Source of the DNA: Acidobacteriota bacterium
GTDB taxonomy: Bacteria > Acidobacteriota > Thermoanaerobaculia > Thermoanaerobaculales > Thermoanaerobaculaceae
NCBI GenBank assembly: GCA_003158745.1
Contig: PMLC01000028.1
Span: 11,487 to 69,134, forward strand
Direction: 5' to 3'
DNA length: 57,648 nucleotides
In this document: positions 1 to 57,648 of the stretch, in pieces
Numbering within the stretch: the first letter of the stretch is position 1
How the letters are laid out: each line of letters starts with the position of its first letter
Program-made: the position numbers and the translations under genes
Notes under the pieces: generated by a model
Database searches by the model: none
What the model saw: only the letters and a program-made list of their open reading frames with translations
What the model was told of the DNA's origin: nothing

Positions 1-673
1 CGGGGAGATCGTCAGCTCCGGTGCGGAGTATGAGCTCGGCATCGCCGTCCGCGGCAACCAGAAGCTCCTCGGCGCGCTCCGGGGTGCAGCCCTGCGCGGC
101 GGCCACCACGGCCGTCATTTCCTCGCGACTCGGCGGCGGGACGCGCAGCTGGACGGTTCGTGAGACGATCGTCGGCAGCACCCGAGCCGGGTTGCTCGCG
201 AGCAGCAGGAAGACGGCCTGTGAGGGCGGTTCCTCGAGTGTCTTCAGGAGCGCTGAGCCAGCCTCGGAGTTGAGCGGCGGCGTCTGACACGAGTCCACGA
301 TGTACACGCGCCGCATCCCCTCGTACGGGTGCTGGGCCACCGAATCGACGACGCGCCGTGCTTGCTCGATCGAGATGTCCTTCTTGTCGGGCAGGACGGC
401 CACAATCTCAAGATCCGGATGGATACCGCGGCGGACACGCTCGCAGGAGCCGCACGCGCAGCCGGCCCCGCCCTCCCGCCGGCAGATCAGCGCGGCAGCA
501 AGCTCGAGGGCGAGGGCCTCCCGGCCGAGACCCGGAGCGCCCACCAACAGCAGCGTCGCCGGGAGCGCTCCGGAGGCGTGCAGCTCGAGACAGCGGGCAA
601 GCAGGCGCTGAACGCCGAGCCAGCCGGCCGGTTCGAGCGCGGCGGAAGGCCACGGAAGCTGGCTCGTGCTCAC
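1..673 (-). CDS. holB: DNA polymerase III delta' subunit (partial, 3' end outside window)
   Basis: I translated this frame by hand from a GTG at 673-671; it stays open for about 224 codons to the window edge. It encodes the clamp-loader delta' subunit, which with gamma/tau and delta loads the beta clamp. Visible marks are a degenerate P-loop (GAPGLGRE), a four-Cys zinc module ending in CACGSC, and the clamp-loader stretch SALLKTLEEPP followed by SNPARVLPTIVSR. The degenerate P-loop is normal for delta', which does not hydrolyse ATP. The start overlaps the tmk stop as GTGA, so the two genes are probably translationally coupled. The C-terminal collar domain lies outside the window. Confidence 0.9.
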   Translation of the reverse strand, partial: MSTSQLPWPSAALEPAGWLGVQRLLARCLELHASGALPATLLLVGAPGLGREALALELAAALICRREGGAGCACGSCERVRRGIHPDLEIVAVLPDKKDISIEQARRVVDSVAQHPYEGMRRVYIVDSCQTPPLNSEAGSALLKTLEEPPSQAVFLLLASNPARVLPTIVSRTVQLRVPPPSREEMTAVVAAAQGCTPERAEELLVAADGDAELILRTGADDLP

Positions 674-1302
674 GGGATGAGGTCCCCAACGGCGGCCACG
701 GCGCGAGCGTGGACCTCCTCGGCCGTGCCGCGCGCGTCGACCAGCACGACCCTGTGAGGCTCCCTCCGCGCGAGGTCGTGGTAGGCGGCAGCCACGGCTC
801 GGTGGAAGCCGATGGCCTCGTCCTCGAAACGACGGTTGTCGGCCGTCGTGCTCGGCCGGTAGCGGGCCCGCGCCAGGGCGAGCTCCACGTCAAGGTCGAA
901 GACCAAGGTGCGGTCGGGCACGACGCCCGCACATGCCAGCGTGTTCAGTCGCTCGACGGCGGCCCTATCGATCCCGCGGGCCCCCGCCTGGTACGCGACC
1001 GACGAGTCGGCAAAACGGTCCGAAAGCACGTACGCGCCGGCGTCGAGCCCGGGCCTGATGACCTCCGCCACGACCTGGGACCGGGCTGCTTCCAGCAGGA
1101 ACAGCTCGCTGACGGCAACCGGGCCAAAACGGGGATCGAGGAGCAAGTCGCGGACCCGCTCGCCCAACGGTGTCCCTCCGGGCTCGCGCGTCGTCACCAC
1201 CGCGAGGCTGCGATCCTCGAGGTGGCGGGCAAGCAACCGAAGCTGCGTGGTCTTGCCGCACCCCTCGATCCCTTCGAACGTGATCAGTTTTCCATCAGAC
1301 AC
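670..1302 (-). CDS. tmk: Thymidylate kinase (dTMP kinase)
   Basis: 210 residues, the usual length for bacterial Tmk, which phosphorylates dTMP to dTDP in the cytosol. The P-loop GIEGCGKT is at residues 11-18, followed by TREPGGTPLGE (the dTMP-binding TREP motif) and the DR motif in LSDRFADSSVAYQ. The LID region contains RYRPSTTADNRRFE. The start ATG is 81 nt from the divergent phosphatase gene, so promoters for both presumably lie in 1303-1383, although no clear -35/-10 pair was seen. The stop overlaps the holB start, a common tmk-holB arrangement. Confidence 0.95.
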   Translation of the reverse strand: MSDGKLITFEGIEGCGKTTQLRLLARHLEDRSLAVVTTREPGGTPLGERVRDLLLDPRFGPVAVSELFLLEAARSQVVAEVIRPGLDAGAYVLSDRFADSSVAYQAGARGIDRAAVERLNTLACAGVVPDRTLVFDLDVELALARARYRPSTTADNRRFEDEAIGFHRAVAAAYHDLARREPHRVVLVDARGTAEEVHARAVAAVGDLIP

Positions 1303-1383
1303 CGCACGATTCTAGCCTGGATCGCGTCGCTCGGCCCGGCTGAACCCCGTTTGCGGCTATCGCGTAGTATGGTTGTGCCGATC

Positions 1384-3927
1384 ATGAAGCACGGACGCTC
1401 CCCTGGGCTCGTTCCGGTCCTGACGTTCGGTGTGGCCGCGTTCCTCGTGGCCTGTCTTTCGATCCTCGACATGTTCCTGCCGCGGCCGTACGACGGCGTG
1501 ATCCTCGACCCCGACCGAAGCGAGCTTGTGGTCAGGTCACTGGCACCGGACTCCGGAGCCGCGGCTGGCGGAGTTCAGGCGGGCGACCGGATCGCCGGCG
1601 TGGGGCGCGAAGTCGTGCGCAGCGCATCCGAAGCAGCACACGCGCTGCAGCGGCACAAGATCGGCGAGCGCGTTCCGTACCTTCTGGAGCGAAACGGTAC
1701 CCTGGTCGAGGTGGAGGTGAAGATCGGCCCCCGCCGGCTCGGGACCGCATCGTACATCTACGCGTGCTTCTCGGGGTTCGTCTTCTTCTTTATCGGACTG
1801 TACGTCTTATGGCAACGGCAGGACGAGCCGCGAGGGGGGCCGAGCTACGTCTTCTTCACGCTTTGCACGCTGTTCCTGCTGTTCCTCGTGTGCCGCCTGC
1901 GGCCAGCATCGTACTCGTGGGTGGACGGTGTCGTGCTCAACACGGGCACCTTGTCGCTTCTCGTTTTGCCGGCTGCGTTCCTGCACTTCTTCCTGGTCTT
2001 CCCGCGCCGCCTCAGGCTGAAACTCGTGAACCCCGCCGAACCGTGGGAAGGCTCCGGCGGTCAACTGCTGCAGGCGACCGAGCGCTTCGTCAACGAGTCC
2101 CCGGCGTTCTTCCGCCTTCTCTACCTGCTTCCGCCAGTTTTCTTCGTGGCAACGCTGCTGGTGGGGTCGCTCTTCGCGGTCCGCATCCGGCTCGTGTCGG
2201 GGGCGCCGATCTCGAGCTGGGTGCTGATGGGGGACTACCTGGTGCTGGGCCTCCTGGCCCTTCTCGGTTCGCTGTTGCGCGCGGAGGAAGGGCGGGAACG
2301 GCGGCAGATCGCAGCCGTCTTCATCGGGACGGTGGCCGGAATCACGCCGTTCCTCGTGCTCGGGGTGGTCTTCCCCTCGCTGCTGCGGACGGACCGGTTC
2401 CTCTCCTGGGGCGTGGCGCCCCTGATCCTGGTGCCGCTGACGTTCGCGTATGCGATCGTCCGTTTCCAGTTCTTCGACATCCGGGTCATCGTCCGGAAGT
2501 CGCTCCTCTACACGTTTGCGACCGCGATGGTGGCCGGGATCTACGGACTGGGAATCGCCACCTCCACGCTGCTCTTTTCAGGCTCCTCCCCGTACTTCCC
2601 GTTGCTCCTCGCGCTTGCGGTTCTCGCGATCTTCGACCCGCTCCGGCGTCGCCTCCAGGAGCCGGTTGACCGGTTCTTCTTCCGCGAGGTGTACGACGCG
2701 CGTCGCGCGGTCGAGGAGGTGAGCGCGGCCGTCGTGCGCGAGTTCTCGATCGACGGGCTCGAAGCTCTGCTGGCCACGAGACTATCCGAGATCATGCACC
2801 TGGAATGGGCGGCACTCTACGTCCGCGAGGGGGCGGTGTTGGTCTCGCGGACTGCACCGCCGCCGCTCCCGCGGGAGATCTCCGCACGAACGCTGGCCAT
2901 CGAGGAGCTCACGCGCCAGGACGAGCCGGTCCGGCCGGCGTTGCTGGAGCCGCTCAAGGCGCTCGACGCCGGCTCGCGTCGGCTGCTCGAGCAGTTCGCG
3001 GGCCAGGGGGTTCGCCTGTTTGTCCCGTTACGTACGCGCGAGCAGCTCCATGCCGTACTGGCCCTGGGTCCGAAACGGTCCGAGGAAGAGTTTGGGCGCG
3101 ACGACCTTCAGCTGGTGCGAACCCTCGCCAACCAGGGTGCCGTGGCGATCGAGAACGCCCGCCTGCTGCGCGAGAGGACTCATCAAGTCGAGCTCGAAAA
3201 AGAGCTGGAGATCGCGCGCCGCGTCCAGTTCTCACTCATTCCGTTGGAGCTGCCGTCCCCAGCCGGATGGCTTGTCGCCGGGCGCTGCGTCCCCGCGCGC
3301 CAGGTGGGAGGCGACTTCTACGACGCGATCGCGGGCAGTGGCGACGGTTCGGTGGCCCTGGTGGTGGGAGATGTTTCGGGCAAGTCCGTGGCCGGCGCGA
3401 TGCTCATGGTGGCTGCAAGGGAGGTGTTGCACACGGCGGCCCTCGGCGGCGCCTCGCCGGAGCAGCTCCTCGAAGTCGCCAACCAGCGCCTTTACACCCC
3501 CCAGCACAGGCTGTTCGTGGCACTCGCGTACATGCTGCTTCGGTCGGAGGGGACTGGTGTGTATGCACTCGCCGGTCAGCCCGCACCGCTGCTTCGGCGT
3601 TCGTCGGGAGCGGTCGAGGAGTTGCCGGCGCCAATGCACCGTCTGCCTGTCGGAGCGCTCAAGGACGCCCATTGGGATGTAATGCCGTTTGCCGCCCGCC
3701 CGGGCGACCTGCTGCTCCTGTACTCGGACGGTCTCACCGACGCTCGCACGCCCGACGGGGAGACCTTCGGGGACGAGCGGCTCGCTCGGTGCCTGGCCGG
3801 ATCCCGAGGGGATCCGCAAGCCGTGGTGGACGAGGTCATGCGCGCCGTTGATGCATTCAGCGCAGGGAGCGAACCCTACGACGACATCACGCTCGTGGCT
3901 GCCCAGTGGACCGGAGAACCGAGATGA
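1384..3927 (+). CDS. Membrane PDZ-GAF-PP2C (SpoIIE-type) serine phosphatase
   Basis: 847 residues from ATG 1384; ATG 1369 is in frame and also possible. Order of parts: an N-terminal membrane segment (about 10-30), a PDZ-like domain (about 38-110, with VQAGDRIAGV), roughly seven or eight further hydrophobic segments to about residue 420, a GAF-like domain, then a PP2C/SpoIIE phosphatase. The phosphatase shows the metal-binding motifs GGDFYDAI, VGDVSGKSVAGAM, LLYSDGLTDA and YDDITLV. Such phosphatases dephosphorylate STAS antagonists in partner-switching systems. The frame stays open far upstream over tmk, but that stretch is antisense shadow. It overlaps the sigma-54 activator gene by ATGA, so membrane sensing and transcriptional control are probably linked. 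Confidence 0.88.
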   Translation: MKHGRSPGLVPVLTFGVAAFLVACLSILDMFLPRPYDGVILDPDRSELVVRSLAPDSGAAAGGVQAGDRIAGVGREVVRSASEAAHALQRHKIGERVPYLLERNGTLVEVEVKIGPRRLGTASYIYACFSGFVFFFIGLYVLWQRQDEPRGGPSYVFFTLCTLFLLFLVCRLRPASYSWVDGVVLNTGTLSLLVLPAAFLHFFLVFPRRLRLKLVNPAEPWEGSGGQLLQATERFVNESPAFFRLLYLLPPVFFVATLLVGSLFAVRIRLVSGAPISSWVLMGDYLVLGLLALLGSLLRAEEGRERRQIAAVFIGTVAGITPFLVLGVVFPSLLRTDRFLSWGVAPLILVPLTFAYAIVRFQFFDIRVIVRKSLLYTFATAMVAGIYGLGIATSTLLFSGSSPYFPLLLALAVLAIFDPLRRRLQEPVDRFFFREVYDARRAVEEVSAAVVREFSIDGLEALLATRLSEIMHLEWAALYVREGAVLVSRTAPPPLPREISARTLAIEELTRQDEPVRPALLEPLKALDAGSRRLLEQFAGQGVRLFVPLRTREQLHAVLALGPKRSEEEFGRDDLQLVRTLANQGAVAIENARLLRERTHQVELEKELEIARRVQFSLIPLELPSPAGWLVAGRCVPARQVGGDFYDAIAGSGDGSVALVVGDVSGKSVAGAMLMVAAREVLHTAALGGASPEQLLEVANQRLYTPQHRLFVALAYMLLRSEGTGVYALAGQPAPLLRRSSGAVEELPAPMHRLPVGALKDAHWDVMPFAARPGDLLLLYSDGLTDARTPDGETFGDERLARCLAGSRGDPQAVVDEVMRAVDAFSAGSEPYDDITLVAAQWTGEPR

Positions 3928-5465
3928 CCACGAGCACGCGCGAGGGATGGCGTCGAGCCAGGCTTGAGACGATTCTCGACCTCTCGCTCGCCCTGGCTGG
4001 ACCGCGGCGCGAGGGCGAGGTCGTCGAAGAGCTGGTGCAGCGGGCGGTCGGCCTGCTGGACGCGCGTGCAGGCATCGCTGTATCCCTCGCGCCGTCGCTG
4101 GAGCCGGCCACTGTTGTCTCGGTCGGGTGGCCGGCGGCGCCCGGCAGCGTGGAGCGTCTGGTGGCGGCGCCATCGCTTCAGGAGGTGCGCGCGGGTGCAG
4201 TGGCGCGAATCGCGGGGCACATCTTGGGGCTCCCGTTCACGGAGGTGCTGGCCGCACCGTGCCTGTGGCGAGAGGAGCTGATGGGTGTGGTCGCGGTCGC
4301 GGACAAAGAGGCGCGGGAGGGGCGGGCGCGGTTCGACGACGAGGACGTCACGTTCCTGCGATCCCTGGCCTTGCTGGCTGCGCCGGCCATTGCATCGGGG
4401 CGCACGCTCGAAGAGGCCCAGCGCCGGCGCTTGCTGCTCGAGGAGGAGAACCGCGTGCTTCGAATGGGTGTCGGGGAGGAGGCCGGGCTCGTCGGCCAGG
4501 CCCCTGCCTTTCGCCGGGTCCTGGAACTTGCCAGGCGCGTGGCGGCTAGCGATGTCACGGTGCTGATCCGCGGCGAATCCGGCACCGGGAAGGAGCGGCT
4601 TGCCCGTCTGCTCCATTCCTTCTCGGCTCGTCAGAAAGGGCCGTTCGTGCCTCTGAACTGTGCTGCGGTGCCCGAGACTCTGCTGGAGGCGGAGCTCTTC
4701 GGCATCGAGAAGGGGGTCGCGACAGGTGTGACGGCTCGCCCGGGCAGGTTCGAGCTGGCGAACGGCGGCACGCTCTTTCTCGACGAGATCGGTGACCTCA
4801 CCCCCGTGCTCCAGGCCAAGTTGCTCAGGGTGGTCCAGGAGCGTGAGGTGGAGCGGGTGGGTGGGAGGCAGCGCATCAGGGTCAATGTCCGGCTCGTCAC
4901 CGCGACGAATCGGGACCTCGAAGGGATGCTCGGTCGGGGTGAGTTTCGGCAGGACCTGTACTACCGCTTGCGCGTCGTGGAGCTCACGCTCCCGCCGCTG
5001 AGGGAGCGCTACGAGGACATACCCCTGCTTGCGCAGCACTTCGTGAGCCTGCACGGCCGGCGAATGGGAAAGGACGCTCTGCACCTTGCCCGCGGCGCGC
5101 TCGAGTTGTTGCTCCGGCACGATTTTCCCGGCAACGTTCGCGAGCTCGAGAATCTCGTCGAGGCGGCGGCGGCGCTGACATCGGGCGACCGCGTCGATGC
5201 CGAGGACGTGCGTCTCGCGATGGGCGTCGGCCGGGTCCCCACCGGCGCCCAGGCCGGGACACTCGACGAGGTCCTCCGCTTGCATGTCACTCAAACGCTC
5301 GAGCGTCACGGAGGCAATCGCGCCGCCGCAGCGCGAGCGCTCGGCATCGACCGGACGACGCTGTATCGGATGTTAGTGAGGTGGAATGCAACACATGATG
5401 CACATCGCATCATGCCGGAGAAAGCGAACCCGGCTAAGGCTTCTGGACAGGAGGATGCCTCGTGA
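3924..5465 (+). CDS. Sigma-54-dependent activator, GAF-AAA+-Fis
   Basis: 513 residues from ATG 3924, which overlaps the upstream TGA; an in-frame GTG at 3906 is less likely. A GAF-type sensor covers about 15-165 and a short coiled stretch precedes the AAA+ domain (about 187-420). Walker A is GESGTGKE (217-224) and Walker B GGTLFLDE (281-288), and the R-finger region RQDLYYRL and FPGNVRELENLV are present. A Fis-type helix-turn-helix (GGNRAAAARALGIDRTTLYRML) ends the protein. The sigma-54 contact loop normally reads GAFTGA; here residues 264-269 read GVATGV. A dyad and a -24/-12 promoter lie just downstream, so the probable target is the following rsbW-like operon. There is no response-regulator receiver domain, so activation is probably by a ligand or by protein contact. 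Confidence 0.9.
   Translation: MTTSTREGWRRARLETILDLSLALAGPRREGEVVEELVQRAVGLLDARAGIAVSLAPSLEPATVVSVGWPAAPGSVERLVAAPSLQEVRAGAVARIAGHILGLPFTEVLAAPCLWREELMGVVAVADKEAREGRARFDDEDVTFLRSLALLAAPAIASGRTLEEAQRRRLLLEEENRVLRMGVGEEAGLVGQAPAFRRVLELARRVAASDVTVLIRGESGTGKERLARLLHSFSARQKGPFVPLNCAAVPETLLEAELFGIEKGVATGVTARPGRFELANGGTLFLDEIGDLTPVLQAKLLRVVQEREVERVGGRQRIRVNVRLVTATNRDLEGMLGRGEFRQDLYYRLRVVELTLPPLRERYEDIPLLAQHFVSLHGRRMGKDALHLARGALELLLRHDFPGNVRELENLVEAAAALTSGDRVDAEDVRLAMGVGRVPTGAQAGTLDEVLRLHVTQTLERHGGNRAAAARALGIDRTTLYRMLVRWNATHDAHRIMPEKANPAKASGQEDAS
5395..5413. promoter_or_regulatory. Perfect 7-bp dyad inside the activator's 3' end
   Basis: ATGATGC and GCATCAT are perfect inverted arms separated by 5 nt, within the last codons of the sigma-54 activator gene. 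A TGCAACA half-site identical to the arms of the 5477 dyad lies just before it at 5387-5393. Position relative to the -24/-12 promoter (about 165 bp upstream) fits an enhancer region, but binding is inference. Confidence 0.35.
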
Positions 5466-5476
5466 GTCCGTCGACC

Positions 5477-5493
5477 TGTTGCATAGTGCAACA
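5477..5493. promoter_or_regulatory. Candidate enhancer (UAS) for the sigma-54 activator
   Basis: TGTTGCA-TAG-TGCAACA is a perfect palindrome with 7-bp arms and a 3-bp centre, immediately after the activator's stop codon. It is centred about 100 bp upstream of the predicted start of the sigma-54 promoter at 5559-5575, the usual distance for an NtrC-family binding site. A third copy of the half-site TGCAACA is at 5387-5393. Confidence 0.6.
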
Positions 5494-5558
5494 TGTTTTG
5501 CAGGGCCGCGCACCGAGCATTTCCACGTATCCCGTTGATTGTGAAATGGTTCTACAGC

Positions 5559-5575
5559 TTGGCCGGCGAATTGCA
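5559..5575 (+). promoter_or_regulatory. Sigma-54 (-24/-12) promoter
   Basis: The sequence TTGGCCGGCGAATTGCA has the GG and GC dinucleotides separated by exactly 10 bp, matching consensus TGGC-N7-TTGCA. Predicted initiation is near 5586. It sits between a sigma-54 activator gene and the rsbW/STAS/PP2C operon and reads toward that operon, leaving a leader of about 200 nt. Confidence 0.7.
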
Positions 5576-5786
5576 CAGTGCGCTGGGCATGGTGCCGCTC
5601 CCCTCAGTCAGCCTGCTCGCTGGTCGGCTCCTGGAGCCGCTCAGCAAGCCATGGGCGGTGGTCGGCGGGGGGATGGTCGGCGGCGGTGCGTTTCATGCGA
5701 CTGCGATCGTCCAGGGTGCTCGGCTCGCATGGCGCCTGCTCACCGTCCTTCTGACGCTGTGAACCCACGAGAAGGAAGCCTCGCGA

Positions 5787-6212
5787 ATGGCTGAGCCCGT
5801 TCGGCTGCGCCTCGTCCTGCCGCGCGTTGCGCGCGCTGAGTTGATCGCGGGCGACGCGATGGACGATCTCGGGCGGCGCATCTCTTTTCCGCGTGATACC
5901 CTTGCGGAGGTCAAACTGGCGGTTGTGGAGGCATGCCTGAATGCTCTCGAGTACAGCGCCGGTGAGGTGGCGGTCGAGCTTACCGCCCATGGCGACGACG
6001 CCCAGCCGTGGATTGAGGTGGTCGTGACAGATCACGGGCCCGGGTTCGACCCGTCAGGGGTGTCGCGTCCGGTGCTGGAGGCCAAACTGCACGCTCCGCG
6101 CAAGCGCGGGTGGGGACTCGAGCTGATCCGGCGCCTCATGGATGACGTCACGATCACGTCTCGCCCCGGTCTGACCACGGTTCACATGATCCGGCGCACG
6201 GGAGGCGAGTGA
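5787..6212 (+). CDS. RsbW/SpoIIAB-like serine kinase (anti-sigma factor, GHKL ATPase)
   Basis: 141 residues, the normal length. GHKL ATP-binding boxes are visible: N-box EACLNALEYS (48-57), G1 DHGPGF (82-87) and G2 KRGWGLELI (106-114). In the family, this kinase binds a sigma factor or another target and phosphorylates a STAS antagonist. An AAGGAAG ribosome site precedes the ATG. The stop overlaps the next gene as GTGA. It is first in the transcript expected from the sigma-54 promoter at 5559. No sigma factor is encoded nearby, so the target is unknown. Confidence 0.88.
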   Translation: MAEPVRLRLVLPRVARAELIAGDAMDDLGRRISFPRDTLAEVKLAVVEACLNALEYSAGEVAVELTAHGDDAQPWIEVVVTDHGPGFDPSGVSRPVLEAKLHAPRKRGWGLELIRRLMDDVTITSRPGLTTVHMIRRTGGE

Positions 6213-6571
6213 CGGTGGACACGTTCGAACTCACGCTGGTGGCGCAAGAAGGTCAGACGGCGGTGCTGGAGGTGGCTGGCTACATCAATAACGAGGGCGG
6301 CGAGGTCATCGCCCGCGAGGCACGCAAGCTCCTCGACTCGGGCTGCCGCAATCTCCTCTTCGACCTGCGCGCGACCCGGATCATCAACTCGATCGGGATC
6401 TCGCTCCTGCTCGAAGTGCTGGAGCGGACGCTCGAGGTCAAGGGCACGCTTGCCTTTTGCTCCCTGACTCCCAGCATCGCCAAGACCTTCCAGATCATGG
6501 GGCTTGCACAGTACGCCCGGATCTTTCCCGACCGACCAGCGGCCCTTGACGAGCTCACCGCGGCCCGATGA
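6209..6571 (+). CDS. STAS-domain anti-sigma factor antagonist
   Basis: 120 residues from GTG 6209, which overlaps the kinase stop; GTG 6215 is an alternative start. It has the SpoIIAA/RsbV fold pattern, with VLEVAGYINNEGGE near the N-terminus. The phosphorylation loop reads RIINSIGISLLLEV, and Ser61 aligns with the phosphorylated serine of SpoIIAA. It would be phosphorylated by the preceding kinase and dephosphorylated by one or both PP2C proteins encoded here. The stop overlaps the next gene as ATGA. Confidence 0.88.
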   Translation: MTVDTFELTLVAQEGQTAVLEVAGYINNEGGEVIAREARKLLDSGCRNLLFDLRATRIINSIGISLLLEVLERTLEVKGTLAFCSLTPSIAKTFQIMGLAQYARIFPDRPAALDELTAAR

Positions 6572-8112
6572 ACGACGTCTTGAAGGTCCTCGAGTGCGCG
6601 GCTCGCCCGCATAAAGAGGACGGCATTCCGCTCCCGCACGCCGTGCTCGATGTCCTGGCGGCGGAGTTGGGCGCCGTCGGGGGGGGGATCGGTTGGGGCA
6701 GTAAGGTGCTCGCGAGCACTGGTGTTTCCCCGGTTGCGTCTCGCAGATTCGAGCTGCCCTCGGGCCGGGATGTCTTCTGGTTCGACCTTGCTGGCGGCGA
6801 CGACCCGTCGGAGCCGTTGCTGCTGGCGGCAGGAGTCGTGCTCGGTTCCTGGGTGATGCGCGAGGAGCTCAAACAGGCGCGCTTCGCCGAGCGGCGGAGG
6901 ATGTGGGAGGTGGAGTCGCTGCGGGCGATCGCCGAGGCACTCGGTGGGACCCTCGAGCAGGCCCGCATCGCGGAGGAACTGCTGATGCACGCCACCGCGC
7001 TGCTGGATGCGCGGCGTGGCGAGGTCTGGCTTACCGCCCAGGGCCAGGCAGACCTTGGTTCGCGCGTCGCTGGAGCGGAAACGACGAACGTCTGCGCCGA
7101 CGGCGGATGCATGATCGCGGCGCGTGTCGGCGGCGCTGTCCTGAGCCGAGACGAGGCGCGTGTGCTCCCCGAGGAGGGGCTGGTCGAGCCGGGGAGGCTC
7201 GCGGTTCCCGTGACGGGCCGGCGCGGCCGGCTCGGGGTGCTGGCGCTCGCCGAGCGCGAGGTCCGTGGCGGCACCGCTCCGTTCGCTGCGACCGACGCCG
7301 AGACGCTGGCGCTGTACGCTTCTGCGGGGGCCGTTGCACTTGAGAGTGCGTCGCTCCACCTCGAATCCCTGGAGCAGGAACGCACCGAGCGTGAGCTGGA
7401 GCTCGCGGCCACGATCCAGCGCCAGCTTCTCCCCGCATCGATCCCAACGCTACCGGGCTTCGACATCGCCGCGAAGAGCCAGCCCTCGCGCCGGCTGGGC
7501 GGCGACGTGTACGATGTCATCGCGACCCCGCAGGGGCTCTTTCTCATGCTCGGCGACGTGGCCGGGAAGGGTGTGCCTGCGGCGCTCATGGCGGCGTCGC
7601 TTCAGGCGGCCGTGCGTATTCTGATGCAGGGCTCCCCAACACTCGAGGAGCTGGTGCGTCAGCTCCACGTGCACGTCCTCAGGTCGACACCCGAAAGCAA
7701 GTTCGTCACGATTTTCCTGGCTTACCTTCGCAGCAGCGGCGAGCTGGAGTGGGTCTCGGCCGGGCACAACCCCGTCCTGCTGTTTGGTCCCTCGGGTGCG
7801 TGCTCTCAGCTGCGGGCGATCGGGCCGCCGCTCGGACTGCTCCCGGACGTGAAATATCCTGCGAGCCGTGCCGAGCTGGCCCCCGGTTCCGTGCTGCTGG
7901 CCTATACGGACGGCATGTCGGAGGCCCCCGCACCCGGCGAGGACGGTGCCGACTTTGGGATCGAGGGGATCGCCTCCCTGGCGACTGCGCACCGGGGCCT
8001 GAACATGGAGCGTCTGGTCAGCGAGTTGTTCGCAGCGGTGACGGCCCACACCGGCGGCGCCCCGGCCCACGACGACCGCACGGTGCTGGCTGCAAGCCGC
8101 ATTTCCGCGTGA
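6568..8112 (+). CDS. Cytoplasmic GAF-PP2C (SpoIIE-type) serine phosphatase
   Basis: 514 residues, with no membrane segment. The first half is GAF-like; a short coiled linker (about 265-285) leads into a PP2C/SpoIIE domain with GGDVYDVIA, LGDVAGKGVPAALM, LLAYTDGMSEA and HDDRTVL, which carry the metal-binding aspartates. It is the last gene of the rsbW-STAS-PP2C operon and is followed by a strong terminator. It probably resets the STAS protein at 6209 in response to a signal bound by the GAF region. A second, membrane-bound PP2C is encoded at 1384, so two inputs may feed one switch. Confidence 0.88.
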   Translation: MNDVLKVLECAARPHKEDGIPLPHAVLDVLAAELGAVGGGIGWGSKVLASTGVSPVASRRFELPSGRDVFWFDLAGGDDPSEPLLLAAGVVLGSWVMREELKQARFAERRRMWEVESLRAIAEALGGTLEQARIAEELLMHATALLDARRGEVWLTAQGQADLGSRVAGAETTNVCADGGCMIAARVGGAVLSRDEARVLPEEGLVEPGRLAVPVTGRRGRLGVLALAEREVRGGTAPFAATDAETLALYASAGAVALESASLHLESLEQERTERELELAATIQRQLLPASIPTLPGFDIAAKSQPSRRLGGDVYDVIATPQGLFLMLGDVAGKGVPAALMAASLQAAVRILMQGSPTLEELVRQLHVHVLRSTPESKFVTIFLAYLRSSGELEWVSAGHNPVLLFGPSGACSQLRAIGPPLGLLPDVKYPASRAELAPGSVLLAYTDGMSEAPAPGEDGADFGIEGIASLATAHRGLNMERLVSELFAAVTAHTGGAPAHDDRTVLAASRISA

Positions 8113-8178
8113 CCCTCGTCACCGACACAGTACCGAACGAGCCCTAATCTCAGTACGGTTCCGTCTTCTCCTTCCTCC

Positions 8179-8209
8179 GGCGCCCCAATTGTGGGGCGCT
8201 CAGTTTTTT
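8179..8209 (+). terminator. Rho-independent terminator
   Basis: GCGCCCC and GGGGCGC form a perfect 7-bp stem around AATTGT, followed after a few bases by six T (8204-8209). It ends the rsbW-like/STAS/PP2C transcript. Confidence 0.85.
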
Positions 8210-8212
8210 GTT

Positions 8213-8295
8213 GGAAGAGGGTAGAAGGAAGAGGGACCACGAAGACCGAAGACGGGCGTCGTCTTGTCTCTTCCGTCTACCTTCTACCCTCTTCC
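8213..8295. repeat. Purine-rich long inverted repeat
   Basis: The 16-mer GGAAGAGGGTAGAAGG at 8213-8228 is repeated exactly as its reverse complement at 8280-8295. Related purine-rich units surround both arms, and the middle can pair as AAGACG/CGTCTT. One strand is nearly all purine in the left arm and nearly all pyrimidine in the right. A similar element lies at 13793-13928. Confidence 0.75.
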
Positions 8296-8354
8296 CTCTG
8301 TGGTCTTCCTTTGACCATTCCGGGCGTGCCAGTTTGTGACGAGTCGCAACAATG

Positions 8355-8383
8355 TTGACGAGTTGACCGGCGTTCAATAGAGT
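8355..8383 (+). promoter_or_regulatory. Sigma-70-type promoter of the fadL-GDSL operon
   Basis: TTGACG (8355-8360), a 17-bp spacer and TAGAGT (8378-8383). The expected start near 8390 leaves a leader of about 40 nt before the FadL start at 8430. Confidence 0.55.
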
Positions 8384-8429
8384 GAGCCTCAACAACCCGC
8401 AGTACCGGGGCCAAGGGAGGGAGATGGGC

Positions 8430-9719
8430 ATGAGAATGGCGAGAAGGATGGGCTTTTTGGCGCTTGCGGCGTGTCTGCTGCTGGTGCCGGCTGCAAGCTT
8501 CGGGGCCGGCTTTGCGCTCTTCGAGCACGGAGCGCGCGCCGTGGGTCTCGGGGGCGCGTTCGGGGCGACCGCGGACGACCCGACCGCGATCTACTTCAAC
8601 CCTGCGGGCATCGCGTTCCTGGAGGGGACGCAGTTTGCGCTCGGCACCGAGCTCATCACCGAGTCGTCCACGTTCAACGGTGCCAATCCCTACCCTGGCC
8701 AGGGGTACTCGGTGGACATGAAGAAGCAGATCTTCGTTCTGCCGCAGCTCTATCTCACGGGCGCGCTCACGCCCGACCTCCACTGGGGCATCGGCGCCTA
8801 CGCCCCATTCGGCCTCGGAACGTGGTGGCCGGACGAGTACGCCGGCAAGTACGTCTCCAAGAGGGTCGACCTCAAGGTGTTCAACGTCAATCCGACGCTG
8901 TCGTACAAGGTCACCGATAACCTCGCGCTGGCTGCCGGAATCGACTACTTCTACTCGAATCTCAGCCTCACCCAATCCCTCGGCGCCATCAACCCCTACA
9001 CTCAACAGGTCGCGGAGGTCGGCCAGGTGCACCTGTACACCGACTTCAAGGGCGGATTCGGGTGGAACGTGGGCCTCCTCGGCAAGCTGGACGGAGGGTT
9101 CTCGATCGGCGCGACGTACCGGTCCAACGTGAAGATCAACTACACGGGGAATGCGTCATTCACCCAGTTCCCCACGGGTTACCCGGACTTCGACGCGATC
9201 GTGGGGAGTCAGATCCCGTTCGGCACCAAGCCGACCGCGAAGACCTCGATCAAGTTCCCCGACGAGAAGCGCATCGCGCTCGCCTGGCACGGCAGCAAGC
9301 TGGGCATCGAGGCCGACGTGATGCGGATGGGGTGGTCGAGCTTCCAGGACCTCCCGGTCGAGGTGGTGGGATACCCGCTGCTTTCCCAGACCCGACCGGA
9401 AAAGTACACGGACAGCGATTGCTACCGCCTCGGCGTCGAGTACAAGGCATCGCCGTCGTTGGCCTTGCAGTTCGGTCTGGTGGACGACAAGAGCCCCGTC
9501 CCCACCGAGTCGGTCTCCCCGCTGTTGCCGGACGCCGAGCGCAAGGGTGCCTCAATCGGCGCCTCCATCGGCCTCTCTCCGAAGACGCGCCTGGACGTCA
9601 GCTACTTCTACCTGAAATTCAAGGACCGCAGCACGGAGGGGATTAACTCCGACGGCTACGATGGCACCTACAAGACCACGGCCAACCTGCTCGGCATCAC
9701 CGTGGTCCACAAGTTCTAG
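8430..9719 (+). CDS. OmpP1/FadL-family outer-membrane transport protein
   Basis: 429 residues. ATG 8430 is chosen because GGGAGG (8415-8420) is well spaced from it; ATG 8424 sits too close. The signal peptide MRMARRMGFLALAACLLL ends near ASFGA, and the mature protein begins AGFALFEHGARAVGLGGAF, the FadL-type N-terminal hatch. Family features include DPTAIYFNPAGIAFL and alternating beta-barrel strands ending in aromatic VVHKF. FadL proteins pass long-chain fatty acids or other hydrophobic compounds across the outer membrane. The next gene, 9 nt downstream, is a secreted GDSL hydrolase, which suggests that released acyl chains are taken up. Confidence 0.9.
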   Translation: MRMARRMGFLALAACLLLVPAASFGAGFALFEHGARAVGLGGAFGATADDPTAIYFNPAGIAFLEGTQFALGTELITESSTFNGANPYPGQGYSVDMKKQIFVLPQLYLTGALTPDLHWGIGAYAPFGLGTWWPDEYAGKYVSKRVDLKVFNVNPTLSYKVTDNLALAAGIDYFYSNLSLTQSLGAINPYTQQVAEVGQVHLYTDFKGGFGWNVGLLGKLDGGFSIGATYRSNVKINYTGNASFTQFPTGYPDFDAIVGSQIPFGTKPTAKTSIKFPDEKRIALAWHGSKLGIEADVMRMGWSSFQDLPVEVVGYPLLSQTRPEKYTDSDCYRLGVEYKASPSLALQFGLVDDKSPVPTESVSPLLPDAERKGASIGASIGLSPKTRLDVSYFYLKFKDRSTEGINSDGYDGTYKTTANLLGITVVHKF

Positions 9720-9728
9720 GAGGGAACG

Positions 9729-11174
9729 ATGAGAAAGATACGCACAACTCTGCTCCTTGGGCTCGTGGCCGCGCTCGCAGCGGGGGCCGCGTTCGCCCAG
9801 GCGAACTTCTCGAAGTACGAGGCTCTCGGCGACAGCCTCACGGCCGGCTACTCCGCCGGTGCGCTCACCAAGTTCTACCAGGACTACTCGTATCCTGAGC
9901 TTCTCGCGAAACAGTTCGGCATCACCAGCTTCCAGCAGCCGACGATCTCGGACCCGGGGATCGGCAGCTACGGCACCGTTCTCGAGCTCACGGCCCTCCA
10001 CGTGGTCAACGGCAGCGTCGTTCCGGTCATCGGGCCGACGCCGGGGAACTCCGGCCAGCCGATCAACGCGACGTTGCCGACCTCGTACAACAACCTCGGC
10101 ATCCCCGGCGCGAACGCGGGCGACCTGCTGACCAAGACGGGCGACATCACCAAGCTGCTGACCGGCAACATCGACCCCAACACGATCATGTTCGATCTCG
10201 TGCTGCGCGACGCTCAGCACACGGCGATTCAACAAGCCATCGGCGCTGCCCCCACCTTCGTCACGGTGTGGGCCGGCAACAACGACGTGCTCAACGCGGC
10301 GCTCACCGGTGTGGCACTCGAAGGGGTGACCCTGACGCCCGCGGCCCAGTTCCAGCAGGAGTACACGACCCTCCTGGGCGCGTTGCGCCAGAACCTCTCG
10401 ACCGCGGCGATCGTCGTCGGCACGGTTCCGGACGTGACCGCAATACCGTTCGTGAGCACGATCAAGCCGTACCTAATCAACCCGGCCACCGGCGCCCACA
10501 TCCCGCTGCTGGGCGGCACGCCCACCGCGATCGTTCCTCTCACCGAGCAGGACTACGTGACGCTTGGCGCGTCGTCCCTGCTTGCCCAGGGGATCGGCAT
10601 CCCGCTGGAAGCCGGAGGCACCGGCCTGCCGCTGCCCGAGGGCTCGGTCGACGCCACCGGGCTGCACGCCGGGGTCATCCTGCGGGCGAGCGAAATTGCG
10701 GCCATCCAGGCGCGTACAAACGACATCAACGGCATCATCTCGGCCGTGGCCGGCCAGGTCGGCGCCAAGGTCGTGGACTTCCACGCGATCTTCGCGAACA
10801 TCGTTGCGAACGGAGTCTTGGTGGGCGGGATCAAGCTGGAATCGACCTTCCTCACCGGCGGGATCTTCGGGTACGACGGGGTCCACCCGCAGCGGCTGGG
10901 CTACGCGATCGTCGCCAACGAGTGGATCAAGGTCATCAACGGCGCCTACGGGACGAACGTGCCTCTGGTCGACCTGCGCCCGTTCCTCACCGGCGAGGGC
11001 ACCCTGACCACGGTCTCGGCCAAGAGCGCGGTGTTCACGAGCGAGGCGGCGATCTCGACGATCAAGCTCTTCGCCCCGAACGCCCTCACCGACAAGCTGC
11101 AGCCTGAGCAAGTGGTCCGTCACCATCTGACGGCTCGGATGGACCGCGCGGCAATCACCCCTTTGAGCCCGTGA
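9729..11174 (+). CDS. Secreted SGNH/GDSL-family hydrolase
   Basis: 481 residues with a signal peptide cleaved near AFA-QA (about 23). SGNH blocks: GDSLTAGYS (nucleophile Ser36), the Asn block VWAGNNDVL, and the C-terminal Asp-His pair in GYDGVHPQRLGYAI. These enzymes are esterases or lipases. The 481-residue length exceeds a minimal SGNH domain; an insertion rich in Gly, Pro and Leu sits between blocks III and V. It is co-transcribed with the FadL porin (9-nt gap), and a terminator follows. The substrate cannot be read from sequence. Confidence 0.88.
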   Translation: MRKIRTTLLLGLVAALAAGAAFAQANFSKYEALGDSLTAGYSAGALTKFYQDYSYPELLAKQFGITSFQQPTISDPGIGSYGTVLELTALHVVNGSVVPVIGPTPGNSGQPINATLPTSYNNLGIPGANAGDLLTKTGDITKLLTGNIDPNTIMFDLVLRDAQHTAIQQAIGAAPTFVTVWAGNNDVLNAALTGVALEGVTLTPAAQFQQEYTTLLGALRQNLSTAAIVVGTVPDVTAIPFVSTIKPYLINPATGAHIPLLGGTPTAIVPLTEQDYVTLGASSLLAQGIGIPLEAGGTGLPLPEGSVDATGLHAGVILRASEIAAIQARTNDINGIISAVAGQVGAKVVDFHAIFANIVANGVLVGGIKLESTFLTGGIFGYDGVHPQRLGYAIVANEWIKVINGAYGTNVPLVDLRPFLTGEGTLTTVSAKSAVFTSEAAISTIKLFAPNALTDKLQPEQVVRHHLTARMDRAAITPLSP

Positions 11175-11199
11175 TCCCGTGCGGCATTGCGGTTCACAT

Positions 11200-11225
11200 G
11201 GGGCCACCTCCGGGTGGCCCCTTTT
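11200..11225 (+). terminator. Rho-independent terminator
   Basis: GGGGCCACC and GGTGGCCCC form a perfect 9-bp stem with a 4-nt loop, followed by TTTT. It closes the fadL-GDSL operon. Confidence 0.85.
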
Positions 11226-11306
11226 CCTGAGACGGAGCCTTCCTGTCGTGTCCGGAAATGCTAGAGTTGCGCAAGCGTTCGATCGGTTTGAGGAAAGGAG
11301 GCCGGA

Positions 11307-12674
11307 GTGGACTACCCAATCTGGAACCTCGGGCTTGGCGGCGGCGTGCTCATCGGAATCGTCGCGATCGCCCACGTCCTGGTCTCGCACTTCGCGATCG
11401 GCGGCGGGTTCGCGATCGCCGTGATCGAGACACTGGCGGTGCGGCGGCGCAACCCCGCGATGCGCGCCCTGGCGAAGCGCAGCTCGCTGATGCTGATCCT
11501 GGTCTCGACCGTCTTTGGGGCGATCTCGGGCGTCGGCATTTGGGTGACGATTGGTCTCGTGCAGCCGGTGGCGACCTCCGCGCTTATCCACAACTACGTC
11601 TGGGGTTGGGCGGCCGAGTGGGGTTTCTTCATCCTCGAGGTGGCGACCGCGCTGCTCTACTACGCAACCTGGGAGAAGGTCAGACCCCGCACGCATCTCG
11701 TGATCATCTGGCTGTACTTCTTCGCCGCGTACATGTCGCTGGTCATCATCCAGGGGATCCTGTCCTTCATGCTCACCCCGGGGCGCTGGCTGGAGACCCG
11801 CTCTTTCTGGGATGGGATCTTCAACCCCGGATATCTTCCCGGTCTCGTGCTGCGGACCGGCATCTGCCTCCTCCTCGCGGGTGCGTACCTGACGCTGGCC
11901 GCACAGCGTGAGCCCAACGTGTCGTTGCGCGCCCGCATGGTGCGGCTGCTCGCGGTGTTCCAGGTCGTCGGGGCGCTGCTTGCGTACGCCGGCTACCGGT
12001 GGTGGGAGTTCGTGCTGCCCGGTTCGGTGAAGGCGATCTTCCTCGGTGCCAAGCCGCTCCTGGCGGCGCTGTCCTCCACCCGGCACCTTGTTCTGTGGGC
12101 GCTTGCAGCATACCTCCTGGTCGCGCTCTTCGCACTCGCAGCGCCGAAGCTCCACCGCTGGCCCACCGCGGTTGCGGCCATGCTCGTAGCATTCGTCTTC
12201 TTCGGGGGATTCGAGCGACTCCGGGAGGGGTCGAGAAAGCCGTTCGTGATCCGCGATTTCATGTTTTCGAACGGGATTCGCGTGAGCGAGATCGCTGATC
12301 TCAACCAGCGGGGCGTGCTGGCAAAAGCCCTGTGGGCGGCTCGCGGCAGCGCGGCGAGCATCGAGGCGAAGGGCCACGCCGTCTTTCGCGCCGAGTGCGC
12401 CTCCTGCCACACCCTCGACGGCTACCTGTCGATCCGCAAGCTGGTGGCGCCGGTCGACCCCGACATGCTCAAGGGCATCCTCTCGACCCTGCACGAGGCA
12501 GGCAAGGACTACGCGACGGGGAAGTACTCGAACCGGGGGCGCATCGCCACTGAGAGGCTGGACTACCCGCTGATGCCGCCGCTGGTCGGAACCGACGAGG
12601 AGCAGGAAGCCCTGGCCGCATACCTCTTGTCGTTGAAACAGTCGTACGTCGCGGAGGCGAGCCATGCCAACTAG
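11307..12674 (+). CDS. Cytochrome bd-like quinol oxidase subunit I with C-terminal haem-c domain
   Basis: 455 residues from GTG 11307, behind an excellent AAAGGAGG ribosome site. There are nine or so membrane segments to about residue 310, with His23 and His28 in the first helix (AHVLVSHFAIGGG) as candidate haem ligands, and the CydA-like segment VWGWAAEWGFFILEVATALLYY. A soluble tail carries CASCH (364-368), a covalent haem-c site, with likely axial Met423 in YPLMPPLVG. CydA-family proteins oxidise quinol and reduce oxygen at the membrane; a fused cytochrome c is not part of classical CydA. The 3' end overlaps the next membrane gene by 11 nt, so both are probably one complex. Confidence 0.8.
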   Translation: MDYPIWNLGLGGGVLIGIVAIAHVLVSHFAIGGGFAIAVIETLAVRRRNPAMRALAKRSSLMLILVSTVFGAISGVGIWVTIGLVQPVATSALIHNYVWGWAAEWGFFILEVATALLYYATWEKVRPRTHLVIIWLYFFAAYMSLVIIQGILSFMLTPGRWLETRSFWDGIFNPGYLPGLVLRTGICLLLAGAYLTLAAQREPNVSLRARMVRLLAVFQVVGALLAYAGYRWWEFVLPGSVKAIFLGAKPLLAALSSTRHLVLWALAAYLLVALFALAAPKLHRWPTAVAAMLVAFVFFGGFERLREGSRKPFVIRDFMFSNGIRVSEIADLNQRGVLAKALWAARGSAASIEAKGHAVFRAECASCHTLDGYLSIRKLVAPVDPDMLKGILSTLHEAGKDYATGKYSNRGRIATERLDYPLMPPLVGTDEEQEALAAYLLSLKQSYVAEASHAN

Positions 12675-13764
12675 CCTGATACCCGCACTCGATCCGGCGC
12701 CGCTGCCGGGGCCGCCGTGGCTCTTCCACGTGCTTTGGGTGCTGACCTTCTTCATCCACCTGCTCTTCGTGAACACCGTGCTGGGAGGGACGCTGCTGGC
12801 AGCCTTCGCTGGCGCGGCCGGCGCCGGCCGGCGAGAGATCCGAACCCTATTCGTCGGGGTGAACTCCTGGGCGATCTCGCTCGCGATCACGTTCGGGATC
12901 GCGCCTCTCCTGTTCGTGCAGGTCGTCCTAGGCCGCTTCTTCTACACGGCGGCGATCCTCGTGGGCTGGGCGTGGTTCGGCATGTTGATTCTGCTGACGA
13001 TCGGGTACTACCTGAACTACGTCGCGAAGTTCCGGCTGCGTGGGGGCAAGGATGCAGGCGCCATCGTCGCGCTGGAGGCGGTCTGCTTCGTCGCAATCGC
13101 TGCCATCCAGGTCACGGTCAATCTCCTTCATCTGCAGCCCGGGCGTTGGGAACAGGTTGCGGACCGCGCGTGGGTGGCGCTGGGCGACCCCTCCTTCCTG
13201 CCGCGTTTCATCCACTTCGTCTTGGCGGCCGTCGCGATGGCCGGGGCACTCGCCGCCTTCGTCGCGGTGCGCCGGGCCGCCAGGGGAGGCGATCCGGAGG
13301 CGCTGCGAGGGATGGCGCGCTTCGGAGTGAAGGCCGCCCTGATCGCGACGCTCCTCCAACTCGTGGACGGTTTCTGGCTCCTGCTGGCGCTGCCGGAGGA
13401 CGTCCTCCGGGCATTCATGCGCGGCGGTGCCGTGACGATGGCGCCGCTGGGCGTCGGCATCCTCGCCGGAGTGCTGCTGCTCGTCGTCCTGGCGCAGATA
13501 TCCGACCCTCTTGTCCAGGCGACCAAGGTCCGGCGGGCGGCGGAGTTGATTGTCGGCGCGATGGTCCTCATGATCGTCACGCGTCACGAGCTGCGGGACT
13601 TCTACCTCGCCAAGGCGCGTGCCGGCGAGCAGGTGACGGTGGCTCCGCAGTGGGGTTCGCTCGCGCTGTTCCTCGCGGTCTTCGTATTGTGCGTCGGGCT
13701 CACGGTCTACGCGCTCGTTCGTGCCGCCAAGGACCGGCCCGGCCCCGGCGAGGAAGCCGCGTAG
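12664..13764 (+). CDS. Membrane partner subunit of the bd-like oxidase
   Basis: 366 residues with about nine membrane segments, including WLFHVLWVLTFFIHLLFVN (18-36) and SWAISLAITFGIAPLLFVQV. It overlaps the haem-c CydA-like gene by 11 nt and takes the place of CydB. His21 and His31 in the first helix, and another His in FIHFVLAAVAMAG, could be haem ligands. Sequence similarity to classical CydB was not obvious to me, so the role rests mainly on context. The C-terminal tail is short and charged. Confidence 0.6.
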   Translation: MPTSLIPALDPAPLPGPPWLFHVLWVLTFFIHLLFVNTVLGGTLLAAFAGAAGAGRREIRTLFVGVNSWAISLAITFGIAPLLFVQVVLGRFFYTAAILVGWAWFGMLILLTIGYYLNYVAKFRLRGGKDAGAIVALEAVCFVAIAAIQVTVNLLHLQPGRWEQVADRAWVALGDPSFLPRFIHFVLAAVAMAGALAAFVAVRRAARGGDPEALRGMARFGVKAALIATLLQLVDGFWLLLALPEDVLRAFMRGGAVTMAPLGVGILAGVLLLVVLAQISDPLVQATKVRRAAELIVGAMVLMIVTRHELRDFYLAKARAGEQVTVAPQWGSLALFLAVFVLCVGLTVYALVRAAKDRPGPGEEAA

Positions 13765-13792
13765 CAGCGCCGAAAGCTCGGGAACTACGGTT

Positions 13793-13928
13793 GAGTTAAG
13801 ACTGAGGAGTGAAGAGTTAGGAGTGAAGGACCAACTGAAAGGAACTGCAATCCTGCGCCTGCGTCTCGGTGATCCATGTTGTTCTCTTGTCCTTCAACTC
13901 TTCACTTTTCACTCTTCACTCTTAACTT
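13793..13928. repeat. Purine/pyrimidine inverted repeat built of GAGTGAA-like units
   Basis: The left arm (13793-13830) is made of GAGTGAAGAG-type units; the right arm (13890-13928) is its imperfect reverse complement with TTCACTCTTCACTC-type units. The right arm runs into the threonine aldolase gene and supplies its last codons and stop. The arrangement resembles the 8213-8295 element. It lies between convergent genes, so it may end transcription from both sides. Confidence 0.65.
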
Positions 13929-14969
13929 GAGCACGTCGCGGGCGGCTTGCAGCGTCGCCTCGACGTCGGCGGAGCCGATCTCGTAGTGGGTGACCATGCG
14001 GACCTCGGCAGCGCTGAAAGTCCCGCACAGGACTCCGCGCTCCTTCAGGCCCGTGACGAAGCGCTGCGAGGGCGCGACCTCGGCGGCGCCCGGGACCTTC
14101 TCGGGCCGCAACCGGAAGACCACGATGTTCGTGTAGACCCGGGTAGGGTCGATATCGACGGCGGGAAGCTCGGCGAGCCCCTCGGCGAGGCGCCGCGCAC
14201 GGGCGTGGTCCTCACCGAGACGGTCCACCATCTCGGTGAGAGCGACGATCCCCGCGGCCGCAAGGATGCCGATCTGGCGCATCCCGCCGCCGAAGAGCTT
14301 GCGCGCCCGGATCGCCTCTTCGATGAGGTCCTTCGACCCGCACAGCATCGAGCCTGCGGGAGCCGCCAGCCCCTTGGAGAGGCAGAACATGACCGTGTCG
14401 CAGCCGGCGGCAAGCTCGGCCGCAGTGGTACCGAGCGCGGCGGCGGCGTTGAAGATACGCGCGCCGTCGAGGTGCACGCCAAGCCCGTGGGCGTGTGCGA
14501 CGGCCGCGAGCGAGCGCGTCCGAGATGCGTCCATTGGGAGCCCGGACCACAGGTTGTGGGTGTTCTCGAGTGCCAGCAGACGGCTCGGCGTGCGGTAGGA
14601 AACCTCGGGCGCGATCGCGGCCTCGACCTGGGCGGTCTCCAGAAGGCCGTTGTCGGTGGCGATCGGTCGGGGCAGTGCTCCGGACCAGACGGCCATCGCC
14701 CCCATCTCGAAGTTGAAGATGTGCCCCCTGGCCTCGATGATCACCTCGCTCCCGGGTCTGGTCTGGAGGTGGACCGCAAGCTGGTTGCCCATCGTCCCCG
14801 TCGGGACGAAGAGCGCTGCCGGGAAGCCCAGCGTGGCCGCCGCGAGCTCCTCAAGGCGCAGCGCCGTGGGGTCCTCGCGGTAGACGTCGTCGCCGACCTC
14901 TGCGTCCGCCATGGCACGGCGCATCGCCGGGGTCGGTCGGGTCACGGTGTCCGAACGCAGATCGATCAT
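13902..14969 (-). CDS. ltaE: Low-specificity L-threonine aldolase (PLP enzyme)
   Basis: 355 residues starting MIDLRSDTVTRPT, the standard family start; an in-frame ATG at 14981 would add four residues. It cleaves L-threonine/allo-threonine to glycine and acetaldehyde. Family marks: GDDVYREDPT, PTGTMGNQLA, the LENTHN segment, VHLDGARIFNAA and the PLP lysine in FCLSKGLAAPAGS. The last residues (LRVKSEK) and the stop come from the inverted repeat at 13890-13928. Divergent from the M16 peptidase gene with only 32 nt between starts. Confidence 0.93.
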   Translation of the reverse strand: MIDLRSDTVTRPTPAMRRAMADAEVGDDVYREDPTALRLEELAAATLGFPAALFVPTGTMGNQLAVHLQTRPGSEVIIEARGHIFNFEMGAMAVWSGALPRPIATDNGLLETAQVEAAIAPEVSYRTPSRLLALENTHNLWSGLPMDASRTRSLAAVAHAHGLGVHLDGARIFNAAAALGTTAAELAAGCDTVMFCLSKGLAAPAGSMLCGSKDLIEEAIRARKLFGGGMRQIGILAAAGIVALTEMVDRLGEDHARARRLAEGLAELPAVDIDPTRVYTNIVVFRLRPEKVPGAAEVAPSQRFVTGLKERGVLCGTFSAAEVRMVTHYEIGSADVEATLQAARDVLKLRVKSEK

Positions 14970-15001
14970 GACAGCTATCATAGCGGGCCGGAGGGTCGTG
15001 A

Positions 15002-17650
15002 ATGACCGAAGGATTCGAGGTCCTTGCCCAGGAACGCGGCGTGGAAGAGCTGAAACTTGCGAGCAACGGGTTGCAGGTGTTGCTTCTTCCCGACCCCAGC
15101 GTGCCGGTCGTCGCGTCGTGCGTCGTCTATCATGTCGGGTCGCGCAACGAGGCGGTCGGGCACACTGGCTCGACGCACCTTCTCGAGCACCTGATGTTCA
15201 AGGGTTCGCGCAATTTCAACCCGAGCGAGGGGCGCCCGATCGCGCGGGTGCTGGAACGAGTCGGGGCGTACTTCAATGCCACGACGTGGTTCGATCGCAC
15301 GAACTACTTCGAGACGCTCCCGCCGGAGGACCTGGATCTGGCCCTCGAATTGGAGGCGGACCGCATGCGGGCGGCGCTGCTCAGGCCGGAGGACCTCGCT
15401 ACCGAGATGACCGTGGTGCGCAACGAGTTCGAGCGCGGCGAAAACGACCCCTCCGATGTGCTGCTCAAGGAATCGTTCGCAATTGCATTCCGCGAGCACC
15501 CGTACCACCACCCGACCATCGGGTGGCGGAGCGACATCGAGGCAACCTCGATCGACCGCCTGCGGGCGTTTTACAATACCTTCTACTACCCGGACAACGC
15601 ATCACTCGTTCTGGTCGGCACGTTCGACAGGGAGGCGGCGCTCGACCTGATTGCCCGGCACTTCGGGCCGTTGCCGCGTGCGCCGCAGCCCGTGCCACCG
15701 GTGGTTACGCGCGAGCCCAGGCAGGAGGGAGAGCGGCGCTTCGTCGTACGCCGAGCGGGCGAGGTGGGCTGGGTGGCGGTATCGTGGCGCGCTCCCGAGG
15801 CGGCACACGACTCGACCCACGCCCTCGCGGTGCTGGCGGATGCCCTCGGAGGCGGTGTGACCTCGCGTCTGTACCAGCGGCTCGTCGAGACCAACCTGTG
15901 CCTCGATGTCCAGGCGATCTGCTGGCAGTTGCGCGACCCCGGTCTTTTCCAGGTCTTCGCGACGCTGAACCCGGCGACCCGGCACGAGAAGGTGGAGCGG
16001 ATCATCCGGCGGGAACTTGCGGCGGTCGTCCGCAAGGGGCTCTCGAAGGCCGAGTTGGTGCGTGCCAAGGCCCAGGTGGAGGCGCAGACGGCGTACCATC
16101 GGGATTCCCCGACCCAGGTCGCGGCAGCGATCACGGAAGCCATCTCGGCGGCGGACTGGCGTTTCTACCTGGACTATCCCGACCGTATCAAGGCGGTGAG
16201 CCGCGAGGATGTCGTGCGGGTGGCTGGGGAGATATTCGTCGACGATTCGATCTCGGTCGGCTACTTCGTACCCAGGAACGGCCAAGGGGCCTCCGGCACG
16301 GTCCAGCGTCTGGCCGCGACCGGCCTGGTGCCGCACCCCTGCCATTTTCGAAGCGACCTCGCCGCAAAGGTCGAAGAAGTGGGCCTTCCGGGTGGCGGGC
16401 GGCTGCTCCTGCTGCCCAGACACTCCAATACGACCGTGCATTTGCAAGGGTCGCTCCTGGCTGGACACGGCCTGGTCGAGGCCGAGACCTGGAGCGCCGC
16501 ATCGCTCGTACCTGACATGCTCGAGCGTGGAACCGAGACGCACGGGAGACTCGAGTTCGCCCGTATCATCGAGGACCGCGGCATCGAGCTCGACGTGTCC
16601 GGAGATGGGTTCAACCCGCTCGAGGTGTACTGCTCCGGGAGGTGCCTGTCCCGCCACCTGCCGCTGGTGTTGGAGCTTCTGATCGAGATGCTCCAGCGCC
16701 CGGCGTTCCCGGCGGAGGAGCTGGAGAAGCTGCGTGTCCTGAGGCTCGGCGAGCTGGCCCACGCCCAGGAGGACACCTTTCACCGGGCGTTCGAGGCGTT
16801 TTCGCGCCTTGTCTTTCCCTCCGGCCATCCCCACTACCGCCGGCCTCTGGAGGAGCGTCGGGCCGGTCTGGAGCGGGTCACGCGCGAGGACCTGATCGCC
16901 GTCCATGGGCGGCTGTACGGGCCGGCGTCGCTGCTGCTCGCTCTGGTGGGGGACTTCGAGCCGTCTGTCGTGGCGGAGCGGCTGCAAGGCCTCCTGGAAG
17001 GCGCGAAAGGGGGAAGCGGAAAGGTACCTCCGGTGCAGCGCCGCACGGCGGCCGACGTCGATCCCGCTGAAGCGCACGACACGATGCCGGACAAGCCGAA
17101 CCTCGACGTGGTACTGGGTCACCCCGGCGGGCTGCGCCGGCGCGACGAGGACTTTTTCGCGGCCGCTCTCGGTAACGCAGTTCTGGGCCAGTCCACGCTG
17201 TCGTCACGGCTCGGGATGCGCCTGCGGGACCGCGAGGGGTTGACGTACGGCGTGATCTCACGGTTCTTCGGGGCATCCCTGCTCGATGGACCGTGGGCGG
17301 CGACGTTCTCCGTCGCGCCTTCGAGCCTCGCACGCGCTGAGGGTGCTGCGCGTGAGGAAATCGCCCGCTTTGTGGCCGAGGGGCCGGACGAACGGGAGCT
17401 CGACGACGAGCGTGCCGCGATGGCCGGTGGGTATAGGGTCGCGCTGGCGACGCCGGGCGGGCAGGCGCGGGAGATCGTCCGCCTGAGCCGTCACGGGCTG
17501 TCCGTGACGGAGATCGACCTGATCCCGGGAAAGATCCTCGCGACCGGGCGCGGTGAGGTGGTCGAAGCGGTTCGCCGCCACATCGACCCGGCCCGGCTTT
17601 GCTTGGCCGCCGCCGGAGGGCTCGTTGCAAACCCCGCCGCCGCCGACTAG
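15002..17650 (+). CDS. M16-family zinc metallopeptidase (two-domain, pitrilysin type)
   Basis: 882 residues, two tandem M16 halves in one chain. The inverted zinc motif HLLEH is at 59-63 (His59, Glu62, His63), and Glu142 in VRNEFERGEN is the probable third ligand. The second half (from about 455) lacks an HxxEH motif, as usual for the inactive half of the clamshell. No signal peptide is visible, so location is uncertain; family members include periplasmic and cytosolic peptidases. It is followed after 12 nt by recN. Confidence 0.9.
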   Translation: MTEGFEVLAQERGVEELKLASNGLQVLLLPDPSVPVVASCVVYHVGSRNEAVGHTGSTHLLEHLMFKGSRNFNPSEGRPIARVLERVGAYFNATTWFDRTNYFETLPPEDLDLALELEADRMRAALLRPEDLATEMTVVRNEFERGENDPSDVLLKESFAIAFREHPYHHPTIGWRSDIEATSIDRLRAFYNTFYYPDNASLVLVGTFDREAALDLIARHFGPLPRAPQPVPPVVTREPRQEGERRFVVRRAGEVGWVAVSWRAPEAAHDSTHALAVLADALGGGVTSRLYQRLVETNLCLDVQAICWQLRDPGLFQVFATLNPATRHEKVERIIRRELAAVVRKGLSKAELVRAKAQVEAQTAYHRDSPTQVAAAITEAISAADWRFYLDYPDRIKAVSREDVVRVAGEIFVDDSISVGYFVPRNGQGASGTVQRLAATGLVPHPCHFRSDLAAKVEEVGLPGGGRLLLLPRHSNTTVHLQGSLLAGHGLVEAETWSAASLVPDMLERGTETHGRLEFARIIEDRGIELDVSGDGFNPLEVYCSGRCLSRHLPLVLELLIEMLQRPAFPAEELEKLRVLRLGELAHAQEDTFHRAFEAFSRLVFPSGHPHYRRPLEERRAGLERVTREDLIAVHGRLYGPASLLLALVGDFEPSVVAERLQGLLEGAKGGSGKVPPVQRRTAADVDPAEAHDTMPDKPNLDVVLGHPGGLRRRDEDFFAAALGNAVLGQSTLSSRLGMRLRDREGLTYGVISRFFGASLLDGPWAATFSVAPSSLARAEGAAREEIARFVAEGPDERELDDERAAMAGGYRVALATPGGQAREIVRLSRHGLSVTEIDLIPGKILATGRGEVVEAVRRHIDPARLCLAAAGGLVANPAAAD

Positions 17651-17662
17651 CATTCCCTCACC

Positions 17663-19363
17663 ATGCTCCGGGAGCTTGAGGTACGGGACCTCGGCATCAT
17701 CGAGAAAGTGCGGCTGGAGCTGCCGGCCGGGTTCATCGTCCTGACCGGCGAAACGGGCGCCGGCAAGTCCCTGCTCGTCCAGTCGCTCCAGCTCCTCGCC
17801 GGAGAGAGGGCCGATGCCGACCAGGTCAGGGGAGGCCGCGACCGCCTCATCGTCGAGGGATGCTTCCTGACGCCGCCCGACGATGTGGCCCTGGAGCTGC
17901 TGGGCGAACTCGGAGTGGAGGCCGGCGAGGAACTTGTGCTGCGGCGCGAGGTTTCGGCCAATGGCCGCTCCCGCGCCTGGGCCAACGACGTGCCGGTCAC
18001 CGTGGGCGCGCTCCAACGGCTCGCTCCTTTCCTGCTGGCGATCCACGGCCAGCACGAGCAGCGCGGGCTCACCGACCCGGCGACCCACATCGCGCTGGTG
18101 GACGCTGCGGGCGGACTCGGCGGCGCGCGCGAGGGTGTTGCCGCCGCCTACGCGCTATGGCAGGAGGCGCGAGAGAAGCTCGATTCGCAGCGTCGTGCTC
18201 TGGTCAACCGCCGCGACAGGCTTGACGTGATTGCCTTCCAGGCTCGCGAGATTGAGGAAGCGCGCCCAGAGCCCGGCGAAGAGGATACCCTCCGGGAGGA
18301 GCGCGCCTTCCTTCAGCACGCCGAGCGCATTGGAGAGCTCGTGGCTGCGGCGCTCGCAGCGCTCGCCGGGGAGGGCGGTGCCGTAGCCCTGGCGCGTGCG
18401 GCCCGCGCGATGCGCGAGCTGCATACCCTCGGGATCGGTGTCGGCGACACGGCATCCGACCTCGAGCAGGCCCAGGTCCTCGCGGAGGAGGCCGAGAGGG
18501 CCGTTGGCGAGCTTGCCGACCGGGTCCGCCCGGACCCGACGCGCCTCGAGCACGTCGAGAACAGGCTTGCGTTGCTCGAACGGCTTGCGCTCAAGTACGG
18601 TGGTTCGGTGGAGGCGGTGCTCGAGCACCGTGCACGGCTGCAGGCCGAGCGGGAACAGCTGGAAGGCGTCGAGGACGACATCGTACGCCTCGAAGAAGAG
18701 CAGAAGCGTCTGGCTGCACAGTATCTCGCGCTGGCCAAGTCGCTTTCTCGCCAACGGGTGTCGGCCGCCGAGCGTTTCTCCGGGAAAGTGATCGACGTGC
18801 TCAAGGGGTTGGGGATCCCCCGGGCACGCCTCAGGCTGACACTGGTGCCGCGCATTTCAGCGTCCGGCACGCTAGAAGTCGACGGAGCCCGGATCGAGCC
18901 GGCCGAGGACGGCATCGACGCCGGTGAGTTCGAGCTCTCCACCAACCCCGGCGAAGCAGTGCGCTCGATGGCGCGCATCGCGTCCGGCGGGGAGCTGTCG
19001 CGCATCCACCTCGCGATGCGAACGGTATTGCGGGACTCGCTTCCACGTCGCGGCGTGCTGACCCTGCTGTTCGACGAGGTGGACGCGGGCATCGGGGGTA
19101 CCGTCGCCGACGAACTGGGGACGCTGCTCGCGGCCCTGGGCGGGCGCGACCAGGTGATGGTCGTGACGCATCTCCCTCAGGTAGCCGGGAAAGCAACGTC
19201 CCATCTGGTCGTTCGCAAGGAAGCCTCGCGCGGGCGGACGGTGACCCACGTGGAGCCCGTGGCAGCCGACGCGAGGGTGGAAGAGTTGGTGCGGATGCTC
19301 GGCGGGGGCGAGCCGACCGCCGCCGCCAGGCAGCACGCGCGCGAGCTCCTGAAGACCTCCTGA
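17663..19363 (+). CDS. recN: DNA repair protein RecN
   Basis: 566 residues, the standard length for this SMC-like ATPase that acts early in double-strand-break repair. It starts MLRELEVRDLGII, with Walker A GETGAGKS at 29-36, the RecN-specific IHGQHEQ motif, a coiled-coil middle (about 160-385), then the ABC signature ASGGELSR and Walker B LLFDEVDAGIGG with downstream VVTHLPQVA. The stop overlaps the tsaC start (TGATG). Confidence 0.96.
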   Translation: MLRELEVRDLGIIEKVRLELPAGFIVLTGETGAGKSLLVQSLQLLAGERADADQVRGGRDRLIVEGCFLTPPDDVALELLGELGVEAGEELVLRREVSANGRSRAWANDVPVTVGALQRLAPFLLAIHGQHEQRGLTDPATHIALVDAAGGLGGAREGVAAAYALWQEAREKLDSQRRALVNRRDRLDVIAFQAREIEEARPEPGEEDTLREERAFLQHAERIGELVAAALAALAGEGGAVALARAARAMRELHTLGIGVGDTASDLEQAQVLAEEAERAVGELADRVRPDPTRLEHVENRLALLERLALKYGGSVEAVLEHRARLQAEREQLEGVEDDIVRLEEEQKRLAAQYLALAKSLSRQRVSAAERFSGKVIDVLKGLGIPRARLRLTLVPRISASGTLEVDGARIEPAEDGIDAGEFELSTNPGEAVRSMARIASGGELSRIHLAMRTVLRDSLPRRGVLTLLFDEVDAGIGGTVADELGTLLAALGGRDQVMVVTHLPQVAGKATSHLVVRKEASRGRTVTHVEPVAADARVEELVRMLGGGEPTAAARQHARELLKTS

Positions 19364-19980
19364 TGCTCCGGCTGCCGTTTACCTCAAAGGAACATCTGGC
19401 GGCTGCGGCGGGCGCGGTGAGGGATGCCATCGCCGGTCACGGAGTCGTGGCCATCCCGACCGAGACGTTCTACGGCCTCGCCGTGAACCCAGAGGACTAC
19501 GAAGCGGTCGAGCGGGTCTTCGATCTCAAAGGGCGGCCTGCCGAGAAGGCGCTTCTCGTCGTCGGTGCCTCGCTGGCGCAGATCGAACGCCTGGTCGTGG
19601 TCCGCCCTGGCTGGCGAAGCCGCCTCGAGACGGCGTGGCCTGCGCCGGTGACGGTCGTGCTGCCCGTCTCCTCGAGGCTCGCGGCCGGCGGGGCAGGGCG
19701 GACCCTGGCGGTGAGGGTCCCCTCCCACGACCTCCTCCGTGCGTTGTTGGAGTTGGTGGGTCCCCTCACAGCCACGTCGGCCAACCGAAGCGGAGGCCGG
19801 CCGAGCGTTAGGGCCGACGATGTGGCTGATCTGCTCGGCTACGGGCTTACCGTCCTACTGGACGGCGGGGACGCCGCGGGCGGCGCACCCTCGACCGTAC
19901 TGGACCTCACAGCGGACCCACCGCGGCTCGTGAGGGCCGGCCCCTGGAAGCCTCCGACCGCGTGGGGCGTGAGGCTGTGA
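19363..19980 (+). CDS. tsaC: L-threonylcarbamoyladenylate synthase (TsaC/Sua5/YrdC)
   Basis: 205 residues, a single YrdC domain without the Sua5 extension. It makes threonylcarbamoyl-AMP from threonine, bicarbonate and ATP for the t6A37 modification of ANN-decoding tRNAs. Marks: VAIPTETFYGLA near the N-terminus, the KGRP motif (LKGRPAEKALLV), RVPSH, and TATSANRSGGRPS. The start overlaps the recN stop by one base, so the two genes are probably one operon. Confidence 0.93.
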   Translation: MLRLPFTSKEHLAAAAGAVRDAIAGHGVVAIPTETFYGLAVNPEDYEAVERVFDLKGRPAEKALLVVGASLAQIERLVVVRPGWRSRLETAWPAPVTVVLPVSSRLAAGGAGRTLAVRVPSHDLLRALLELVGPLTATSANRSGGRPSVRADDVADLLGYGLTVLLDGGDAAGGAPSTVLDLTADPPRLVRAGPWKPPTAWGVRL

Positions 19981-20107
19981 AGGCCGCCTGAAGATTCCGC
20001 AGTTTTTGCGGAAAAACCTGCGGAAAAGTCGGTCCAGGGACAGGAAAGCCCCCCTATCTCAACGGGTTATGCATCGTGCACTGCCGGGAGTGCGGTGGTA
20101 TAAGTTA

Positions 20108-20135
20108 TTGAAAAAGTGTGACTTGTGCGTATTGT
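20108..20135 (+). promoter_or_regulatory. Possible sigma-70-type promoter for the gamma-CA/hisS operon
   Basis: TTGAAA (20108-20113), 16-bp spacer, TATTGT (20130-20135), in a locally AT-rich patch of the 290-nt gap before the carbonic anhydrase gene. The gap also contains a hairpin (TTCCGCA/TGCGGAA near 19995) without a U-tract. Nothing else recognisable was seen there. Confidence 0.4.
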
Positions 20136-20270
20136 GTGCAAACTGTGCCACTTGCCGCATCTGGTTCGGACGGCCGTTCCACAGCCCTCGGGCTCCCGCC
20201 CGGGGTCATGGCTCGTTGCCCCAGGCGGCTGTGTGTGTTAGCGTGACCGGCCTGAGTGGAGGTGCGAGCC

Positions 20271-20831
20271 GTGAAGGTAAGGTCGTTTGCCGGCAAATCG
20301 CCTCGCTTCGGTTGTCGCGTCTTCGTAGCGTCTACGGCCGTCATCGTGGGTGACGTGGACCTCGGCGACGATGCGAGCGTGTGGTACGGCGCGGTGCTGC
20401 GAGCCGACTTGCAGGAAATTCGGATCGGGGCTCGATCCAACATCCAGGACAACGCCGTCGTCCACGTCGACGAGCCCGACTTCCCGACGCTGGTTGGCGA
20501 GGATGTCACGGTAGGACATGGGGCGGTCCTTCACGGATGCCGGGTCGACCGCGGTGCGCTAGTGGGGATGCACGCCACCGTGCTCAACGGGGCCGTCGTC
20601 GGGGAGGAGGCCGTGGTCGCCGCCGGCGCCCTGGTCCCGCCGGGCATGGTCGTGCCGCCCCGAACGCTGGTCGCCGGCGTGCCCGCTAAGGTGCGCCGCG
20701 AACTGGGTGCGGAGGAGCTGGAGCACCTTCGCCGGGGGGTCCGCAGCTACCTCGAGATCAAGGCTCGGTACCTGGCCGCGGACGACGAGCGGGAGCTCGG
20801 CGACGGCTCGGAGATGTGGAGGGAAGCGTGA
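20271..20831 (+). CDS. Gamma-carbonic anhydrase-like hexapeptide-repeat protein
   Basis: 186 residues from GTG 20271, chosen because GGAGG at 20258-20262 is ideally spaced; an upstream GTG overlaps that ribosome site. Left-handed beta-helix repeats run from about 20 to 140. Zinc-binding histidines are at 65 (AVVHVD), 83 and 88 (VGHGAVLHGC), with Arg44 and Asp46 in LRADL as in Cam/YrdA proteins. Activity as carbonic anhydrase is not assured; many members have unknown substrates. The stop overlaps the hisS start (GTGA). Confidence 0.85.
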   Translation: MKVRSFAGKSPRFGCRVFVASTAVIVGDVDLGDDASVWYGAVLRADLQEIRIGARSNIQDNAVVHVDEPDFPTLVGEDVTVGHGAVLHGCRVDRGALVGMHATVLNGAVVGEEAVVAAGALVPPGMVVPPRTLVAGVPAKVRRELGAEELEHLRRGVRSYLEIKARYLAADDERELGDGSEMWREA

Positions 20832-22108
20832 TCCAACGCCCGCGGGGTACCCGTGATCTGCTTCCGCCCGAAACTCGCCTCTGGCTGGCCGTCGAGACGG
20901 TTGCCCGCGAGGTGTTCGCCTCGTTCGGCGGGGAGGAGATCCGCACGCCCGTCTTCGAGGCTACCGAGCTGTTCGTGCGTTCGGTCGGGGAGGGCACCGA
21001 CATCGTCCACAAGGAGATGTACACCTTCCCGGACCGCAAGGGGCGCTCGCTGACCCTGCGGCCGGAGATGACCGCGGGTGTCGCCAGGGCCTGGATCGAG
21101 AACCGCCTGGGAGATCGCAGTCAGCCTCTACGCCTGTTCTACCTCGGGCCGATGTTTCGGTACGAGCGGATGCAGCACGGCCGCTACCGGCAGTTCTCGC
21201 AAATCGGTCTGGAGATCATCGGTGCCGACACCCCCCTCGCCGACGCCGAGCTGCTCGCGGCGATGCACGAATTTTTCGTTCGGCTCGGGTTCACTGACCT
21301 CCAGATACACCTCAACAACCTCGGTGACCCGGAGGACCGCGCCCGCTACCAGGAGGGGATCCGCGTCGCGCTGACCCCACGCCGGGCGGAGCTCTGCTCG
21401 GACTGCCAGCGCCGGCTGGAGGAGAACCCGCTCAGGATCCTCGACTGCAAGGTGCCGGCCTGCCAGGTGATCGCCGCCGATGCTCCGGGGGTGGACGACG
21501 TGGCCGGCGATCCTTCGCGTCAGCACGTGGCCGGGGTCGAAGCCCACCTGCAAGCGCTCGGCATCCCCTACGTCCGCAACCGGCGGCTCGTGCGTGGGTT
21601 GGACTACTATCTGCGCACCGTCTTCGAGGTGGTGTCCCCCCAGCTCGGGACAAACGCGGTGCTATGCGGCGGCGGCCGCTACGACCGCCTGATCGCCGAC
21701 CTCGGTGGGCCGGCCGTGCCCGGTGTCGGGTTCGCGATCGGAGAAGACCGTCTCGTCGAGGTACTGCCTGCCCGGTTCAAGGATGCTGTCCTGGCGCGAG
21801 CCGCTCTGTATTTGGTGCCGATGGGAGCCGCCGCGGAGAACCGGGCGCTCGAGCTGGCGCGAGGCTGGATTCGGGGAGGGGTCCCGGTGGAGCTTGAGAT
21901 CACGGGCCGGTCGCTCAAGGCGGCCCTCAAGAGGGCCGACCGGGACGGCTTTCGCGCCGTGGCGATGCTGGGCGACGACGAGCTGAAGGCGAAGACAGTC
22001 ACGGTACGGGACCTCGCGGCGGGAAACCAGTCGGCGGTGCCGTTTGCCGATCTGCCAGCCTGGTGGCAAGCCCTCCCGCCAGCGAGAGAGGCCGCCAGAC
22101 CCGAGTAG
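20828..22108 (+). CDS. hisS: Histidyl-tRNA synthetase
   Basis: 426 residues from GTG 20828 (IQRPRGTRDLLP), with GGAGGG just upstream; GTG 20816 is an alternative but overlaps that site. Class II synthetase motif 2 (MFRYERMQHGRYRQF), the histidine-A motif LVRGLDYYLRTVFE and the histidine-B motif CGGGRYDRL are intact, and an anticodon-binding domain follows (about 325-415). It charges tRNA-His in the cytosol. Confidence 0.96.
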   Translation: MIQRPRGTRDLLPPETRLWLAVETVAREVFASFGGEEIRTPVFEATELFVRSVGEGTDIVHKEMYTFPDRKGRSLTLRPEMTAGVARAWIENRLGDRSQPLRLFYLGPMFRYERMQHGRYRQFSQIGLEIIGADTPLADAELLAAMHEFFVRLGFTDLQIHLNNLGDPEDRARYQEGIRVALTPRRAELCSDCQRRLEENPLRILDCKVPACQVIAADAPGVDDVAGDPSRQHVAGVEAHLQALGIPYVRNRRLVRGLDYYLRTVFEVVSPQLGTNAVLCGGGRYDRLIADLGGPAVPGVGFAIGEDRLVEVLPARFKDAVLARAALYLVPMGAAAENRALELARGWIRGGVPVELEITGRSLKAALKRADRDGFRAVAMLGDDELKAKTVTVRDLAAGNQSAVPFADLPAWWQALPPAREAARPE

Positions 22109-22240
22109 GCTGGAGCGATCAACACCTTCGTGCCATCGCGTCACGGCGGCACTCGTAGGATCGTGCGGCGTCGCTGTGGGAATACAGGGGCTGGCCACGT
22201 TGGGCTCGAGGCGCAGCCGCCACCGAGTCGGAGGTTGTCG

Positions 22241-23041
22241 TCAGGTCGAGACCGTTGAGGGCGGGATCCCCTCTGGGGTCGGCGCCGAGGGCTGGACCTC
22301 CGGTGAGGCGGACGCGGCTCCCTGGGTCCCCTGTCCGTATGCGGTCGCGAAGGCATGCACGGTCACGCAGTGGGCGATGAACCGGGTCGCGAAGATGCCG
22401 ACGCAACAGAGTGCCAGCCCGAGTTGGGCGAAGATCTCAGCGCCGAGCGCCACGAGGAATGCCAGCGCGTAGGGCCCGAAAGCCCGTCCCACAGTGACGG
22501 TCACGCGGTCGATGCTGAACGCCGCGCCGAGCTTGCCCTCGGAAACCACGGCCAGGAGCCCAGCGGGCAAGTACGCCAGGGTAAGCAGCGCCGCCGGCAG
22601 TCCGACGAGGATCACCGGCAGCCAGGCGAGGCCGGGTGAAGTGAGCGCCATGACGAGGAGCGCGAACCCTGCCGTCACAGCCACTGCCGGCAGCCAGAGC
22701 GCGAGCGCTACGAGCCACAGCTTGAGCCCGTCCAGCAGGTCGTCCCCCACGCGATCCCACGCTGGAAGACCCGTCGAGCTCCCGTCGAGAACCTCACGCG
22801 CCGCGCGGCCCAGATAGCCGAATACAATAAACCGACACCCGAGGCCCAGGGCCGCCGCCACGGGCAACAGCAGGATGGCGGCTCGGGGGACGAGGTAGAG
22901 GTAGCGGTGTCGTGCGAGGCTGAGGATGCCCGGGAGCAGCAGCACGACCGGCACGACTTCCAGCGCCGCGCCTATCAGCGCCCGTCCCACCCAACGGGGG
23001 TGCCGGAAAGGATACGCGAAGCTGCGGCCGACATCGCTCAC
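22241..23041 (-). CDS. Polytopic membrane protein of DUF4013 type
   Basis: 266 residues from GTG 23041 (SDVGRSFAYPFRHPRW); the open frame upstream of it is low-complexity shadow. About six hydrophobic segments alternate with short loops, and the start RSFAYPFRHPRWVGRALIG is typical of DUF4013 membrane proteins. GRAFGPYALAFLVALGAEIF precedes the last helices. Function is unknown. It converges with hisS and diverges from the YpsA-like gene. The start codon lacks a clear ribosome site. Confidence 0.65.
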   Translation of the reverse strand: MSDVGRSFAYPFRHPRWVGRALIGAALEVVPVVLLLPGILSLARHRYLYLVPRAAILLLPVAAALGLGCRFIVFGYLGRAAREVLDGSSTGLPAWDRVGDDLLDGLKLWLVALALWLPAVAVTAGFALLVMALTSPGLAWLPVILVGLPAALLTLAYLPAGLLAVVSEGKLGAAFSIDRVTVTVGRAFGPYALAFLVALGAEIFAQLGLALCCVGIFATRFIAHCVTVHAFATAYGQGTQGAASASPEVQPSAPTPEGIPPSTVST

Positions 23042-23190
23042 ACTTGACGGTACGCACCGTGTCGGGCAAGGTTTCCGGATGGCATCTTTGAAAAGTGTAC
23101 CGCGGCCGGGCGGGGACCTTGACCCGTTCGAGGGCTGGTTGGGCGCACCCACCGGCTGCGGCGCGCGAAGGGTGGGAAGAGGGAGCCGCC

Positions 23191-23679
23191 GTGAGCGATG
23201 AGCCCGGAAGCCACGCGGTCGTGGGTTGCCTGGTGTCGGGCGGTCAGACGGGCGTGGACCGGGCGGCCCTCGACGTGGCGATTTCGCTCGGCATCCCCTG
23301 TGGGGGATGGTGCCCGCGCGGACGGAGGGCGGAGGGCGGACCGATTCCGCATCATTACCCCCTTCAGGAGACGCCCACGAGCTCGTACCCCCAACGGACT
23401 GCGTGGAACGTGCGCGATTCCGACGGCACCCTCGTCCTGACCCGAGGCGTGCCGAAGGGCGGGACGGCACTCACCGTCAGCCTGGCGCGCCGCGCCGGGA
23501 AGCCAGTCTGCGTGGTGGACCTCGACGAACGGCCCTCGCCGGCCGAGGTTGCAGAGTGGATCGACCGCGAAGAGGTCCAAACCCTCAACGTGGCGGGGCC
23601 GCGCGAGGGCGAGGCTCCCGGGATCCACGACGAGGCGATGGCGTTCCTGCGAAGGTCTCTCAGCTTGCCTGGCGGGTGA
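23191..23679 (+). CDS. Putative molybdenum carrier / circularly permuted YpsA-like protein
   Basis: 162 residues from GTG 23191, behind GAAGAGGGAG. The Rossmann-like start is CLVSGGQTGVDRAALDVA, followed by GWCPRGRRAEGGPIP and TRGVPKGGTALT, which match the family named for molybdenum-cofactor carriers and the permuted SLOG/YpsA group. These are thought to bind a nucleotide or cofactor; no enzyme activity can be assigned. The last 20 nt overlap the convergent end of the microcompartment operon. Confidence 0.75.
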   Translation: MSDEPGSHAVVGCLVSGGQTGVDRAALDVAISLGIPCGGWCPRGRRAEGGPIPHHYPLQETPTSSYPQRTAWNVRDSDGTLVLTRGVPKGGTALTVSLARRAGKPVCVVDLDERPSPAEVAEWIDREEVQTLNVAGPREGEAPGIHDEAMAFLRRSLSLPGG

Positions 23680-23941
23680 GCTCGACATGGTCGATGATCC
23701 CGACCACCACCGAGCGGACGGGTCCGTCACTCGAGGAAAGAACCTGCCGGGCGCCGTTTCCCTCGTCGAGCACCAGGACGCGCTCGCCGACGCCCGCGCC
23801 CACGACGTCCACGGCGATCAGGTAGTCTCCGGCTGGGAGGCCTTCCGGGTCAATCTTCTCAACCACCAGCAGCTTCCTGGCGTTGTAGAAGGGGTGGTTG
23901 ATGGTGGAGTGGATCGCCCCAGCGACGCGCCCGAGGATCAT
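23660..23941 (-). CDS. Microcompartment vertex protein BMC-P (EutN/CcmL), copy 2
   Basis: 93 residues starting MILGRVAGAIHSTINHP. This is the EutN/CcmL beta-barrel that forms pentamers capping icosahedral vertices. Family pattern: KLLVVEKIDPEG, DVVGAGVGERVLVLDEG and a C-terminal VVGIIDHVEL. It overlaps the preceding BMC-P gene by ATGA and is the last gene of the operon. Three different BMC-P genes occur in the locus, perhaps giving mixed vertices. Confidence 0.9.
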   Translation of the reverse strand: MILGRVAGAIHSTINHPFYNARKLLVVEKIDPEGLPAGDYLIAVDVVGAGVGERVLVLDEGNGARQVLSSSDGPVRSVVVGIIDHVELTRQAS

Positions 23942-24225
23942 GGCGCCGGCTCCCGCCCGGGGACGTGCAGACCGTCCACGATCCCCACGATGGCGTGGTC
24001 CACCGGGACGAACGCGGGTTCGAGGGCGAGGGCCGCCTCGCGGCCGCTCTCGTAGTACACAATTTCTCCGGGCCCGGCCATCCGGGTGCTGTCGGCGGCA
24101 ACCACGGTGCGTCCCTTGGGGCTTCCCGCCATGTCGAGCGGCTGCACGAGCAGCATCGGTGTGCCATCGAGCCCTTCGCAGACGACACATGGCACCACCG
24201 CGCCGATGACCCGCCCCAGGAGCAC
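23938..24225 (-). CDS. Microcompartment vertex protein BMC-P (EutN/CcmL), copy 1
   Basis: 95 residues from GTG 24225, overlapping the stop of the BMC-T gene (TAGTG). Start LLGRVIGAVVPCVVCEGL, then LLVQPLDMAG, VAADSTRMAGPGEIVYYESG and AIVGIVDGLHV fit the EutN/CcmL fold. It forms shell pentamers. Overlapping starts and stops on both sides indicate translational coupling. Confidence 0.88.
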   Translation of the reverse strand: MLLGRVIGAVVPCVVCEGLDGTPMLLVQPLDMAGSPKGRTVVAADSTRMAGPGEIVYYESGREAALALEPAFVPVDHAIVGIVDGLHVPGREPAP

Positions 24226-24842
24226 TAGCCCTCGCCCTCCTCACCGTCGAGCTCCAGCAGCGACGCCGAGCCGAAGTAGGTGCTGCCCTCCACCTGCCGC
24301 GACAACGCCTCGTGCGGGGCGGAGATGATCTTGAAACCGACCTGGACGCCGGTGCGCTCAAGGAACCCGACCGCGATCTCGACGGCTGCCTCGACGTCGT
24401 GGAGTTCGCCCTCGAAGATCGAGAGTCCCTTGCCCGAGAGTCCGGAGTCGGCAAGGCGGATCTCGACGAGGTCCACCGTGGTCCCCTTGAGAGCCAGTTC
24501 GGCGGCGCGAACGTTGCAAGACACCGTGCCTGTCTCGATGATCGCAATGGAACCCGGGCCGACTGGGCTGCGATGGCCCAGGATCCCCTCGTAGAGCTGG
24601 GGGTGGACATCCGCGAGCATGACGTGGTCGAGCACGCTGTCGCCGCCCTGGGCAAGCCCCTCCGAAACGGCTTCCTCGACCGACGCGGTAGTGCCGCCGA
24701 TCAGGGTCAGGAAGCGACCTCGGCTGATCGTGCCGCACTTCACGAAAGCGATGGGGGAGCGCTTGAGAAGGGCGTCGGTCGCGAAGACCCCGACGGCGAT
24801 GTCCCTGAACTCAAGCACGGCGATGGCGGGGTGCCTTTTCAT
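24225..24842 (-). CDS. Tandem-domain shell protein BMC-T (PduT-like)
   Basis: 205 residues from ATG 24842, which overlaps the aldehyde dehydrogenase stop (TGATG). Two BMC domains: about 4-95 (AIAVLEFRDIAVGVFATDAL) and about 105-195 (SIAIIETGTVSCNVRAAELAL). Trimers of such proteins mimic hexamers and line the shell facet. It closely follows PduT in layout, but the PduT pore cysteine that holds a 4Fe-4S cluster aligns with Ser40 here (GTISRGRF), and the only nearby Cys is Cys36. So a cluster in the usual position is unlikely. Confidence 0.9.
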   Translation of the reverse strand: MKRHPAIAVLEFRDIAVGVFATDALLKRSPIAFVKCGTISRGRFLTLIGGTTASVEEAVSEGLAQGGDSVLDHVMLADVHPQLYEGILGHRSPVGPGSIAIIETGTVSCNVRAAELALKGTTVDLVEIRLADSGLSGKGLSIFEGELHDVEAAVEIAVGFLERTGVQVGFKIISAPHEALSRQVEGSTYFGSASLLELDGEEGEG

Positions 24843-26278
24843 CACGTGATCCTGAAGTGATCCACAAGCACGCACCGGCGGGAACGGGAGAACGACCGCG
24901 GGCTGGTCATCCCCTCACCGGTCGGGCTCGCGATGGTGAACGAGCAGTAGCCCTCGCCGTCGAGGCCGAGGCCCGCCTGGGAGCGGCCGTTCTTCACGAA
25001 GATGCTGCAGTTGCACTCCTTGGCCATGCGCGAGAGGTTGTCGAGGTTCTTGGAGTGCATCACCGCGCTGTGGCGATTGCCGCCCTCCATCTTGACCGCG
25101 AGGTCGATCGCATAGTTCGCGTTGGGGACGCGGCAGAAAGGCATGATGGGCATCATCTGCTCCGTCCACAGTAGGGGATGGTCCTCGTCCACCTCGACGA
25201 GCCCGAGCCGAACAGAGGCCGACACGGTCATCCCGAGCTTCGAGAGGATGGCGCTGGCGTTCTTGCCTACGAGGTCGCGGTTGATCTCCGCGTGTTCCCG
25301 CGGCCCGTTCGTCTTGGTGAAGACGATCTTCTCGAGAGCGAGGAGGCGGTGACGCTCGATCAGGACCGCGCCGCTACGCGCCATGGCCTTGAGCAGTCCG
25401 TCGGCGACCATGTCGACGCACAACACCTCCTTCTCGTCGGTGCAGATGATGTTGTTGTCCGTCGAGGCACCGAGGACGATGTCGCGCCCGGCCTTGTCGA
25501 TGTCGGCGGTCTCGTCCACCACCACCGGCGGGTTGCCGGGCCCGGCGCAAATGGCCCGTTTGCCGGACGCCATCGCCGCCTTGACGACCGCGCCGCCGCC
25601 GGTGACCACCAGCAGGCGGACGGCCGGGTGACGCATGATCTCCTGCGCGGTCTCGATGGTCGGATCGGCGAGGCACGCGACGACGTTGGGTGGACCGCCG
25701 GCCGCCGTGATGGCCTGGTTCAGCAGCGCCACCGTCAGCATCGAACATGCCTTGGCGCCTGGGTGGACGTTGAACACCACTGAGTTCCCGGCCGCGAGCA
25801 TGCCGATGGCGTTGCAGATGACCGTGGAGGTGGGGTTGGTGACGGGTGTGATCGCGCCGATCACCCCGAACGGTGCCGCCTCCGTGAGGGTCAGCCCGTG
25901 GTCTCCCGTGATCGCGGTGGAATAGAGGTCCTCGAGTCCCGGCGTCTTCTCGCTCACGAGGCGGTTCTTCATCACCTTGTCCTCGAGGCGGCCGAGGCCG
26001 GTCTCCTCCCACGCGGCGCGCGCCAGCGCCTCGCAGTTCTCCAGCATCGTGGTCCGGATCGCGGCGATGATCTTCGCTCGCAGTTCGAGAGGGAGCGCGA
26101 CGAACACCGGCTGGGCGACGCTGGCGGCTCGCACGGCGTCTTCAACCGTTGCGAAGATCCCGAGTCCCGGGCCGGTGGGGGTGCCGGACGAACCGGGCGT
26201 CGCTTTGGTGCGGGGCTCGAGATCTGCGACGATGCGGCGTGCGATCGTCTCGACGTCCTGGTCGGTCAACTTCGTCAT
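24842..26278 (-). CDS. Microcompartment CoA-acylating aldehyde dehydrogenase (EutE/PduP-like)
   Basis: 478 residues. The N-terminus (residues 4-20, LTDQDVETIARRIVADL) is an amphipathic helix followed by a Gly/Pro/Ser linker (24-39), the layout of an encapsulation peptide. The dehydrogenase fold follows, with TPVTNPTSTVICNAIG for cofactor binding, AGPGNPPVVVDETADI, and catalytic Cys279 in DNNIICTDEKE. EutE/PduP enzymes turn acetaldehyde or propionaldehyde plus CoA and NAD+ into acyl-CoA. Beside DeoC it probably consumes acetaldehyde from deoxyribose phosphate. No alcohol dehydrogenase or phosphotransacylase is encoded in the window to recycle NADH and CoA. Confidence 0.93.
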   Translation of the reverse strand: MTKLTDQDVETIARRIVADLEPRTKATPGSSGTPTGPGLGIFATVEDAVRAASVAQPVFVALPLELRAKIIAAIRTTMLENCEALARAAWEETGLGRLEDKVMKNRLVSEKTPGLEDLYSTAITGDHGLTLTEAAPFGVIGAITPVTNPTSTVICNAIGMLAAGNSVVFNVHPGAKACSMLTVALLNQAITAAGGPPNVVACLADPTIETAQEIMRHPAVRLLVVTGGGAVVKAAMASGKRAICAGPGNPPVVVDETADIDKAGRDIVLGASTDNNIICTDEKEVLCVDMVADGLLKAMARSGAVLIERHRLLALEKIVFTKTNGPREHAEINRDLVGKNASAILSKLGMTVSASVRLGLVEVDEDHPLLWTEQMMPIMPFCRVPNANYAIDLAVKMEGGNRHSAVMHSKNLDNLSRMAKECNCSIFVKNGRSQAGLGLDGEGYCSFTIASPTGEGMTSPRSFSRSRRCVLVDHFRIT

Positions 26279-26450
26279 GCTCGTTCCGCTCGCACGGCAG
26301 GGCCAAGGGTGCGGGGTGCATGACGACGCAGTGGCGCGCAGCTATCCGGTCCTCGTGGGCAACCTCGATTGAAGGGGACATTGCCTGCAGGCCGCGAGTG
26401 GATTGCGGGGCCCCCTGGGCCCGGTGCTCTTTGCCCTGTGCCCGGTCTTC

Positions 26451-26738
26451 TCATTTCTTGTACTTCACGACCCCTTCCACGCTCCACGAGTCCACGATCG
26501 CCATCACGACCGCATCCACCGGCCGCTTGTCGGTGGCGTGGGTCTGGCGCGCGGAGCTCCCGGAAGCGATCAGGACGATCTCCTCAGGGCCCGCGCCCAC
26601 GGCGTCGGCCGCGACAAGGAACGCCCCGCTCTCGCGGCCCCCCTCGTCGACGCCGCGGACGAGGAGCAACTTGAGCCCCTCGAGGCTCGTGTCCTTCTGG
26701 CTGGCCACCACATTTCCGACGACCTTGGCGAGCTGCAT
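26451..26738 (-). CDS. Microcompartment vertex protein BMC-P (EutN/CcmL), copy 3
   Basis: 95 residues from ATG 26738 (MQLAKVVGNVVASQKD). KLLLVRGVDEGG, LVAADAVGAGPEEIVLIASG and AVVMAIVDSWSVEG follow the EutN/CcmL pattern. It forms a vertex pentamer. It is separated from the dehydrogenase gene by a 172-nt gap containing a G/C-rich palindromic patch, and lies 59 nt after BMC-H. The ribosome site is weak. Confidence 0.9.
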   Translation of the reverse strand: MQLAKVVGNVVASQKDTSLEGLKLLLVRGVDEGGRESGAFLVAADAVGAGPEEIVLIASGSSARQTHATDKRPVDAVVMAIVDSWSVEGVVKYKK

Positions 26739-26797
26739 GGGTGTGCGTCTCCGCGTCCCGCCCCCGGGCGTCCGGACGGTCCGGCGGGGGCGAGCCG

Positions 26798-27100
26798 CTA
26801 CTTCTTCGCGGCCTTGGCCGAGGCCTGGCGGCCCAGCGGCATCACCACGTCCACGTTGACGTGCGGGCGTGCGATCACGTGGACGGCCACTACCTCGCCG
26901 ACGCGACCCGCGGCGACCTGACCGGCGTCGCACGCCGCCTTCACCGCCGCGACGTCGCCCCGCACGATGACCGACACATAGCCGCCGCCGGTCTTCTCGT
27001 ACGAGACCAGCTCGACCTTCGCGGCCTTGACCGCGGCGTCAGCGGCCTCGACCACGGCCGGAAAGGACCTCGTCTCGATCATGCCCAACGCTTCCGTCAT
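26798..27100 (-). CDS. Hexameric shell protein BMC-H (PduA/EutM-like)
   Basis: 100 residues, a single BMC domain: [20 protein letters not shown], then [21 protein letters not shown] and [15 protein letters not shown]. Hexamers tile the shell facets and their central pores pass small substrates. The ribosome site GAAGGAGG is the best in the locus, consistent with a need for many copies. This is the only BMC-H gene here. Confidence 0.94.
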
Positions 27101-27154
27101 GTCACAGCCTCCTTCTTCCGCGTCCCCGCGGTTGGAACCGTGCGAGTGCGGCGA

Positions 27155-27787
27155 CTACGCGCCGCCGATTTTCACCTCACGCCCCCGCAGGTCCGCGATG
27201 GCCTGCTCGGCCGCGCGATAGCCGACGTCGATGTCCCGCTCCTCGCCACCGAGGTACACTCGGCCGAAGCTGCCGAATGCGCGCACCTCGAGAATGTTGA
27301 TGTTGGCCGCCTTCTCGGCCTCGTTGGCGGCGATCGCGGCGTACCCGGCCGGCGCCACCTCGAGCACGTAGAGGGTTTGCCCTGGCAGGATCATATCGCC
27401 GTGTCGGGTACGGTTGATGAGCTGCGTGTGGTACGGCGAGATATTGCGGATGACCTGGCTCGAGACGAGCTGCGGCTTGACGCGGTCCTCTTCCTTGAGG
27501 CCGAGGGACTCCAGGATCGCCCGCCCCGCCTCGCGTACGTCGGCCTGCGAGTCGGAGTGAACCTCCAGCATACCGTATAGGCGTTCGATGATCAGCATGC
27601 CGGGCCTCACGTCGGTCGCCTTGAGAGCGACGTCGGTCACGCGCATAATGTCCATCCCCGGCGCGATCTCGACGAAGAGCGAGGCCTGCTCGGGCGTGGG
27701 GAGGAAGCCCTGCGCCACGGTGCCGAGGAACGCGGCGAACTGCGGCTGGAGGCTGTCGAGGAAAACATAGCAACGAAGCTCCGCCAT
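27155..27787 (-). CDS. Tandem-domain shell protein BMC-T (double-stacked type likely)
   Basis: 210 residues from ATG 27787, 5 nt after the rpiB-deoC stop. Two permuted BMC domains: the first contains [17 protein letters not shown] and [17 protein letters not shown], the second [18 protein letters not shown] and [17 protein letters not shown]. The layout is nearer to CcmP/EutL-type trimers, which can stack and gate large pores, than to PduT. It may admit sugar phosphates or cofactors too big for BMC-H pores; that role is inference. Confidence 0.85.
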
Positions 27788-27792
27788 CCCTG

Positions 27793-29046
27793 CTATCCCT
27801 TCCGCGCGGCGAGCGCCCGCGCCTCCTCCATGATTCTCACACTGCTGCTGCACCCGACGCGGGTCGCGCCGGCCTGGATCATCCGCACGACGTCCGCGTA
27901 CGTGCGGATCCCGCCCGACGCTTTGACGCCGAGCCTCTTCGGTGAAACGGTTCGGGCCATCAGCCCGACATCCTCCACCGTTGCTCCGCCGCTCGAGAAC
28001 CCCGTCGAGGTCTTGACGAAGTCGGCGCCCGCCTTCATCGAGAGCTCACAGCCGCGGACCTTCTCCTCGTCGGAGAGGAGCGCGGTCTCGAGGATGACCT
28101 TGCAGACGGCACGCCCCTCCTTGCACGCCTCGACCACGCCCCGGATGTCGCGGCGGACCAGGTCATCGTCGCCGCCCTTGAGGGCGCCGATGTTGATCAC
28201 CATGTCGATCTCCTGGGCACCCTCGCGAATGGCGCGGCGTGCTTCCAGGGTCTTGATCTCGGGCGGTTGTGCTCCGAGGGGAAAACCGACGACGCAGCAG
28301 ACTTTGACGGGACACCCTCGAAGCAGTGTCTTGGCGTCGCGCACGTACGAGGGATTGACGCAAACCGAGAAGAAGGAGTACCGCCTCGCCTCGTCACACA
28401 GCTTCTGAATGTCCGCGCTCGTCGCCTCAGGCCTCAGAAGTGTGTGGTCGATGAGCTTCGCGAGCTGCTCGGGGGGCACCGGCGCGGGCCGGCTGACATC
28501 TCCTCCACCGGAGCCCAGCAGCTCCTTCACTCTCTTGGTAATTCGGGCGATGTCGTCGGCGGCGAGGTCGCGGGCCGAGCCGCCGCCCCGGAGTGCACCG
28601 CTCTCGATGTCCCGAATCAGCCGGACTCGCGAACGGTGGCGCTCGACCGTGCACTGGGTCGAAAGGAACGTGTCGAGGATCCTCCGTGCGGTCGTGGCGT
28701 CTACATGGGCCGCGCCGAGCGTGAGCACGTTCGCGTCGTTGTGCTCGCGTGCGTTGCGCGCAAGGGTCTCGGTGTAGCAGGCGGCTGCGAGAACGCCCGG
28801 AACCTTGTTTGCGGCCATCGCCGAGCCGATGCCGGCTCCGTCCACCACGACCCCAAAGTCGGCTGCGCCTGCCGCTACGAGCCGTGCCACGGCCTCCGCG
28901 AAGGTCGGGTAGTCGACCGGGTCCTTGCCGTGAGTACCGCAATCCTGGACAGTGTGTCCGAGGCTTCTAAGATATTCGATGAGATGCTGTTTGAGCTCGT
29001 AGCCGCCGTGATCGGCGCCGAGCGCCACCTTGAGATGCTGCGTCAT
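27793..29046 (-). CDS. RpiB-DeoC fusion: sugar-phosphate isomerase plus deoxyribose-phosphate aldolase
   Basis: 417 residues from ATG 29046. Residues 1-150 are an RpiB/LacA/LacB isomerase ([32 protein letters not shown]). The catalytic Cys of classical RpiB aligns with Asp69. Residues 190-417 are class I DeoC with Asp281, Schiff-base Lys345 (FVKTSTGF) and Lys375 (GVKASGGI) intact. DeoC splits 2-deoxyribose 5-phosphate to glyceraldehyde 3-phosphate and acetaldehyde. Between the two lies a helix (163-177, [15 protein letters not shown]) and a Gly/Pro linker resembling an encapsulation peptide. It is the first gene of the microcompartment operon and defines it as SPU-like. No strong promoter was seen upstream. 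Confidence 0.9.
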
Positions 29047-29110
29047 TGGTAGATGATACAACTGTTCGCGGGCTTCGCGGCACAGGTCCTAGTCCGTGCG
29101 GGGAAAGCAA

Positions 29111-29156
29111 GAGCCCGTGCGCCGAAGGAGGCGTGCCGCCTCCGGAGCACGGGCTC
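29111..29156 (-). terminator. Branched hairpin ending the tonB/exb operon
   Basis: GAGCCCGTGC (29111-29120) pairs with GCACGGGCTC (29147-29156), and inside it GGAGGCG pairs with CGCCTCC around TGC. It follows the last exbD gene and precedes rpiB-deoC. The minus-strand side lacks a clean U-tract (CTCTTGCTTTCC), so termination strength is uncertain. Confidence 0.6.
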
Positions 29157-29179
29157 GGATTTTCGCGAAGAGTCCGAGT

Positions 29180-29623
29180 CTACTTGGGTGCTTCACCCGA
29201 GGTGGCAGTCGGGTTGATGTCCTCGAGCACGATCCCGAGGCTCTTGGCGCCGTGGTCGTTGCACATGTCCATGAAGCGGGCCACCTTGTCGTAGGAGAGG
29301 TTACCGTCGGCTGCGAAGAACACGACCTTGCCCTCGCGGCCCCTGGTCACCTCGTCGAGCTTGTTGAGGAAGTCCCTCTCGGTGTACTGCTCCCTGTTGA
29401 TGAACATCCCGCCGTCCTCTGTGAGGCGGACGACGAGCTGATCCATGTTCTGCGGGGGCGGTTGGTTCGTCGTCACCTTGGGCGGGACCTTGGTCTCATA
29501 CCCGCGCTGGAGCAACGGCGTGACCACCATGAAGATGATGAGCAGCACCAGCACCACGTCCACGAGAGGAGTGATGTTGATGTCACTCTTCATGTCCCCC
29601 ATCTTGCCGCCGGTCATTGCCAT
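29180..29623 (-). CDS. ExbD/TolR-type biopolymer transport protein, copy 2
   Basis: 147 residues with one membrane helix (about 18-40: LVDVVLVLLIIFMVVTPLL) carrying the proton-path Asp of TPLVDV, then a periplasmic domain. With ExbB it uses the proton gradient to energise TonB. Ribosome site GGAGAAACGCC. It is last in a five-gene operon and is followed by a large hairpin. The C-terminus (about 130-147) differs from the other ExbD. Confidence 0.9.
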   Translation of the reverse strand: MAMTGGKMGDMKSDINITPLVDVVLVLLIIFMVVTPLLQRGYETKVPPKVTTNQPPPQNMDQLVVRLTEDGGMFINREQYTERDFLNKLDEVTRGREGKVVFFAADGNLSYDKVARFMDMCNDHGAKSLGIVLEDINPTATSGEAPK

Positions 29624-29663
29624 GGCGTTTCTCCTTCAGCCGAAAGCAGGCGTGCCTCGAGCT

Positions 29664-30113
29664 TCAGCTCGCCCCTTTCTTCGTTGTGATCAAGCCGACC
29701 TTGCTGAAGCCGGCGTCGTTGAGCGCCTTCATGACCTCGCGCACGTCCCTGTACTTGAGGCGGCGGTCAGCCTTGATGACGACCTCTTTCTGGGGGTCCG
29801 CTTTCAGCATTTCGTCCATTCGCCTGACCAACTCGGCCTTGCTCGGAACCCAGTCCTGGCCGATGAAAATCTTGCCGTCCTCTTGGATGGCGACCTTCAC
29901 CTGCTTCTGCCCTTCCGGGTACTTCTCCGGCTTTCCGGTCTCCGGCAGTTGCACGGGCACGCCGGACTGCAGCAGCGGGGTGACGACCATGAAGATGATC
30001 AGCAGCACCAGGCAGACGTCCACGAGTGGGGTGACGTTGATGTCCGATTTAATGTCGCCCCCGCCGATCGCGGGCCCCTTGTGTGGTTCAGCGTGCCGCC
30101 GAGCCGAGTGCAT
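29664..30113 (-). CDS. ExbD/TolR-type biopolymer transport protein, copy 1
   Basis: 149 residues. KSDINVTPLVDVCLVLLIIF is the single membrane helix with its conserved Asp, and the periplasmic part contains VKVAIQEDGKIFIGQDW and the family motif VVIKADRRLKYRDVREVM. It overlaps the exbB end by 26 nt; the start at 30113 is supported by GGAGGAAGCG before it. Two different ExbD copies suggest a hetero-oligomer or two exchangeable partners for ExbB. Confidence 0.9.
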   Translation of the reverse strand: MHSARRHAEPHKGPAIGGGDIKSDINVTPLVDVCLVLLIIFMVVTPLLQSGVPVQLPETGKPEKYPEGQKQVKVAIQEDGKIFIGQDWVPSKAELVRRMDEMLKADPQKEVVIKADRRLKYRDVREVMKALNDAGFSKVGLITTKKGAS

Positions 30114-30786
30114 CGCTTCCTCCGTGCTTCTTGATGAAGAAGTCGATCAGTTCCGATGAGGAGTTCGCCATCTCGACCTGGAAACGCTCCACCTGGTTCA
30201 GGAAGTAGTTGTAGAGCCACACGGCCGGGATTGCGACGAACAAGCCCACGGCCGTGGTGACGAGGGCTTCCGCGATACCCGCGGAAACCGCGCCCAGGCC
30301 GCCCGACCCGGTGATGGCCATGCCGCGGAAGGCATTGATGATGCCGACGACGGTCCCGAACAGGCCGATGAACGGAGCCGTGGCGCCGATGGTCGCCAGG
30401 CCGCCAAGGCCGCGCTTGAAATCCGCGGTCGTCATGAGCGTGGCGCGCTCGATGGCGCGACGGGCAGCCTCGATGACGTCGTAGCCGGTCAGCGGGCTGT
30501 TTTGCTCCTCAACCATGAACTCGAGCAGACCGGCCGCGACCACCTTCGCGAGATGGCTTGCCTTGAACTTCTTGGACGCCGCGATCGCGTCTTGCGGACG
30601 GTTCTGCTTGAGGTACTGGGTGGTGAGCAGCGCGAACTGGAGCGACTGCTTCTTGGCCGCGCGATAACGCCACCAGCGCTCACCCGACAGCGTCAGCGAG
30701 TAGATCGACAGAACCACCAAGAGGATGACATCCAGCTTGGCGATCATGCCCATCGAGGTCCACAGTCCTACGAGTCCGAATTCCAT
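30088..30786 (-). CDS. ExbB/TolQ-type proton channel (MotA/TolQ/ExbB family)
   Basis: 232 residues with three membrane segments: near 17-35, 125-150 and 165-190. The family core GLATIGATAPFIGLFGTVVG and GIAEALVTTAVGLFVAIPAV is intact. With ExbD it forms the inner-membrane proton channel powering TonB. A strong ribosome site (TAGGAGG) precedes the ATG. It lies 34 nt after tonB. Confidence 0.93.
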   Translation of the reverse strand: MEFGLVGLWTSMGMIAKLDVILLVVLSIYSLTLSGERWWRYRAAKKQSLQFALLTTQYLKQNRPQDAIAASKKFKASHLAKVVAAGLLEFMVEEQNSPLTGYDVIEAARRAIERATLMTTADFKRGLGGLATIGATAPFIGLFGTVVGIINAFRGMAITGSGGLGAVSAGIAEALVTTAVGLFVAIPAVWLYNYFLNQVERFQVEMANSSSELIDFFIKKHGGSDALGSAAR

Positions 30787-30820
30787 TACGTTTTCCTCCT
30801 ATCTCTCTCGGCCTGCTGGC

Positions 30821-31549
<729 letters not shown>

Positions 31550-31560
31550 GGCTCCCCCGG

Positions 31561-32382
31561 TTACGACTTGGCCAGCGAAGTCTGCTTCTTGAGCTTCTCG
31601 CGCAGGGCCAGCGCCTTGGTGCGCCACTCTTCGGCCTTGTCGAAATACTGCTGCTTCGCGGCCTCTGTGGTCTGGAGCTTGGCCTTCTCGCGGTAGAGAA
31701 GGTTGGTATAGATCATGGCGTCGAAGTATTCGGGCTGCATCTGCAGGGCCTTTTCGGCCGAAGCCAGACCGAGGTCGACGTATTCGGTGCGCTGCTGGGG
31801 TGTGATGGAGGGATCGCGGTACGCCTTGTCCCAGCAGTAGACCGAAACGAGGTAGTACGGCTCCGGGTCGGCCTTCGGGATGTGGGCGGTGACCCAGTCG
31901 TACGCCTCCTTGATCCGCTGCGTCCGCAGGTAGATCGTGACGACGGCCTTGTTCGACTTGACGTCGCCCGGGTTTTTCCTAATCTCGCCCTGGAGGTAGG
32001 CGAGAACGTCGTCGAACTTGCTGGCGTTCATGTACGTCGAGATCATGAACTCCTGCGCCTTCTGATCCTCCGGGAAGGCGGCCAGGTACTTCTTGAAGGC
32101 ATCGATGGCGGTGCTGAAGTACTGCCGGTTCTCGGCATTGTCGACGCCTGGCTGGTAGAGGGTCATCGCGCTGAGGGCCACCGAGCGCCAGGCGAACTTC
32201 AGGCTGGGGTCGAGCGCAAGACCCTTCTGGAACTCGATCAGGGCATCCTTGTACTTCTCGTTCTTGTAGTAGGAGTTGCCCTTGTTCAGCTCCATTCGGG
32301 CCTGAAGCGTGTCGCACCCGGTCAGGAGCACCCCTGCGACCAGCATCAGCAACAGGACTTGGGGTACAGCGACTTTGCGCAT
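31561..32382 (-). CDS. TPR-repeat lipoprotein
   Basis: 273 residues. The signal peptide ends in a lipobox (LLTGC, Cys23). TPR-like helices follow: ARMELNKGNSYYKNEKYKDA, IDAFKKYLAAFPEDQKA, LASAEKALQMQPEYFDAM. Ribosome site GGAGGAAA. It is first in the operon TPR-tonB-exbB-exbD-exbD, 11 nt before tonB. The likely place is the periplasmic face of a membrane as a scaffold for the TonB machine; this is inferred from context only. Confidence 0.85.
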   Translation of the reverse strand: MRKVAVPQVLLLMLVAGVLLTGCDTLQARMELNKGNSYYKNEKYKDALIEFQKGLALDPSLKFAWRSVALSAMTLYQPGVDNAENRQYFSTAIDAFKKYLAAFPEDQKAQEFMISTYMNASKFDDVLAYLQGEIRKNPGDVKSNKAVVTIYLRTQRIKEAYDWVTAHIPKADPEPYYLVSVYCWDKAYRDPSITPQQRTEYVDLGLASAEKALQMQPEYFDAMIYTNLLYREKAKLQTTEAAKQQYFDKAEEWRTKALALREKLKKQTSLAKS

Positions 32383-32900
32383 AAAAAGTTTCCTCCAGCT
32401 GGCGCCAAGCGGATGTATTGCTGAGAAAGGTCCAGGTCAAACCTGAGAAGGTCGCCTCCACCCTGCGGTCAGCTCGTTGGCGTCACGTATCCTCACCATA
32501 CTCCCGGGTGGCTCGCCTCCCAGTTTGGACATTTGGCCTTTGCACCGGAGAGGGTAAAGCCGTTTCGGTCTGGCTTCCTAGCGTGTATGACCCTCGTGCG
32601 GTGCCAGTTCCCAGCCTCCTCCCGCGCGGGCGCCAATATGAGACGGTGGGCACGGGTTGTCAAGAGGGGAAACCGAACGCTGACAGCGAAGTGAAAATGC
32701 GGCACAAGCGCAGTTGCGGACCCCCGATGCGGCTGGGGGACGCGGCGCGGGGCGGGAAGGCAGGGCGCGTGGTCGCACTGCGAAGGCACCGCCGTGCCCC
32801 TGAAGTCGACAGCTCGGCGGGAGCATACTGACTCGGTTGAGACTCCCGTCTTGCTGCCGGCGTCCGTGTTTGGGGATGGGGAGGGGAAGGAGTCGACGCC
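32383..32900. other. Divergent intergenic region
   Basis: 518 nt between the TPR-lipoprotein gene (minus) and panE (plus). It holds a good minus-strand promoter (32635-32663) and a leader of about 245 nt (32383-32628) for the tonB operon. Short ORFs on both strands have no coding signs. No riboswitch that I recognise is visible. Confidence 0.6.
32635..32663 (-). promoter_or_regulatory. Sigma-70-type promoter of the TPR-tonB-exb operon
   Basis: On the minus strand: TTGACA (32663-32658), a 17-bp spacer and CATATT (32640-32635). The -35 is perfect and the -10 has 4 of 6 matches. The start is expected near 32628, about 245 nt before the TPR-lipoprotein ATG. Confidence 0.65.
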
Positions 32901-33836
32901 ATGAAGGTCGCGGTTCTGGGTGCCGGCGGAGTAGGCGCCTACTACGGTGGCCTGCTCGCGCGTGCCGGGCACACGGTGGTCCTTCTGGCGCGCGGTCCGA
33001 ACCTCGACGCCCTCAGGGCGCGCGGCCTCGAGATTCGGACGCCGGAGGGGACTTTCACCGCCGCCGTCGAGGCGACAGACGATACACGGAAGATCGGGAG
33101 CGCTGACTTTGCCGTCGTCGCCGTGAAGAGCTACTCACTGGCCGAGATCACGCCGTCCGTTTGCCGTGTGGCCGAGGCGGGCGCGGTGATCGTGCCGGTT
33201 CTCAACGGAGTCGAGGCAGCCGACCGGCTCGTCGAGGGAGGCGTCCCGAGCGGCATGGTCCTCGGGGGGCTGACCCAGATCAGCGCCGCGCGGATCGCGC
33301 CCGGCGTGGTGGAGCGCCGCAGTGCGTTCCAACGGGTGGTCGTGGGCGAGCTTGCGGGCGGAGGTTCCGATCGCGGCGAGCGGATCGCCGCTGCTTTTCG
33401 AGCCGCGGGGGCAGACGCAGAGGTCTCCCTCGACATTACCGCGGACCTATGGCGGAAGTTCGCTTTCATCGCGTCGATGGCGTCCGCCTGCGGACTGGCC
33501 CGCTCTGCCGTCGGACCGATCCTCTCCTCGGGCCTCGGGTACCTGCTCGTCGAGCGGGCGGTGCGGGAGGTCTTCGCCGTCGCGAGGGCCCGGAAGATCG
33601 CCCTGTCGGACGACGAGGAGTCAAAGGTCCTCTCCTTCATCAGCTCGCTGCCCGGAGGGCTGAAGCCCTCGTTCCTCCTCGACCTGGAGTCAGGCGGCCC
33701 GACTGAGCTCGACGACCTGTGCGGGGCGGTCTCCCGCCTCGGACGACAAGCGGGCGTCGAGACGCCGGTACACGACACGGCCACCGCGGCACTCTCCGTC
33801 TCGGCGCAACCAGGCAGCTCGTCGAAAGCGCGGTAG
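32901..33836 (+). CDS. panE: 2-dehydropantoate 2-reductase (ketopantoate reductase)
   Basis: 311 residues, the usual length. NADPH-binding Rossmann motif GAGGVGAYYGGLLARAG at 8-24; the C-terminal domain has the catalytic-lysine segment DLWRKFAFIASMASACGL and KPSFLLDLESGGPTELD, typical of the ApbA/PanE family. It reduces ketopantoate to pantoate for coenzyme A synthesis. AGGAG lies well placed before the ATG. Some family members act on other 2-oxo acids, so the substrate is probable rather than certain. Confidence 0.88.
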   Translation: MKVAVLGAGGVGAYYGGLLARAGHTVVLLARGPNLDALRARGLEIRTPEGTFTAAVEATDDTRKIGSADFAVVAVKSYSLAEITPSVCRVAEAGAVIVPVLNGVEAADRLVEGGVPSGMVLGGLTQISAARIAPGVVERRSAFQRVVVGELAGGGSDRGERIAAAFRAAGADAEVSLDITADLWRKFAFIASMASACGLARSAVGPILSSGLGYLLVERAVREVFAVARARKIALSDDEESKVLSFISSLPGGLKPSFLLDLESGGPTELDDLCGAVSRLGRQAGVETPVHDTATAALSVSAQPGSSSKAR

Positions 33837-33953
33837 AGAATCTCGGGCCCGACGTAGAGGGACCGTCGATGGCGTGGCCTCCTTTCCCCGAGCCGATGCC
33901 ACGGAGCTGACCTTGACACGCACATGGGAAACGGCCGATTATTAGGATTAGTT

Positions 33954-34478
33954 ATGAAGTCGGAAAATATCCGAACCACGTTGCCTCCCGCGCCGATGCG
34001 GCACGCCGAGAAGCTAAGGGCTGCAGGCCTCAAGGTCACCGGGCCGCGGCTCGCTATCCTCGGTCTTCTCGAGCACGACCGATCCCACCCAGGCGCGGAG
34101 GACGTGCTGGGGGCCCTTAGAGGGCGGCACCCGTCGCTCTCGCTCTCGACCGTCTACAAGACGCTCGAAGCGTTCGTCCGCGCGGGGCTGTGCCGGCACG
34201 TCGCGGGCGACGGTGCGCTGTTGCGCGTCGACGGCACGCTCGACCCGCACGACCATGCGATGTGCAGGGTTTGTGGCGCGGTCTTCGACGTGGATCGAGA
34301 GACCGTCGAGCACCCGGTCCCGCCCGCTCGCCTGGCGGGTGGTCTCACGGTGACAGGGATCCGGGTCGAGTACGACGTTGTCTGCGCCGGCTGTGGGCGG
34401 ACTGGCCGCCCGGGTACGCAACGCGAGCGAACAGAGCATGCGGAACGCGCTTCAAAGACCGCATCCACCGCCTCATGA
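33954..34478 (+). CDS. perR: PerR-like Fur-family repressor
   Basis: 174 residues from ATG 33954, with AGGA 7 nt upstream; ATG 33924 is an in-frame alternative. Winged helix about 15-80 (LKVTGPRLAILGLLEHDRSH; LSTVYKTLEAFVRAGL). The metal-sensing segment LDPHDHAMCRVCG and the second CAGCG supply the two CxxC zinc pairs and the regulatory histidines. A rubrerythrin gene follows at 34507, so peroxide response is more likely than iron uptake control. The AT-rich start region could hold its own operator, but no convincing PerR box was seen. Confidence 0.82.
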   Translation: MKSENIRTTLPPAPMRHAEKLRAAGLKVTGPRLAILGLLEHDRSHPGAEDVLGALRGRHPSLSLSTVYKTLEAFVRAGLCRHVAGDGALLRVDGTLDPHDHAMCRVCGAVFDVDRETVEHPVPPARLAGGLTVTGIRVEYDVVCAGCGRTGRPGTQRERTEHAERASKTASTAS

Positions 34479-34506
34479 AACGCAAAACCAAAAGGGGGAA
34501 CCGAAG

Positions 34507-34923
34507 ATGCCCGAACTGAAAGGGACCAAGACCAGCGAGAACCTGAAGTACGCCTTTGCGGGCGAGTCACAGGCCAACCGGCGCTACCTCTACTTTGCCA
34601 AGCAAGCCGACATCGAGGGATACCCGGAGGTCGCCGGCCTGTTCCGCGACACCGGCGAGGGCGAGACCGGCCACGCACACGGCCACCTCGACTACCTCAA
34701 GAAGGTCGGCGACCCGGCCACCGGCATGCCGTTCGTGGATGTCCCGGAGATGCTGGCATCCGCCGTTGCCGGCGAGACGCACGAGTACACGGACATGTAC
34801 CCGGGCATGGCCAAGACAGCGCGCGAAGAGGGTTTCCCGGAGATCGCCGACTGGTTCGAGACGCTCGCCAAGGCCGAGCGCTCTCACGCCGGCAAGTTCC
34901 AGAAGGCCCTCGAATCGATGTGA
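34507..34923 (+). CDS. Rubrerythrin (diiron domain only)
   Basis: 138 residues, a ferritin-like four-helix diiron protein that reduces hydrogen peroxide. Iron-ligand motifs: [31 protein letters not shown] and [10 protein letters not shown]. The C-terminal rubredoxin domain of classical rubrerythrin is missing, so an external electron donor is needed; the Fe-S protein encoded next is a candidate. It is 28 nt downstream of perR. Confidence 0.92.
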
Positions 34924-34940
34924 CAGTGTCGGGGGGCCAG

Positions 34941-34965
34941 GGCGGCGGCCGCCGCGGCCGCCGCC
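34941..34965 (+). promoter_or_regulatory. Very stable GC hairpin between rubrerythrin and Fe-S genes
   Basis: GGCGGCGGCCGC and its exact reverse complement flank a single C. No T-run follows, so it looks more like a transcript-stability or partial-attenuation element, which could raise rubrerythrin over downstream products. Confidence 0.45.
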
Positions 34966-35002
34966 CAACGCACACCTCTGCGACGCCGCGAAGGGAGCCG
35001 CG

Positions 35003-36412
35003 ATGGCCGACGCGCCGGATCTGCCCGACGTCCGCTTCCACCCGAGCGACGGGTTGAGCACCAACCCGAACGAGCCGCTGTACTGGGAGCGCGCGGCGCT
35101 CGCGAAGGAACTCGAGCGCAGCTTCGAACTCTGCCACTCGTGCCGCATGTGCTTCAAGTACTGCCAGTCGTTTCCGACATTGTTCGCCGCGATGGACGAA
35201 CACGGCGACGTGAGACGCATTCCCGACGCCACCCTCCGGCGCGTGGTTGACGAGTGTTTCCAGTGCAAGCTCTGCTACACGCAGTGCCCATACACCGAGA
35301 AGGAGCGCCACCCGTTCAGGCTCGACTTCCCCCGCCTGATGCTCCGGGCCAAGGCGGTGCGACGCAAGTCCGAGGGTATCCCCCTGCGCGACCGCCTGCT
35401 GGCGGACCCCGATCGCCTCGGGCGCATCGGTTCGCGGTTCTCCTCGCTCGCCAACTGGGGCAACCGCCTGCGGCCCAACCGCGTCCTGATGGAACGGTTC
35501 GCCGGGATCCACCGTGACAAGCTGCTGCCGACGTTCGCGGGTCGGACTTTCCCGGCATGGTTCCGCTCCCAGACAGGCGGCGTCGACGAGACGGCCGACG
35601 GCGATTCGAAGGTGGTGCTCTTCGCCACTTGCTTCGTGAGCTACAACAACCCCGCCGTGGGCAGGGCGGCGTTCGCGGTGCTGCGTCACAACGGCTGCCG
35701 AATCGCGTGTCCGGCCGTCGAGTGCTGCGGGATGCCCGCCCTCGACGCGGGCGACATCGCTCTCGCCCGGCGCAAGGCCGAGCGCAACGTGCGGGCGTTG
35801 TTGCCCTACGTCGAGCGCGGGTTTCGCGTCGCCGCGATCAACCCGACGTGCAGCCTGATGATGCGTGAGGACTACCCGCACCTTCTCGACGATCCGGCCG
35901 ACCGCATCCTGGCCGATGCCGCCCGCACCGTCGCGGCCGCCGTGCGCGATCTTTCCGAGTACCTTTGGGAGCTGCGAACCGAGGGCAAGCTCAAAGAGGA
36001 CTTCAAGAGCACGCCTGGCGTGAGCGTGGCCTACCACGCGCCGTGCCACTTGCGTCTGCAGAATGTGGGGTTTCGCGGCCGCGACCTCATGCGTCGGATC
36101 CCGGGCGTCAAGCCGATGCTTGTCGCGGAATGCTGCGGCCACGACGGCACCTGGGCGATGAAGCGCGAGTATTTCGGACCCGCGCTGCGAAACGGGGAGA
36201 AGGCATTCGCGGGGATGCGGGAAACCGGAGCGCAGGTCTGGGCCACCGACTGTCCGCTCGCCGCGCTGCAGTTCGAGCAAGCGTGCGGGAAACGCCCGCT
36301 CCACCCCGTTGAGATTCTGGAACGCGCGTATCGCGCGGACGGCTTCGATCGAGGCGTCGCGAAGCCGGGTGACCCTGCACCGGCCGGCCTGGGGGCGGAG
36401 GAGGCGCAATGA
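35003..36412 (+). CDS. Fe-S oxidoreductase (GlpC/HdrD-like, two CCG domains)
   Basis: 469 residues from ATG 35003, behind AGGGAG. Two 4Fe-4S motifs: Cys44-47-50-54 (CHSCRMCFKYC) and Cys85-88-91-95 (CFQCKLCYTQC). Two cysteine-rich CCG domains follow, with CPAVECCGMP and AECCGHDGTW. Such proteins pass electrons to or from quinones or thiols. It sits between rubrerythrin and DUF3501 genes and overlaps DUF3501 by ATGA, suggesting it delivers electrons for peroxide reduction. Confidence 0.88.
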   Translation: MADAPDLPDVRFHPSDGLSTNPNEPLYWERAALAKELERSFELCHSCRMCFKYCQSFPTLFAAMDEHGDVRRIPDATLRRVVDECFQCKLCYTQCPYTEKERHPFRLDFPRLMLRAKAVRRKSEGIPLRDRLLADPDRLGRIGSRFSSLANWGNRLRPNRVLMERFAGIHRDKLLPTFAGRTFPAWFRSQTGGVDETADGDSKVVLFATCFVSYNNPAVGRAAFAVLRHNGCRIACPAVECCGMPALDAGDIALARRKAERNVRALLPYVERGFRVAAINPTCSLMMREDYPHLLDDPADRILADAARTVAAAVRDLSEYLWELRTEGKLKEDFKSTPGVSVAYHAPCHLRLQNVGFRGRDLMRRIPGVKPMLVAECCGHDGTWAMKREYFGPALRNGEKAFAGMRETGAQVWATDCPLAALQFEQACGKRPLHPVEILERAYRADGFDRGVAKPGDPAPAGLGAEEAQ

Positions 36413-36990
36413 AGCCGATCGCAAGGGACGACGTTATGGGCCGCGAGCAGTACGAACGCGAACGGCCGGAGTTTCGGCGACGCATCATGGTCCTCAAGGG
36501 CAAACGCCGTGTGCCGTTCGGCGACCACGCGACCATTCACTTCGAGACGCGCGACACCATGCTCTACCAGGTCCAGGAGATGCTGCGCACGGAGGGTAGT
36601 TGGGAGCGGCCCGGCGCAGTCGGGGACGAGATCGAGGCCTACAACGCGATCGTGCCGGCCGGCCGCGAGCTCTCGGGAACCCTCATGCTCGAGTATGAGA
36701 CGCCCGAGGAGCGCGCGGTCCGCCTGGGCGAGCTCGTCGGACTCGACCGCCACCTCTTCCTTCACATCGGGAGCACCGAGCCGGTGGCGGCGATTTTTGA
36801 CAACGCGCAGGTCTCGCCAACGCGGGTCTCTTCGGTGCAGTACGTCAAGTTCCACCTCAGCGAGGTGCAGGCAGCCCTAGTGAAAGCAAGCGGCACGGTG
36901 CTCCGCCTGGTGGCCGACCACCCCGCCTACCGGGCGCAGGCGGTGCTCTCCGAGGAGACGCGGCGGGAGCTCGCCTCCGACCTCGACTGA
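36409..36990 (+). CDS. DUF3501 family protein
   Basis: 193 residues. The start KPIARDDVMGREQYERER and the core HFETRDTMLYQVQEMLRTEG match DUF3501, a family of unknown function usually encoded beside rubrerythrin and a CCG Fe-S protein. The start overlaps the Fe-S gene stop. No catalytic motif is evident. A role with the Fe-S protein in peroxide defence is inferred from the neighbourhood. Confidence 0.85.
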   Translation: MKPIARDDVMGREQYERERPEFRRRIMVLKGKRRVPFGDHATIHFETRDTMLYQVQEMLRTEGSWERPGAVGDEIEAYNAIVPAGRELSGTLMLEYETPEERAVRLGELVGLDRHLFLHIGSTEPVAAIFDNAQVSPTRVSSVQYVKFHLSEVQAALVKASGTVLRLVADHPAYRAQAVLSEETRRELASDLD

Positions 36991-37169
36991 GCGCGGGCTG
37001 CTGCGTCCGGTCGTACTGGATGCCCATCTCAACCCGAGCGATCGCCTGGTTCACGAGCTTCAGTGCTTGGGCGCGGTGGCTGCTCGTTGGGGAGATGTAT
37101 CATCCCGGCCGACGGGGCGCCGGGACGAGCAGGTGTCTCGCGTCGCGGCCTTCATGTTCGGAGGGGACC

Positions 37170-37532
37170 ATGGAACGGGTCAAGTTCGTCAGGCACAACG
37201 GTGTCACGCTCCTCAAGGTTGATCTGTCCCATCCTACGAGCATCGACGAGAGCCTCGCCGCGATCAAACAAGCCAAGGCCATCATCGGCACCCATCCCCC
37301 AAAGTCGCTCCTGATCCTGACCGATGTGACCGGCACCACCTTCAACGCGAAAGCCGTCGAGGAGATGAAGCACTACAGCGCCTTCAACACGCCGTACGTC
37401 AGGGCAAGCGCCGTGGTGGGGATCTCGAGACTCGCGAGCATCATCTACGACGCCGTTGTCAAGGTGATCGGCAGGTCGGTCATGAGCTTCGACACCGAGG
37501 TCGAAGCCTCGGACTGGCTGGCCAAGCAGTAG
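37170..37532 (+). CDS. Small STAS/SpoIIAA-like protein
   Basis: 120 residues from ATG 37170, behind GGAGGGG. The alternating pattern VKFVRHNGVTLLKVDLSH and KSLLILTDVTGTTFNAKAVE resembles STAS or SEC14-like single-domain proteins. It lacks a clear SpoIIAA-type phosphoserine loop. Not obviously linked to its neighbours; a 179-nt gap precedes it. Function unknown. Confidence 0.55.
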   Translation: MERVKFVRHNGVTLLKVDLSHPTSIDESLAAIKQAKAIIGTHPPKSLLILTDVTGTTFNAKAVEEMKHYSAFNTPYVRASAVVGISRLASIIYDAVVKVIGRSVMSFDTEVEASDWLAKQ

Positions 37533-37598
37533 GCCCCGGGCGGCCTCCGTCTGCCGCCGGCGCGCTCTGAGATCAGCAGGAACGCGCACCGGGCCGGG

Positions 37599-39404
37599 TC
37601 AACGGGCCGAGGGCGCCGCCGCGGCCCCCGACCGCCGCGGGTCGGGCACGCCGGCGAGCATACCGGTCCGCGGGTCGATGAAGACGGCGTTGGTTCCTCC
37701 AAACGCCGAGATGTCCATCCAACGTGCAGGAAACTCGAGCAGGTAGCTGCCCTGAAAGCCGCGCTTCTCCAGGGCCTGGGCTCTCTCCGGTGTGATCTCG
37801 CCAGCGAGCTCGATAAAGGGCCTGGGGGCGCCCCAGTTCGTTCCCCAGATGGCGCGTGGGGCAGCCACAGCCGCGCACAGATCGAGGCCACGGTCGGCAA
37901 CCCCTGAGATGACCGAGACCATCGTCGGCACGACCCGATCGCTCCCCGCGCTTCCGAGCACGAGGAGAGCCTTGCGGTCCTTCAGGATGATCGTCGGCGC
38001 CATGACCGTTGTCGGCGCCCGCCTCGGGGCGAGGTAGTTAGGGCTCAGAGGGTTCGTGTAATTGAACGCGTTGAGGTTCGAGTTGTAGAGAAACCCGAGT
38101 CCCGGTGTAGCCACGGTGGCCCCGAAAAACCCCCCCAGTGTCTGTGAGAGGGCGACTGCATTCCCCCACCTGTCGACCACCGAAACCTGGGTCGTCCCGA
38201 CCGCGAGGTACGGGTCCGGGACGTCGCCGCTGATCTCGCCCGGAAGCAGAGCGCGGTCGAATCGGATCAGCTTGGCTCGCTGTGCGGCCCAGCGCCTATC
38301 GGTCAGCTGGTGCTCGAGTAGGGGGAGTGGCATCCTCGAGTTTTGGTTGTCGACCCAGGCAATGCGGGCCGCCTCGATGAGCAGGTGGAGCCGGTCGAGT
38401 GAAGCTTCCTGAAGGAGCTTCGAGGGAAACGTCTCGAGGATGTGGAGTATCTCGAGGAGGCTGCCCCCACCTCCCGGGTACGGGAAGGTGATCACTTCGA
38501 GGCCGCGGTAGGTGTCGCGGATCGGTTGCCGCTCGACCGCTCGGAGGCTGACGAGATCGGCTTTGCGTAGGTACCCGTCGTGGCGCTCCATGTCAGCGTC
38601 GATCTCATCGGCGATGCGACCGCGGTAGAACTCGTCCGGCCCGAACTCGGCTATCCGCCTGAGTGTGTTGGCGAGATCCGATGCGCAGAAGAGATGACCA
38701 GGGCCCCAGGTGTCGGTGAAGCCATTGAGGAAGAGATTGGCGACGTACTCTTGATGGCGCACGAACCGGCTCAGGCCGTCGATCTCCGCGAGCGTACTTG
38801 CGTTCAGGTTGTATCCGAAGTCCGCGAGGTCGATTGCGGGAGCGAGCACCTCGGCCAAGCTCTTGGTGCCGTGGCGTTCGAGGGCGTACGCCAGCGCAGC
38901 CAGCGACCCGGGGACTGCAATCGACTTGTAATCCTGGATGTAGCCCCTATCGGCGGCAACGCGAGCGGTCTGCAGCTCATCGGGACGTGCCAGGCGGGGG
39001 ACGTAGCAGGACCCGTCGATCGCCAGCGTGCGGCCGTCTGCGTTATAGATCAGAATGAACGTCTCCGAACCGAGCCCCGAGGTCATCGGTTCCGTGACCC
39101 CGAGCGCGAACGCAGTGGCCACGGCAGCATCGACCGCGTTGCCGCCTGCCTCCAACACAGCGGCGCCGGCCTTCGAGGCCTGCTCCGAACCTGACACCAC
39201 GATGCCGTCGGCGGAAACCACCTCGGCCGGCCAGAGCTGGTAAGGCAGGTCGGTGTGCCCCGACCTTTCCGGGGAAGCGCAAGCGGCGGAAGCCTCGGAC
39301 GCCGGCCGTGCTGGTTCGGCGGGGAACGCCGGTGAGACGCAACCGACGACCGCTATCAGGAGCACGACCAGACACACCGACGATCGGGCACTCGGTAGAC
39401 TCAT
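37599..39404 (-). CDS. ggt: Gamma-glutamyltranspeptidase-family lipoprotein
   Basis: 601 residues from ATG 39404; the open frame upstream is shadow. Signal peptide with lipobox VVGC (Cys22). Ntn-hydrolase family features: GSEQASKAGAAVLEAGGNAVDAAVATA, then the autocleavage site before Thr404 (GTTQVSVVDRWGNAV). GGTs transfer or hydrolyse the gamma-glutamyl bond of glutathione. Differences from classical GGT: Gln replaces His in TTHxSVVD, and the oxyanion-hole GSPGGSR region reads GSAGSDR. So substrate preference may differ. A lipid anchor places it at the cell envelope. Confidence 0.85.
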   Translation of the reverse strand: MSLPSARSSVCLVVLLIAVVGCVSPAFPAEPARPASEASAACASPERSGHTDLPYQLWPAEVVSADGIVVSGSEQASKAGAAVLEAGGNAVDAAVATAFALGVTEPMTSGLGSETFILIYNADGRTLAIDGSCYVPRLARPDELQTARVAADRGYIQDYKSIAVPGSLAALAYALERHGTKSLAEVLAPAIDLADFGYNLNASTLAEIDGLSRFVRHQEYVANLFLNGFTDTWGPGHLFCASDLANTLRRIAEFGPDEFYRGRIADEIDADMERHDGYLRKADLVSLRAVERQPIRDTYRGLEVITFPYPGGGGSLLEILHILETFPSKLLQEASLDRLHLLIEAARIAWVDNQNSRMPLPLLEHQLTDRRWAAQRAKLIRFDRALLPGEISGDVPDPYLAVGTTQVSVVDRWGNAVALSQTLGGFFGATVATPGLGFLYNSNLNAFNYTNPLSPNYLAPRRAPTTVMAPTIILKDRKALLVLGSAGSDRVVPTMVSVISGVADRGLDLCAAVAAPRAIWGTNWGAPRPFIELAGEITPERAQALEKRGFQGSYLLEFPARWMDISAFGGTNAVFIDPRTGMLAGVPDPRRSGAAAAPSAR

Positions 39405-39526
39405 ACTGGTCCTTTCGCAGTCATGGTACTCCTGGCGGACCCGAGGTTCACCGAGGTCCCGCGCAGCTCGCCCGTCCCGGGCCACGACGACCTGGCAGGG
39501 GGTCAAAGGTCCGAGAAATCCGGCCG

Positions 39527-39865
39527 TCACGATCGCGCGTTGCTGCCGAAGCGCGGCTTTCGTCTGAACAGAAGAGTAGGGCACCTCTCGCCATCCTCGT
39601 AGTCTGGGAACTCGCACGCCATCTCCTCGAAGCCCTGCAAGAAATCGTCCCGCAGTTCGCCCAGTGTCGGGAAGATCGCGACGGCCTTCCCCTCACGTAG
39701 GTGCTCCATCAGCGCCTCGGTCACACGCGCACCGCCGGCGTAGCTGGCCCGGCCCTGCGCGATGGTCGTATTGAGCTCCTGGACCTCCTGCGGTTTCATG
39801 ACCCTGAGCGGGCTGTTCGTAGCGGGGCAGCAGAGCATCTCGAGCAACTCGTGTGCGACCTGCAT
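39527..39865 (-). CDS. Stand-alone Trm112-like protein
   Basis: 112 residues. LLEMLCCPATNSPLRVM is the Trm112/YcaR zinc-ribbon-like start, with CCP in place of the usual CPxC pair. In other organisms Trm112 proteins activate methyltransferases. The next gene upstream on the same strand (39962) has the same start fused to a methyltransferase, and the two also share C-terminal wording (CEFPDYEDGERCPTLLF versus CEFRVPEYESGDRYPTVVF). This looks like a duplicate that lost its methyltransferase core. Confidence 0.65.
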   Translation of the reverse strand: MQVAHELLEMLCCPATNSPLRVMKPQEVQELNTTIAQGRASYAGGARVTEALMEHLREGKAVAIFPTLGELRDDFLQGFEEMACEFPDYEDGERCPTLLFRRKPRFGSNARS

Positions 39866-39961
39866 GCCGACGATCCCCCTATCCGAACTTCCGGGGAGTA
39901 TGGAGATCCGCTCGGCCCCACTGCCAGGGCCGGGTCGCGGTCGCGAGCGGGGGCGACTCCC

Positions 39962-41089
39962 TCAGCGCGGCCGGGGCTTGAACACCACGGTTGGATACCT
40001 GTCTCCGGACTCGTACTCCGGGACGCGGAACTCACACTCGATGAAGTCTCGTGCCAGCAGGTCATGTACCTCGGCGAGCGTCAGGAAGTTGAGGCGGGCG
40101 TCCAGCCCCCGCAGACCCTCCAGAATCTGTGGCGCGTCCGGCGGCCACCCCAAAGACTTCATCAGTTCGCTCGGGTCGGGGACGTTGGCTTGCCAGGCGT
40201 TCCAGACGTCGCCCATCCGAGTGCCCGCCGTCATGTCCTCATGGAGCGCCATCACGAGCCGCCACTTGAGGAAGTCGAGGCTCCCAATGCGGCCGTTGCG
40301 AAGGTCGCCGAAGATCGCTTCGAGCGGCTCGCGCTTCTCAGGTCTCGTGAACATGCGCATCGCGAGCGCGCCGTCGTCCTTGAGCACCCGACGAATCTCC
40401 TTCACCAGCGCGGAGGAACCGTCGGGGTAGTGCGGCATCGAGAGCAAGCCGTCACCGACGACGAGGTCGTACGCCGCATCCCTGATCGGCATGGCCAGCC
40501 AGTCCGCAAGGGCAGCGGTTCCGTTGGGAACATCGGGCGCAGGCCAGACGTTGTGGATCATCGCTTCGGACGAGTCGAGCGCCAACATGAGGGTCCGTGG
40601 AGGCCAGCACATGGTCGCGATCTCCGGCGTGACGCCGAGGATCAGGGCGCGGGGTGCGGCACGGCTGATGCCCGAGGAAGCCTTGTCGATGAGCCGCTCG
40701 AGCAGATCAGTGTCTTGCCGGGCCGGCCGTACCGGCGGTCCCATCTCGTTCCAGCGATGCGAGAGTTCCTGCCAGCGGTCGGCCCAGAGGCCAGCCTCAT
40801 TTGCTCCGGTAACGCCAGGACCAGCCGGAGCGGCGCCGCCGGACCAGGTGATGCGGAAGCCCGGCAGGAGAAGCGGGACGCCGTCGCGGATGCGATACGC
40901 GGATGTTCCGTCGGTTGTGGCCAGCCCGTCTTCGAGCACATCGACCACAGGGTTGCCGCAGGCATATCCGGCCAACCCTCGTGCGATGGTCTCGTTCAGA
41001 CGCTCAAGCTCGTGAGGAGTCACCTTGGCGAGCGGGCTCTTCGTGACAGGGCAACAGAGCGTCTCGAGAATCTCGGGTTCAACACGCAC
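39962..41089 (-). CDS. Trm112-domain SAM-dependent methyltransferase fusion
   Basis: 375 residues from GTG 41089, chosen because GGGAGG lies 8 nt upstream and the start aligns with the neighbouring paralogue; TTG 41143 is an alternative. Residues 1-75 are Trm112-like (ILETLCCPVTKSPL). A class I methyltransferase core follows (about 140-270): ALILGVTPEIATMCW as motif I, LALDSSEAMI, and DLVVGDGLLSMPHY. The C-terminal part again resembles the 39527 protein. Substrate unknown. Fusing activator and enzyme in one chain is compact but unusual. Confidence 0.7.
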   Translation of the reverse strand: MRVEPEILETLCCPVTKSPLAKVTPHELERLNETIARGLAGYACGNPVVDVLEDGLATTDGTSAYRIRDGVPLLLPGFRITWSGGAAPAGPGVTGANEAGLWADRWQELSHRWNEMGPPVRPARQDTDLLERLIDKASSGISRAAPRALILGVTPEIATMCWPPRTLMLALDSSEAMIHNVWPAPDVPNGTAALADWLAMPIRDAAYDLVVGDGLLSMPHYPDGSSALVKEIRRVLKDDGALAMRMFTRPEKREPLEAIFGDLRNGRIGSLDFLKWRLVMALHEDMTAGTRMGDVWNAWQANVPDPSELMKSLGWPPDAPQILEGLRGLDARLNFLTLAEVHDLLARDFIECEFRVPEYESGDRYPTVVFKPRPR

Positions 41090-41373
41090 CGTGAGGGCCT
41101 CCCAATCAGGCGGTCCCGTGGAGTATACGGGCAATCGGTTCAACGCCCGGAGCCGGGCGGCGAGCTACACGTCGAACGAGCAAGAGCGTCCGGGCGAAAT
41201 GTCAGAATGCACGTTCGTGGCAGGTGACGGTGGCTTGGCAGCTTCTTAGCCAGCTGCTTTGAGGGGACCGCGGTTTCCGCCATGTGCCCGCAACGGTGTC
41301 CCGCGACGTACGGCCGGTGGTGAGGGACACAACCATCGCGTTGCTCGGATGTGGTACAAGGTTACACCGGCGC

Positions 41374-41449
41374 GCGCCGGTGGCTCAATGGATAGAGCAC
41401 CTGACTTCGGATCAGGTGGTTGGGGGTTCGAGTCCCTCCCGGCGCGCCA
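41374..41449 (+). tRNA. tRNA-Arg (anticodon TCG)
   Basis: 76 nt folded by hand: acceptor GCGCCGG/CCGGCGC, D-arm GCTC/GAGC, anticodon stem CCTGA/TCAGG with loop CTTCGGA (TCG), T-arm with TTCGAGT, discriminator G and encoded CCA. It reads CGA codons. The DISARM locus begins 217 nt downstream, and tRNA 3' ends are common integration sites, but no second attachment copy was found. Confidence 0.95.
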
Positions 41450-41518
41450 GTCTAAGAACTTCCGACAAAAGAACGTCCCTACCAAGTTCGGAGGTCGTCC
41501 ATTGCGGTTGTCCGGTCG

Positions 41519-41550
41519 CGGTAACACCACGGTAACACCGCGGCGGTGTT
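41519..41550. repeat. Direct and inverted repeats just after tRNA-Arg
   Basis: CGGTAACACC occurs at 41519-41528 and 41530-41539, an 11-bp period (one helix turn). The second copy also starts a dyad AACACCG-CGG-CGGTGTT (41534-41550). Such arrays are typical of integrase arm sites or operators; the identity is not established. Confidence 0.5.
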
Positions 41551-41625
41551 TCGGCCTTCGTTCGACTAGCGGTAGTCCTCCCGCGGGTCGATGATCCAGC
41601 CGCACTTCAATCGAAACCCACCGCT

Positions 41626-41647
41626 GGCTCCACTCAACGAGTGGGCC
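41626..41647 (+). promoter_or_regulatory. Hairpin/dyad just upstream of drmD
   Basis: CCACTC-AAC-GAGTGG (41630-41644) is a perfect dyad, extended by GGC/GCC with one bulged T. It ends about 19 nt before the drmD GTG and could be an operator or leader hairpin. Confidence 0.35.
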
Positions 41648-41665
41648 GGTGCTACGCTCTGAAAC

Positions 41666-44600
41666 GTGGCTACAGATTCTGCCGGTCACCTCACCACCAG
41701 CGCCCCAGAGCAAGGTCAGCTCGTCACCGTGCGCCAGCGGCGCTTCGTGGCGACCGATGTTGCTGAGTCGGCGCTGCCCGACAGCGCCCTGACGCCCGTC
41801 GCCAACAGCACCGAGCACCTGGTCACCTTGTCGTGCCTTGAGGATGATGCCCTCGGCGAGGAGCTGCAGGTTATCTGGGAGCTCGAGCCGGGCGCGCGGG
41901 TGCTGGAGAAGGTCGACCTGCCGCCGAACCCGACCACGTTCGACGACCCGGCACGACTTGACGCCTTCCTCGACGCCGTCCGCTGGGGCGCGGCCTCGTC
42001 CGCAGACGTGAAGGCGCTCCAGGCGCCTTTCCGCAGCGGCATCGACATCGAGGACTACCAGCTTGACCCGGTCGTGCGGGCCATCCGCATGCCGCGCGCC
42101 AACCTGCTCGTCGCCGACGACGTAGGCCTCGGCAAGACCATCGAGGCCGGCCTCGTCATCCTCGAGCTGATCCTGCGCCACCGCGCCCGGCGCGTCCTCA
42201 TCGCCTGTCCCTCGAGCCTCCAGCTCCAGTGGCGGGACCAGATGCGCGACAAGTTCGGCCTCGACTTTCGCATCGTCGACGCCGAGCTCCTCCGCCGCCT
42301 GCGGCGGGAGCGCGGCATCCACACCAACCCGTGGAAGCACTTCCCGCGACTGATCACCTCGATCGACTTCCTCAAGCGCGAGCGCCCGCTGCGACTGTTC
42401 CGCGAGACACTGCCGAGCGAGGGTGAAGCGATCTACCCGCGCCGTTACGACGTGCTCATCGTCGACGAGGCACACAACTGCGCCCCGTCCGGCCGCGGTA
42501 AGTACGCCACCGACTCCCAACGCACCCAGGCGCTCAGGACCATCACGCCGCACTTCGAGCACAAGCTCTTCCTCACCGCTACGCCGCACAACGGCTATGT
42601 CGAGAGCTTCTCGGCGCTGTTGGAGCTGCTCGACAACCAGCGCTTCGCCCGCGGCACGGTGCCGGACCGCAAGCAGCTCGATGCGGTCATGGTCCGCCGC
42701 CTCAAGTCCGAGCTGAAGGACTTCGCCGGCGCGCCGAAGTTCCCGGAGCGCACCCTCGAGGCCATCGAGGTCGACTACCCTACCGAGGAGAAGGCGGCCC
42801 ACGCCGCCCTCCGACGCTACGCCGAGCTGCGCGGCAAAGGCACCCGCGATACCGCCGAGCGGATCGCCACCGAGTTCGTCCTGCTGACCCTAAAGAAGCA
42901 CCTGTTCTCCAGCCCCGCCGCGTTCGCCTCGACGCTCGCCCGCCACGAGGAGACCCTGAAGGCCGCGCGACACCGCAAGGCCGAGAAGGCGCCGACGGGC
43001 AGCGTGCTGCGGCGCCAGATCGCCGACCTCGACGAGGAGTACGCCGACGACCACGAGGCCGAGGAGGCTACCGGTAGCACGGTCGACAGCGCGACCCGGC
43101 TGTTTCATGACGCGACCGACGAGGAAGCCCGGCTGCTCCGCGAGATGCGCCAGTGGGCTGAGCGCGCCTCGGTTGGGCCAGACGCCAAGGCGCGGATGCT
43201 CTTCGACTGGTTGAAGACGACCGTCCGCCCCGGTGGTACCTGGGCCGACACCCGCGTCATCATCTTCACCGAGTACCGGACGACCCAGAAGTGGCTGCAG
43301 GAACGCCTCGCCTACGAAGGGTTCGGGGGCGAGCGCGTGACGCTCCTCTACGGCGGCATGGACCCCAAGCAGCGCGAGGCGGTGAAGGCGGCCTTCCAGT
43401 ACGATCCGAAGCAGAGCCCCGTGCGCATCCTCCTCGCCACCGACGCGGCCTCCGAGGGCATCGACCTGCAGAACTACTGCTCCCGGCTCGTCCACTACGA
43501 GATCCCATGGAACCCGAACCGCATGGAGCAACGCAACGGCCGCATCGACCGACACGGCCAGCGTGCCGATAAAGTCGAGATCTACCACTTCGTCGGCCGT
43601 GGGTTCCAGGAACGTGAGCGCACCGGGGCATACGTCAAGCCAGGCGACCTCGAGGGGGACCTGGAATTCCTGCTCCGCGCCGCCAAGAAGGTCCAGTCGA
43701 TCCGCGAGGACCTCGGCAAGGTCGGCCCCGTAATCGCTGAGCAGGTGGAGGACGCCATGCTCGGCCGGCGCCACTCTCTCGACACGGACCGCGCCGAGAG
43801 CGAGGCGGCGCCGGTCCGACGGATGCTCAAGTTCGAGCGCGACCTGCGGGAGCAGATCCAGCGCCTGCGCGACCAGCTCGACGAGACGAAGCGCGACCTA
43901 CGCCTGTCACCGAGCAACGTGCTGCGGGTTGTCACGACCGCCCTCGACCTCGCGGGACAGCCCCCGCTCGTACCAGTCACGGGTGTGGCCGCCATCGACG
44001 GCCCGGTGTTCCAGCTGCCCGCGCTCACCGGGAGCTGGCAGTACTGCGCGGAGGGGCTCCGACACCCGCACACCGGCGCGGTCCGCCCCCTCGTTTTCGA
44101 CCACGACCTCGCGGCGGGGCGCGACGACGTGGTGCTCGCCCACCTCAACCACCACCTCGTGCAGATGTCCCTCCGGCTCCTGCGCGCCGAGGTCTGGTCG
44201 ACAGAGGGGAAGCGCAAGCTCCAGCGGGTGACCGCGCGCCTAGTCCCCGACGAGGCGCTGCGCGACCCCGCCCTGATCGCCTACGCACGGCTCGTGGTGA
44301 TCGGCGGCGACCGGCACCGCCTCCACGAGGAGATCATCCAGGCCGGCGGGGTGCTGCGCGAGGGGCGCTTCGCCGCCATGAACGTCGGCGAGACGGAGCG
44401 TGCCCTTGCGGCTGCCTTGCCAGAGGCGCCACCAGCTTCCATGCGTCAGACGCTCCTGGCCCTCTACCCCAAGCACCGCGACGCGCTCGCCCGTGCCATC
44501 GAGGCCCGCATGCGCGACCGCACAAGCGGCCTCCAGAAGCTGCTTGCCGAGCGGCGCGACAAGGAGGTCGCCGACATCCGGAAAATCCTCGAGGAGCTGC

Positions 44601-44845
44601 GCCGCCTCATCGCCGAGAAGGTCGACGACCCCGGCCTCAAGCAGATGACCTTTGAGGGGTGGGGCGACCCGGAGCGCGAGCAACTCGAGCGCAACATGGA
44701 CGCCCTGCGCGCTCGCCTGCGCGAGATCCCGGCCGAGATCGACCGCGAGACCGCCGCCGCCGCCGCCCGGTTCTCCAACCTCCAACCCCGCCTGTTCCCG
44801 GTCGCGGTGACGTTCCTCATCCCCCGCCGTCTTGCGAGAGCCTAA
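41666..44845 (+). CDS. drmD: DISARM SNF2-like helicase DrmD
   Basis: 1059 residues from GTG 41666. Superfamily 2 motifs: Walker A DDVGLGKT (152-159), DEAH at 267-270, FLTATPHNGY, then the C-terminal helicase half with IIFTEYRTTQKWL, LLATDAASEGIDLQ and QRNGRIDRHGQ. This Snf2/RapA-like layout matches DrmD, the helicase that marks class 1 DISARM. A long charged C-terminal tail (about 690-1059) contains coiled stretches. Only 4 nt separate it from the methyltransferase start. DISARM restricts incoming phage DNA. Confidence 0.9.
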   Translation: MATDSAGHLTTSAPEQGQLVTVRQRRFVATDVAESALPDSALTPVANSTEHLVTLSCLEDDALGEELQVIWELEPGARVLEKVDLPPNPTTFDDPARLDAFLDAVRWGAASSADVKALQAPFRSGIDIEDYQLDPVVRAIRMPRANLLVADDVGLGKTIEAGLVILELILRHRARRVLIACPSSLQLQWRDQMRDKFGLDFRIVDAELLRRLRRERGIHTNPWKHFPRLITSIDFLKRERPLRLFRETLPSEGEAIYPRRYDVLIVDEAHNCAPSGRGKYATDSQRTQALRTITPHFEHKLFLTATPHNGYVESFSALLELLDNQRFARGTVPDRKQLDAVMVRRLKSELKDFAGAPKFPERTLEAIEVDYPTEEKAAHAALRRYAELRGKGTRDTAERIATEFVLLTLKKHLFSSPAAFASTLARHEETLKAARHRKAEKAPTGSVLRRQIADLDEEYADDHEAEEATGSTVDSATRLFHDATDEEARLLREMRQWAERASVGPDAKARMLFDWLKTTVRPGGTWADTRVIIFTEYRTTQKWLQERLAYEGFGGERVTLLYGGMDPKQREAVKAAFQYDPKQSPVRILLATDAASEGIDLQNYCSRLVHYEIPWNPNRMEQRNGRIDRHGQRADKVEIYHFVGRGFQERERTGAYVKPGDLEGDLEFLLRAAKKVQSIREDLGKVGPVIAEQVEDAMLGRRHSLDTDRAESEAAPVRRMLKFERDLREQIQRLRDQLDETKRDLRLSPSNVLRVVTTALDLAGQPPLVPVTGVAAIDGPVFQLPALTGSWQYCAEGLRHPHTGAVRPLVFDHDLAAGRDDVVLAHLNHHLVQMSLRLLRAEVWSTEGKRKLQRVTARLVPDEALRDPALIAYARLVVIGGDRHRLHEEIIQAGGVLREGRFAAMNVGETERALAAALPEAPPASMRQTLLALYPKHRDALARAIEARMRDRTSGLQKLLAERRDKEVADIRKILEELRRLIAEKVDDPGLKQMTFEGWGDPEREQLERNMDALRARLREIPAEIDRETAAAAARFSNLQPRLFPVAVTFLIPRRLARA

Positions 44846-44849
44846 GCCC

Positions 44850-45230
44850 ATGTCGATCGCCCGCCACCACGCCGAATGGCTCTCCCTCGTCGAGGTCTCT
44901 GGCCCGTTCCTGAGCCTCCCGGTCCTCATGAGGGCCTACCCGCAGGGCCTCGAGGACATCGACCCGGCCGTCGCCCAGCAGCTCCGCACCGCGTACGAGG
45001 AGTGGCACGAGGACCTCGACCACCGCACTCGCGCCGCCGCCACCCACCAGGCGTGGATCGCCTACGTGCTGCGCTTCGTCCTCGAGTTCCCGGACAGCGC
45101 CATCGCCGAAGGGCAGGCCATCCCGGACACGCTCAAGGCCACCGTCCCCGAGTACGGCGAGACGCTCCGTCCGACCCACGTCGTGCGTGACACTTCCGAC
45201 GGCACGCCGCGCATGCTCGTGGTCGCCTAG
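44850..45230 (+). CDS. drmMI: DISARM methyltransferase DrmMI, N-terminal fragment before in-frame TAG
   Basis: 126 codons from ATG 44850, ending at an amber codon (45228-45230) in the middle of what should be one gene. Reading on in the same frame continues at once with PPEQNLERLVLEKRWKASPA and then the 45297 ORF, with no other stop to 48893. In related proteins as I recall them the position before PP is Tyr, so TAC to TAG is the simplest explanation. The fragment is N-terminal to the methyltransferase core. It should be read with the next entry as one broken gene. Confidence 0.8.
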   Translation: MSIARHHAEWLSLVEVSGPFLSLPVLMRAYPQGLEDIDPAVAQQLRTAYEEWHEDLDHRTRAAATHQAWIAYVLRFVLEFPDSAIAEGQAIPDTLKATVPEYGETLRPTHVVRDTSDGTPRMLVVA

Positions 45231-45296
45231 CCGCCCGAGCAGAACCTCGAGCGACTCGTCCTCGAAAAGCGCTGGAAGGCGTCGCCGGCCACGCGC

Positions 45297-48200
45297 ATGA
45301 CCGAGCTGCTGCATGCCACCGGGATACGCCTCGGCCTCATCACGAACGGGGAGCAATGGATGCTCGTCGACGCCCCGCGCGACGACACAGCCGGCTTCAC
45401 CTCGTGGTACGCCGAGCTGTGGCTCGAGGAGCGCCTCACCTTGCGCGCCTTCCGCTCGCTCCTTGGCGCCCGGCGCTTCTTCGGCGTCGCCGCGAACGAC
45501 ACCCTCGACGCCCTCCTGGCCGAGAGCGCGGAGAACCAGCAGGAGGTCACCGACCAGCTCGGCTACCAGGTGCGCCGCGCGGTCGAGGTGCTCGTCGATG
45601 CCCTCGACCGCGCAGACCAGGACCGTGGCCGAAAGCTCCTCGCCGGCGTCCCAGAGGCCGAGATCTACGAGGCCGCGCTCACCGTGATGATGCGGCTTGT
45701 CTTTCTATTCTGCGCCGAGGAGCGCGACCTTCTGCTTCTGGGCGACCCGCTCTTCGACCAGCACTACGCGGCGTCGCCGCTCCGCGAGCAGCTCCGGCAG
45801 GCTGCCGACCAGCACGGCGAGGAGATCCTCGAGCGCCGCTACGACGCCTGGTCCCGACTGCTAGCAACCTTCCGTGCCGTCCATGGTGGCGTGCGCCACG
45901 AGCGCATGACGATTCCGCCGTACGGTGGCCGGCTGTTCGACCCTGACCGCTTCCCGTTCCTCGAGGGGCGCACGCACGGCACGGCTTGGCGAGCCTCCGC
46001 CGCCGACCCGCTCCCGGTGAGCAACCGTACGGTCCTGCACCTCCTCGAAGCACTCCAGCTCCTGCAAGTGAAGGCGCCAGGCGGTGGCCCGGTGGAGGCG
46101 CGGCGGCTCTCGTTCCGCGCCCTTGACATCGAGCAGGTTGGGCACGTCTACGAGGGGCTCCTCGACCACACCGCCAAGCGCGCCACGGAGGTGACGCTCA
46201 GCCTCGCCGGCAGTCGCGACAAGACCCGCGACTTCGAGCCCGAGGTGCCGCTCTCCCAGCTCGAAGCCCTTGCCACAAGAGATCGTCCCGCGCTGATCGA
46301 CTACCTCACCGAGGAGACCCACCGTTCCTCGACGGCGATCGAGAAGCAGCTCAACCGTCCGCCGACACCCGAGGACGAGCAGCGACTCCAGGTGGCCTGT
46401 GGTGGTGGCGCTGAGGGCAGGGCGCTCCTGGAGCGCATGCGACCATTCGCGGGGCTGGTCCGCGTCGACAGCTTCGGCCACCCTATGGTCATCCATGGCG
46501 GTAGCGTCTATGTAACCGAGGGTACCGACCGCCGCGCCACCGGCACGCAGTACACCCCGCGCAGCCTGACGGAGCCGATCGTCCAGCACGCCCTCGAGCC
46601 GCTCGTGTACGAGGGGCCGGCCGAGGGCAAGCCCCGCGTCGAGTGGAACCTACGGTCCCCCCAAGAGCTACTGGCGCTCGCCATCTGCGACTTCGCGTGC
46701 GGGTCAGGTGCATTTCTCGTTCAAGCGTGTCGCTACCTCGCCGCGCGGCTGCTCGAAGCCTGGGAGGCAATCGAGCGCCAGCACCCCTGCCTGGTCCGCA
46801 TCACCCCAGAAGGTGAGCTATCTCAGGGTCTCCCCGAGGAGCGGCTGATTCCCAAGGACCCCGACGAGCGCCTGACCTACGCCATGCGCCTCGTCGCCCA
46901 GCGCTGTCTCTACGGCGTCGACGTTAACCCGCTCGCGGTCGAGATGGCCAAGCTCTCCATGTGGCTGCTCACCCTCGCCAAGGAGAGGCCGTTCACCTTC
47001 CTCGACCACAGCATCCGCTGCGGCGACTCGCTCCTTGGCATCACGAGCCTCGACCAACTCAAGCGGTTCAGCCTGGCCGAAGGACCGGTGCAGCGGACGA
47101 TCTCGCAGCAGGTGTCCTTCGACGATCTAATCGACCGTGCGGTGGCCGCCCGCCTTCGGATCGAGTCGATGGACGGCGACACGATCGAGCACGTCGCGGC
47201 GCAGAAGGAGCTACTCCGCGAGGCCGAAGAGCAACTGGGCCGGTTAAAGGGAGCGGCGGACCAACTTGTTGCGGCGGAAATTGGCGACGGAAGTCGGGAG
47301 GATGCTATTAGGATGGCGAATTTGATCCTCCTACCACACGATTCGGCAGGAACTCGTATTGACGCAGTCCCACCGCGAAGCAGCCGTCGACCTTTCCATT
47401 GGCCGCTGGAGTTTCCTGAAGTCGTGGTGGCGCGAGGAGGATTCAGCGCCTTCGTTGGGAACCCTCCGTTCATGGGGGGGAGACTCATCGGTCGCTCCCT
47501 GGGGATGGACTATCAGAACTACCTGCGACTGGTCCGAGAGAACGTTAAGGGTTCTCCAGATCTCTGCGGGTACTTCTTCCTGAGGGGATTCCGTTTGTGT
47601 AAGGACAATGGAGTCCTTGGGCTCATCGCAACTAAGTCAATCGCTGAAACCGGCTCCCGCGTAGTTTCGCTAGATCGGATCATTAGCAAAGGTGGCACGA
47701 TCTTCCGCGCTCTCTCCCGCATGCCATGGCCAGGAACAGCAGCTGTTGTCGTTGCTTGTCTTTGGATCGTACGCGGTCGCTGGCTATCACCAAGACAACT
47801 CGACCATCACGAGGTGAGCGAGATTAATGGTGGGCTTACTCCTGTGGACTTGGCTGGACGGCCGCATCGCCTGAAGGCTCTAGCGGGACGATACTCGCAG
47901 GGCCAAGACACAATGGGGAGGGGTTTTGAGCTTGCTGAGGACGAGGTAGATGACCTGATTGGGCGAAACCCGAAACTGAGAGACGTGATCTTTCCCCTCT
48001 TCAATGGCCAAGACCTTAACACCATGGCTGAGCTGAAACCCTATAGATGGGTGATCTACTTCCGAGACTGGCCGGAACACCGAGCCCGCGAATACCCAGA
48101 GGCTTTTCAGCGGGTTCATGATCTAGTAAAGCCCTACCGAGATTCCCTCACCGGCCAGATCCACCAACGGTGTTTCTGGAAGTTCTGGGATCTTCGACCT

Positions 48201-48893
48201 CGCCTGATGAAGGAGGTCGAGGAACACGACTTCCTCCTGGCATCTCCAATTGTCACAAAGTACCTGACCTTCCGGCGAGTGCCGTCGAGCAACATCTACA
48301 ATATGAAGACCAAGCTTTACTTTCTTTACGACTGGTGGCACTTCGGTTTACTGCAGAGTTCCTTCCACCAAGACTGGGCGACCTGGTTATGCGGGACTAT
48401 TGGCGAGAAGGGTCTGAACTACTCAACGTCGGACGCACTCGAGACATGGCCATTTCCAGACGTGCGCGCAAGCGCTGAGGCCCTCAAGGAGCTTGGTCGG
48501 CTTGGAGATGCGTACCACAGGTTTCGCGAAGACCTAATGCACGAACTCGAAGAGGGGCCAACTCGGCTATACAACCGGTTCCATGACCCCGATGAGCAGT
48601 TGCCCGCTGTTATCGCTTGTCGCCAGCTCCACCAGCAGCTCGACCAAGCAGTTGCCGCCGCGTATGGCTGGCCAGACCTTGAGGTGCAGCATGGTTTTGA
48701 GGAAACGAAACTCGGGCTCCGCTTCACGGTTACGGAGACTATCCGAGCCGAAGCGCGACGTCGGCTCGTTGCGCTCAACCACGAACGGTACAGCGCCGAG
48801 CTTCGACAGGGACTCCACACGAAGGGAAGCGCGAGCAAGTCCGGTGCCGGAAAGAAGAAGAGAGCCGATGAGGTCGCCGACCTTTTCTCGTGA
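45297..48893 (+). CDS. drmMI: DISARM adenine-specific DNA methyltransferase DrmMI, main part
   Basis: 1198 residues if translation restarts at ATG 45297, 66 nt after the TAG. The N6-adenine methyltransferase motifs are intact: motif I DFACGSGAFLV (about 465-475) and motif IV NPPF (722-725). DrmMI marks host DNA so that DISARM spares it. From about 47,240 to the stop the base composition drops to about 42-57% GC in the lines counted, against roughly 60-70% before it and higher still in drmA; this covers the end of the catalytic core and the probable target-recognition part. Whether the restart product is active is unknown; readthrough or sequencing error are alternatives. Confidence 0.85.
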   Translation: MTELLHATGIRLGLITNGEQWMLVDAPRDDTAGFTSWYAELWLEERLTLRAFRSLLGARRFFGVAANDTLDALLAESAENQQEVTDQLGYQVRRAVEVLVDALDRADQDRGRKLLAGVPEAEIYEAALTVMMRLVFLFCAEERDLLLLGDPLFDQHYAASPLREQLRQAADQHGEEILERRYDAWSRLLATFRAVHGGVRHERMTIPPYGGRLFDPDRFPFLEGRTHGTAWRASAADPLPVSNRTVLHLLEALQLLQVKAPGGGPVEARRLSFRALDIEQVGHVYEGLLDHTAKRATEVTLSLAGSRDKTRDFEPEVPLSQLEALATRDRPALIDYLTEETHRSSTAIEKQLNRPPTPEDEQRLQVACGGGAEGRALLERMRPFAGLVRVDSFGHPMVIHGGSVYVTEGTDRRATGTQYTPRSLTEPIVQHALEPLVYEGPAEGKPRVEWNLRSPQELLALAICDFACGSGAFLVQACRYLAARLLEAWEAIERQHPCLVRITPEGELSQGLPEERLIPKDPDERLTYAMRLVAQRCLYGVDVNPLAVEMAKLSMWLLTLAKERPFTFLDHSIRCGDSLLGITSLDQLKRFSLAEGPVQRTISQQVSFDDLIDRAVAARLRIESMDGDTIEHVAAQKELLREAEEQLGRLKGAADQLVAAEIGDGSREDAIRMANLILLPHDSAGTRIDAVPPRSSRRPFHWPLEFPEVVVARGGFSAFVGNPPFMGGRLIGRSLGMDYQNYLRLVRENVKGSPDLCGYFFLRGFRLCKDNGVLGLIATKSIAETGSRVVSLDRIISKGGTIFRALSRMPWPGTAAVVVACLWIVRGRWLSPRQLDHHEVSEINGGLTPVDLAGRPHRLKALAGRYSQGQDTMGRGFELAEDEVDDLIGRNPKLRDVIFPLFNGQDLNTMAELKPYRWVIYFRDWPEHRAREYPEAFQRVHDLVKPYRDSLTGQIHQRCFWKFWDLRPRLMKEVEEHDFLLASPIVTKYLTFRRVPSSNIYNMKTKLYFLYDWWHFGLLQSSFHQDWATWLCGTIGEKGLNYSTSDALETWPFPDVRASAEALKELGRLGDAYHRFREDLMHELEEGPTRLYNRFHDPDEQLPAVIACRQLHQQLDQAVAAAYGWPDLEVQHGFEETKLGLRFTVTETIRAEARRRLVALNHERYSAELRQGLHTKGSASKSGAGKKKRADEVADLFS

Positions 48894-49012
48894 TACCCCC
48901 TCTTCGGGGGAGAAGCCACCTGCTACGATGGCCCCGGTAGCGACTTCGACATCGTTCTGGCGTGGCGAAGTTGCGATGATCGCTAGTGCCGAGACCAGAA
49001 TGGAACACGGCA

Positions 49013-52000
49013 ATGCCTGACATCGTCACCAGCCCACCCTCCGACCTCGAGCTGCGCTCGCGCCTCATCGAGTTGTCAGTAAAGGATCTCCTCGGCCCGG
49101 CCGGCGGCGAGCGGGAGGAGATCGCCGAGCGGAACGTCCGCGACCGTTACCTCGTCGGAGTCCTCGCCCCAGCCACCTGGACGCACACCGGCACGGCCAA
49201 GGGCACCAGGGTGAAGGAGGCAACCCCCCTGTCCGGCGGCGGGGAGGAAGACGACGAGGAGACGCCGGCCATCCCCGACGAGCTCGCCGCGGGCGGCGGC
49301 GACAGCCTCGACGACGGCACGACCGACCAGGATGTTCCGGTCACCCAGGCGCACTTCCCGTCGTCGATCGGGCTCACGTTCTCAGTCAGCGCCGACGCCA
49401 CGTCCATCGAGGTCGAGGCGCGGTGGGGCCAGTACCTGCGCGAGGTGAAGGAGGAGCAGATCAACGAGCGGACCGGTAAGCCGTTCCGCGTCTGGCGTCG
49501 GTTCCCCCGTGGCGGGACCATCACGATCCCGCTCACGTCTGGCCCGATTAGATCCCAGATGGTTGATGCCGAGTGTCCCGCCGTCGAGGTGCAGGGGCGT
49601 GTGCGTAAGCGGGAGCACAGCACGGTCGTCACGCTCTTCCTCGTGAACGGCCAGGAACTGTCCCGCCCGCGGGACGCGAGCTTCGTCTTCCAGCCGCTGC
49701 TGCGCGTGATAGCACCCGGCGGCGCGGCGGCCTTCGTGCGCAAGGCGCCGCTCCGCTCGGCCGACGCAATCGACCCGGCCATCCGCCTCGAGGAGGACCG
49801 CCTGGAGCTGCTCTACCGGCGGCACGTCGAGTTCGCAGTCGGCCACGGCGTCGGCGTCCACGCCGAGGTGAGCGCCGAGGCGCCCGACCGCGCGACGGCC
49901 GTCGAGACCCGGATCGTCCCGCACTACGAGGTGCCGCGCAGCACCCCACCGACCGCCGCCGACACCGCGATCAACCCGGCGTTCGCCGCGCTCGACGGCC
50001 TCGTGCTCGACATGAAGGAGCTGGCGGCGAGGCCCGGCGCCGAGGTGCGCGACAAGCTCGCGCCGCTGACCGCCGCCTACTGCGCCTGGATCAACGCCGA
50101 GGAGAAGCTCGCGAAGGAGACCGCACTCGGCCCGCTCGCCGACGCTGCCCGCTCCGCCCTTGACGCCGCCCGCAGGAACCTCGAGCGCATCGAGGAGGGG
50201 CTGGACCTGCTCGCCTCGGACCCGCAGGCCGCGCGGGCGTTCGCGTTCATGAACGAGGCGATGTGGCTGCAGCGCACCCACTCGATCTACTCGGAGAGGG
50301 TGCGGCGCGGCGAGAGCCCCGACTTCGCCACCGAGGTCGACGTCCCGGCCAACCGCACCTGGTACCCGTTCCAGATCGCCTTCATCCTGCTGAACCTGCC
50401 GGGGCTCACGCGCCTCGACCACCCCGACCGGGGCCCCGACCAGCTCGCGACCGCGGACCTGCTCTTCTTCCCCACGGGCGGCGGCAAGACCGAGGCGTAC
50501 CTCGGCCTCGCGGCGTACACCATGGCGATCCGCCGCCTGCAGGGGCCGATCGGCGGGCGCGGCGGCGAGCCCGGTCTCGCGGTGCTCATGCGCTACACCC
50601 TGCGCCTCCTCACAATCCAGCAGTTCCAGCGCGCCGCCGCCCTCCTCTGCGCCTGCGAGGTGATTCGCCGCCGTGAGGCAGACAAGGGCAAGGCCACCTG
50701 GGGCAGCGAGCCGTTCCGCATCGGGCTCTGGGTCGGGCAGAAGACGACGCCGAACTGGACGGAGGACGCCGCCGAGGCGATCCAGCAGCACCGCGGCAAC
50801 CAGGCCGGCTTCTCCGCGGGCGCCGGCACGCCCTACCAGCTCACGGCCTGCCCGTGGTGTGGCCAGGAGATCAAGGCGGGGCGCGACCTGCAAGCAACGC
50901 ACGGCCCGAGTCAGGTCGGGCGCACGTTCACGTACTGCGGCGACCCGGCCGGCGCGTGCCCGTTCAGCCGGCGCCAGGCGCCCGACGAGGGGCTGCCCGT
51001 CGTGGTCGTCGACGAGGAGATCTACCGGCGCCTGCCGTCCATGCTCATCGCCACCGTCGATAAGTTCGCCCAGCTGCCGTGGCGCGGCGAGGTGGGGATG
51101 CTCTTCGGCCAAGTCGACGGCCGCTGCGAGCGGCACGGGTTCCGCTCCCCGGAGATCGAGGACTCCGGCACCCACCCGAAGGCCGGCGCTCTACCGCCCG
51201 CGAAGACCGTACCATTCGGCCCGCTGCGCCCGCCCGACCTCATTATCCAGGACGAGCTGCACCTCATCAGCGGCCCGCTCGGAAGCCTCGTGGGGCTCTA
51301 CGAGACCGCCGTCGACCGGCTGTGCAGCTGGGAGGTGGACGGGAAGGTCGTCCGACCGAAGGTCGTGGCCTCGACCGCGACGATCCGCAACGCGCCCGCC
51401 CAGGTCCATGCCCTGTTCCTCCGCCGGGTGAACGTCTTCCCGCCCCAGGGGCTCGACGTGCGCGACAGCTTCTTCTCGGTGCAGCGTGCGCCGAGCGCCG
51501 AGGAGCCGGGCCGCTACTACCTCGGCATCTGCGCGCCAGGTCGCCGCCTCAAGGCCGCGCTCATCCGCGTCTACGTCGCGTTCCTCTGCGCGGCGCAGAC
51601 GCTCTACGAGACGCACGGCCAGCAGGTCGACCCGTGGATGACGCTCGTCGGCTACTTCAACTCCATCCGCGAGCTGGGCGGGATGCGCCGCCTGGTCGAC
51701 GACGACGTCGCGAGCCGCGCCAAGAAGATGGACGCCCGCGGGCTCGCCAAGCGGTTCCTCACACCGAGCCGCGACCTCGAGGAGCTGACCTCGCGCATCC
51801 GCTCCGAGGACATCCCGTATATCCTCGACCGGCTGGAGGCGGTGTTCGACCCGGCGACGGAGTGGAAGGCCGGAAAGCCCGACGAGCGAGCCGACGAGCG
51901 CGCGAAGACGCGCCGCCGCCTCGCCGTGCTGCTCGCCACGAACATGATCTCCGTCGGCGTCGACGTGAAGCGCCTAGGGCTCATGGTGGTCGGGGGCCAG

Positions 52001-52660
52001 CCGAAGTCGACTGCCGAGTACATCCAGGCGACCAGCCGCGTCGGCCGCAGCCGGCCGGGCATCGTCTGCACCGTCTACAACTGGGCGCGGCCTCGCGACC
52101 TCTCGCATTTCGAGCGGTTCGAGCACTACCACGCGACGTTCTACAAGCACGTCGAGGCGCTGTCGGTCACGCCGTTTTCGACGGGTGCCATCAAGCGCGG
52201 CCTCGCCGGGCTCCTCGTCGGTATGCTCCGCCAGCGCGGCACCGAGATGAACCGCAACGACGCCGCGGGCCGCATCCAGAAGACCGACCCCGCGGTCGAC
52301 GAGATCATCGAGCACATCGCCAAGCGCGCGAGCCTCGTCGGGACGACCGCCGCCGGGGACGAGTGCCGAGCGCAGCTCCGCCACAAGGTCGACCTCTGGA
52401 GCGCCGAGGCGCAGAACCGCGCCGGCGGCCGCACGCTCACGTTCGACGCCTCCCGGGGGAAGGACCGCGGCACCTCCGTGGCGCTCCTCCAGCGCCCGGA
52501 CCTCGAGCACTGGGAGGAGTTCACCTGCCTCAACTCCCTCCGGGAGGTGGAGCCGACGGTGAAGCTCATCGCCCTTGACGCCGGCGGCCTGGACGAGGAC
52601 GCAGCGTCGGACCGCGCCGCGCCGCCCGCGGCCGATCCCGTCACCCCGGAGCAGCCATGA
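49013..52660 (+). CDS. drmA: DISARM helicase DrmA
   Basis: 1215 residues from ATG 49013. The N-terminal part (to about 450) has no familiar domain. The SF2 helicase part has Walker A PTGGGKTEAY (about 487-496), the DExH-like QDELH (about 746-750), KVVASTATIRN and the late helicase segment ATNMISVGVDVKRLG with QATSRVGRSRPG. A zinc-like cluster (CPWC near 613, CGDPAGAC) is inserted between the motifs. DrmA with DrmB is the core of all DISARM systems. It overlaps drmB by ATGA. Confidence 0.92.
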   Translation: MPDIVTSPPSDLELRSRLIELSVKDLLGPAGGEREEIAERNVRDRYLVGVLAPATWTHTGTAKGTRVKEATPLSGGGEEDDEETPAIPDELAAGGGDSLDDGTTDQDVPVTQAHFPSSIGLTFSVSADATSIEVEARWGQYLREVKEEQINERTGKPFRVWRRFPRGGTITIPLTSGPIRSQMVDAECPAVEVQGRVRKREHSTVVTLFLVNGQELSRPRDASFVFQPLLRVIAPGGAAAFVRKAPLRSADAIDPAIRLEEDRLELLYRRHVEFAVGHGVGVHAEVSAEAPDRATAVETRIVPHYEVPRSTPPTAADTAINPAFAALDGLVLDMKELAARPGAEVRDKLAPLTAAYCAWINAEEKLAKETALGPLADAARSALDAARRNLERIEEGLDLLASDPQAARAFAFMNEAMWLQRTHSIYSERVRRGESPDFATEVDVPANRTWYPFQIAFILLNLPGLTRLDHPDRGPDQLATADLLFFPTGGGKTEAYLGLAAYTMAIRRLQGPIGGRGGEPGLAVLMRYTLRLLTIQQFQRAAALLCACEVIRRREADKGKATWGSEPFRIGLWVGQKTTPNWTEDAAEAIQQHRGNQAGFSAGAGTPYQLTACPWCGQEIKAGRDLQATHGPSQVGRTFTYCGDPAGACPFSRRQAPDEGLPVVVVDEEIYRRLPSMLIATVDKFAQLPWRGEVGMLFGQVDGRCERHGFRSPEIEDSGTHPKAGALPPAKTVPFGPLRPPDLIIQDELHLISGPLGSLVGLYETAVDRLCSWEVDGKVVRPKVVASTATIRNAPAQVHALFLRRVNVFPPQGLDVRDSFFSVQRAPSAEEPGRYYLGICAPGRRLKAALIRVYVAFLCAAQTLYETHGQQVDPWMTLVGYFNSIRELGGMRRLVDDDVASRAKKMDARGLAKRFLTPSRDLEELTSRIRSEDIPYILDRLEAVFDPATEWKAGKPDERADERAKTRRRLAVLLATNMISVGVDVKRLGLMVVGGQPKSTAEYIQATSRVGRSRPGIVCTVYNWARPRDLSHFERFEHYHATFYKHVEALSVTPFSTGAIKRGLAGLLVGMLRQRGTEMNRNDAAGRIQKTDPAVDEIIEHIAKRASLVGTTAAGDECRAQLRHKVDLWSAEAQNRAGGRTLTFDASRGKDRGTSVALLQRPDLEHWEEFTCLNSLREVEPTVKLIALDAGGLDEDAASDRAAPPAADPVTPEQP

Positions 52661-54519
52661 GCACGTCCCACCTCCTCCGTAAGTCCGAGGTCGGCGAACT
52701 GCGCCCCAGCCAGCTCCTCACGACGTTCGGCGTCGGCTCCCTCATCGACCTGCCGAACCTCTCCGTGCTCGTCATGGGCCTCGACGACTGGCAGACCGCG
52801 AGCGCGACGGAGATCGGCGAGCCGCGCCTCCTGCGCTCCGTGCAGCGGGCGCTCGGCGCCCAGGTCACGAAGCTCCTCACGCCGCCGCGCGGGCCGGAGA
52901 CGCCGGGGCGGACCAACTGGTTCGACGAGTCGCACCAGATCGGCGTGCCGGTGGCGCCGTTCCCGCGCTGGATGGTGTGCTCGAAGTGCCGGCTCCTCGC
53001 GCCGCTGTCGTCGGGTTTCTTTAGCCCGCAGCAACCGGCCTACCGGCCGCACCAGACCCGGTACGTGCACACGAACTGCCCGAAGCCGGGCAAGCCGCCG
53101 ACGGCGGTGCCCGCGCGCTTCGTCGTCGCCTGCGAGAAGGGCCACCTCGACGACTTCCCGTGGGCCGCGTACGCCCACCGCGGCCAAGGCACCTGCACCG
53201 GCCCCCTCGAGCTGTACGAGTGGGGGGCGACCGGCGAGGCCGCCGACATCGAGGTGCACTGCCGCACGTGCGACCGGAAGCGGCGCATGGCCGAGGCGTT
53301 CGGCAAGGAGAACCAGGAGAACCTGCCGGCCTGCACGGGGCGCCGACCCTACCTGCGCGACCACCAGCCAGGGGGCTGCGACGAGCCGCACGTCCGCGCG
53401 ATGCTCCAGGGCGCCTCAGGGCTCTGGTACTCGGTCCTCGTGTCGGTGCTGTCCATGCCCGTGCAGAAGGCGGATGCCCTCGCGCAGCTCGTCGAGGAGG
53501 AATGGCCGACCCTTGAGAAGGCGACGAGTCGCGAGGTCCTCGCGGCGTTCCGGCAGATCGGGCAGCTCAAGGCGTTTGCCAAGTACACCGACGACGAAGT
53601 GTGGGCCGCGATTGAGCGGCACCGCCAGCCGGCGCCCGAGGCGGAGACGAACCCGACCGACCTCAAGGGGCCGGAGTGGCAGGTCTTCTCCAACCCCACA
53701 GCCGTCCCGCGCAGCCGCGACCTGAAGTTGCGGGCGGTGGACCCGCCCCCGAGCTTCATCCAGCAGCTCGAGCGAGTCGTGGTCGTCGACAGCCTGCGCG
53801 AGGTCCGGGCGCTCATCGGCTTCACCCGCATCCAGTCGCCGCGCGACTTCGACTCGCCCCTCGACCTCCCCGAGAGCACCCGCGCCCCGCTGTCGCGTCA
53901 GCACCCGACCTGGGTGCCGGCGTCCGAGACCCTCGGCGAGGGCATCTTCCTCCAGTTCTCTGAGGCGGCCATCGCGACCTGGGTGAAGTCGACCGCGGCC
54001 CGGAAGCGAGAAGTTGACCTGCGGACCTCCCACGAGCGCTGGCGGGCCAAGCACAACCTCGACCCATCCGTCGGCTTCCCGGGCATGCGCTACGTCCTGC
54101 TCCACAGCCTGTCGCACGCGCTGATCCGCGAGTTATCGATGGAGTGCGGCTACACGACGGCTTCCATCGGGGAACGGATCTACTGCAGCAACCCCGGCGA
54201 GGGAGGGCCGACGGCCGGCATCTTGATCTACACGGCAGCGCCCGACAGCGAGGGGACACTCGGCGGACTCTCGGCGCTCGGCGCAACCGACCGCCTCGAA
54301 GGGCTCCTGCAGCAGGCGCTGGAGCGCTCGCGGTACTGCTCCTCCGACCCGCTCTGCGCGGAGCACCAGCCGCAAATCGACGACAGCCTCCACGCGGCGG
54401 CCTGCCACGCCTGCTTGTTCCTGCCGGAGACGTCGTGCGAGCGGGGCAACAAATTCCTCGACCGCGCGGTCCTGGTCGCTACGTTCGAACAGCAGGGTCT
54501 CGAGTTCTTCCCGAGCTGA
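52657..54519 (+). CDS. drmB: DISARM DUF1998 protein DrmB
   Basis: 620 residues. The start RKSEVGELRPSQLLTTFGVG is characteristic of DrmB. Cys pairs CSKC, CEKG, CRTC and the C-terminal HAAACHACLFLPETSCERGN typical of DUF1998 are present. DrmB forms a complex with DrmA that senses or engages DNA. Its ATG overlaps the drmA stop, implying 1:1 translation. Confidence 0.92.
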   Translation: MSTSHLLRKSEVGELRPSQLLTTFGVGSLIDLPNLSVLVMGLDDWQTASATEIGEPRLLRSVQRALGAQVTKLLTPPRGPETPGRTNWFDESHQIGVPVAPFPRWMVCSKCRLLAPLSSGFFSPQQPAYRPHQTRYVHTNCPKPGKPPTAVPARFVVACEKGHLDDFPWAAYAHRGQGTCTGPLELYEWGATGEAADIEVHCRTCDRKRRMAEAFGKENQENLPACTGRRPYLRDHQPGGCDEPHVRAMLQGASGLWYSVLVSVLSMPVQKADALAQLVEEEWPTLEKATSREVLAAFRQIGQLKAFAKYTDDEVWAAIERHRQPAPEAETNPTDLKGPEWQVFSNPTAVPRSRDLKLRAVDPPPSFIQQLERVVVVDSLREVRALIGFTRIQSPRDFDSPLDLPESTRAPLSRQHPTWVPASETLGEGIFLQFSEAAIATWVKSTAARKREVDLRTSHERWRAKHNLDPSVGFPGMRYVLLHSLSHALIRELSMECGYTTASIGERIYCSNPGEGGPTAGILIYTAAPDSEGTLGGLSALGATDRLEGLLQQALERSRYCSSDPLCAEHQPQIDDSLHAAACHACLFLPETSCERGNKFLDRAVLVATFEQQGLEFFPS

Positions 54520-54521
54520 CC

Positions 54522-55313
54522 ATGGACCATCCAGCGAAACGCCTCGCCACTGCCGCAACGAAGCTCGCGGCGGAGCTGCCGCCCGAGCTGGTCGAGGTCG
54601 CCTCCGAGGTGCTTCTCTCTTCGGCCGACCTCGCTGCCGCGAAGCGGGGAATCGCCGAGCGCGTCGCGCACCCGCAGTTCCGCCGGACCATTGCCAGGTT
54701 CATCACGAATTGCGAGGGCTTCGGGGTACTGCCGCCCGTCGCGATCGGTGCGGCGCTCCTCACCGCGGCTGCGTCCGAGCAGGCGAGCCGCGCTCGCCAA
54801 GAGGTCGAGGTCGCCTGGACCGGACCTCACAGCGAGGCGGTCGCGTTCCGGCGCACCGAGCAGGCGATCCTGCAGATCCTCGACTCAGCCAAGTTGCGTA
54901 TAACGCTCGTTTCGTACGCCGTCTACGCGATCCCACGGGTCCGCGAGGCGCTTGTTCACGCGGCCAAACGGGGGGTGCGCATCACCGTGATTCTCGAGAC
55001 CCCCGACCACGTGAGCGGGCAGGGCGCCTACGACACCCTGCGCGCAATGGGCGCCGAGGTGGCGGCCTGCTCGAGCGTGTACTACTGGCCGCAGGAGAAG
55101 CGCCCGAGAGAGGGTGGCAAGACCGGCATCCTCCACGTGAAGTGCGTCGCCGCCGACGGGCATTGGCTCTTCGTGTCTAGCGCTAACCTCACGGAGTACG
55201 CCTTCTCGATCAACATGGAGCTCGGCGTGCTCATGACCGGCGGCCCGGTTCCCACTCAGGTTGAGTCGTTGTTTGACTCCCTGATCGCTACCGGAACGCT
55301 GACCAGCCTCTGA
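54522..55313 (+). CDS. drmC: DISARM phospholipase-D-like protein DrmC
   Basis: 263 residues from ATG 54522, 2 nt after the drmB stop. A PLD-type fold with one HKD motif (His205, Lys207, Asp212: HVKCVAAD) followed by SSANLTEYAF. Earlier, ILDSAKLRITLVSYAVY and GVRITVILETPD form the matching beta strands. One HKD per chain implies a dimer, as in Nuc-type nucleases. In published DISARM work drmC was dispensable for activity in one host. It closes the five-gene set. Confidence 0.9.
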   Translation: MDHPAKRLATAATKLAAELPPELVEVASEVLLSSADLAAAKRGIAERVAHPQFRRTIARFITNCEGFGVLPPVAIGAALLTAAASEQASRARQEVEVAWTGPHSEAVAFRRTEQAILQILDSAKLRITLVSYAVYAIPRVREALVHAAKRGVRITVILETPDHVSGQGAYDTLRAMGAEVAACSSVYYWPQEKRPREGGKTGILHVKCVAADGHWLFVSSANLTEYAFSINMELGVLMTGGPVPTQVESLFDSLIATGTLTSL

Positions 55314-55402
55314 AGCGGCGAGATCCCGAGTTGCCACCGCGAGGACCCTTACGACTTGCGTCCGCGTTGCTAGGTGTACGTTCGTTGTAGCAGAATGAGT
55401 GC

Positions 55403-56407
55403 ATGCGTGTGCCAGATCTCGCCAAGGCGCTGGCTGATAGAGTCCTCGCCATCGCTTCGGAAAAGGGACTCTCAGAGGTTATCGACCTGGATGCCCTGGC
55501 AGTCGAGCTCGGGGAATCTGACAGCCGGAAAGTCAGCGACGCCGGCATGCTGCTCCAGTCTCGCGGGATGATCGCCTTCGTGGCTGACAACGCAAACGTA
55601 GTCCGGGCGAAGCCCGAGTTACTGCTTGAGGGGATTCAGCTAGTGGGCGCGCAGAGAACTGAAGGAACAAGCCAAGATGGCGAGGTGGAGACCGAACTGA
55701 TTAAGCTTCGCGAGGCGGCCGCCCGGCTTCCCCTGGGGGAGTGGGCAGCGGTAGACCGCGTCCGTGGAATGCTCAAGATGATCATCGCCAACGGGTGGGG
55801 GGCGGAGAGCCACTACTTATCAGATTGGAAACGCATCTCATTCGAGTTTGGCGTTGGGGTGGACTTTGAAAGCGGGTTTGCGCTCTACAAGCAAGAGCTC
55901 CTTAACCTCATTGACACAATGCTCCAGGAGAAACGCCTCTTTCGTCCTGCGCGCCGCGACGATGGCGGCAGACAAAAGGACGGTGGCGAGCGACAAGGAA
56001 CTGAAAACTATGTCGATCTCGGTCGGATTGGAGCAATGAAGGCGCTCACGTCCAGCAGTTTCGACCTCACCAGGTTGGTTGCAATGTGCGAAGAACTGAA
56101 TCGGTGTTGGCGGTCCGGTTGCGTCATCGCTGTTGCGATGCTTGTTAGGGCGATTATCGACCACGTCCCACCCATCTTCGGATTCGGTACGTTCGCGGAG
56201 GTTGTGGACAGATATCAAGGGTCCAGGTCATTCAAGGAACTGATGACGGAGTTGCAGGCCCAATCACGCAAGGTGGCGGATCAATACCTGCATGTACGCA
56301 TCCGTCCCAAAGAAGATGTCCCCACCCCAGTGGGAGTAGATTCCCGGAAGCCCCTCGATGCGCTACTGGGCGAAGCCATCAGACTATTGACGGTAAACAA
56401 GCGCTGA
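55403..56407 (+). CDS. Uncharacterised protein next to DISARM
   Basis: 334 residues. The N-terminal 80 are helical and winged-helix-like; a middle segment (about 85-185) contains ISFEFGVGVDFESGFALYKQ; the C-terminal 120 carry AMLVRAIIDHVPPIFGFGTF and SRKVADQYLHVRIRPKED, a helical domain that I recognise from hypothetical proteins in defence islands but cannot name. Base composition is lower in GC than the chromosome outside the island. Its own promoter is probable (89-nt gap after drmC). Function unknown; a defence role is only guilt by association. Confidence 0.6.
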   Translation: MRVPDLAKALADRVLAIASEKGLSEVIDLDALAVELGESDSRKVSDAGMLLQSRGMIAFVADNANVVRAKPELLLEGIQLVGAQRTEGTSQDGEVETELIKLREAAARLPLGEWAAVDRVRGMLKMIIANGWGAESHYLSDWKRISFEFGVGVDFESGFALYKQELLNLIDTMLQEKRLFRPARRDDGGRQKDGGERQGTENYVDLGRIGAMKALTSSSFDLTRLVAMCEELNRCWRSGCVIAVAMLVRAIIDHVPPIFGFGTFAEVVDRYQGSRSFKELMTELQAQSRKVADQYLHVRIRPKEDVPTPVGVDSRKPLDALLGEAIRLLTVNKR

Positions 56408-56612
56408 GCCCCGCAGGGATGGCGGTACAGGCCACCCAGGTTCCCGGGCCCGGTTCCCCAGGGCGCGCAAAAGGGCGAAACGCTTTGCAAGAACCCGACT
56501 CAGTGTCTGCCGTGCACTTGGCATCTGAGTTCGGATTCGGGGTTGCGAATGTGCATCGCGCCTAGGCCACCGCTCTAACAGCAATAGCGATGATATCGTG
56601 CCTTATGGGCCA

Positions 56613-57596
56613 ATGTTCGTAGACCCACGCAGCGATCCCAAGCCCCCTGTGCGCGGGCGCCCTCTCCGGGTCACAGGGGACGAACGCCAGATCGCAGACC
56701 TGATGAACCTGTGCAAGGCCGGGCGCATCTACGCGGTTGAGCGCTGGATCGCCGCGGGGCATCCGATCCAGGTCGCACATCGCGATGAAGAGCCGTGGCA
56801 GTGCCCGGGGACGCCGCTCTCGGTGGCGATCGAGTCCGGCCAGTATGACCTGACCTTCCTGCTGTTGTGCAACGGGTATCGGGCTGAGCTGGAACCCCAG
56901 TCGCCCTTGAACCTCGCGCTTCGCCGCCGGGCTTGGGACTATGTCGACCTGCTCCTGGCGTGGGGTGCCGACCCGACGGCGACCGATCCGGATGCCGTGC
57001 TTGGCACCTATCAGCTCTCGTTGATGGAGCGTTTCTGGGATCTCGGCCTGGATTTGACACGAGACGGAAGCCTCGCCTACTACCTCTCAGAGTCGACCCG
57101 TAACAAGCCAGCGTATGGGTGGGCCAAACGGCATCACGAAGAGCCCCGGGTGGCCAATGCGCTGGCGCTTGCGTTGGGCGAAGCCGTGTGGGAGGACCGC
57201 GAGAAGGCGGTGGCGCTGCTCGTGTGGGCTGGCGCAGATTCACATCGCCGAGTCCCAAGCCTGAGGTATTCGAGCGAGGACGAGGATGATGACGGTGACC
57301 GCAGCTCGGCGATCGAACTCGCCGTCATGTTCGGGCATGGCGACCTCTTGAAGTACCTCTCGCCGAACCCGGATCTCGACGACTTCGACGAGCTGTGGGA
57401 GTCGGTCTGTGACCCGGTTACCGTGGACCGGCTCTTCGATCTTCAGCCGCCTCGTGACTTGTCGAACGCGATCAAGCGCAACGTCTCGCGGATGAGCTGG
57501 CGGTACTGGGACGATTCGAACAGCCGGGCGTTGTCAAGGGCGGTGGAAGAGTGTACCGGCAGGGCGGTCGAAAAGTGGACCACTTCGGAGGGTTGA
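56613..57596 (+). CDS. Ankyrin-repeat-like protein
   Basis: 327 residues from ATG 56613 (FVDPRSDPKPP); GTG 56598 would add five. Ankyrin-like helix pairs: NLCKAGRIYAVERWIAAGHP, TPLSVAIESGQYDLTFLLL, SPLNLALRRRAWDYVDLLLAWGAD and AIELAVMFGHGDLLKYL. An acidic stretch (EDEDDDGD) falls between repeats. Such proteins mediate protein contacts. No signal peptide. A 205-nt gap without recognisable features precedes it. Link to DISARM is unproven. Confidence 0.65.
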   Translation: MFVDPRSDPKPPVRGRPLRVTGDERQIADLMNLCKAGRIYAVERWIAAGHPIQVAHRDEEPWQCPGTPLSVAIESGQYDLTFLLLCNGYRAELEPQSPLNLALRRRAWDYVDLLLAWGADPTATDPDAVLGTYQLSLMERFWDLGLDLTRDGSLAYYLSESTRNKPAYGWAKRHHEEPRVANALALALGEAVWEDREKAVALLVWAGADSHRRVPSLRYSSEDEDDDGDRSSAIELAVMFGHGDLLKYLSPNPDLDDFDELWESVCDPVTVDRLFDLQPPRDLSNAIKRNVSRMSWRYWDDSNSRALSRAVEECTGRAVEKWTTSEG

Positions 57597-57597
57597 T

Positions 57598-57648
57598 GAG
57601 CCAGGCAGGCGGAGGGAGGGCGTAGCCCGACCGGAGACTGCCTGGCTC
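57598..57648. repeat. Inverted repeat at the window end
   Basis: GAGCCAGGCAG (57598-57608) and CTGCCTGGCTC (57638-57648) are perfect 11-bp arms around a 29-nt GC-rich centre. It starts 2 nt after the ankyrin-like gene. It could be a terminator-like or REP-type hairpin; the window ends exactly at the right arm, so a longer element cannot be excluded. Confidence 0.6.

Follow-up and report, generated by a model that had tools for sequence, protein, structure and literature searches.

Five co-oriented genes on the forward strand of the window, the whole 57,648-nt stretch of DNA that was analysed, form what is almost certainly a class 1 DISARM operon in which the assembly carries an in-frame stop within drmMI, judging from profile, motif and structure matches of the translated sequence. 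Class 1 DISARM is an already known kind of system, and the locus is a further member of that described family. The genome is a 3.74 Mb draft of metagenome type in 163 contigs.

The translated operon proteins were compared with the profiles of NCBIfam, PADLOC and Pfam. The first gene, drmD (41666–44845, +), starts with GTG and encodes a SNF2-like helicase of 1059 aa (NF038317, 1361 bits; PDLC02621, 1435 bits) with the helicase motifs DDVGLGKT at residue 151, DEAH at 267 and GRIDRHGQ at 625. It is followed by drmMI in two parts. The 5' part (44850–45230, +; 126 aa) holds the first half of an MmeI/DrdV-like N-terminal domain (PDLC02643 positions 4–129, 117 bits) and is closed by the in-frame TAG at 45228–45230, while the 3' part (45231–48893, +) is open in the same frame, has its first usable start at ATG 45297 (1198 aa; PDLC02643 positions 154–1339, 1484 bits) and contains an Eco57I/MmeI-type adenine methylase domain together with a target-recognition domain (Pfam PF07669, PF20473 and PF20466). 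Both methylase motifs, FACGSG and NPPF, are kept. The short-form YprA-type SF2 helicase encoded by drmA (48986–52660, +) is 1224 aa long from GTG 48986, with ATG 49013 as an alternative start (NF038325, 1398 bits; 7s9v_A, E = 0), and carries PTGGGKT at 496, QDELH at 755 and SRVGRS at 1017. The DUF1998/MrfA Zn-binding protein of drmB (52657–54519, +; 620 aa) has its cysteine motif (NF038324, 703 bits; PF09369; 7s9v_B, E = 2.5e-177), and the phospholipase D-like nuclease of drmC (54522–55313, +; 263 aa) has both HxK...D and SSAN (NF038319, 199 bits; PDLC02605, 218 bits; PF13091). The mechanical reading frame of drmC starts at 54144, inside drmB, and its likely start is ATG 54522.

Operon identity and gene order

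All four NCBIfam scores lie well over the model cut-offs (610 bits for DISARM_DrmD, 950 for DISARM_DrmAS, 240 for DrmB_fam and 133 for DISARM_DrmC_I). No DrmMI model occurred among the NCBIfam matches, and the assignment of DrmMI is that of PADLOC. The sole PDB matches of the DrmA and DrmB proteins are the solved DrmA and DrmB of Serratia (7s9v). With profile scores of ~200–1500 bits across nearly full length, chance is excluded as the source of these sequence matches to the family. A preliminary description of the locus had identified it as class 1 DISARM, and was right to do so because both the profile scores and the sole structure matches are those of DISARM. It had also proposed a search against DISARM models, with the placing of drmA or drmB in other families as the outcome that would speak against it; that search was run and returned the DISARM models for both, far over threshold.

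The core features of DISARM are all present, namely a YprA-type DrmA, a separate DUF1998 protein DrmB encoded next to drmA, and a phospholipase D-like DrmC 3' of drmB. The SNF2-like DrmD and an adenine methylase, DrmMI, encoded within the operon are the features of class 1. An intact, full-length drmMI is not found here, which concerns function and not family membership. PADLOC profiles revealed neither of the class 2 markers, DrmE and the cytosine methylase DrmMII, among the operon genes and the two genes that follow. Fusion of the helicase to DUF1998 is the architecture that distinguishes other YprA-type systems (PMC12458937). Given that DUF1998 lies on a separate gene here and that the best profiles are those of DISARM, identity with Druantia, Dpd or ARMADA is unlikely.

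The order drmD, drmMI, drmA, drmB, drmC on one strand stands as first described, and the motifs of two SF2 helicases, an adenine methyltransferase, DUF1998 and PLD that had been seen by eye were all located in the proteins or by Pfam. Two points of that account needed amendment. The TAG that splits drmMI had been missed; drmD, drmA, drmB and drmC are all open. It also had the genes joined by overlaps or tiny gaps throughout, which is correct for drmD/drmMI (4-nt gap), drmA/drmB (4-nt overlap) and drmB/drmC (2-nt gap), whereas drmMI and drmA are separated by 92 nt to the GTG start of drmA, or 119 nt to the ATG. The first of these junctions is counted to the true start of drmMI at ATG 44850; the listed drmMI reading frame begins at ATG 45297, 451 nt past drmD.

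The in-frame stop in drmMI

In an alignment with 27 DrmMI relatives the register is unbroken across the TAG. At this position nine of them, the nearest relatives included (L021, L022, L023, L025, L028, L030, L038, L040 and L045), have tyrosine, and the others His, Val, Glu, Gln, Trp, Phe or Leu; a stop occurs in 0 of 27. The remainder of the 1347-codon frame shows no further lesion, and the change is therefore either recent or an error in a metagenome-type draft assembly. The interrupted copy is the only DrmMI of the genome.

There is good reason to think that the codon works as an ordinary stop. Within the window, four genes with Pfam support (peptidase M16, HisRS, an RpiB/DeoC fusion and the ketopantoate reductase PanE) end in TAG, prfA, which encodes RF1, is present in the genome, and a tRNA-like pattern search combined with ARAGORN found no CUA-anticodon tRNA in the genome. 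The CUA pattern occurred at six places, fewer than the reversed-pattern control, and ARAGORN called a tRNA at only one of these, which is tRNA-Glu. Recoding or suppression of TAG was therefore rejected, and from these features of the genome the drmMI TAG is expected to terminate translation.

Translation might resume at ATG 45297, 67 nt past the TAG, and give a DrmMI that is active though shortened at its N-terminus, or both pieces might combine as a split enzyme. The 1198 aa downstream do retain the target-recognition domain along with the two methylase motifs, as either version would require. We nevertheless consider resumption or a split enzyme quite improbable, given that the N-terminal part is fused in one frame in 27 of 27 aligned relatives, that the Met of ATG 45297 falls within a conserved structural motif, SPATRM, and that the purine-rich GGAAGG ~19 nt upstream of this ATG is farther off than a normal ribosome site would be. 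For the N-terminal region of the protein from a Lautropia mirabilis MAG (L023), a structure model (mean pLDDT 64, ~90 for most of residues 50–170) points the same way, as it places the TAG site at the predicted end of a core strand in a domain resembling the N-terminal part of DrdV, so that a protein begun at 45297 would contain half a domain.

Broken methylase genes and other DISARM loci

The same gene order is found in ~20 independent DrmMI-bearing loci from several phyla, on plasmids as well. The loci of Acidithiobacillus sp. YTS05 (L021), the Lautropia mirabilis MAG and an Anaerolineae MAG (L025) share the five genes, their order and their strand with the present operon at identities of 58–61% for DrmD, 47–49% for DrmMI and ~51% for DrmA, and differ from it in that their drmMI is one open frame. 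DrmA and DrmB are homologous across nearly full length to those of the class 1 system of Serratia sp. SCBI (7s9v, 7s9w), and the trigger-loop region, the Walker motif, the base-touching Val and the DrmB cysteines are all present here. The Serratia operon has an extra cytosine methylase gene (PMC9142583), none of which was seen here, and the stop in drmMI is a further difference. DrmMI is also like the type IIG/IIL enzymes MmeI and DrdV in its MmeI methylase and target-recognition domains and in the predicted DrdV-like fold of its N-terminal part. In contrast to these enzymes, the ExK nuclease residues are absent at this place across the aligned DrmMI family, which fits a role of DrmMI as a methylase only.

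A class 1 DISARM on the complete plasmid of Acidibrevibacterium fodinaquatile (L084:9551-14360) likewise has a broken drmMI with drmD, drmA and drmB open, though there an IS5 transposase gene interrupts the coding sequence where the present drmMI has one stop codon. The drmMI of Cutibacterium acnes DSM 16379 is broken by a 32.5-kb insertion, an island in place of the stop seen here (PMC7365801). Frame breaks in drmMI also occur in loci L042, L043, L045 and L046. By a hand count of the fetched loci, some of them partial and the first set chosen by DrmMI, frames are broken in ~7 of 52 drmMI, 4 of 46 drmD and 2 of 50 drmA genes, and drmB breaks occur too. The counts for drmMI, drmD and drmA are not convincingly different and do not show a preferential loss of drmMI in DISARM. 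On a plasmid of Synechocystis sp. B12 (L083), all five genes of a class 1 DISARM are frame-broken, and this is either a decayed locus or poor sequence.

The TAG may stem from an error in consensus or assembly; the organism would then have an intact drmMI and a fully ordinary class 1 DISARM, a reading to which we give a substantial but minority chance. The draft is in 163 contigs, and one substituted base in a frame free of other lesions, at a codon that in the nearest relatives is one base from TAG, is what such an error would look like. Isolated errors are, however, rare in polished short-read assemblies, which counts against this reading, and so do the genuine interruptions of drmMI elsewhere, by IS5 on the Acidibrevibacterium plasmid and by the insertion in C. 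acnes (PMC7365801). On balance we take the stop to be more probably real than not.

The operon could also be a decaying remnant that has lost its function. The stop itself would suit such a remnant, and decayed class 1 DISARM is known, as in L083 with five of five genes broken. This seems unlikely when drmD, drmA, drmB and drmC are open, with intact motifs and normal codon-position composition. The nearest DrmMI relatives, at ~50% identity, are too distant for a selection test.

Predicted consequences for the DISARM mechanism

Published work on the Serratia proteins has shown that DrmAB is held off by a loop of DrmA and is triggered by unmodified DNA with a single-stranded 5' overhang, after which it translocates; methylation lowers DrmAB activity, DrmC is dispensable, and V1296 of DrmA touches a DNA base (PMC9142583). 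The equivalent of V1296 is conserved here as the Val of REVEP, a motif that starts at DrmA residue 1186, and on the evidence of their sequences DrmA and DrmB retain what such a mechanism requires. By homology, DrmAB would load on the unmodified single-stranded 5' overhang DNA of an incoming phage, translocate with ATP, and either block the phage DNA or destroy it with DrmC or other nucleases, while DrmMI would mark host DNA through adenine methylation.

The single TAG would cut DrmMI after residue 126. If translation stops there, no full-length methylase is made, and self-marking by this DISARM is thus probably lost. The locus may still act in defence, an activity that the drmMI stop makes doubtful, and the methylase, and perhaps the whole DISARM system, may be non-working in this genome. 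It appears to us very improbable that a real, fixed stop has left a natural class 1 DISARM without a methylase, or with an N-truncated one, which defends its host without harming it, with DrmMI self-marking dispensable.

The wider interest of the locus lies in the broken drmMI only. The DrmAB structures published so far do not settle whether a DISARM system must have a methylase of its own in order to spare the host. If the breaks in L046, the Acidibrevibacterium plasmid, C. acnes DSM 16379 and the present drmMI are genuine, and if expression of the DrmAB core continues, these loci would be natural tests of that requirement.

Genomic setting, origin and composition

As first noted, the operon stands behind tRNA-Arg: ARAGORN placed a tRNA-Arg (TCG) at 41374–41449 (+), 216 nt before the drmD GTG. 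The tRNA has orthologues in five congeners, whose homology to the window ends at or within 1 nt of its 3' end; genomes G002, G004 and G008 have a common sequence behind their tRNA-Arg, and in G000 this lies on another contig, C127. An insertion behind tRNA-Arg would fit this arrangement. Neither the window downstream nor the flank of the C127 sequence yielded a second tRNA 3' end, and the scanned genes included no integrase. The window runs to the end of its contig, and the far end of an insertion may be missing. The upstream genes are ordinary chromosomal ones (SpoIIE-type phosphatases, peptidase M16, HisRS, aldehyde dehydrogenase, FUR and gamma-glutamyltransferase) and match the genus, which argues against a contaminant contig.

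The operon is thus a DISARM locus in a genus where eight other sampled genomes show no match of DrmMI grade. The nearest DrmMI relatives are found in Acidithiobacillus, a Lautropia MAG, Ktedonobacteria and others, and the distance of these taxa, together with the lack of a comparable match in the eight congeners, suggests that the operon was probably acquired horizontally.

Two further genes lie between drmC and the contig end. Directly behind drmC, 55403–56407 encodes a 334-aa protein and is lower in GC than its surroundings; the protein matched no profile in PADLOC, Pfam, NCBIfam or PHROG, and neither 60 related genomes nor the surroundings of the ~20 DrmMI-bearing loci yielded a relative. 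An ankyrin-repeat protein is encoded at the contig end (56598–57596). Neither has a defence profile in PADLOC, and both were excluded from the system.

Within drmMI, GC3 drops from 0.84–0.94 to 0.53–0.67 at about residue 780, across the target-recognition half of the gene (47190–48893). Most relatives show a fall of GC3 in the same half of their drmMI, and local recombination as the source of the GC dip at 47–49 kb was rejected in favor of a family trait. Repeated swapping of recognition domains may underlie the shared drop.

A sigma-70 scan found no promoter at ~41630–41665. By eye, a short palindrome, CCACTCAACGAGTGG, and behind it a TACGCT hexamer stand there directly ahead of the GTG of drmD, and the two look like a putative operator and the -10 box of a leaderless promoter.
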